The notes beneath the pieces are model-generated. The model made no database searches. It had not been told where the DNA came from and saw only the letters and a program-made list of their open reading frames with translations. A program made the position numbers and the translations under genes. From the NCBI GenBank assembly GCA_003136095.1, contig PNBO01000414.1:24848-57265 (forward strand): 32,418 nt of DNA. Direction: 5' to 3'. The DNA is from Myxococcales bacterium (GTDB taxonomy: Bacteria; Myxococcota_A; Polyangia; Fen-1088). This document shows, piece after piece, positions 1-32,418 of the stretch (position 1 is its first letter; each line of letters opens with the position of its first letter).

Positions 1-2
1 TG

Positions 3-575
3 CCCCCTGACGCCGAGGAAGTGCGGGGGCTCGCCCGGCGGCTGACCAAGGATCGCAAGAAGGAGGAGCTACTGGAAGTGCTGCTGGCCCGCGAGCTTGC
101 CCGCTGCCCGGCCGGCGAGCCGCTCAAGGCGGTCGATCCGAAGTATCTGGCGCGCGCCCCGCGCGGCGAGTTTCACGATCTCCCCCCGCGGCGCAAGCAC
201 GAGGATTTCGAACGCGACGCCGTCGTCTTTCGCGTGAACCTCGGCGCCGACCGCAACGCCGAACCCGGCTGGCTGCTGCCGCTCATCTGCCGCCGCGGCG
301 GCGTCACCCGCAACGAGGTGGGTGCCATCCGGGTCGGCCCGACCTGGAGCGAATTCCAGATTGCCGGCGACGCCGCGCATGACTTTGCCCTGGCCGCCGC
401 GCGCCCCGATCCGCGCGCGCCCCACGTGTTCATCGAACACAGCCAGATGCGCGGCCCACGCCCGCAACACGCGAATCCGAACCAGCCCAGGACCCAGAAC
501 CCGCGATCCTACCGGCCCGGGCCGCACAAACCCGCGTGGAAGCCGGGACCTCGGCCGGGGCGGCGCGAGGCCTGA
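3..575 (+). CDS. DEAD-box RNA helicase, C-terminal fragment (DbpA-type RNA-binding domain)
   Basis: This is the 3' end of a gene whose start lies left of the window. The frame is open from base 3 to the stop at 573-575, giving 190 visible residues. A charged helical linker comes first, then a block containing RVNLGADRNAEPGWLLPLIC and GVTRNEVGAIRVG. That block matches the DbpA RNA-binding domain (an RRM-like fold) found at the C-terminus of DbpA and DeaD/CsdA helicases, which unwind structured RNA during ribosome assembly or cold stress. The last 40 or so residues are basic and rich in Pro, Arg and Asn, as in the disordered RNA-binding tails of these helicases. The helicase core motifs (Walker A, DEAD, SAT) are outside the window, so the helicase assignment comes from this domain alone. 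An internal GTG at 21 exists but the frame runs through it. Confidence 0.78.
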   Translation, partial: PPDAEEVRGLARRLTKDRKKEELLEVLLARELARCPAGEPLKAVDPKYLARAPRGEFHDLPPRRKHEDFERDAVVFRVNLGADRNAEPGWLLPLICRRGGVTRNEVGAIRVGPTWSEFQIAGDAAHDFALAAARPDPRAPHVFIEHSQMRGPRPQHANPNQPRTQNPRSYRPGPHKPAWKPGPRPGRREA

Positions 576-578
576 TTC

Positions 579-615
579 GGGGGCCGAGCAGATGGGAGCT
601 CCATCCAAGGCCCCC
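579..615. terminator. Two-part inverted repeat between convergent genes
   Basis: A 7-bp outer stem (GGGGGCC at 579-585 with GGCCCCC at 609-615) encloses a 5-bp inner stem (GATGG at 591-595 with CCATC at 601-605, loop GAGCT). It lies just after the stop of the helicase gene and just before the stop of the convergent gene ending at 628. This is where a shared bidirectional terminator would be expected. There is no T-run on either side, so intrinsic termination is inferred from position and stem strength only. Confidence 0.45.
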
Positions 616-627
616 TCACCGCCAGGC

Positions 628-1623
628 TCAGGTTCCGGCGGCGTCGTTGACGAGCAGGTAGGCCAAGGTTTGATTGACCAACTGATACGCGATCTCGCCG
701 AAGGTCACCGGACCCGTGAAGGCGGCGGTGCGTTTGCCCTCCAGCTCCGAGTACAGGTAGTTGAGGATGCAATTGCAGGAAAAGGTGACCTGCCCGATGT
801 CGGCGGGAACATGGCGCGTGAATTGGGCCGCGTAGTCGCGCACCGGGCGTGCGTGGCGGTACGTCACGCCAACGAACACCGGGGCATAGAAACGGACGAC
901 GGAAGCCGCGGCATCCACGTTCTGAAAGCTGACGTTCACCCGGGTACCCAGGTAGTCGGCCACGAGCGGCAAGCGCGTGTCGGCTTGCTTCTGTTCCAGC
1001 CATTTCGCCCAATTGACCCGAACGCCTCCGACCACGGCCTCGCGCGCCTCGAAGCCATCCTTCTCGAACTTGATATCGGGCCCCTCCCCCATCTCGAAGA
1101 TGTTGAGGATAGCCAGCTCCGCGACCTTGCCCTTGGGTAGGCGCGCATGCAGGACGACTGCGCCATCGGCAATCGCCTCGCCGGAACGGCCGTCGAAGAC
1201 CAGCGCCGCGACCTTGCCCAGGTCGTCGAGATGGATGCCCGCGATCCAGCCGATCAGCGGTCGATGCGCGAAGCGCTCGAAGCTGGGCGCGCCGAGGGCG
1301 AAGCGCAGGTGGGTGGGCGACTGCGCCGGGATGATGATCAGCGAATAGGCGGCGGTCGCGGCATCGATGTACACCCGTTCGATGCTCCGCGCGTCGTAGC
1401 GAGCAATCTGCGCCGCCTGCGCGTCCTCGCCTAGCTCGGTCACGTGGATCAAATCCCGCGAGCACACGCCGCCGGCATCGCCGATGAAGTAGGGCGTGGT
1501 GCCCCCGATCCAGTTGCCACGGGGCAGTTGGCGCAGGACGCGCTCGTCGCCCGCCAGGGCGAGCGTCTTGCCCGATTCGATCAGGCGCGCAACCTCCGCC
1601 ACGCTGAATAGTGCCTTTGCCAT
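628..1623 (-). CDS. Conserved hypothetical protein with FIST-like C-terminal features
   Basis: I do not recognise a named function for this 331-residue protein. No signal peptide or membrane segment is visible, so it is probably cytoplasmic. Near the N-terminus is LPRGNWIGGTTPYFIGD. Near the C-terminus (about residue 281 on) is FSCNCILNYLY, followed by GPVTFGEIAYQLVNQTL. The order 'FSC...GP.T.GEI....NQT' recalls the end of FIST-C sensory domains, but the resemblance is weak and this is an inference. The ATG at 1623 (MAKALFS) is preferred over an upstream GTG at 1632 because AGGTGAGG lies a few bases before it on the minus strand. The upstream small ORF ends at 1629, so the two are probably co-transcribed. 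Confidence 0.75.
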   Translation of the reverse strand: MAKALFSVAEVARLIESGKTLALAGDERVLRQLPRGNWIGGTTPYFIGDAGGVCSRDLIHVTELGEDAQAAQIARYDARSIERVYIDAATAAYSLIIIPAQSPTHLRFALGAPSFERFAHRPLIGWIAGIHLDDLGKVAALVFDGRSGEAIADGAVVLHARLPKGKVAELAILNIFEMGEGPDIKFEKDGFEAREAVVGGVRVNWAKWLEQKQADTRLPLVADYLGTRVNVSFQNVDAAASVVRFYAPVFVGVTYRHARPVRDYAAQFTRHVPADIGQVTFSCNCILNYLYSELEGKRTAAFTGPVTFGEIAYQLVNQTLAYLLVNDAAGT

Positions 1624-1628
1624 GTGCC

Positions 1629-1871
1629 TCACCTTTCTGAACCCAGTCTTTCTAGATCGCGCCGGGCGCTGGGCAACCCGGAATTGCTGGCGTACAGGCC
1701 ATACAGTTCCATCGCACAGCGAACCACGGTGGCTGGCTGCTGGTCAGCGTACATCACAAGGCGCAAGCGCGCGATCAGCATGTTGGCCGCCAGGAATTCC
1801 AGGTCTTTCGACCAGTGACCAGATCGCTCCAGACGGGATGTGAAGCTGGGGGTATTGTCAGGGTGCTCCAT
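1629..1871 (-). CDS. Small hypothetical protein upstream of the FIST-like gene
   Basis: A possible 80-residue protein beginning MEHPDNTPSF and ending five bases before the next gene's ATG, so its 3' end contains that gene's ribosome binding site. It has no signal peptide, membrane segment or motif that I recognise. The C-terminal two thirds (from about LEFLAANMLIARLRLVM) look like an amphipathic helical domain with normal composition, which supports coding. The start is uncertain: a GTG at 1892 and an ATG at 1781 are alternatives. The ATG at 1871 has only a weak AGG upstream. The gene could be spurious; the tight spacing to its neighbour is the best argument for it. Confidence 0.4.
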   Translation of the reverse strand: MEHPDNTPSFTSRLERSGHWSKDLEFLAANMLIARLRLVMYADQQPATVVRCAMELYGLYASNSGLPSARRDLERLGSER

Positions 1872-2082
1872 CCATGCCTGCGGTCTCCACACCCACCCCC
1901 AACGACGGTCGAGTCACAAGCTCCGCCGTCGCAAGGCGTGAACAGGCGTTCGGCAGCCGACGCCCGGAACTTGACGAGCGGCGCCAACTCACCGCATGCT
2001 CGTAACCGCTCTGCCAGGCGCGATGGCGCTCTGGAGCACGGGCAGACGCCGCGGGATCGCTCCCGTGGTACCATGCCGGACC

Positions 2083-2601
2083 ATGAGCGGAGTGGAGGCG
2101 TTCAACGTGCGCGCGGTGCTGAGCGCGTGCCGGGACATGGAAACGGCCATGGCCGGCCTCTACGACACGCTGGCCAAGCTCCATGCGAGCGTTCCCCATA
2201 TGGCCAAGCTGTGGAGCAAGACGGCCAACGAGGAGCGCAACCACGCGGCGCAGTTTGCCCTGGCGCTGGACATCGGGAACGCGGCGATCGAGGCGGTGCG
2301 CGTGGACCTCTCCGTCATCGAGCGCACCCTCAATGCCGTGAACCTGCTGCGCGAGGAGTGCATGACTCATCCGCCGATGGTGCAGCAGGCCCTGGAAACC
2401 GCCATCGCCTTCGAGGAGGCGCTCGTCGACCTGCACGCGGACAAGATCCCCATCTTCGTCGAGGAAAGCCACAAGAAGCTCTTCACTGCCATGATGGCCG
2501 CAGACCGCGAGCACGTGGGCCGCCTGCGCAGGGCCATGGCCGTCGGCCCCTCCACGCCCACGCCGACGCCGATGCCCTTGCCCCGCTCACACCGTAAGTG
2601 A
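2083..2601 (+). CDS. Ferritin-like (rubrerythrin-type) di-iron four-helix protein
   Basis: A 172-residue, mostly helical protein with the spacing of a rubrerythrin-like di-iron site. There is a Glu in the first helix (E20, in RDMETAMAGLY), an ExxH at E51-H54 (NEERNH), acidic residues in the third helix (E111/E112) and a DxxH at D141-H144 (ADREHVGRL). Such proteins bind iron or act in peroxide and oxidative-stress responses. Which one applies here cannot be told, and no rubredoxin-like Cys4 domain is present. The tail is a Pro/Thr-rich stretch. The ATG at 2083 is chosen because the ferritin-like domain starts there and the 29 upstream residues (from 1996) look like non-coding read-through. There is no Shine-Dalgarno sequence, but a TACCAT lies 8 bases upstream. 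The next gene, convergent, ends 5 bases away. Confidence 0.7.
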   Translation: MSGVEAFNVRAVLSACRDMETAMAGLYDTLAKLHASVPHMAKLWSKTANEERNHAAQFALALDIGNAAIEAVRVDLSVIERTLNAVNLLREECMTHPPMVQQALETAIAFEEALVDLHADKIPIFVEESHKKLFTAMMAADREHVGRLRRAMAVGPSTPTPTPMPLPRSHRK

Positions 2602-2606
2602 ACCAG

Positions 2607-3131
2607 CTACTTGGCGGCGAAACCCAGGAATTGCTTGGTCTGGGTGTCGTACTGGATCCCCCAGGACCCGCTGGCCTCGGCGCAGGACTGCGGGAACTTC
2701 TTCTGCGCCTCGTCGACCAGGGGTTTGCCCTTCTCCACCAGCAGGGCGTTCACGTAGACGAAACGCGCCCCATCGCGGACGAAGCCGGCATACTGCCGCA
2801 GGTACAGCTTCGCTGAGAAGGGCAGCCGCTTATCAAGCCCGCTCTTGCGAAGATGAAGCAGCAATTCCGCGTCGATGAGGTCCATGGCCTTGGGCGGGAC
2901 TTTCCAGAACCCGTTGATCCCAGAGGGCGTTTCCCGCGCGCACACGCGCAGGCCGCTCGCGAAGGCCGACTGGGGCAGCGACACGGCCATCCCCGCGTAG
3001 CGGCGAGCGGCCAGTTTTCGCGCTCGTAGCGAATCTTGCCTGGACGGCTGGCCCCGGACGTCCGGGGCAGCGAGGGTCAACGCGATGAGCGTCAGGAGAA
3101 GGAAGCGGCACATGGTAGCGATCGATTTCAT
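2607..3131 (-). CDS. Small exported protein downstream of the NRPS
   Basis: A 174-residue protein with a clear Sec signal peptide (MKSIATMCRFLLLTLIALTL then a short polar region, with likely cleavage near residue 27). The mature part has two cysteines (C64 and C150) that could form one disulfide, and alternates basic helical and aromatic segments (FWKVPPKAMDLIDAELLLHL). I do not recognise a family. It begins 44 bases after the NRPS stop on the same strand, so it may be the last gene of the NRPS transcript, although no strong ribosome binding site is visible. ATG at 3113 (MCRF) is an alternative start. Because it is exported, it is more likely to have a periplasmic or surface role than to be a biosynthetic enzyme. 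Possible links to product handling or immunity are speculation. Confidence 0.7.
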   Translation of the reverse strand: MKSIATMCRFLLLTLIALTLAAPDVRGQPSRQDSLRARKLAARRYAGMAVSLPQSAFASGLRVCARETPSGINGFWKVPPKAMDLIDAELLLHLRKSGLDKRLPFSAKLYLRQYAGFVRDGARFVYVNALLVEKGKPLVDEAQKKFPQSCAEASGSWGIQYDTQTKQFLGFAAK

Positions 3132-3175
3132 GGGTGGTCTTTTCAGTTGGCGTGATGGTCGTGTCTCTCGGGCGG

Positions 3176-6100
3176 TTAGTCTCGTTCTGCCGTCTTCCCG
3201 AGGGCACCGAGTTGCTCTCGAAATCGCTGGCCAAGCTCGGCGACGTGCGGTGCCTTCAGAATTCCCAGGTGATCGCCCGGCACGTCGATGACCGTAAGCG
3301 GACTGCGCAGGTAGCGGCCCCATCCGTAGTCGTGTTCGAATTCGAACGACGCATCCCAGTTCTGGTCGGCGGCCCGGAAGAGGATGATTGCGAAGTCGGC
3401 CTGGGCACCGTCTGCGCTCCATCCACCGATCGCTTCGTAGAAGGCGTCTTGCTTGATGGCGTGCGCTTCCTCGGCCGTGTGCCCCTCCGATTGAATGCCC
3501 GCGGCGGACAAGCGTAGTACCAACTTGTCCCAAACCTCGGAAAGCTTGTGGAGCAGCATTTGCCGCCCCTCGCTGGTCACCAGTTGCGTGGCCCGCCTGC
3601 GGGCCCACTTGGCCCAGTTCCGCCGCGTCGCGCGCGGTGACGGGGCATCCAACATCGCGACGATTTCCACCTCGGCCCCTTCATCGCGCATCAGCAATGC
3701 GACCTGCAGGGCGACGAGACCGCCAAAAGATACTCCGGCCAATCGATACGGCCCACGGGGCGCGACCTTGATGATGGCCTCGTAGTAGGCTCGCGCCAGC
3801 CGATCGATCGAGATATCCACCTTTTGTCCCTGCAGGGCCTGCCTGGTCAACGCGTGCTCTTCGGCCACATAGACGCCGAACACCGGTTGCCCTTGGCCAA
3901 GGCTGTCCGCGAATTCCTTGTAGAGCATGATCCCGGACAGACAAAAGATCGCCGGGCCACTCCCTTCGGGCTGTAGCGGAATGATGAGGGAGGCTTCTTC
4001 GGCGGTTCCCGCCCCGAATGTCTCGACCAGTCCCGCGATGGTCGGGCAACGGAAGATCGTCCCCAGGGTGATCTCGATCCCGGTCAGCTTCTCCATTTCG
4101 AGCATGAGCTTGACCAGCGCCAGCGAGTTGCCACCGAGGTCGAAGAAACTGTCATGGATGCCCACGCGCGCAACTCCGAGCACATTCTGCCACGCGGCCG
4201 CCAAGCCAATCTCCAGCTCGTTCCGGGGCGCCACGTAGGTGTCGGCGCGGCTCCCGGCATCCCTATCTTGCGGGGCCGGCAGTGCCTTGCGGTCGACCTT
4301 GCCGTTGGGTGTGAGCGGCAAGGCATCGAGGGTGACGAAGTGGGCGGGCACCATGTAGTCGGGAACCGCCTCGCGCAGCATGGCCCGCAACTGCTCGAAC
4401 AGATCCGCGGGCGGCTCGTTGGCAACGACGTACGCGACCAGCCGCTTGTCACCTGGCACGTCTTCGCGCGCGACGGCGACCACCCGGCGAACGGCAGCAT
4501 GCCGGGCAATACAAGCTTCAATTTCCCCCAGCTCGACCCGGTAGCCACGAAGCTTCACCTGATGGTCGGTGCGTCCCAGACATTGCAGCACACCGTCCAC
4601 ACGCCAGCGCGCCAGATCGCCCGTGCGGTAGAGCCGGGCACCCGCCACAAAGGGACTCGGAACGAAGCGCTCCCGAGTTAGATCGTCGCGGTTCCAATAG
4701 CCACGCGCCACACCCTTGCCACCGATGTAGAGCTCGCCTATCGCGCCCGGGGGAACCAGCTCCATGCGAGAATTCAGGAGGTACACCTGTGTGTTCGCGA
4801 TCGGGTGCCCGATGGGCACGGGCGTCTCCGCGGGCTGCACCCGATGGATGGTCGAATAAACCGTCGTTTCCGTGGGACCGTAACCGTTCCACAGCTCGGC
4901 ACACCGGGCCAGGAGCGCCGCGGCCAGATCGCCGGACAGGGGTTCACCGCCACACACTGCCTTGAGCCCGGGCGAGCCCGGCCAACCCACCTCGACGAGC
5001 CCGCGCCATGTCGCTGGCGTGGCTTGCAGGAGCGTGCACTCATCCTCGCGCAGCCTGCGCATCAACCGCTTTGGATCCAGCACGTCCTGGCGGCTGGCGA
5101 TGACCACTTTCGCCCCCACGATCAGGGGCAGAAAGATCTCCAGCCCCGCGATGTCGAACGACAGCGTCGTCACCGCCAACAGGGTGTCGCGGTCGTCAAG
5201 GCCCGGCGCCTGCTGCATGGACAGCAGGAGATTGACGAACGCGGCGTGCGAGATGCCGACCCCCTTGGGCTGCCCTGTCGAGCCCGACGTGTAGAGCACG
5301 TAGGCCAGATGCTCCGGTCGCACCCCCGTCCCGCCCGTCGCGCCCCCCTTCGCCCGCGCAATCTCGTCCGCATCCTCGTCTAGGCGCACTAGCTTGGCCG
5401 GGCGCTGCTTCAGCATGCCATCGAGCCCGTGGTGCGAAACCAGGGCGCCCATGCGTGCGTCCGCGATCACGTAGGCCAGCCGATCTGGCGGGTACGACGG
5501 GTCGAGCGGCACATAGGCGCCGCCCGCCTTCAAGATGCCCAGCAAGCCGACCACCATGTCGAGCGACCGGTCGACAAGCAGCCCCACGAGCACGTCCGGG
5601 CCCACCCCGATCACCCGCAAGTGGCGCGCCAATTGCTCCGCGCGCCGCTCGAGCTCGCCGTAGGTCATCGTCGACTGCTCGAAGACCAGCGCAACGTCGT
5701 CGGGGGTCTGCCGGGCCTGCCGCGCGCAGAGCTCGTGCACGCAGCGGTCACCTTCGGCCGGCTCCGCGCCGGTGCGATTCCATTCCTCGACCATGAGGCG
5801 CCGATCCGCCTCGGCAACCATGGGCAGTCGCGCGATGTCCGCATCCGGATTGGCCACGGCCGCGGTGAGAAGCTGGCCGTAGGATCGGCCCAGGCGCCGG
5901 ATGGTTTCGGCCTCGAACAAATCGGTGCTGTATTCGATCCGTCCCGCCAAACCACCGTCGGTTTCGGCCAGGAACAGGGTCAGATCGAACTTGGAGGTAT
6001 CCGTCTGCAGCTCGTGATTGCCGGACAGCTTGGCCACCTGGGAGACACCATCGCGGCCGTGCAAGACGAACATGAGCTGGAAGAGCGGCGTCCGCCCGGG

Positions 6101-9034
6101 GTCCCGATCGGAAACCAGCTCGGTGACCAGGCGCTCGAATGGTAGCTCGGCGTAGCTGAATGCCCCCAGAACCCGCCTGCGCGTCTGCTGCAGGAGCTGG
6201 CGGAAGCTCATATCCACCGAGAACTGCGAGCGCAGCACGATGGTGTTGAGGAAACATCCCACCAGACGCTGGGTTTCGGTGTGGTTCCGTCCGGAAATCG
6301 GCGTCCCGACCAGGAAGTCCTCCTGGCCGGTGTACCGGTGGAGCAACAGCGCGAATGCGGCCTCCAAGGTCATGAATAGGGTTGCCTGCTCCGCCCGGCC
6401 GAGCGCGTTCAGCTCGGCCAGCAGTGCCTTCGGCAGGGCGAAGGATTCCGAGGCCCCCCGCCAGCTCAATCCGGCAGGCCGCGGCTTGTCCGTCGGGAAA
6501 GCCAGAATCCGCGCGACCCCCGCCAGCTCCTGCCGCCAGCGATCGAGCTGGGTCCGCAGGGCCTCGCCTTGCAGGGTCTCCCGCTGCCACACGGTATAGT
6601 CCGCGTATTGCAAGGTGAGCGGCTCCAGGGGGGATGGCCGTCCCTGGCAGAATGCCGCGTACAGTTCGTTCACCTCCTTGTGTATCAGCTCCATCGACCA
6701 TTCATCGGCGATGATGTGATGGATGGTCAGCAGCACCCGATGCTCCGCGGGCGCCATGTGTACCACGGAGACGCGCAGGAGCGGGACCTGCGACAGGTCG
6801 AAGGGGCGATGCCCCTGCTCGCGCGCCAGCCGTTCCCATTCGCGTTGCCGTTCCTCCTCGGAGACGGCGGTCAGGTCGTGTTCCGGCAGGTCCAGGTCAA
6901 ACGGAGGCGCAACCGCTTGCGCCGGCTCGCCCTCGATCCGCTTGAATGCCGTGCGCAGGATCTCGTGACGGCGCACGAGCTCGCCGAAGGCTCGCGCCAG
7001 CGCCTTGCCATCGTAGTTTCCACGAATCGGGATGACGTCCACGATGTTGTAGGCGGGGCTGCCCGGGACCAGTTGGTCGAGCAACCACATTTGTTGCTGC
7101 GCGAAGGAAATCGCGCAAGGTCCGTCGCCACGACGCCGGGGAATCGACGCGACTTCCCGGCCTTCTCCCCTGGCCTCCGCCACCGCCGCCGCCAGTCCCA
7201 CCAGCGTCGAATTCTCGAACAAGATCTGCGGTGCCAAGTTTACCCCCAGTTGATCCCGGACGCGCGCCAGCGCCCGGATGGCCAAGAGCGAGTGCCCTCC
7301 CAGGTCGAAAAAATCGTCCTCGAGGCCAATCGTCTCCACTTTGAACAATTCAGCCCAAATGGCCGCGACCGCGCGTGCGGTTTCACTGCGCGGCGCGGTC
7401 CTGGGCCGCGACACCGCGCCTTCGAGAGTGGACAGCTCGGGCAGCGCCTTCCGATCGACCTTGCCATTGAGGGTGAGCGGTAGGGAAGCCAGAAAGACCA
7501 CGTGCGCCGGCACCATGTATTCGGGGAGTTGCCGTCCGAGAAACGCCTGCGCGTCTTCCACGGAAAGCCTCTGGCCGGACCGGGGCACCACATAGCCGAC
7601 CAATTGCTTGTTGCCGGTGGTGTCCTCACGGGCAACCACCGCGCAGGTTTGCACTAAGGGATGGCTCGCCAACGCCGCCTCGATCTCTCCCAGCTCGATC
7701 CGGTAGCCGCGCACCTTCACCTGGTTGTCGTCGCGGCCAAGAAACTCCAAGGTTCCGTCAGCCCGGTAGCGAGCCAGGTCGCCGGTCCTGTACAGGCATG
7801 CGCCGACGCGGCCCGAGAAGGGATCGGGAAGAAAACGCTCCTGTGTCAGCTCTGGCCGGTTCAGATAGCCGCGGGCGACCCCGGCGCCACCGATGAAGAG
7901 CTCGCCCATTTCACCCACGGGCACCGGCTGCAATTTCTCATCGAGAACGTAGAGCTCGGTATTCGCGATGGGACGGCCGATGGGCACCGGACCATTCCGG
8001 GACTCGAAGGGGCGGACCTCATGCACGCAACAGCCGACCACGGTTTCGGTGGGACCGTACTCGTTGATCAGGCGCGTGCCCGGCGCGTAGTCGCGCCAGA
8101 GGCTCAGGCTCTCCGCGGGCAGATTCTCGCCACCGATGACAAAGGTCTTGGTCAAGCCGGCAAGCTCATCGGACCGGAGCTGCTGGGTGAGGACATCGAG
8201 GTGCGCGGGTGTGATCTTGACCAGGGAGCGATTCCCGCGCGCCCGCAATGCCGCGAGCAGGTTCCGCGCCCCGACGTCCTCGGTCAGGAGCTCGACTTGC
8301 CCGCCCGCGAGCAGCGCCGGATACAGGCTGGTCACCGTCAAGTCAAACGCGATCGAGCTGTGGACGGGGACCGACCCGCCTGGCTCGACGGCATACGCCT
8401 TGATCGCCCAGGAAAGATAGTTCACGAGCCCGGTGTGCGGGATCATGGCGCCCTTGGGCTGCCCGGTCGAACCCGACGTGTACATGACATAGGCCAAATT
8501 GTCGGGAGACACGCCGATGTTCGGATTGCCGGTGCCTTCCTGGGCCATGGCATCCCACTCGTCATCCAGGCAAGCCATCGCGACCTGGTCCGGCGGGAAC
8601 AGCGCCTTGCACTTCCGCTGCGTAAGCAACGTGCGAATGCCGGCGTCGGCGACCATGAAACCGAGCCGCTCGGACGGATAGGCAGGATCCAGCGGAACGT
8701 AGGCGCCGCCCGCCTTCCAAACCCCCAGAAGCCCTATGACCAGTTCCAGGGAGCGTTCCAGGCAGACGCCCACGAGCGTCTCGGGCCCAACGCCATGCTT
8801 GCGCAGAAAGTGGGCGACCTGGTTTGCGCGCTGGTTGAGATCCCGGTACGTAAGCTGGCGCTCCCCGCACACAACGGCGACGGCATCGGGACTGCGGTCG
8901 GCCTGCGCCTCGAACAGCTGATGCACGCAGACCGGCGGAAATTCCGTGCGGGTGTCGTTCCACCGGTAAAGCAGTCGCTTGCTTTCGGCTTCGTCCAGAC
9001 GAGGATTCGTCCCGGCGCCATTCAGAGTGACCAT
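3176..9034 (-). CDS. Two-module non-ribosomal peptide synthetase, A-T-C-A-T-TE
   Basis: The protein has 1952 residues. Domains in order: A1 (about 35-535; YTSGSTGQPKG, NEYGPTE, YRTGD, NGKVDRK), T1 (about 550-620; LGGHSL, pantetheine Ser582), C (about 637-1070; SFAQQQMW, HHIIADE at 772-778), A2 (about 1095-1585; YTSGSTGQPKG, NGYGPTE), T2 (about 1605-1675; LGGNSL, Ser1637) and TE (about 1690-1945; GVSFG Ser1769, Asp1796, His1922). With no starter C domain, module 1 loads a free amino acid. Aligned by eye to GrsA-PheA, the A1 code is D231 L232 T235 K273 V299 G301 E325 V333 G334 K525 (DLTKVGEVGK), an L-Asn code. The A2 code is DILQVGGVYK, nearest to Gly-type DILQ codes, and is uncertain. No E, MT or Ox domain is present. 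The expected product is an Asn-X dipeptide released by hydrolysis or cyclisation. ATG 9034 is chosen because it starts just before A1 and overlaps the dehydrogenase gene by 13 bases, with AAAGAG upstream. Confidence 0.93.
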   Translation of the reverse strand: MVTLNGAGTNPRLDEAESKRLLYRWNDTRTEFPPVCVHQLFEAQADRSPDAVAVVCGERQLTYRDLNQRANQVAHFLRKHGVGPETLVGVCLERSLELVIGLLGVWKAGGAYVPLDPAYPSERLGFMVADAGIRTLLTQRKCKALFPPDQVAMACLDDEWDAMAQEGTGNPNIGVSPDNLAYVMYTSGSTGQPKGAMIPHTGLVNYLSWAIKAYAVEPGGSVPVHSSIAFDLTVTSLYPALLAGGQVELLTEDVGARNLLAALRARGNRSLVKITPAHLDVLTQQLRSDELAGLTKTFVIGGENLPAESLSLWRDYAPGTRLINEYGPTETVVGCCVHEVRPFESRNGPVPIGRPIANTELYVLDEKLQPVPVGEMGELFIGGAGVARGYLNRPELTQERFLPDPFSGRVGACLYRTGDLARYRADGTLEFLGRDDNQVKVRGYRIELGEIEAALASHPLVQTCAVVAREDTTGNKQLVGYVVPRSGQRLSVEDAQAFLGRQLPEYMVPAHVVFLASLPLTLNGKVDRKALPELSTLEGAVSRPRTAPRSETARAVAAIWAELFKVETIGLEDDFFDLGGHSLLAIRALARVRDQLGVNLAPQILFENSTLVGLAAAVAEARGEGREVASIPRRRGDGPCAISFAQQQMWLLDQLVPGSPAYNIVDVIPIRGNYDGKALARAFGELVRRHEILRTAFKRIEGEPAQAVAPPFDLDLPEHDLTAVSEEERQREWERLAREQGHRPFDLSQVPLLRVSVVHMAPAEHRVLLTIHHIIADEWSMELIHKEVNELYAAFCQGRPSPLEPLTLQYADYTVWQRETLQGEALRTQLDRWRQELAGVARILAFPTDKPRPAGLSWRGASESFALPKALLAELNALGRAEQATLFMTLEAAFALLLHRYTGQEDFLVGTPISGRNHTETQRLVGCFLNTIVLRSQFSVDMSFRQLLQQTRRRVLGAFSYAELPFERLVTELVSDRDPGRTPLFQLMFVLHGRDGVSQVAKLSGNHELQTDTSKFDLTLFLAETDGGLAGRIEYSTDLFEAETIRRLGRSYGQLLTAAVANPDADIARLPMVAEADRRLMVEEWNRTGAEPAEGDRCVHELCARQARQTPDDVALVFEQSTMTYGELERRAEQLARHLRVIGVGPDVLVGLLVDRSLDMVVGLLGILKAGGAYVPLDPSYPPDRLAYVIADARMGALVSHHGLDGMLKQRPAKLVRLDEDADEIARAKGGATGGTGVRPEHLAYVLYTSGSTGQPKGVGISHAAFVNLLLSMQQAPGLDDRDTLLAVTTLSFDIAGLEIFLPLIVGAKVVIASRQDVLDPKRLMRRLREDECTLLQATPATWRGLVEVGWPGSPGLKAVCGGEPLSGDLAAALLARCAELWNGYGPTETTVYSTIHRVQPAETPVPIGHPIANTQVYLLNSRMELVPPGAIGELYIGGKGVARGYWNRDDLTRERFVPSPFVAGARLYRTGDLARWRVDGVLQCLGRTDHQVKLRGYRVELGEIEACIARHAAVRRVVAVAREDVPGDKRLVAYVVANEPPADLFEQLRAMLREAVPDYMVPAHFVTLDALPLTPNGKVDRKALPAPQDRDAGSRADTYVAPRNELEIGLAAAWQNVLGVARVGIHDSFFDLGGNSLALVKLMLEMEKLTGIEITLGTIFRCPTIAGLVETFGAGTAEEASLIIPLQPEGSGPAIFCLSGIMLYKEFADSLGQGQPVFGVYVAEEHALTRQALQGQKVDISIDRLARAYYEAIIKVAPRGPYRLAGVSFGGLVALQVALLMRDEGAEVEIVAMLDAPSPRATRRNWAKWARRRATQLVTSEGRQMLLHKLSEVWDKLVLRLSAAGIQSEGHTAEEAHAIKQDAFYEAIGGWSADGAQADFAIILFRAADQNWDASFEFEHDYGWGRYLRSPLTVIDVPGDHLGILKAPHVAELGQRFREQLGALGKTAERD

Positions 9035-10182
9035 GCGATGATCTCTTTCAAAATCTCGTTCGTTCCGGCGAAGATTCGCTCCACGCGGCTGTCGGTCCAC
9101 ATACGCGCGATGGCGTACTCGATCATGTAGCCGTAGCCACCGTGGAGTTGAAGACACTCGTCGACGACACGGCACTCACATTCCGTGAGCCAGTACTTCG
9201 CCATCGCCGTCGCCACCGGATCCAGTTGACCACGAAGGTGGCGTTCGATGCAATGGTCGACGAATACGCGCCCTATCTGCGTTTCCGTCTTGCACTTGGC
9301 CAGCACCATCCGCGTGTTTTGATAGTCCAAGAGCGGCTGCCCCGCAACCGTGCGCTCTTTCACGTACTTGCTCGTGATGGCCACCGCCGCTTCCGCCGTG
9401 GCAACGGCGGCGACCGCGATGGAAAGCCGTTCGTAGGGGAGTTGGTCCATCATCTGCGCGAGTCCCTGGCCCTCGGCGGTACCCAGCAGGTTCGCCGCCG
9501 GAACGCGCATACCATCGAAGAAAAGCTCGCAGGTGTCGTGACCGTTCCGTCCAACCTTCTCGATCGGACGGCCGACCCGATAGCCGGCCAGCTCCTTGGT
9601 CTCGATACAAATGAGCGAGAGCGCCCTCGGGCCGACGGCCTTGGGGTCGGTCCTCACGGCGAGACAGACCAGGCCGGCGTGCAGTCCGTTGGTGATGAAG
9701 GTCTTGGAACCCTCGATGACGTACTCGGCGCCGTCGCGGCGGGCGGTGGTCTTGAGGCCTTGCAGATCCGATCCCGCGCCAGGCTCGGTCATCGCGATCG
9801 CGCCCACCAGCTCTCCCCGCGCCATGGGCGGCAGCCAGCGGCGCCGCTGGTCCTCACTGGCGTACTTTTGGATGTAATGTGCCACGATGCTCTGGACGCT
9901 GGCGCCGAAGATGACACCCGCGCGGGCAAGCTCTTCGAGCACGACGGCTTCGTGGGCGAAGGTTCCGCCTCCGCCTCCGTACTCCTCGCCGATATCGGGG
10001 AGGAGCATGCCGATGGCGCCCGCCTTGACGTAGGCCTCGGCATCGGGGTGGTGCTGCGCACGCCAGCGACTCTGATGCGGTGTCAGGTTTGCCTGAATGA
10101 ATTGCCGGACGGTGTTGCGGAAGCTCCGAACCTCTTCGGTCGCCCACGGAGATTCGTACGAGGTTGGGAACAAGGTTGTCAT
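9022..10182 (-). CDS. Acyl-CoA dehydrogenase family flavoprotein of the NRPS locus
   Basis: A 386-residue protein of full family length that dehydrogenates an acyl thioester at the alpha-beta position using FAD. Visible motifs are the FAD/substrate motif AMTEPGAGSDLQG (about 130-142), the GSKTFITNG strand and the C-terminal CLQLHGGYGYM and FAGTNEIL. The position of the medium-chain catalytic Glu is Ala372 here. Glu251 in QLPYERLSIA sits where long-chain and isovaleryl-CoA dehydrogenases place their base, so the enzyme is probably active with the alternative Glu. Its stop overlaps the NRPS start by 13 bases, implying co-translation and a role in the same pathway. The substrate could be an aminoacyl group on a carrier protein or a CoA ester; the sequence does not decide. 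The ATG at 10182 is the first Met before the conserved region; TATACT lies 10 bases upstream and no Shine-Dalgarno sequence is evident. Confidence 0.9.
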   Translation of the reverse strand: MTTLFPTSYESPWATEEVRSFRNTVRQFIQANLTPHQSRWRAQHHPDAEAYVKAGAIGMLLPDIGEEYGGGGGTFAHEAVVLEELARAGVIFGASVQSIVAHYIQKYASEDQRRRWLPPMARGELVGAIAMTEPGAGSDLQGLKTTARRDGAEYVIEGSKTFITNGLHAGLVCLAVRTDPKAVGPRALSLICIETKELAGYRVGRPIEKVGRNGHDTCELFFDGMRVPAANLLGTAEGQGLAQMMDQLPYERLSIAVAAVATAEAAVAITSKYVKERTVAGQPLLDYQNTRMVLAKCKTETQIGRVFVDHCIERHLRGQLDPVATAMAKYWLTECECRVVDECLQLHGGYGYMIEYAIARMWTDSRVERIFAGTNEILKEIIAWSL

Positions 10183-10192
10183 GGAAGCGCGA

Positions 10193-10198
10193 AGTATA
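10193..10198 (-). promoter_or_regulatory. Candidate -10 element for the dehydrogenase-NRPS transcript
   Basis: Read on the minus strand, TATACT ends 10 bases before the dehydrogenase ATG. No good -35 is present at 16-18 bases (the best hexamer matches 3 of 6). If real, the mRNA would have almost no 5' leader, which fits the lack of a ribosome binding site. Confidence 0.28.
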
Positions 10199-10225
10199 TA
10201 GCGTGCAGAAAGGCTTGCGACCTCT

Positions 10226-10233
10226 CTCGCGAG
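10226..10233. promoter_or_regulatory. 8-bp palindrome in the divergent promoter region
   Basis: CTCGCGAG is a perfect 8-bp palindrome. GCGAC at 10217-10221 and GTCGC at 10233-10237 form a further inverted pair around it. It lies between the divergent dehydrogenase and asparagine synthetase genes, close to the candidate -10 of the dehydrogenase, where an operator would act. In such GC-rich DNA, chance occurrence is quite possible. Confidence 0.25.
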
Positions 10234-10348
10234 TCGCGTCGCATCAGACGGAGTACTGCCTGCCCCAAGGGGGCGGGGACCAGCCAGGATCCGCCCCCAT
10301 CGCGCGGCTCGCGACCCAGGAGAGGACGGCCGCCACCCCAGCCGGAGT

Positions 10349-10374
10349 TGGCGCGCGGAACTGGCGCGCGGAAC
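10349..10374. repeat. Perfect 13-bp tandem direct repeat upstream of asnB
   Basis: TGGCGCGCGGAAC occurs twice back to back (10349-10361 and 10362-10374) with no mismatch, ending 92 bases before the asnB ATG and in the 284-base region shared with the divergent dehydrogenase promoter. Direct repeats at about one helical turn plus 2-3 bases can be activator or repressor sites. It may also be a simple slippage duplication. Confidence 0.6.
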
Positions 10375-10466
10375 ATGCGCTCCCCGCGCCGGCCTGCTAG
10401 TCTGGTCGCGACGTTCTGGGGTGGACAAACCCGGGGAAACACGCCGATCATCGAACAAGGAGCCCC

Positions 10467-12131
10467 ATGTGTGGAATTGCGTGCATTCTCGATATCCAAA
10501 GTGATCCCAAAGCGCTGCGCGAACGAGCTGTGTCGATGGCCCGGCTACTCCGACATCGCGGCCCGGATTGGAGCGGCATCTTCGCCGACCAACGCGCCAT
10601 TCTGGCGCACGAACGCCTGGCCATCGTCGATGTCGTTCACGGCGCCCAGCCCTTGACCAACCAGGCCGAGGATATCGTTTTGGCGGTGAACGGCGAGATC
10701 TACAACCACCGGCCGCTCCGCAGCGAGTTTCCCGAGTACCCGTTCAAGACGGACTCGGACTGTGAAATCGTGATTCCTCTCTACGAGCGCCACCAGGCGG
10801 ACTTCCTCAATCGCCTGAGCGGCATCTTCGCTTTCGTGCTCTACGACAAGCGCAGCAACAACTTCCTCATCGCCCGCGATCCGATCGGCGTCGTGCCGCT
10901 CTACCTCGGCCGCGACGAGCACGGAAATCTGCACGCGGCCTCGGAGATGAAGGCCCTCATTCCCTACTGCCGCCACATCGAGGACTTCCCTCCCGGCCAC
11001 TACCTCGTCAAGGGCATGGAGAGGCCCGCCTCCTACTACCGCCCGCAGTGGCGCAGCTATGATGCGGTGAAGGACACGCCACTGGATCTCGCCAAGCTCC
11101 GCTCGGCCTTGGAACGGGCCGTGCACCAGCAACTCATGTGTGACGTGCCCTATGGCGTGCTCATCTCCGGCGGCCTGGACTCTTCCGTCATCAGTGCCAT
11201 CACGCAGCGCTTTGCTCCCAACCGCGTGGAGGAAAGCGACAAGGTGACGGCCTGGTGGCCGCGGTTGCACTCCTTCGCCGTGGGCCTGGAGGGCTCGCCG
11301 GATCTGGCCATGGCCCGCAAGGTCGCCACCGCCATCCGCACCGTGCACCACGAATTCCTCTTCACCGTGCAGGAAGGCCTGGATGCTTTGCGCGACGTGA
11401 TCTATCACATCGAATCCTACGACGTGACGACCATCCGGGCTTCGACACCCATGTACCTGATGGCGCGGAAGATCAAGGCCATGGGTATCAAGATGGTGCT
11501 TTCCGGCGAGGGCGCCGACGAGGTCTTCGGTGGCTACCTGTATTTCCACAAAGCGCCCAACGCCAAGGAATTTCACGAGGAGACAGTCCGCAAGCTCGAC
11601 TCGCTCTTCAAGTACGATTGCCTGCGCGCCAACAAGACCACGGCCGCCTGGGGCATCGAAGTCCGCGTGCCCTACTTGGACCGCGACTTTCTGGATACCG
11701 CCATGGCCTTCAACCCCGCCGAGAAGATGGTGGGTGCACGCAAGATCGAGAAATACCCCTTGCGCAAGGCCTTCGAGGGCTACCTGCCCGAGGAGGTACT
11801 CTGGCGGCAGAAGGAGCAGTTCTCGGACGGCGTGGGCTACCGCTGGATCGACAGCCTGAAGGCCACCGCGGGAGAGCGCATCGGCGACGCGCAAATGGAG
11901 AATGCCAGGTATCGCTTTCCCCACAACACTCCCTCCACCAAGGAGGCCTACCTTTACCGAGAGATCTTCGAAAGTCACTTCCCGGGCGAGGCCGCGGCCC
12001 AGGCCGTGCCTGGCGGACCCAGCATCGCCTGCAGCACACCTACCGCCATCGCTTGGGACGCCAGCTTCGCCAAGAACGCGGATCCCTCGGGGCGCTCGGT
12101 CTTGGGGGTCCACCAGAACCCGAAGGGATGA
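10467..12131 (+). CDS. asnB: Asparagine synthetase B, glutamine-hydrolysing
   Basis: The protein has 554 residues, the same length as E. coli AsnB. It converts aspartate, ATP and glutamine to asparagine, AMP, PPi and glutamate. The N-terminal Ntn glutaminase starts with the catalytic Cys2 (MCGIACI) and keeps the glutamine-binding residues around R50, NGE (75-77) and D98. The synthetase half has the ATP-pyrophosphatase loop SGGLDSS at 234-240 and downstream SGEGADEVFGGY and EVRVPYLDRDFL. All catalytic features appear intact, so it is not one of the truncated or beta-lactam-synthetase-like relatives. AAGGAG at 10457-10462 supports the start. It is divergent from the dehydrogenase-NRPS pair, whose first A domain carries an Asn code, so a role as dedicated precursor supply is a strong inference. 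It could equally be the cell's housekeeping enzyme. Confidence 0.93.
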   Translation: MCGIACILDIQSDPKALRERAVSMARLLRHRGPDWSGIFADQRAILAHERLAIVDVVHGAQPLTNQAEDIVLAVNGEIYNHRPLRSEFPEYPFKTDSDCEIVIPLYERHQADFLNRLSGIFAFVLYDKRSNNFLIARDPIGVVPLYLGRDEHGNLHAASEMKALIPYCRHIEDFPPGHYLVKGMERPASYYRPQWRSYDAVKDTPLDLAKLRSALERAVHQQLMCDVPYGVLISGGLDSSVISAITQRFAPNRVEESDKVTAWWPRLHSFAVGLEGSPDLAMARKVATAIRTVHHEFLFTVQEGLDALRDVIYHIESYDVTTIRASTPMYLMARKIKAMGIKMVLSGEGADEVFGGYLYFHKAPNAKEFHEETVRKLDSLFKYDCLRANKTTAAWGIEVRVPYLDRDFLDTAMAFNPAEKMVGARKIEKYPLRKAFEGYLPEEVLWRQKEQFSDGVGYRWIDSLKATAGERIGDAQMENARYRFPHNTPSTKEAYLYREIFESHFPGEAAAQAVPGGPSIACSTPTAIAWDASFAKNADPSGRSVLGVHQNPKG

Positions 12132-12241
12132 AGCCGCCCAGCGCAGGAGTGGCACCGCGGCTGGCTGGTTCTCGCATGACCACGACCACGAGCTGTTGCG
12201 AATATCGGGGGGGACGGGTAGACAGGCGCACAGGAGATTCC

Positions 12242-12928
12242 ATGCGCCTCTTTCCATCGCTCGCTCTCGCCATGTTCCTGATTCCGTCCCTCGCCCATGC
12301 CCAGACGCCGGGCGTGCCCGCGGGCATGCCGCTGGTCGTGGACATGCAGAAGATCGAGGTCGGCGCGTGGGCCGAGTACGCCATGTCCATGGGGAGCATC
12401 GCGCTCTCCTCGCGCTGGGCCCTAGTGGCCCGCGACGCCAAGTCCAACACCATCGAGATGACGACCAAGGGCGGCCCGGTCGCCAAGCCAGTCGTGCTGC
12501 GCCTGACCCTGCCCCCGGATCCGACCAGCGACGAGAAACCCCCGAAGCCGATGGCGGTGCAGTTCGGCGACGACGCGCCCATGCTCGTGCCGAAGGACAC
12601 GCCGGTGCAGAAATTCCAGCGTCCAGACGCCAAGAATCTCGTGGGCAAGGAAGAGATCAAGGTCGCCGCCGGGACCTTCAAGACCTCGCACTACCGCGAG
12701 AAGAACGCCATGGGCACGGTCGACATCTGGGTCAACGAGACGGTCTTCCCGCTCGGCATTGTCAAGGTGCTGACCTCGCCCGAGGTCGACAAGAACGCGC
12801 CCGCCGCCATGCAGGTCCCGGCCGCCACCATGGAGCTGTCGTCGACCGGCAAGGGGGCCAAGCCCGTGATCACCAAGAAGCCCCAGCCCTTCGACGAAAA
12901 GAAGATGGGCGGCCTGGTGGGGAAATAG
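12242..12928 (+). CDS. Exported protein of unknown function (LolA/DUF3108-like flavour)
   Basis: A 228-residue protein with a classical Sec signal peptide (MRLFPSLALAMFLIPSLAHA, cleavage before QTPG). The mature part is a beta-rich single domain that includes KEEIKVAAGTFKTSHY and VDIWVNETVFPLGIVKV. The pattern 'V-AGTFK..HYR ... D-W-....P-GIVK' is reminiscent of periplasmic proteins with the LolA or DUF3108 fold, but I am not certain of the family. AGGAG at 12232-12236, five bases before the ATG, fixes the start. The gene lies 110 bases after asnB and is separated from the exbB operon by a hairpin array, so it is probably its own unit or the tail of the asnB transcript. The C-terminus is Lys-rich (KKPQPFDEKKMGG). 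Confidence 0.72.
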   Translation: MRLFPSLALAMFLIPSLAHAQTPGVPAGMPLVVDMQKIEVGAWAEYAMSMGSIALSSRWALVARDAKSNTIEMTTKGGPVAKPVVLRLTLPPDPTSDEKPPKPMAVQFGDDAPMLVPKDTPVQKFQRPDAKNLVGKEEIKVAAGTFKTSHYREKNAMGTVDIWVNETVFPLGIVKVLTSPEVDKNAPAAMQVPAATMELSSTGKGAKPVITKKPQPFDEKKMGGLVGK

Positions 12929-12939
12929 CTTCGGTTGTG

Positions 12940-12964
12940 CTGGGAACCCTGAGAGGGTTCCCAG
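12940..12964. terminator. Strong 11-bp hairpin after the exported protein gene
   Basis: CTGGGAACCCT (12940-12950), loop GAG, then AGGGTTCCCAG (12954-12964) form a perfect 11-bp stem starting 12 bases after the stop codon. There is no T-run afterwards, so it may work as a Rho-independent terminator of the GC-rich type or as an RNA 3'-end stabiliser. Confidence 0.65.
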
Positions 12965-12970
12965 GCCCTC

Positions 12971-13002
12971 CCGCGATGCTTCGCGGTCGGCAAAGCCGAC
13001 CG
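12971..13002. repeat. Two further adjacent hairpins in the same gap
   Basis: CCGCGA (12971-12976), loop TGCT, TCGCGG (12981-12986) is a perfect 6-bp stem. CGGTCGGC (12984-12991), loop AAA, GCCGACCG (12995-13002) is a perfect 8-bp stem. They share three bases, so only one can form at a time. Together with the 11-bp hairpin at 12940-12964 they make a compact cluster between the exported protein gene and exbB. Confidence 0.6.
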
Positions 13003-13131
13003 GCTCCCCACGCGCCTGGCCCGCTTGCGCGCCCCCACAACGCGGGGTTGCAATCGTGGCCCGGGGGTGACAGAAAACGGTCGCTCCGGTGTTCTACAAG
13101 TTCGTCGCGCCACCGGTAGCAGGAATACGCC

Positions 13132-13791
13132 ATGAACACGAACGCTGCTGAAGGTCTTGTCCAACGTCTGCTCGCCTTGCCTGTCTTTCGCTCCGAGTGG
13201 GTGCTCTGGCTGCTCCTCGGCCTGTCCCTGATGTCGGTGGCGGTGATGGTCGAGCGCTGGTTCTTCTACCGGCGGCGCAAGCTGGATTTCGAGGGCGTGA
13301 AGGATGAATTCTCCAAGGCGCTCGACAAAGGCGACTTCGACGCCGCGGCCAAGCTCCTGGCCAAGTATGACTGCCTGGAAACCAACGTCACCCTGGCCGG
13401 CCTGCGCGGCTACGAGAAAGGCCCCGAGTCGGTTGAGGATTTGATCGCGGGCGCCATGAGTCGCGGCAAGGCCGAGTACGAGCGACGCCTGTCGATTCTG
13501 GCGACCCTGGCCTCGAACGCGCCCTACATCGGCCTCTTCGGCACCGTGCTCGGCATCGTGCGCTCGTTCAAGGAGATGTCCAAGGACCTCGCCAACGCCA
13601 GCTCGGGCGTCATGGGCGGCATCGCCGAGGCCCTGGTCGCGACCGCGGTCGGCCTCCTGGTCGCCATCCCGGCGGTGGTCGCCTACAACGTGTTCAAGGG
13701 CATGGTGAAGGACGCCGTGACCAATACCGATGGACTCACGCGTGTGCTCATGGCCGAGCTGAAGTCGGCCGGCAAGACCGCGAAGGAATAG
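13132..13791 (+). CDS. exbB: ExbB/TolQ/MotA-family proton channel subunit
   Basis: A 219-residue inner-membrane protein with the ExbB/TolQ layout: TM1 at about 22-41, a large cytoplasmic loop of about 75 residues, then TM2 (about 120-143) and TM3 (about 162-188). The family signature APYIGLFGTVLGIVRSF (130-146) and the TM3 motif GGIAEALVATAVGLLVAIPA are present. With ExbD it forms the proton channel that powers TonB. The start has AGGA at 13121-13124, 7 bases upstream. It opens a packed operon (exbD follows after 2 bases) that includes its own TonB and a receptor, so ExbB fits better than TolQ; no tolB or pal is present. Transcription probably begins in the 13003-13131 gap, after the hairpin cluster. 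Confidence 0.92.
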   Translation: MNTNAAEGLVQRLLALPVFRSEWVLWLLLGLSLMSVAVMVERWFFYRRRKLDFEGVKDEFSKALDKGDFDAAAKLLAKYDCLETNVTLAGLRGYEKGPESVEDLIAGAMSRGKAEYERRLSILATLASNAPYIGLFGTVLGIVRSFKEMSKDLANASSGVMGGIAEALVATAVGLLVAIPAVVAYNVFKGMVKDAVTNTDGLTRVLMAELKSAGKTAKE

Positions 13792-13793
13792 CC

Positions 13794-14222
13794 ATGGCAG
13801 CGCAAACCGGCAATGGCGAGGACGAGGGACTGCTCGCCAATATCAACATCATCCCCTTCGTCGACATCGTGCTCGTGCTCCTCATCATCTTCATGCTGAC
13901 GTCGATCGCCATCGTCCGCGCCAGCATGGTGGTCAACCTGCCCAAGGCCGCCACCGGCGGCGCGCGCGTCGAGTCCACGGTCAACATCGTGTGCAACAAG
14001 GACGGCAGCCTCATGCTCAACGGCGCCCGCTCCAACGTCGACGAGATCGGCAAGTTCGTGAAGCGCGAGAGCGCCGCCAACTCGAAGTTGCAAGCCGTGA
14101 TCGCGGCCGACAAAGGCGTCGAGTACGGCCATGTCGTGGATCTCATCGACCTGGTCAAACGCAACGGTGTTTCCGCTTTCGCCCTCGACGTCGAGCGGGA
14201 GATTTCGATCAGCCCACCCTGA
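13794..14222 (+). CDS. exbD: ExbD/TolR-family proton channel subunit
   Basis: A 142-residue protein with one N-terminal membrane helix. It carries the conserved proton-path Asp24 in PFVDIVLVLLIIFM and a periplasmic ExbD/TolR domain (SMVVNLPKAATGG, then AVIAADKGVEYGHVVDLIDL). It partners ExbB to convert the proton gradient into TonB motion. AAGGA, in the last codons of exbB, lies just upstream, and the gap between the two genes is 2 bases, so expression is coupled. The family length (about 140) fits and no domain is missing. Confidence 0.93.
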   Translation: MAAQTGNGEDEGLLANINIIPFVDIVLVLLIIFMLTSIAIVRASMVVNLPKAATGGARVESTVNIVCNKDGSLMLNGARSNVDEIGKFVKRESAANSKLQAVIAADKGVEYGHVVDLIDLVKRNGVSAFALDVEREISISPP

Positions 14223-14237
14223 CGAGGGTTTCTCGTG

Positions 14238-15218
14238 ATGGACAGCAAGCCTTCCGCCCCGCTATCCGGTCAGCCTGCGAGCGGCGACCCGGCCCGCCGG
14301 CCGCGGCCGACGCGAACCAATCCGTTCGTCGAGCAACGCGCCCGGCGGCGGCAGGCCTCGCGCGCGCGGACCATGGCGCACGTGCGGGTACCCATCCATG
14401 TCGCGTTCCGCGCCCACCACGAGCAACGGCGCATGCCGGGCTGGCTGCGCGCGGCCCTCGGCATCCTGGTCTTGCTGGCGTCGCTGGGACTGCACGTGGG
14501 CTTCGTCCTCATGGCCTTCGGCGTGGGCAGCCTGGGCGCGCAGCGCGAGAACGAGCGCGAGCGCCTGGCTATCGAGATGCGCGAGCACGAGGTCAAGGCC
14601 AAGGAGCCCGAGCCGCAGAAACCGCCCGAGCCGAAGAAGGAAGTCGAGCGAGTGGCGCTGGTCAAAGCGCTGCCCGCGCCCAAGATCGAGGAGCCACCCA
14701 AGGATCCGGACAAGAAGCCACCGCCGCGCATCGTGGGCCTCAATTTCGAATCCACCGTCGGCGAGGGCAGCGGCGACGGCCCCGCCTTCGCCGTGGGCAA
14801 CACCCGCCTGGGCGAAACCGACAAGGTCGCGGCCAAGACGGAAGACGTGCCCAAGGAGCGCCCCGCGCCGGTGCACGGCACGGAAAAGCCCACGGTCGCG
14901 AATCAGGCGGCCACGCGCATCCCGAGCAAAGGCGTGACCTTCACCGAGGCGAAGTACCACGGCGATCGCCTGAAACCCGACTATCCGCCCACGCTGAAGG
15001 CGCAAGGCGTGGAAGCGGATGTAGAGGTTCTGGTCTTCATCGATGCCACGGGCAAGGTGACCATGGTGAAGATCCTGCACGAATCGCCCTACCTCGAGTT
15101 CAACGAGGCCGCAAAAAAGAGCGCTCTGGCCCAACCCTGGGAGCCGGCCACCCGCAACGGCGAAGCCATGCCGTCGACCAAAAAGTACTCCTACCGCTTC
15201 AGAATCACGGACGAGTGA
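14238..15218 (+). CDS. tonB: TonB-family energy transducer
   Basis: A 326-residue protein: a basic cytoplasmic N-terminus of about 65 residues (VEQRARRRQASRARTMAHVR), one membrane helix (about 70-95, ALGILVLLASLGLHVGFVLM), a charged Pro/Glu/Lys periplasmic linker (KEPEPQKPPEPKKEVERV) and a C-terminal TonB domain in the last 90 residues (LKPDYPPTLKAQGVEADVEV, then IDATGKVTMVKILHESPYLE). It links the ExbBD motor to the outer-membrane receptor encoded two genes downstream. The cytoplasmic tail is longer than in E. coli TonB, where it is about 12 residues. GTG at 14235 directly before the ATG is an equally good start; GAGGG at 14224-14228 serves both. It ends 2 bases before the lipoprotein gene. 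Confidence 0.9.
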   Translation: MDSKPSAPLSGQPASGDPARRPRPTRTNPFVEQRARRRQASRARTMAHVRVPIHVAFRAHHEQRRMPGWLRAALGILVLLASLGLHVGFVLMAFGVGSLGAQRENERERLAIEMREHEVKAKEPEPQKPPEPKKEVERVALVKALPAPKIEEPPKDPDKKPPPRIVGLNFESTVGEGSGDGPAFAVGNTRLGETDKVAAKTEDVPKERPAPVHGTEKPTVANQAATRIPSKGVTFTEAKYHGDRLKPDYPPTLKAQGVEADVEVLVFIDATGKVTMVKILHESPYLEFNEAAKKSALAQPWEPATRNGEAMPSTKKYSYRFRITDE

Positions 15219-15220
15219 CC

Positions 15221-16564
15221 ATGCGAAAGAACCTCCTGCTCGCCAGTGTCCTGGCGCTTTTCGGCTGTGGCAACCGCAACTTCAACCGGCCTGACCTGCT
15301 CACCGAGCCGCGCATTCTGGCCATCCAGGCCGAACCGCCGCAGCCCACCGTCGGCACCTCGACCACTTTGCGCGCGCTGGTCTACCAGCCGCCCGTGACC
15401 AACGACGGTGGCGCCTGCCCCGATCCTGGAACCGCGCCAACAACCTATGCGTGGTCATGGTGTCTGCTGCCCTATGTATTGGATACGAACAACAACTACG
15501 TCTGCCCCATCAACCAGGCGAGCATGGACCAAGTTTTGGCCGCGCTCGGCGCAGGCACGGCAACGCCTCTCGACGATTTCAGCACTGACGAGACCGCGAA
15601 CCTCACCAACCCCTTTCCCGCTGCGCTGCTTCACGGCTTGTGCCGAGGAGACATAGGCCTCCTTTCCGCTGCCGGCGCACCCACGAATAGGCCGGACAGC
15701 GGACAATCGTCGCCGTTCCAGTGCGATCGGCCCAGCGGGGAGAATACCAGCACACCGGTGGCGCAAACCGACCCCATCGGTTTCCAGATCACGATCAAAC
15801 TGGTCGTAACACCTTCGTGCCCAGCCTTGCTTCCCGCTGGGTTCAGCCCCCTGACCGCGCTCTTCACCGTCCATTTGCCCACCCAAGACGCGCTGCCGGG
15901 CAACTTGAACCCGGTCATGAACGGCATCTTCGTCACCTCACCCCTTCCGGACGGTATCGTTCCGTCCTACGACGCGGCTCCGATTCCACAAGACGATGCC
16001 GCCGCTTTGGACGGCGCCACTACCGACGACGATGGAGGTACATCCTTGGCCGATGGCGCTGCAGGGACGGCCGGCCCCGCAGAGGTCGATGCGGGCGTCC
16101 CCTCGACGTCCATCACTGGCTGGGAGTTGGATGACCGAGGTTCGGTCCCCATTCAGCGTCAGCAGCACGTGTCCATTCAGCTTGATGTCCCCCCCACGTC
16201 CTCGGAGTTTCTCGTTCAACCAGGGATGCTCGATGACGAGTACAACAGCAACGGAGATCTCCTGGGAACGATGCGCTTCGAGCGCCTGAGCTTCGCGTGG
16301 TTTGCCGAAGCCGGCGACTTCGGTAGCGACGGCCAAGGCGGGCGCAGGACGGGCTATCTCCCGGATCTCAACGATCCGTCAGGCGCCGGACCGGATGGCG
16401 GGGTCGACACGACGTTGTTCCAGCAAGCTATCAGCAACACGTGGACCTTGCCCTTCGCCAGCGATTATCCGCCCAAGACCTCTCGCATCATCGTCGTGGT
16501 GCGCGATAGCCGTGGCGGCGTGGCGTGGACTTCGGGCGTCGCCACCTTGGAGGACAAGCCGTGA
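15221..16564 (+). CDS. Outer-membrane-type lipoprotein inside the TonB operon
   Basis: A 447-residue protein with a lipoprotein signal (MRKNLLLASVLALFGCGNRN; lipid Cys16 in LFGC). The rest is a secreted beta-rich region with several Cys and a central low-complexity acidic linker full of Asp, Ala and Gly (DDAAALDGATTDDDGG). The region before the linker contains PRILAIQAEPPQPTVGTSTT, which resembles the start of an immunoglobulin-like extracellular domain. I know no function. Its ATG is 2 bases after the tonB stop and its stop overlaps the GTG of the receptor gene (GTGA), so it is made with them. A likely role is a surface partner of the receptor, as SusD-like and other lipoproteins are for some TonB-dependent receptors, but no SusD motif is visible. 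Confidence 0.75.
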   Translation: MRKNLLLASVLALFGCGNRNFNRPDLLTEPRILAIQAEPPQPTVGTSTTLRALVYQPPVTNDGGACPDPGTAPTTYAWSWCLLPYVLDTNNNYVCPINQASMDQVLAALGAGTATPLDDFSTDETANLTNPFPAALLHGLCRGDIGLLSAAGAPTNRPDSGQSSPFQCDRPSGENTSTPVAQTDPIGFQITIKLVVTPSCPALLPAGFSPLTALFTVHLPTQDALPGNLNPVMNGIFVTSPLPDGIVPSYDAAPIPQDDAAALDGATTDDDGGTSLADGAAGTAGPAEVDAGVPSTSITGWELDDRGSVPIQRQQHVSIQLDVPPTSSEFLVQPGMLDDEYNSNGDLLGTMRFERLSFAWFAEAGDFGSDGQGGRRTGYLPDLNDPSGAGPDGGVDTTLFQQAISNTWTLPFASDYPPKTSRIIVVVRDSRGGVAWTSGVATLEDKP

Positions 16565-19263
16565 GGTTGCCGCGCGTCTTCGTCCTCGCACTGCTGGCCA
16601 TGGTTCCCACCGCGGTCAATGCGGCCGAAGAAAGCGAAGACCAGGGTACCAAGGCCGCCGCCGAGCGCGCAGGCGAGAGCGCGATCGCGGGCAAGACCGC
16701 CGCTACGTCCATCGACGCCGACCAACTCAGCAAGCAGCCCAAGCTCGTTCGGCAAGCCAATGTCGCCTACCCCAAGGAAGCCGTGGGCAAGGCGGGCGAT
16801 GTCCAGATCACGCTGGCCGTCGATCTCGACGACAAGGGCTCCGTGGTCGGCGCGGCCGTCCTCGAACCCCAGACCCCGACCGGGCTCGGCTTCGAGGAAG
16901 CGGCTTTGACCGCGGCCTACGACCTGGGCTTCGAGCCCGCCGAGGTCGCCGGCAAGCCAACCGCGGTCCAGATCATCTACACCTTCAAGTTCCCCGCCCC
17001 GCCGCCTCCCAAGCCGGAACCCCCAAAGGTCGTCGAGGTGGAAGCGCCCAAACCCATCCCCGTCGAAAACTTCGCCGGCGTGCTGGTCGAACGCGGCACG
17101 CGCCTGCCGCTCTCGGGCATCCTGGTCACAGTCTACCGCACCGAGGGCGACGCGCCGGTCGGCTTCGAGGACCACACCGATGCCAAGGGTGGTTTCCACT
17201 TCTTCGACCTGGAACCCGGCGCCTGGAAAGTGCGCATCGAGCCGCCTTCCTACTATCCCTTCCGCACCACCGAGGAGATCGCCAAGGGCGAACGCACCCA
17301 GGTCACCTATTACATCGAGCGCGGTTCGTACAATCCCTTCGACGTCGTGGTCGAGGCCAAGCGCGAGCGTAAAGAGGTCAGCCGCACGGTCATCGAGAGC
17401 GCGGTTATCGACAAGTTGCCCGGCGCCATGGGCGACCCCCTGGCGGTGGTTCAGAACTTCGCTGGCGTGGCCCGCGCCGCCGCCGGATCGGGTGAAATCA
17501 TCATCCGCGGATCCGCGCCGACGGACACCCTCTACTTCGTCGATGGCACGCCGATTCCCAATGTCTACCATTTTGGCGGCATTCGCAGCGTCCTGCCCAC
17601 GGGAATCATTGACAGCCTGGAGTTCTATCCCGGCAACTTCTCCCCGTACTATAGCAACACCACGGCCGGACTCATCGACGTCGACACCAAGAAACTCAAG
17701 CCCAGGAAGACGGGAGGCTACGTCGATTTCAACCTGCTCGACGGCGGCATCTATTTCGAGACCCCCTTGGGCGACAAGGCAGCGCTGGCCATCGCGGCAC
17801 GCCGCAGTTGGATCGACTACATCATCAACGCCGCCTTGCCCTCCAATGCCCCCATCAATGCCGTCACCCTGCCCCGCTACTACGACTACCAGTTGCTGGC
17901 CACGTATCGCCCTGCCCCCGCCCATGAGCTTCGCCTGTTCGTCTTTGGCTCGGACGACGCATTCAAAATCATCCTGAAGAACCCTGGCGTCGCCGGCACG
18001 CAAGTGGTCGGCAACAACCTGCAGCTCTCGACGGCCTTCTATCGCGTGCTGGCCACCTACAAATACGTCCCGAACGACCATTTCACGAACACGATGCGCC
18101 TGTCCCAAGGCCGCGACACCAACAACGATCAGTTCTTCAACTTCATCCTGAACTATACCACCGACCTCACGACCTTCCGGGACACCGCCCGTTACGAGTG
18201 GTCGAAGAAGCTAGCCCTGATGACCGGCATCGACTTCTTCTACAAGCGGGACAGCGGGATCTTCAATATTCCGGCCCCGACTCAAGAGGGTCAGACCTTC
18301 ACCGCGAATAACCTGGCCGACGTCCTTCACGAGGAAATTTCCGGACAGAATTCCTACGACCCCGGCGCCTTCGCGGAATTTGAGCTCAAGCCGCTCCCGC
18401 AATGGCTACTCCTGCCCGGCGTTCGTTTCGACTATTTCTCCAAGGTCTCGCAATTCACGACCGCCCCGCGCTTCACCACGCGCTACGAGCTCACCAAACA
18501 GGTGACGCTCAAGGGCGGCGTGGGCCTCTTCTACCAGCAGCCCAGCATCGATCAGACCGACAAGGTCTTCGGCAATCCAGCCCTGAAGTGCGAATGGGCC
18601 ATCCACTATTCGGGCGGCGCAGAATGGCGACCTCGCTCCTACATCACGCTGGACGCCACGGGTTTCTACAAAGACCTCGGCAGCATGGTCAGCGTCACCC
18701 CGGCGCCTGCGGGTGGTGGTAGTCCGGCCACGCGCTACGACAACAACGGCAAGGGGCGTGTCTATGGTTTGGAATTCGTCGCCAAGCACGAGCTGACCAA
18801 GAAATTCGTGGGATGGATCGCCCTCACCATGATGCGTTCCGAGCGCCTAGACTCGGGCGCCACCGCCTGGCGCCTTTTCGAATACGATCAACCCCTCATC
18901 CTCACCATCCTGGGCTCCTACCAACTGCCGCGCAACTGGCAGATTGGTGGCCGGTTCCGTTACACAAGCGGAAATCCTTCCACACCGGTGATCGGCTCTG
19001 TTTACAATGCCTCGTCCGACAGTTACTCGCCGATCTATGGCGCCAAGTACTCCACCAGGGTGCCGGCGTTCGCACAGCTCGACATCCGGCTCGACAAGAA
19101 ATGGATTTACAACAAGTGGATCTTCAACGCCTACGTCGATCTTCAAAACGTAACCGATCGGTCTAATCCTGAACAGCAGGAATTCAATTTCAACTACCAA
19201 AGATCCCAGTACGGCAACGGATTTCCCATCTATCCCATCATCGGTTTGCGGGGGGAGCTCTGA
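16561..19263 (+). CDS. TonB-dependent receptor with an N-terminal TonB-C-like domain
   Basis: The protein has 900 residues. Order: signal peptide (1-21, MRLPRVFVLALLAMVPTAVN), a TonB-C-like domain (about 55-145; ANVAYPKEAVGKAGDVQI, VDLDDKGSVVGAAVLE), a Pro-rich hinge (146-168), a carboxypeptidase-regulatory-like beta-sandwich (about 170-253; GVLVERGTRLPLSGILVTVY), a TonB-box-like DVVVEA (261-266), a plug (about 275-380; GEIIIRGSAPTDTLYFVDG) and a 22-strand-type barrel to the C-terminus (…YPIIGLRGEL). It should be an outer-membrane gated channel driven by the ExbB-ExbD-TonB complex encoded upstream. Its substrate is unknown. The GTG at 16561 is chosen since it begins the signal peptide and overlaps the previous stop by 4 bases. 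The stop overlaps the next ATG (TGATG). The TonB-C-like part in the receptor itself is unusual. Confidence 0.88.
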   Translation: MRLPRVFVLALLAMVPTAVNAAEESEDQGTKAAAERAGESAIAGKTAATSIDADQLSKQPKLVRQANVAYPKEAVGKAGDVQITLAVDLDDKGSVVGAAVLEPQTPTGLGFEEAALTAAYDLGFEPAEVAGKPTAVQIIYTFKFPAPPPPKPEPPKVVEVEAPKPIPVENFAGVLVERGTRLPLSGILVTVYRTEGDAPVGFEDHTDAKGGFHFFDLEPGAWKVRIEPPSYYPFRTTEEIAKGERTQVTYYIERGSYNPFDVVVEAKRERKEVSRTVIESAVIDKLPGAMGDPLAVVQNFAGVARAAAGSGEIIIRGSAPTDTLYFVDGTPIPNVYHFGGIRSVLPTGIIDSLEFYPGNFSPYYSNTTAGLIDVDTKKLKPRKTGGYVDFNLLDGGIYFETPLGDKAALAIAARRSWIDYIINAALPSNAPINAVTLPRYYDYQLLATYRPAPAHELRLFVFGSDDAFKIILKNPGVAGTQVVGNNLQLSTAFYRVLATYKYVPNDHFTNTMRLSQGRDTNNDQFFNFILNYTTDLTTFRDTARYEWSKKLALMTGIDFFYKRDSGIFNIPAPTQEGQTFTANNLADVLHEEISGQNSYDPGAFAEFELKPLPQWLLLPGVRFDYFSKVSQFTTAPRFTTRYELTKQVTLKGGVGLFYQQPSIDQTDKVFGNPALKCEWAIHYSGGAEWRPRSYITLDATGFYKDLGSMVSVTPAPAGGGSPATRYDNNGKGRVYGLEFVAKHELTKKFVGWIALTMMRSERLDSGATAWRLFEYDQPLILTILGSYQLPRNWQIGGRFRYTSGNPSTPVIGSVYNASSDSYSPIYGAKYSTRVPAFAQLDIRLDKKWIYNKWIFNAYVDLQNVTDRSNPEQQEFNFNYQRSQYGNGFPIYPIIGLRGEL

Positions 19264-19925
19264 TGAGGCGCCTGACATTACATGGTTCTCGATCGATTTG
19301 GTTTGGCGTCGTCGCCCTTGTGCTTTTCGGATCGGGTCTGCGCGCAGCGCACGCCGACGAAGTAGGTGACTCGCAGCCAATCTTGGAAGAGCCACGATCT
19401 CGACAGGGGTATTGGATTGGCTTCGGTGCCTCGGGCATCGCTGCTCAGCTCAACGAAGAGGGAAAGAATCGCGGCATCTACGGCGGCTGGACCGGCACCT
19501 TCCGAATTGGACAGCTTATTACCCGCCGTATTGGGCTCGGATTGCTGGTGGAATACCCGGGTGGCATCTCCAAGGGCACGGACAAAGGATCCCTGGGCGG
19601 CCTTGTCCTCGAAGGCAGCTTCCTTGCTTGGAAAGATCTCTCTGTCCATGGCGGTTTCGGCATCGGCTACATCATGGTGAGCGACAGCAAGGCCATCGAC
19701 ACCTCCTTGCGCGGGGGCGGGGGCTCCTATCTCTTGCTGGGAGCCAGCTACGATCTTTACCCCTTCAAAAAGAAGCTAACCGGCGGCTGGGCCTTCACGC
19801 CAGTCGTCGACTTCCACGTCATGCCCGACGGCAATATTCACTTTCTCACCCTGATTGCGGGCCTGCAGGTGACGTGGTGGTCGGGGCTTTCCGACAACAT
19901 GCTGCACCTGCCGGAAGACTACTGA
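19263..19925 (+). CDS. Outer-membrane beta-barrel protein, last gene of the TonB operon
   Basis: A 220-residue exported protein with a signal peptide ending near ALVLFGSGLRAAHA. The mature chain alternates short amphipathic strands rich in Gly and aromatics (GYWIGFGASGIAAQLNEEG, FRIGQLITRRIGLGLLVEY, WAFTPVVDFHVMPDG). That is the pattern of a small 8- to 10-strand outer-membrane barrel of the OmpW or OmpA-barrel type. No specific family motif is recognised. The ATG shares one base with the receptor stop (TGATG), so translation is coupled. It could be an accessory channel or structural partner for the receptor. The 6-bp hairpin right after its stop (19925-19945) may close the operon. Confidence 0.75.
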   Translation: MRRLTLHGSRSIWFGVVALVLFGSGLRAAHADEVGDSQPILEEPRSRQGYWIGFGASGIAAQLNEEGKNRGIYGGWTGTFRIGQLITRRIGLGLLVEYPGGISKGTDKGSLGGLVLEGSFLAWKDLSVHGGFGIGYIMVSDSKAIDTSLRGGGGSYLLLGASYDLYPFKKKLTGGWAFTPVVDFHVMPDGNIHFLTLIAGLQVTWWSGLSDNMLHLPEDY

Positions 19926-19945
19926 CGCGGTTTTCCTCGCCGCGT
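19925..19945. terminator. Possible terminator of the exbB operon
   Basis: ACGCGG (19925-19930) and CCGCGT (19940-19945) form a 6-bp stem with a 9-base loop, directly at the stop of the barrel gene. A short T-run (CTTTTCT) follows about 10 bases later. It is modest in strength and could be chance. Confidence 0.35.
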
Positions 19946-20003
19946 AGTTCGTGCACTTTTCTCGCATCTCGGGCAAACTCAGCTTCCCCGCGAGCAGCCC
20001 ATC

Positions 20004-21116
20004 GTGACAGACAACGACGACCCAGTAACCCCCACCGTAGTCGATGCCATCCCGCCGCCAGCCAAGCGGGCCGTGATCTTGCGGGCCACCGCCGCCGAGG
20101 TCGTGGGCGCGGGGATGCACGTCGCCGGCCTTTCCGTGGTCGAACGATCGCTCAAGCAGTTGGATCGCATGGGCCTCTCGGTCATCGTCGCCTCCGACGG
20201 AAGCTGTCCCCTGCCCAAGTACCTGCCGCCCACGGCTCTCTTGCGCCGGGTTCCCCGCCCCGATGAGCTGGCAGCGCTGCGCAAGGAGCTCGAAGGCGTC
20301 CCCGAGGTCGGCGCCAACGAGGTGCGCCCCACCAGCCGCTCGCTCGAAGGTGGGCTCAAGGTCGCGGACGAAATCTCGCGCCGGAAAGCCGAAAGCGCCG
20401 TCTTCGCCGAGTTGCTCCGCGGCGACCTCGGCTTCGTGGCGCGCTACCTTAACAAGCCGGTTTCCTTCTTCATCACCCGCCACCTGCTCTGCCGCCTGCC
20501 CGTCACCCCGAACCAGGTCACGCTCGGCGCCGCCCTGGTCGGCTTGCTCGGCGCCACCTTCATCGCGAGCGGCAACTACCCCTTCATGCTCTGGGGCTTC
20601 TTCCTCGCCCACGTGCAGTCGATCCTCGATGGTTGTGATGGCGAGCTGGCGCGCGTGCGCTTCCAACAGAGCGCCATCGGCGAGTGGCTGGACACCCTGG
20701 TCGACGACGGCCTCAACATCGCCATCTTCGCCGCCCTCGGCATCGGTTTCTACCGCGCCACCGGCTCGAATCTTTACCTCTCCGCCGGTCTGGTCGCCAG
20801 CCTCATGCACATCGTCTACGACTTCGTCGCGCTGACGGAGATCCGCCGGCAAGGCGAAGGCGGCGAGATCATCAAGGTGCGCTGGCGACTGACCGGCACC
20901 GACAACATGAAGACGCGCCTGACGAAGACCCGCGCCAACCCCATGATCGTGCTCTACACCATGGGCCGGCGCGACTTCTTCGTGCTCGCCTTCCTGGTCT
21001 ACGCGCTGGTGGGGCTGGGCAAGCTGGCACTCGTGCACGCCCTGCTCATCGCGGGCCCGCTCTTCGTCATCGCCACCACCCAGGTCATCTGGCGCCTGCG
21101 CGGCAGCCCAGAGTGA
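20004..21116 (+). CDS. CDP-alcohol phosphatidyltransferase with degenerate nucleotidyltransferase-like N-domain
   Basis: A 370-residue protein. The membrane half (about 150-365) carries a complete CDP-alcohol phosphotransferase motif, DxxDGxxAR-x8-GxxxDxxxD: D209, D212, G213, A216, R217, G226, D230 and D234. It moves a phospho-alcohol from a CDP-alcohol to an acceptor, making a phospholipid or a soluble inositol phosphodiester. Several hydrophobic helices follow. The N-terminal half (about 20-130) resembles a sugar-nucleotidyltransferase fold (AGLSVVERSLKQLDRMGL then VIVAS), as in the bifunctional inositol-phosphate cytidylyltransferase/DIPP synthase. It lacks the Gly-rich nucleotide loop (GxGxR) expected near its start, so it is probably inactive as a cytidylyltransferase. 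The GTG start has no clear ribosome binding site. The gene ends 4 bases from a convergent lipoprotein gene. Confidence 0.82.
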   Translation: MTDNDDPVTPTVVDAIPPPAKRAVILRATAAEVVGAGMHVAGLSVVERSLKQLDRMGLSVIVASDGSCPLPKYLPPTALLRRVPRPDELAALRKELEGVPEVGANEVRPTSRSLEGGLKVADEISRRKAESAVFAELLRGDLGFVARYLNKPVSFFITRHLLCRLPVTPNQVTLGAALVGLLGATFIASGNYPFMLWGFFLAHVQSILDGCDGELARVRFQQSAIGEWLDTLVDDGLNIAIFAALGIGFYRATGSNLYLSAGLVASLMHIVYDFVALTEIRRQGEGGEIIKVRWRLTGTDNMKTRLTKTRANPMIVLYTMGRRDFFVLAFLVYALVGLGKLALVHALLIAGPLFVIATTQVIWRLRGSPE

Positions 21117-21120
21117 GCGA

Positions 21121-22263
21121 TCAGGGAATGATCTGCTGCACGGTGCTGACCGTCGGCGGCAGCACGATGGTAAGGCAAGATGTCTGCGCCGCCCACCTGA
21201 AGACGTTGTACCAAAACTGAGGTACGGCGTAGGACTGGTACGGCGTGTGCCCTACGCACTGCGGGCTCTTGTTGGGATCGTCATAGGCTGACGGCGAGGT
21301 GTCTGGGGCCAAGCCCCACTGGCTGGTATAGGTCACCCACTCGTCGCCCCAGGCGACTACTCGACCGTTCCCGATTGTTTTCGCCACGCCGACATTTCCA
21401 TACGTGGGATCTTTCGCGAAAACTTGGCAGTCCGAGCCGGCACAGTTGATGGAGCGACCATGAAAGATACCGACCTTCCCTAGTGTGGACTTGTCATGAT
21501 TCACGGTGATAGCAGCGCAGGCGTCACAACTTGTTTGCCAACCATTGAATGCGACCGACGAAAAGGCACAATAGCACATATTGTCAGGACACGAGTTGAA
21601 GGTGTCGTCCTTGTTGTAGGAGATTCCGCTCCAGTTGTCTGTGCTATTCCCCAATAGTTGATTGAGCGGATCAACCTCGGTGGCGTTACCACCATAGCCG
21701 CTCATTGCGATAATCCCGTGTCCACCTATCTTGACCCAATCTCGCAAGGCTGCGGCATCGTCACTGTCGAATGACCACAGTCCCGTGTATTCACTTTCCT
21801 CCAAGGCTTGCAGGATGATGACGTCGTACTGATCGAACTTTGGAATGTCCCTAATGTGGGTGAACGTCTTCAGCATCTGCATGGTTGCCGTGCCGTCGGT
21901 GTTGCTGTTCATGAATGCATAGAACGCGTCCGTGTTGTCGGCGCTACCGCTGTTCGCGCCGTAGTGGGCCGGCTGCCCCAACGACAGGATGTTCACGGGC
22001 TGGCAGAGCGTGCAGTTACCGGCCTCGTCACAGTGATACCCCTTGAGATCGGGGAGCGGTTCCGGACTGCCCAAGTCAGGACCACTGACCGTCACGGCGG
22101 CATCGAGGTCGATCTTGATGCCGCCGCCGGCCCCACCTTCCTGCCCGGAGCCCCCAGGCCCCGAGCCGCCGCTGCCGCCCGCGTTTTCGATCTTGGCCGA
22201 GGCACAGGCCTGGACGGCGAAGATCGCAAGAATTCCAAGGATAGCTAGTGCATGTGACTTCAC
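21121..22263 (-). CDS. Lipoprotein with a Gly-rich linker and a class-I-glutaminase-like domain
   Basis: A 380-residue protein with a lipoprotein signal (MKSHALAILGILAIFAVQAC, lipid Cys20), then a Gly/Ser-rich flexible linker (to about residue 48) and a secreted domain. The domain has DQYDVIILQALEESEYTG, then ALRDWVKIGGHGIIAMSGYG and GNGRVVAWGDEWVTY. These strand-loop-helix blocks look like a ThuA or DUF4350-type (glutaminase-like fold) module without a clear catalytic Cys-His-Glu set. Many Cys in the second half (CPDNMCYC, CDACAA) suggest disulfides or a bound metal. The DNA is visibly less GC-rich in places than its neighbours, a possible sign of transfer. The start codon is GTG and no good ribosome binding site is seen. 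The function is unknown; surface location is likely. Confidence 0.75.
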   Translation of the reverse strand: MKSHALAILGILAIFAVQACASAKIENAGGSGGSGPGGSGQEGGAGGGIKIDLDAAVTVSGPDLGSPEPLPDLKGYHCDEAGNCTLCQPVNILSLGQPAHYGANSGSADNTDAFYAFMNSNTDGTATMQMLKTFTHIRDIPKFDQYDVIILQALEESEYTGLWSFDSDDAAALRDWVKIGGHGIIAMSGYGGNATEVDPLNQLLGNSTDNWSGISYNKDDTFNSCPDNMCYCAFSSVAFNGWQTSCDACAAITVNHDKSTLGKVGIFHGRSINCAGSDCQVFAKDPTYGNVGVAKTIGNGRVVAWGDEWVTYTSQWGLAPDTSPSAYDDPNKSPQCVGHTPYQSYAVPQFWYNVFRWAAQTSCLTIVLPPTVSTVQQIIP

Positions 22264-22313
22264 AATAACTTCAAAACCTCATGCGTGGGAAATGGGAACG
22301 TTCAAAAGCTTAG

Positions 22314-22339
22314 CATGCGGCCAGCCGGGCTGTCGCATG
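22314..22339. promoter_or_regulatory. Inverted repeat in a divergent promoter region
   Basis: CATGCG (22314-22319) pairs with CGCATG (22334-22339), with a nested AGCC-G-GGCT inside. It lies in the 155-base gap between the divergent lipoprotein and aminotransferase genes, upstream of the candidate -35 of the latter. Its position suits an operator, though a structural role in RNA is possible. Confidence 0.35.
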
Positions 22340-22378
22340 TGACGGGTCGCACCCAACCAACCCGCACTTCTCGGGACT

Positions 22379-22406
22379 TTGCCAACCCGCGCGACTGGTC
22401 TATCTT
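22379..22406 (+). promoter_or_regulatory. Candidate sigma-70-type promoter of the aminotransferase-cysM unit
   Basis: TTGCCA (22379-22384, 5 of 6 to TTGACA), a 16-base spacer, then TATCTT (22401-22406, 4 of 6 to TATAAT). The -10 ends 12 bases before the ATG at 22419, so the leader would be only a few bases long. No Shine-Dalgarno sequence is visible, which is consistent. Confidence 0.5.
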
Positions 22407-22418
22407 TGGTAACCCATC

Positions 22419-23645
22419 ATGAAACCGCTCCGCATCAAATCCAGCTCCCAGCTTGCCAACGTCCACTACGAGATCCGCGGACCGCTGGCTCGCCACGCCG
22501 TCGAGCTGGAGAAGGCGGGGCACGAGATCATCAAGCTCAACATCGGCAACCCCGGCGCGTTCGGGTTCCGCGCCCCTGAAACCATGCGCCAGGCGATGAT
22601 CGAGAATCTGCGCGAATCCGACGCCTACTGCCATCAGAAGGGTATTTTCCCGGCGCGCGAGGCCGTGGTCATGCAGCAGCAGAGCCGCGGCGTGATGGAC
22701 ACGACCGCGGAAGACGTTTTCATGGGCAACGGCGTGAGCGAGCTCATCCTCTTCTCGTTGCGCGCGCTGCTCGACGAGGGCGACGAGGTGCTGGTGCCCA
22801 GCCCCGACTATCCGCTGTGGACCGCGGCCACCCACCTGAACGACGGCAAGGCCATCCACTATCCTTGCCCGCCCGAGCTCAACTACCTGCCCGACCTCGA
22901 CGCGCTCCGCAAGCTGGTCACGCCGCACACGCGCGCCTTGGTCATCATCTCGCCCAACAACCCCACTGGCGCGGTCTATCCGCGCGAGGTCCTGCAGCAG
23001 ATGGTGAACCTCGCCGAGGAGCACGGCCTGGTGGTCTTCACCGACGAGATCTACGACCGCATCACCTACCAAGGCGCCGAGTACACCCCGGTGGCGACCC
23101 TGGTCAAGCACACCCTGTGCGGAACCTTTTCCGGGTTGTCCAAGGTCTACCGGTCCTGCGGCTTCCGCGTGGGCTGGCTCAGCTTCTCGGGCGAGAAGGA
23201 CCACGCGCAGGAGTACATGCTCGGCCTCGATACCCTTTGCTCGCTGCGCCTCTGCTCGAATGTCGTCGGCCAGTGGGCCGTGCAGACCGCGCTCGGCGGC
23301 CATCAGTCCATCTACGAGCTGACCGAACCGGGAGGACGGCTTTTTCAGACGCGCGCGACCGTGCTCGACGGCTGCCAGCGCAGCAAGTACCTGACGGTGC
23401 TGCCACCGCGCGGGGCCATCTACGCTTTTCCCGGAGTGGACCTGGCCAAGCTGCCCGGATTCGACGACCAGAAGTTCGCCTGGGATCTGCTCGAGCGCAA
23501 GCACGTCCTGGTCGCGCCAGGCTCGAGCTTCAACGTGCCTTACCGCAACCACTTCCGCATCACCCTCCTGCCCGACGTGAAGACCATGATCGACGTGTTC
23601 GGCCGCATGGAGGAACTGCTCGACGAGTACGCGACCGGGGCGTGA
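22419..23645 (+). CDS. Alanine-type class I aminotransferase (AlaA/AlaT-like)
   Basis: The protein has 408 residues, typical for fold-type I PLP aminotransferases. Key residues are visible: NNPTG at 180-184, D209 in FTDEIYD, Y212, the Schiff-base Lys242 in SGLSKVYRSCGFRVGW and the substrate-carboxylate Arg near FRITLLP. The opening (KSSSQLANVHYEIRGPLARHA) and GNPGAFGFRAPE are characteristic of the E. coli AlaA/AlaT group, which transfers the amino group between glutamate and pyruvate. Closely related enzymes accept other 2-oxo acids, so the exact substrate is not fixed. A cysM-like gene follows after 30 bases on the same strand, suggesting an amino-acid operon. It is divergent from the lipoprotein gene. 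Confidence 0.88.
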   Translation: MKPLRIKSSSQLANVHYEIRGPLARHAVELEKAGHEIIKLNIGNPGAFGFRAPETMRQAMIENLRESDAYCHQKGIFPAREAVVMQQQSRGVMDTTAEDVFMGNGVSELILFSLRALLDEGDEVLVPSPDYPLWTAATHLNDGKAIHYPCPPELNYLPDLDALRKLVTPHTRALVIISPNNPTGAVYPREVLQQMVNLAEEHGLVVFTDEIYDRITYQGAEYTPVATLVKHTLCGTFSGLSKVYRSCGFRVGWLSFSGEKDHAQEYMLGLDTLCSLRLCSNVVGQWAVQTALGGHQSIYELTEPGGRLFQTRATVLDGCQRSKYLTVLPPRGAIYAFPGVDLAKLPGFDDQKFAWDLLERKHVLVAPGSSFNVPYRNHFRITLLPDVKTMIDVFGRMEELLDEYATGA

Positions 23646-23675
23646 ATCAGCCGACCCATCGCCGGAAACGCAGCC

Positions 23676-24608
23676 ATGCCAGACCCATCACCCGTACCGC
23701 CCTGCTTTGCAACCCCCGCGAATTCCATCCTCGGCCTCATCGGCAACACGCCCATGGTGCGCATCCAGCGCCTGTGCCCGAACCCCAAGGTTACCCTGCT
23801 GGCCAAGCTGGAGGGCTTCAATCCCACCGGCAGCATCAAGGACCGCATCGCGCTCAAGATGATCGAGCAGGCCGAGCACGAGGGCACGCTCACACGAGAC
23901 AAGATCATCCTGGAGCCCACCAGCGGCAACACCGGCATCGCCCTGGCCATGATCGGCGCGGTCAAGGGCTACCAGGTCGAGATCGTCATGAGCGAGGCGG
24001 TTTCCGTCGAGCGGCGCAAGATGATCGCCGCGTTCGGCGCGAAAACCACGTTGACCGCAGCCAACCTCGGCACCGACGGCGCCATCATGACGGCGCGCGA
24101 GCTGGTGCGCGAATTCCCCGACAAGTACTTCATGCCCGACCAGTTTTCGAATCACTACAACCAGCTCGCGCACTACCACGGCACGGCTCAGGAGATTCTC
24201 AGCCAGACGGCAGGCCGGCTCGACTACTTCGTGTCGTCGCTCGGCACCAGCGGAACGCTGATGGGCGTCGGGCTTGCGTTGCGCGAGAAGCTGCCGTCGG
24301 TGAAGATCGTCAGCGCGCATCCCGTGCGCGGCCACTACATCCAGGGACTCAAGAATCTGGAGGAAGCCATCGTGCCGGCCATCTACGACCCCGCCCAGAT
24401 CGACCGCCATATCATGATCGAGACCGAGGACGCCTTCGAGCTCGCGCGCCAGATCGCCCCCCAGGAAGGCATCTTCGTTGGCATGTCGAGCGGTGCCGCC
24501 CTCTACGCGGCGCGCACGGTGGCGTCCGAGATCGACTCGGGCACCATCGTCACCATCTTCCCCGACCGCGGCGAGAAGTACCTGAGCACCGAGCTGTTTC
24601 GGGTTTGA
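23676..24608 (+). CDS. Cysteine synthase, CysM-like PLP enzyme
   Basis: A 310-residue fold-type II PLP enzyme that makes cysteine from O-acetylserine (or O-phosphoserine) and a sulfur donor. It has IGNTPMVRI near the start, the PLP Lys55 in NPTGSIKDR, the substrate loop PTSGNTG at 81-87 and the phosphate-binding GTSGTLMGVG. Absence of a C-terminal CBS domain and of an extended N-terminal heme domain argues against cystathionine beta-synthase. SAHPVRGHYIQGL and the long 'EAIVPAIYDPAQID' segment are like CysM. The choice between CysK and CysM, and the sulfur donor, cannot be decided by eye. The spacing from the aminotransferase suggests co-transcription. It ends 5 bases from the convergent ABC transporter gene. 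Confidence 0.86.
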   Translation: MPDPSPVPPCFATPANSILGLIGNTPMVRIQRLCPNPKVTLLAKLEGFNPTGSIKDRIALKMIEQAEHEGTLTRDKIILEPTSGNTGIALAMIGAVKGYQVEIVMSEAVSVERRKMIAAFGAKTTLTAANLGTDGAIMTARELVREFPDKYFMPDQFSNHYNQLAHYHGTAQEILSQTAGRLDYFVSSLGTSGTLMGVGLALREKLPSVKIVSAHPVRGHYIQGLKNLEEAIVPAIYDPAQIDRHIMIETEDAFELARQIAPQEGIFVGMSSGAALYAARTVASEIDSGTIVTIFPDRGEKYLSTELFRV

Positions 24609-24613
24609 GCTGG

Positions 24614-27310
24614 CTAGGAGTAGCGGCCGAGCCAGCGGCGGCTGGGGGCGTCGAGCTGCTCGGGCGTGGGCACCAGGAAGCGCATGCCGAAGGAATCGGT
24701 GATGACGTGACGGCCATCGTCGAGACGGCGGATGTGGTCCTCTTGTTCGACAACAAAGGTGCGAGCGCCGCGGTCCGTGACCACGTGCCATTCCGACCAG
24801 GTTGCCTCATGGACGACACGCTCGATGCGCGTCACCCGCGGCAGAAATTCGCTTTGCGCCAGTGCCGAAAGCAGGGCCTGCCGGGAGTCCGCGGCGAGTA
24901 CGCCGAGATCCTCGATCGACGCGCGGTCCTGCCCGTGCTCGTCGGCCAGACACACGAAACCCTCGGGATGCGTGAGTGGAAAACAACGGCGCGGCACCAC
25001 CCGGAGACGCGCGCCGCCCGGGCGATCCCGAGCCCATAGGTTGCCGTCGCCGTCGTGCTCCAGGAACAGACGGTTGGCTTCGATCCGCGGGACCGACTGC
25101 CTCTCCGGCGGTTCGGCCGCCGCGTCGCCCGGCGCTGCGCTCTCGACCTCGGTCCGCGCCGTGGAGGCTTGCGCGTGATGCAGGCGGGCGTACTCGCCGT
25201 CGAGCGCGAGGAGTTGCGCGTGCGTGCCACGCTCGGCCAGACGGCCGTCCTTGATGACGAGCAGGAGGTCTGCCTTACGCAAGGTGCTCAGGCGGTGGGC
25301 GATGGCGATGGTGGTGCGGCCCGCGACGACGTTGTCGAGCGCGCGCTGGATCTCGCGCTCGGTGTGGGTGTCCACCGCCGAGGTCGCCTCGTCGAGCACG
25401 AGAATGCGCGGATCGACCAGGATGGCGCGGGCGATGGCGATGCGCTGGCGCTCGCCACCGGACAGCGACTGCCCGCGCTCGCCGACCAGCGAGTCGTAGC
25501 ACTCGGGCAGCTTGAGGATGAAGTCGTGCGCGTGCGCCGCTCGGGCCGCCTCGATGATCTGCGCGAAACTGGCGTTGGGCTGGCCGTAGCCGACGTTGTC
25601 GGCGATGGTGCCGAAGAAGAGAAACGGCTCCTGCAGCACGATACCGATGTGCTTGCGGTACTCCTCGACCGAGAGGCGACGGATGTCCTTGCCGTCCACG
25701 CGCACGGCGCCGGCCGAGACGTCGTAGAAGCGGCAGAGCAGGTTGGCCACCGTGCTCTTGCCCGAACCGGTGTGGCCCACGATGCCGATCATTTGCCCAG
25801 GTGCCACGGAGAAGCTGACGTCGTCGAGCACCAGCCGGCTGCCGTAGCGAAAGGACACGCGCTCGAACACGATTTCCCCGCGCACCTCGCCGAGGGGGAT
25901 GGGATCCTTGGGATCGAGGACGGTCGGGACGCGGTCGAGGATCTCGAACAACCGCTGCGCGCCCGCCGAGGCACGCTGGGTGGCGGTGAGCATGCGGCTC
26001 ATGCTCTCGACCCGCGTGTAGAAGCGGCTGATGTAGGCGATGAACGCGGTCAGCACGCCAACCGTGATCTGGTGATGCAAGACCTGGCGCGCGCCCACCG
26101 CCCACACCACCAGCAGCCCGACCTGGTTGAGCAGTACCACCAGCGGCCAGAAGAAAGTCCACAGCTTGTTGTTGCGGTTGTTGACCTCGACGATGCGCTG
26201 GTTGACCTGCGCGAAGCGCGTGATCTCGCGCCGCTCTTGCGAGAAGGCCTTGACCACCCGGATGCCGGGGATGGTGTCGGCCAGGATGTTGGTCATGGCC
26301 GACCACACGCGCCCGCCACGCAAGTAGCCGTGGCTCAACTTGCCGCGGATGCGGATGATGAGCCAGGCGATGGGGGGAAAGGAAATGATGGCCGCGGCCG
26401 CAAGCAGCGGATCGAGCGTGATCAGCACGACACAGGTGCTGAGGATCATCAGCACGTCGGTGATGAAGTCGACCAGCGTGTCCGAGAGGAACGAGCAGAG
26501 ATGGTCGGTGTCCGAGCTGATGCGCGCGATGAGATCGCCGGTGCGCTTGCCGCCGAAGTACTCCAGGCTCAGCTTCTGCAGGTGCGAAAAGGTCCGGTTG
26601 CGCAGATCCGCCGCCACCTTCTCGGTCACGAACGCCAGCAACGCACCTTGCGCCCAGGCGAGCAGCCAGGCCACGAGGGCGGCGCCGCCCAGGCCGCCGA
26701 GGTAGAGCAACACCTTGGGCAACGCGGCCTCGAGGGTCAGCTGCCCAGCTTGGCCCGGCACCAGCACGTCGTCGACGAGCGGCATGGTCAAGTAGGGAGG
26801 GACAAGACCGGCGGCCGTGCTCGCCAGGGCCAAGACCAGGCCAAACAGCACCGCGCCCAGGTGCGGGCGCGCGAAGCGCATGAGACGAAAGAGCGGGAAC
26901 TTCCCGCTAATCGGCAGCTCCGCGCTATCCTCCTCGTCGGCCAGCGTGACCGGCCGCGCGTGCTCTCTACCCTGCTGCGCCTCGAACGCGTCGGCGAACT
27001 GCGTGGCGTCCTTGACCGCGGCCAGGGTGTGGAAGAAGCGCGCCACGGTCCGCGCCCCATCGGTGATCCGGAGCTCGGCAAGCCCAGCATAGTCACGGCG
27101 GTCGAGCCGGAGCGCCGGCGAGAGCGCGACCGCTGTCCACGCGGCGCCGGCTGGCTGCCAGCACACCCGCCGCGACGTCAGCGCGACGGCGGAGGCGGCA
27201 TAGCGCAGCTTCTCGTCCAGGTCTGGCCGGAACACCGCGCGCAGATCTTCCCCCTCGGCCAGGGCGAGACCCGCGGGAGCGGCGAGCGATGGAAGGGCGG
27301 CGTCGGTCAT
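24614..27310 (-). CDS. PH-like domain / ABC exporter / DUF1854 fusion protein
   Basis: The protein has 898 residues. Layout: a soluble N-domain (about 1-110; DEKLRYAASAVALTSRRV resembles a bacterial PH-like fold), an ABC exporter membrane domain (about 140-440) and an ATPase domain with Walker A GHTGSGKST (512-520), Q-loop Q560, signature LSGGERQ (616-622), Walker B ILVLDEAT (636-643) and switch His672. A linker is followed by a C-terminal DUF1854 domain (about 745-895; RVVPRRCFPLTHPEGF, EFLPRVTRIERVVHEATWSE, DDGRHVITDSFGMRFLV). DUF1854 proteins and their ABC partners are known as cyanophycin-metabolism-associated in other bacteria, where they are usually encoded near cyanophycin synthetase. 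None is in this window. All catalytic ATPase motifs are intact, so an active homodimeric exporter is expected. The substrate is unknown. Confidence 0.9.
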   Translation of the reverse strand: MTDAALPSLAAPAGLALAEGEDLRAVFRPDLDEKLRYAASAVALTSRRVCWQPAGAAWTAVALSPALRLDRRDYAGLAELRITDGARTVARFFHTLAAVKDATQFADAFEAQQGREHARPVTLADEEDSAELPISGKFPLFRLMRFARPHLGAVLFGLVLALASTAAGLVPPYLTMPLVDDVLVPGQAGQLTLEAALPKVLLYLGGLGGAALVAWLLAWAQGALLAFVTEKVAADLRNRTFSHLQKLSLEYFGGKRTGDLIARISSDTDHLCSFLSDTLVDFITDVLMILSTCVVLITLDPLLAAAAIISFPPIAWLIIRIRGKLSHGYLRGGRVWSAMTNILADTIPGIRVVKAFSQERREITRFAQVNQRIVEVNNRNNKLWTFFWPLVVLLNQVGLLVVWAVGARQVLHHQITVGVLTAFIAYISRFYTRVESMSRMLTATQRASAGAQRLFEILDRVPTVLDPKDPIPLGEVRGEIVFERVSFRYGSRLVLDDVSFSVAPGQMIGIVGHTGSGKSTVANLLCRFYDVSAGAVRVDGKDIRRLSVEEYRKHIGIVLQEPFLFFGTIADNVGYGQPNASFAQIIEAARAAHAHDFILKLPECYDSLVGERGQSLSGGERQRIAIARAILVDPRILVLDEATSAVDTHTEREIQRALDNVVAGRTTIAIAHRLSTLRKADLLLVIKDGRLAERGTHAQLLALDGEYARLHHAQASTARTEVESAAPGDAAAEPPERQSVPRIEANRLFLEHDGDGNLWARDRPGGARLRVVPRRCFPLTHPEGFVCLADEHGQDRASIEDLGVLAADSRQALLSALAQSEFLPRVTRIERVVHEATWSEWHVVTDRGARTFVVEQEDHIRRLDDGRHVITDSFGMRFLVPTPEQLDAPSRRWLGRYS

Positions 27311-27365
27311 GGATGGGGTCAGGTGCGCACCAGTCTATCAGGATCGGGTCATCCGCGACGCCCAC

Positions 27366-27378
27366 GGGTTCGTAACCC
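27366..27378. terminator. Small hairpin at the end of fhs
   Basis: GGGTT (27366-27370), loop CGT, AACCC (27374-27378), overlapping the first base of the fhs stop codon (read on the minus strand). It is only 5 bp and has no T-run. It may help end the fhs transcript before the ABC gene, which starts 68 bases further on. Confidence 0.25.
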
Positions 27379-29054
27379 TAGAACAACCCCTTCGCCTGCC
27401 CATCTTCGTCGACGTCTATCGACAACGCGGCCGGCACCTTGGGCAAACCGGGCATGGTCAGGATGTTGCCGGCGATGGCGACCAGGAAGCCGGCGCCGGC
27501 GGACAGGCGCACCTCGCGCACGGTGACCTCGAAGCCCTCGGGCCGGCCGAGGCGGAGGGGATCGTCGGAGAGCGAGTTTTGCGTCTTGGCGATGCACACC
27601 GGCAGACTGGCAAGGCCCATGCGGCGAGCCCGTTCGAGATCGGCGCGCGCCTTGCCGTCGAAGGCTACCCCGCGCGCGCCATAGAGGCGCCGGGCGATCG
27701 TGGCGATCTTGTCTTCCGGAGCCATCTCCAAGGGATAGAGAAAATGCGGCTTGGTCGGGCCGTGCTCGACGATCTCCACCACCGCCCGGGCCAAATCTTC
27801 CGCACCCTCGCCGCCGTGGGCGAAGGCATCCGACCGCGCCACGCGCACGCCGCAGCCCGCGCAAAAGCTCTCGACCACCGCGATCTCCTCGGGCACGTCG
27901 TTCTGAAACAGGTTGATGGCGACCACCGGCTGAAAACCAAAGGTCTGCATGTTCTCGATGTGTTTTTCGAGATTCGGCAGGCCGCGCTCGACCGCGGCGG
28001 GATTCGGCTGGTTCGCGTCCTTGAAGGCGACGCCGCCATGGAGTTTCAACGCCCGGCAGGTCGCGACGATGACCACGGCGCGTGGCCACAGGCCGGCCAC
28101 GCGGCACTTGATGTCGAGGAACTTCTCGGCGCCGAGGTCCGACCCGAAGCCGGCCTCGGTGATCACGTAGTCCGCGTAGCCGAGCGCCAGGCGGGTGGCG
28201 AGGATGCTGTTGCAGCCATGCGCGATATTGGCGAAGGGACCGCCGTGCACCAGCGCCGGCCCGCCCTCCACGGTCTGCACCAGGTTGGGCTTGCAGGCCT
28301 CGCGCAGCAGCACCGTCATGGCCCCGGCCGCGCCCACGTCGCGCGCAAAGACCGGCGCGTCGTCGTGGGTGTAGCCGACAACCACGCGGCCCACGCGCTC
28401 TTTCAGGTCGGCCACGTCGTGGGCCAGACAGAGGATTGCCATGATCTCGGAGGCGGCCACGATGTCGAAGCCGTCCTCGCGGGGCACGCCGCTGGTGGTG
28501 CCGCCCAGACCAACCACCACCTTGCGCAGCGACCGGTCGCTCATGTCGACCGTGCGGCGCCACACCACGCGCCGCGGATCGAGGCCGCGGCCGTTGCCAA
28601 AGTAGATCTCGTTGTCGACCAGCGCGGCGAGCAGGTTGTGCGCCGCCGACACCGCGTAGAGATCGCCGTTGAAGAAGAGGTTGATCTCCTCCATGGGCAA
28701 GACCTGCGAGCGGCCGCCGCCGCAGCCGCCGCCCTTGACGCCGAACACCGGGCCGAGCGACGGCTCGCGTAGCGCCACCAGCGCCTGCTTGCCCAGACGG
28801 CGCAAAGCCTGGCCGATGCCCACCGTCGTCGTGGTCTTGCCCTCGCCCGCCGCGGTCGGGGTCATCGCGGTGACCAGCACGAGGTTGCCCTTGCGCGTGC
28901 CGCTCGCCAGCGCATCGAGCTCGACCTTGGCCTTGTGGCGGCCGAAGAGCTCGACGTGCTTCTCGTCGAGGCCCATCTCGGCCGCCACGTCGGCAATCGG
29001 GCGCAACGCCACCGAGCGCGCGACTTCGAGATTCGATAGGGGCTTGCGGTTCAT
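27378..29054 (-). CDS. fhs: Formate-tetrahydrofolate ligase
   Basis: A 558-residue enzyme, the usual family length. It joins formate and tetrahydrofolate using ATP to give 10-formyl-THF, feeding purine and methionyl-tRNA formylation or one-carbon metabolism. The sequence has the ATP loop TPTAAGEGKTTT (about 65-76), ALREPSLGPVFGVKGGGCG, EINLFFNGDLYAVSAAHNLL, FANIAHGCNSILAT and the C-terminal AGAGFLVAIAGNILTMPGLP, all characteristic of FTHFS. AGGAG lies 5 bases before the ATG on the minus strand. It is upstream of the ABC-DUF1854 gene in the same direction with a 67-base gap, so they may share a transcript. No folD or other one-carbon gene is next to it in the window. Confidence 0.97.
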   Translation of the reverse strand: MNRKPLSNLEVARSVALRPIADVAAEMGLDEKHVELFGRHKAKVELDALASGTRKGNLVLVTAMTPTAAGEGKTTTTVGIGQALRRLGKQALVALREPSLGPVFGVKGGGCGGGRSQVLPMEEINLFFNGDLYAVSAAHNLLAALVDNEIYFGNGRGLDPRRVVWRRTVDMSDRSLRKVVVGLGGTTSGVPREDGFDIVAASEIMAILCLAHDVADLKERVGRVVVGYTHDDAPVFARDVGAAGAMTVLLREACKPNLVQTVEGGPALVHGGPFANIAHGCNSILATRLALGYADYVITEAGFGSDLGAEKFLDIKCRVAGLWPRAVVIVATCRALKLHGGVAFKDANQPNPAAVERGLPNLEKHIENMQTFGFQPVVAINLFQNDVPEEIAVVESFCAGCGVRVARSDAFAHGGEGAEDLARAVVEIVEHGPTKPHFLYPLEMAPEDKIATIARRLYGARGVAFDGKARADLERARRMGLASLPVCIAKTQNSLSDDPLRLGRPEGFEVTVREVRLSAGAGFLVAIAGNILTMPGLPKVPAALSIDVDEDGQAKGLF

Positions 29055-29134
29055 GGGGGCTCCTCATGGATGGCGATGCGCGCCAGCTTTGGGAATGAAA
29101 ACCATGTTCCACAGGAAACAGGAGGTGCGGTGAT

Positions 29135-29875
29135 CTAGGATAAGTCCTCGAAGAATTTCCGGTGCAGGCGGAAGCTGTCCGTGTCCCGGTACGCGATCTC
29201 GGCCACCGGGCAGGCGTCGAAGCTGAGAATCCGACTGCCCGGCAGCGACATCAAGATGGGCGAATGCGAGGCCACCACGAACTGTGCGTCCCCGCGCGCG
29301 CTGGCCTCGGCAAGAATGCGCAGCAACTCCAGTTGCCGGCGGGGCGAAAGGGCGCTCTCGGGCTCGTCGAGAAGATAGAGACCGGGCACGCGAAAACGGC
29401 TGTCGAAGAACGCCATGTTGCATTGGCCGTGCGATTTCTCGGTCAAGGGCGAGCCGCCGAGATAGGCGAGCAGGCCCGGATCGCTGGCGGCCCAGGCATC
29501 GAAGAGCTCGGCGAAGTTGCGGAAGATCTCCGCGGCGAAGAACGAGCCCGGCACGGTGCCGTTTCGCCAACGAACGTCGAGGCATTCGCCCAAACGCTCG
29601 GCGAAAGGGTTCGGCCTGGCGCGCGTGCGCGCGGAGTTCTCCCAGATGTGGATGCCGCAGCGATGGGCGAGGGCGCGTAGGAGTGTCGACTTTCCCGAGC
29701 CGTTTTCGCCCGCGAAGAAGGTCACCTCGGTGTCGAGAGTCAGCGTCGCGGTTCCCTGCACCACGCGCAGGTTGAAGGGGTATGCCTCACGCGTAGGGAA
29801 GCGCGCGTGGTCGATGCTCAGCTCCAGAAGATGCACGGCCAGGCGAGCATCGCCCGCGCGCGGGCGCCTGTCCAT
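29135..29875 (-). CDS. AAA-family ATPase of the COG3910 type
   Basis: A 246-residue predicted soluble ATPase related to the ABC ATPase/SMC fold. It has Walker A GENGSGKST (about 56-64), a LSGGQ-like SHGQCN in the middle, Walker B GLYLLDEPESALSPRRQ and a switch His in VVASHSP. The layout matches small stand-alone AAA ATPases of unknown role; they lack a membrane part, and none is encoded here. The start at 29875 (MDRRPRAG) is preferred. An upstream start at 29914 would overlap the divergent dehydrogenase gene at 29909. It ends about 80 bases upstream of fhs on the same strand, so it may lead that transcript. Confidence 0.75.
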   Translation of the reverse strand: MDRRPRAGDARLAVHLLELSIDHARFPTREAYPFNLRVVQGTATLTLDTEVTFFAGENGSGKSTLLRALAHRCGIHIWENSARTRARPNPFAERLGECLDVRWRNGTVPGSFFAAEIFRNFAELFDAWAASDPGLLAYLGGSPLTEKSHGQCNMAFFDSRFRVPGLYLLDEPESALSPRRQLELLRILAEASARGDAQFVVASHSPILMSLPGSRILSFDACPVAEIAYRDTDSFRLHRKFFEDLS

Positions 29876-29896
29876 CGCCAAGACGCCAGGTTCGCG

Positions 29897-29902
29897 TAGA
29901 CT
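29897..29902 (+). promoter_or_regulatory. TANNNT -10 element placed for a leaderless transcript
   Basis: TAGACT ends 6 bases before the ATG at 29909, with no Shine-Dalgarno sequence. In organisms with leaderless genes this exact placement puts the transcription start on the start codon. No -35 of quality is visible. Confidence 0.4.
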
Positions 29903-29908
29903 TGGGGC

Positions 29909-30736
29909 ATGCAATCCATCGGAGTCCTGGGACTCGGCATCATTGGAACGCCTTGGGCCGCTCGCTACCTCAAGGCCGGCAAACTGGCCGGCGTATGGAA
30001 TCGCACCCCCAAGCCGGACGCGCGCCAGTGGAAAGACTCACCCCGCGAGGTGACCGCGGCCGCCGACGTGACCCACATCGTTGTCGCGGATCCCCCGGCG
30101 GTGTCGGCGGTGCTCGACGCCATCGTGCCGGCGCTCGGCCCGGGCAAGGCGGTCGTCCAGTCGAGCACCATCGATCCGGCGAGCGCGGCGACCTTCGCGG
30201 CGCGCGTGCGCGCGACCGGCGCGGCCTATGTGGAATCGCCATTCACGGGCAGCAAGCCCGCCGCCGAATCCGGCACGGTCGTCTTCTTCATGGGCGGCGA
30301 CGCGACGGCGCTGGACGCCGTCGAGCCGCTCCTGGCGCTGGTTTCGGAAACGCGGTTTCGCCTGCCCAGCGTCGGTCAGGCGGCGGCGCTGAAGCTCGCC
30401 ATGAACCTCAACATCGCCGGGCAGATGCAGGCGCTCTCGGAAAGCCTCACCTTCGCGCGAGAAGCCGGCATTGACGACGACTTCTTCTTCCAGGTGCTGG
30501 CCAAGAACGTGGCCTACTCGGGGCTGGCGCGCCTCAAGGAGGCCAAATTGAAGACGCGGGATTTCGCCGCGCAGTTTTCCGTCAAGCACATGCACAAGGA
30601 CATGCGCCTGGCCCAGGCCGCCAGCCGCCAGGACCTGCCGCTGCTCGAGACCGTGCGCGGTTGCCTGGCGCGCGCCGAGGGACAGGGCATGGGTGATGAC
30701 GACTTCGCGTCGCTCATCCGCTTGCTCGTCGAGTAG
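29909..30736 (+). CDS. NAD(P)-dependent beta-hydroxyacid dehydrogenase family protein
   Basis: A 275-residue protein of the 3-hydroxyisobutyrate / 6-phosphogluconate dehydrogenase superfamily. The N-terminal Rossmann loop is GVLGLGIIGTPWAARYL, and ESPFTGSKPAAESGT holds the substrate-binding region. The catalytic Lys162 and Asn166 lie in VGQAAALKLAMNLN. The variant 'TGSKPAAESGTVVFFMGGD' is closer to the glyoxylate / succinic semialdehyde reductase (GLYR) branch than to classical 3-hydroxyisobutyrate dehydrogenase. The reaction is therefore probably reduction of a small aldehyde acid using NADPH, but this needs assay. It is slightly short (usual length about 290) with an intact C-terminal helical domain. 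It starts 33 bases from the divergent ATPase gene. Confidence 0.85.
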   Translation: MQSIGVLGLGIIGTPWAARYLKAGKLAGVWNRTPKPDARQWKDSPREVTAAADVTHIVVADPPAVSAVLDAIVPALGPGKAVVQSSTIDPASAATFAARVRATGAAYVESPFTGSKPAAESGTVVFFMGGDATALDAVEPLLALVSETRFRLPSVGQAAALKLAMNLNIAGQMQALSESLTFAREAGIDDDFFFQVLAKNVAYSGLARLKEAKLKTRDFAAQFSVKHMHKDMRLAQAASRQDLPLLETVRGCLARAEGQGMGDDDFASLIRLLVE

Positions 30737-30776
30737 CCGGCCGCCGATTGCCAAGTGCGCGGGGCGAGGCTTGAAA

Positions 30777-32390
30777 TCAGGGACAGATCTTGGCGCCGCC
30801 GGCGGCGCGATAGGCGGTCGTCTTGGCGACGAAGTTGCCACCGTCGGTTTCGGGCGTGGTCATGCCAGTCGCACCCGCGCCGAAGAAGAGGCCCACGACG
30901 TGCGCGGCCACGACCTCGTCCATGTGGGCGAAGAAGTAATCCAGCCGGTTGTCCTGCCAGTGATCGGTGGTGTTGGTCTGGCTCATGTTGCCAACCGGGA
31001 TCTGCCAGAGGAAAATCGGCAGGCTGATTGCCTCGGCCAGGGCCTTGGTCCAGGTGAACGCTTGATGGAAATTGGGCAAGGTCGCGTTGGTGGCGTCCCA
31101 CCAGGTGTTGCGGCCGGTGGACTGGTAGTAACCGGCGTCGCGATCCGAAGGATCGGACACGATGAAGTCGCCGTCCTGGGCGCCGAGCGCGGTCAGGAAG
31201 GTGGCCATCTTCTTCGCCTCGCCGACCACGTCCAGCTTGGCGTCACTGTTGCCGAACACGTCCATGTTGGTGCCCCACGCCGAGGCATGCACCCCGACCT
31301 TGGCATTGGGCGCGTAGACGCGCACCATGTGGATCATGCACTTGGCGACGCCGGTCGCGCTGTTCTCGTAGCCAGCGCAGTCGGTCGCGTTCGCGGTCGT
31401 GACCTTGGCGGGTACCGCGTGCGGATCGGAATTCAACTGTTCGACATAGCCCCAGAAGTCCGGCTCGATGTGCAAGAGCGCCGCGTGCGTGCCGATCTTC
31501 TGCAGGACGAAGCGCCAGTCGGCCAGATAGCGCGTGAGGAAGGCCGCGTCGTTGAGCGCCGCGACCTGGGTCTTGCCCTCGCCGAGGCCCGAGGTCTGCA
31601 GCTCCTCGTAGTAGGTGAACATCGGAATCTGCTTGGGCGAGCCCTTCTCGTTGACGTTGACGAAGCTGATGACGTACTGACCCGGCGCCGCCTGGACGTC
31701 CTGCCAGCAACCCCACCACCCACACGACCCGCTCGCGCACGTTGACCCACCCGCCGTGCATCCCGTGGTGCATGAGCCACAAGGCGCGCTGCCGTCGAAG
31801 AGTCCGCCAGAAAGATACAGGTACCGGCCGTCGAAGGGCGCCTTGGCCGCGGTTGCGTCCGCCATCGTGCCACCGACGAGCACGGTGTCCTTGCCGAGAG
31901 ACGCGAGCAGTGCCTGGCCGATGCACGCGCTCGAGCTGCCGCCGTCCACGGCGACACTTCCGCCTGTGGCCGTCGCGCCGCCGGTGCCGCGTGTGCCGCC
32001 CGCGCCGACCACGCCGCCGGTGCCAGTCGCACCACCCGTGACCGTCTTGCCACCCGAGCCCACCGCACCGCCCACGCCGGTGGTTCCACCCGTGACCGTC
32101 TTGCCACCCGAGCCCACCGCGCCGCCCACGCCGGTGGTTCCACCGGCGCTCGTCTTGCCGCCGGCTCCCGGAGCGCCTCCCGCGCCCATTGCGCCACCGC
32201 TCCCCACCTCGCCCCCCGAGCCCACCCCGCCGCCCGAACCCACCCCGCCGCCCTGTCCGCCCGTGCTCGTGTCATCCGGCGGAGCGGCGTCCTGGTCCTT
32301 GCCACTCGACGAAGCACAGCCACCGCCGATCGGGACGAGCACTGCGAGCAGCGCGAATCGAGCGAAGTATCGGGCTCGGTGATTTGTCAT
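30777..32390 (-). CDS. Lipoprotein with a long Gly-rich repeat linker and an unknown extracellular domain
   Basis: A 537-residue protein. A lipoprotein signal (MTNHRARYFARFALLAVLVP, then a Gly-Gly-Gly-Cys) is followed by a flexible linker of over 100 residues built from Gly with Thr, Ser, Val and Ala. Next is a Cys-rich patch (CGSCTTGCTAGGSTC) and a domain of about 330 residues with DWRFVLQKIG, ALLHIEPDFWGYVEQL and IFLWQIPVGNM. The last region has the alternating strand-helix character of a TIM-barrel, and the 'IEPDFWG' acidic pair recalls glycoside-hydrolase catalytic carboxylates, but no family is recognised. It is probably surface-exposed, as such linkers are common in Polyangia lipoproteins. 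TAGAAT is 6 bases before the ATG. It ends 40 bases from the convergent dehydrogenase. Confidence 0.75.
   Translation of the reverse strand: MTNHRARYFARFALLAVLVPIGGGCASSSGKDQDAAPPDDTSTGGQGGGVGSGGGVGSGGEVGSGGAMGAGGAPGAGGKTSAGGTTGVGGAVGSGGKTVTGGTTGVGGAVGSGGKTVTGGATGTGGVVGAGGTRGTGGATATGGSVAVDGGSSSACIGQALLASLGKDTVLVGGTMADATAAKAPFDGRYLYLSGGLFDGSAPCGSCTTGCTAGGSTCASGSCGWWGCWQDVQAAPGQYVISFVNVNEKGSPKQIPMFTYYEELQTSGLGEGKTQVAALNDAAFLTRYLADWRFVLQKIGTHAALLHIEPDFWGYVEQLNSDPHAVPAKVTTANATDCAGYENSATGVAKCMIHMVRVYAPNAKVGVHASAWGTNMDVFGNSDAKLDVVGEAKKMATFLTALGAQDGDFIVSDPSDRDAGYYQSTGRNTWWDATNATLPNFHQAFTWTKALAEAISLPIFLWQIPVGNMSQTNTTDHWQDNRLDYFFAHMDEVVAAHVVGLFFGAGATGMTTPETDGGNFVAKTTAYRAAGGAKICP
32038..32145. repeat. 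54-bp tandem repeat, two units, in a lipoprotein linker
   Basis: Two nearly identical 54-base units (32038-32091 and 32092-32145) differ at only about two positions. In the protein each is an 18-residue Gly/Thr/Val/Ser block (units of GGTTGVGGAVGSGGKTVT). A degraded third copy follows. The near-identity at the DNA level, with degenerate Gly and Thr codons, points to recent slippage or unequal crossover. Confidence 0.85.
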
Positions 32391-32396
32391 GTACCT

Positions 32397-32402
32397 ATTC
32401 TA
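32397..32402 (-). promoter_or_regulatory. TAGAAT -10 element for a leaderless lipoprotein transcript
   Basis: On the minus strand TAGAAT (5 of 6 to TATAAT) ends 6 bases before the ATG at 32390. There is no Shine-Dalgarno sequence. The -35 region falls at the window edge and cannot be checked. Confidence 0.4.
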
Positions 32403-32418
32403 CTGCTTGCCGCATTCG

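Follow-up and report, generated by a model that had tools for sequence, protein, structure and literature searches.

An acyl-CoA dehydrogenase-family flavoprotein in a recurrent asparagine-loading NRPS cassette: a candidate trans-acting dehydrogenase of carrier-bound asparagine

In the window (the whole 32,418-nucleotide stretch of a Myxococcales contig analysed here), a gene for a flavoprotein of the acyl-CoA dehydrogenase family (ACAD) runs into the start of a non-ribosomal peptide synthetase (NRPS) gene (Table 1). Comparison of its sequence and gene context with those of relatives places the ACAD in a conserved asparagine-loading cassette, in which it probably acts on asparagine bound to the first carrier domain of the NRPS (Asn-S-T1) as a trans-acting α,β-dehydrogenase.

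Table 1. Genes and domains of the cassette, by position in the window
Feature	Position	Strand	Remarks
ACAD	9022..10182	-	ATG start, 386 aa; base Glu251, Ala372, Trp384; proposed trans-acting Asn-S-T dehydrogenase
Overlap of ACAD stop and NRPS ATG	9022..9034	-	exactly 13 nt, ATGGTCACTCTGA
NRPS	3176..9034	-	1952 aa; dimodular, A1-T1-C-A2-T2-TE
A1 domain	7436..8926 (approximate)	-	code DLTKVGEVGK (Asn type)
T1 carrier domain	7181..7372	-	LGGHSL; proposed site of the ACAD reaction
C domain	5792..7114	-	His motif HHIIADE, unlike the usual HHxxxDG
A2 domain	4235..5725 (approximate)	-	code DILQVGGVYK (Gly-like)
T2 carrier domain	4019..4222 (approximate)	-	LGGNSL
Thioesterase (TE) domain	3236..3832	-	nucleophile motif GVSFGG (Ser)
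asnB, asparagine synthase B	10467..12131	+	divergent from ACAD, third cassette gene; PRK09431 870 bits (cut-off 499)

A recurrent gene set around an asparagine-type A domain

The NRPS opens with an A domain, and the domain search found no starter C domain in it nor, as an earlier sequence-only reading of the window had noted, any lipid-loading domain. By its specificity code, A1 matches the Asn-specific DLTKxGEVGK. With residues read from sequence motifs, the same string, DLTKVGEVGK, is found in 12 of the 13 readable ACAD-linked A domains and in one unlinked locus of the same genome bin (L081), while the remaining linked domain, that of L008, reads DLTKIGHVGK. By the standard Stachelhaus/Challis code, we take the first string to denote Asn and the second Asp. 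Both are 2-aminosuccinyl units, so the predicted substrate would always be such a unit. The A2 code is similar to the Gly-type codes of L064 and L008. Within its Asp-type A1 domain, L008 appears by eye to carry a methyltransferase-like insertion (12700..13750), with a SAM methyltransferase-like gene downstream, and methyltransferases recur in L012, L013, L064 and L066.

The 13-base overlap, already described in the sequence-only reading, recurs at the same length in L006, L009, L010, L062 and L064, and ACAD and NRPS overlap by 4 nt (ATGA) in L011, L012 and L013, which brings the overlaps of either length to nine loci altogether. This is more than chance, and the length is in part set by the ACAD's conserved C-terminal end (...AWSL-stop). 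Within the family of the window's genome, the genomes with the ACAD (E <= 1e-150) and those with asnB (E <= 1e-80) are identical, 6 of 18, and belong to four genera; five of these six have an Asn-type A domain, and in the remaining one the contig ends within the A domain. All three are absent from a near-complete congener (G004). A random assignment of six genomes out of 18 would give this match with a probability of 1/18564, although the genomes are related and non-independent. Outside the Myxococcota, asnB is linked to the cassette in Bradyrhizobium (L012). Genome searches found no close asnB copy in G395, G396 and G896, and asnB was therefore rejected as a universal cassette gene.

The host of the window is a draft genome bin (G000; 84.75% complete, 6.73% contamination) in the same family as the genome of L009, a Myxococcales MAG. 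The bin encodes a second ACAD, which is 71% identical to that of the window, together with a mono-modular A(Asn)-T-TE synthetase (L006, 2020..6400 of contig C249; 13-nt overlap, TTG start); beside them lies a broken, frameshifted asnB remnant, which could be an assembly error. A third Asn-type A-T-TE synthetase (L081, 5509..9543 of C289) stands without a neighbouring ACAD and is followed downstream by a polysaccharide deacetylase gene; in its A domain it is closest to L060, which does have an ACAD next to it. Given the contamination figure, both copies could come from another organism in the bin. Both ACAD-NRPS copies have genes for ExbB, ExbD, TonB and a TonB-dependent receptor in their vicinity (window 13132..19263; L006 11465..16815); these were dropped as a cassette part, being only 27-50% identical between the copies and unseen in other loci. 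Downstream of the window NRPS, a full-length DUF6976 protein is encoded (628..1623, minus strand).

The dehydrogenase among its relatives

The window ACAD belongs to the acyl-CoA dehydrogenase superfamily: the Pfam domains Acyl-CoA_dh_N, _M and _1 each score above cut-off, and an AlphaFold model (pLDDT 90.8) confirms the fold, with human LCAD (8w0z) and 2pg0 as the closest structures (TM 0.92-0.93). By alignment, Glu251 coincides with the catalytic base of LCAD (the LCAD/IVD position) and is invariant in the 37 ACADs aligned, and Ala372 occupies the site of MCAD Glu376, where all 20 outgroup ACADs carry Gly. Both residues are thus as stated in the sequence-only reading, which had likened the protein to the long-chain/isovaleryl type. 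It shares fold and base position with these enzymes, but differs from them in its separate clade, its NRPS neighbours, and three clade residues identified against the outgroups: Ala372, Tyr250 (next to the base) and Trp384. Tyr250 and a one-residue deletion after Ser98 were rejected as clade-unique marks, both being present also in L015 and L017.

A scan of the genomes of 84,980 species with both ACADs of the bin returned 33 loci, which are separated by a gap in identity: members at 65-71% lie directly 5' of an A-T NRPS, whereas relatives at 56% or below adjoin no A-T NRPS and show only remote acyl-CoA-ligase matches. Additional searches of genomes brought in L060 and L062-L066, which have an NRPS (in divergent orientation in L065 and L066, and 2 kb away in the latter), and L067-L069, which lack an adjacent A domain; L069 adjoins an Sfp-type phosphopantetheinyl transferase. 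In a tree of 48 sequences, the window ACAD falls into a clade of 17 (support 100/100), apart from the sampled CoA/β-oxidation ACADs. Fourteen of the 17 adjoin an A-T module, in hosts from the Myxococcota, Alphaproteobacteria and Acidobacteriota; together with L069 they form a group of 15 (100/95), to which L067 and L068 are a basal pair. The closest unlinked relatives, L014-L016, are surrounded by thiolase, ligase and SDR genes, as judged by eye. Since the NRPS-linked label requires two changes on the tree, the tree shows an association and not one clean origin. That an ordinary β-oxidation gene came to lie beside the NRPS by chance, as the family annotation by itself might suggest, is hardly credible: it is contradicted by the linkage recurring in three phyla, the overlap, the co-occurrence and the separate clade.

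L067 and L068 have no NRPS nearby and no close A1 homologue in their genomes, by which strict NRPS linkage across the whole clade was rejected, and the ancestral substrate may therefore have been CoA-linked. In these Acidobacteriota the genes (L067 7405..8562; L068 5418..6578) lie beside a γ-glutamyltranspeptidase and an ADH-like oxidoreductase, a possible hint at that substrate. Together with the closest solved relatives, LCAD and other CoA enzymes, this basal pair speaks for an ACAD that oxidizes CoA-bound or other acyl thioesters feeding the same pathway instead of an NRPS-bound amino acid. Such a role is nevertheless unlikely, as the partner is an A-T domain and the cassette showed no gene for an acyl-CoA ligase, thiolase or hydratase. 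The tree and gene context likewise speak against a CoA-acting long-chain ACAD, which should group with CoA/β-oxidation enzymes and have CoA-catabolic neighbours. The sequence-only reading had left room for a CoA substrate outside the NRPS and had named two results that would undo an NRPS-bound substrate, placement inside a β-oxidation clade with conserved CoA-binding residues and a co-expressed starter C domain elsewhere in the genome; the ACAD was found outside the CoA/β-oxidation branches sampled, and no starter C domain stands ahead of it. Both the tree and the missing CoA genes around NRPS-linked members make a CoA substrate the less favoured option.

Trp384 presumably corresponds to Arg388 of MCAD, by a gap-free count from Glu376 along the MCAD C-terminus. 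The site carries Arg in 18 of 20 outgroup ACADs and in L067 and L068, and Trp or Ser in 13 of the 14 NRPS-linked clade members. In MCAD, Arg388 interacts with the acyl-CoA substrate, and the R388S variant has an about 100-fold lower substrate affinity (PMC3981736). This evidence against a CoA substrate is only suggestive because PigA/RedW-like enzymes vary at the site as well (R, S, R and K in L084-L087); once these were checked, the missing contact Arg was rejected as proof of a carrier substrate, being non-diagnostic.

The predicted substrate and reaction

A close functional parallel to the proposed role is provided by the PigA/RedW L-prolyl-[peptidyl-carrier protein] dehydrogenases, which have the ACAD fold, act in trans on a carrier-bound amino acid that a partner A domain has loaded and, in solved structures, place their catalytic Glu where the window ACAD has it on the helix. 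However, the window ACAD scores far below the cut-offs of these families (171.5 against 650 for NF045652; 159.3 against 500 for NF053553), its partner A domain is of Asn and not Pro type, and asnB is linked; a prolyl-PCP dehydrogenase was rejected on the scores and the A code. The bin also holds a genuine PigA-type enzyme (L084, 1..2718 of C390; NF053553 582, cut-off 500), to which the window ACAD is about 30% identical, so that both enzyme types coexist. L084 adjoins an open frame with another A domain and is probably part of a pathway to a pyrrole-2-carboxyl unit. Another parallel is BolQ of bolagladin biosynthesis, an ACAD homologue that desaturates an amino-acyl thioester derived from Asp, N-acyl-β-Ala-ACP, and whose deletion leads to a saturated (dihydro) product (PMC7756342). 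The likeness is one of described function, and the substrates differ: N-acyl-β-alanyl on a free ACP is proposed for BolQ, whereas here it would be unacylated Asn carried by a T domain of the NRPS.

Which thioester is oxidized can be narrowed down by comparing locus architectures. L006, L009 and L060 encode mono-modular A-T-TE synthetases, and in L011-L013 an A-T protein precedes further, separate proteins that bear TubC_N docking domains, among them a TE (L011, L012) and a methyltransferase (L012, L013), the TE and docking domain of L011 being assigned by eye. As none of these six loci has a condensation domain, only an aminoacyl thioester can be shared by all loci as the NRPS-bound substrate. 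A dipeptidyl thioester on T2 would fit the dimodular loci (window, L008, L064, L065), but is very improbable given the single modules and the A-T proteins without C domain. Of the two thioesters that the sequence-only reading had considered, the aminoacyl one is thus supported, by the Asn code and the asnB co-occurrence as well, and the dipeptidyl one is not. In all four dimodular loci, the C-domain motif reads HHxxADE instead of HHxxxDG (window 6700..6730), which is possibly linked to an unusual donor.

The substrate, reaction, timing and product that we propose are as follows. AsnB would supply asparagine, which A1 would adenylate and load onto T1. The ACAD would then dock in trans on T1, where Glu251 would abstract the α proton of thioester-bound Asn and FAD would accept the β hydride, yielding α,β-dehydroasparaginyl-S-T1 or the corresponding imine tautomer. 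In the window, the C domain would condense the dehydro-Asn unit with a Gly-like residue on T2, followed by release through the TE, whereas mono-modular relatives would release the oxidized Asn directly. Counting against an Asn-oxidizing ACAD are L081 with its Asn-type A-T-TE and no ACAD, the non-universal asnB, the basal pair L067/L068, and a fold nearest to LCAD and not to the prolyl-PCP dehydrogenases.

The product might also be of another kind. Indigoidine synthetase IdgS (A-Ox-T-TE) resembles the cassette in that a single amide amino acid is loaded, oxidized and released by a TE; it differs in using Gln and an integral FMN Ox domain, where the cassette has Asn and a separate ACAD, as well as a second module in the window NRPS (PMC10989907). 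The indigoidine-synthetase type was discarded for the window, whose NRPS has no Ox domain and whose A domain is not of Gln type. In the indigoidine route, release of the cyclic imide by the TE comes first and its dehydrogenation by the Ox domain second (PMC10989907), and A-T-TE, an oxidase and Asn would make up a five-ring analogue. Post-release oxidation to an aminomaleimide is therefore a live, though rather unlikely, rival: the ACAD would act on carrier-bound or just-released Asn without forming a stable dehydro-Asn, for example with the TE cyclizing it to an aminosuccinimide that is oxidized to an aminomaleimide, or with an imine being formed and then hydrolysed or methylated. The recurrent methyltransferases would agree with this, as would the TEs with a Cys nucleophile (GxCxG) in six relatives (L009, L060, L081, L011, L012, L066; Ser in the window and L006), which may favour unusual cyclizations. 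On the other hand, the ACAD is a separate flavoprotein with a thioester-using fold, and in the window a C domain and a second module come after T1, which implies that the unit is passed on.

Genomic setting and meaning of the cassette

Several loci lie among genes for polysaccharide formation: L012 neighbours a UDP-GlcNAc epimerase, a UDP-sugar dehydrogenase, a deacetylase and a flippase, L064 a flippase, a deacetylase and a UDP-sugar dehydrogenase, and L066 a UDP-sugar dehydrogenase; the deacetylase of L081 and, by eye, polysaccharide genes at L009 are comparable. Polysaccharide genes were not seen next to the window's copy. From the vicinity to Wzx-type flippase, polysaccharide deacetylase and UDP-sugar dehydrogenase genes, it is a speculative and doubtful suggestion that a mobile asnB/ACAD/A(Asn)-T-TE cassette makes a reactive dehydro-Asn or aminomaleimide unit which several hosts feed to a cell-surface polysaccharide pathway.

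Direct desaturation of a carrier-bound amino acid by a flavoenzyme is known for proline and β-alanine units, and asparagine would be an extension. As far as we found, desaturation of synthetase-tethered asparagine has not been shown before: a search of open-access papers, and thus weak evidence of novelty, returned nothing on dehydroasparagine, on a maleimide with NRPS and ACAD, or on the code string. If the proposed reaction of the ACAD on Asn-S-T1 holds true, the cassette would be a portable set of genes for making dehydro-Asn or cyclic derivatives of it, recognizable by Tyr250, Ala372 and Trp384 in combination with the A-domain code DLTKVGEVGK. The mono-modular A-T-TE members make the substrate question testable on very small proteins, and genome miners could drop the fatty-acid-oxidation annotation that such ACAD genes would otherwise receive.
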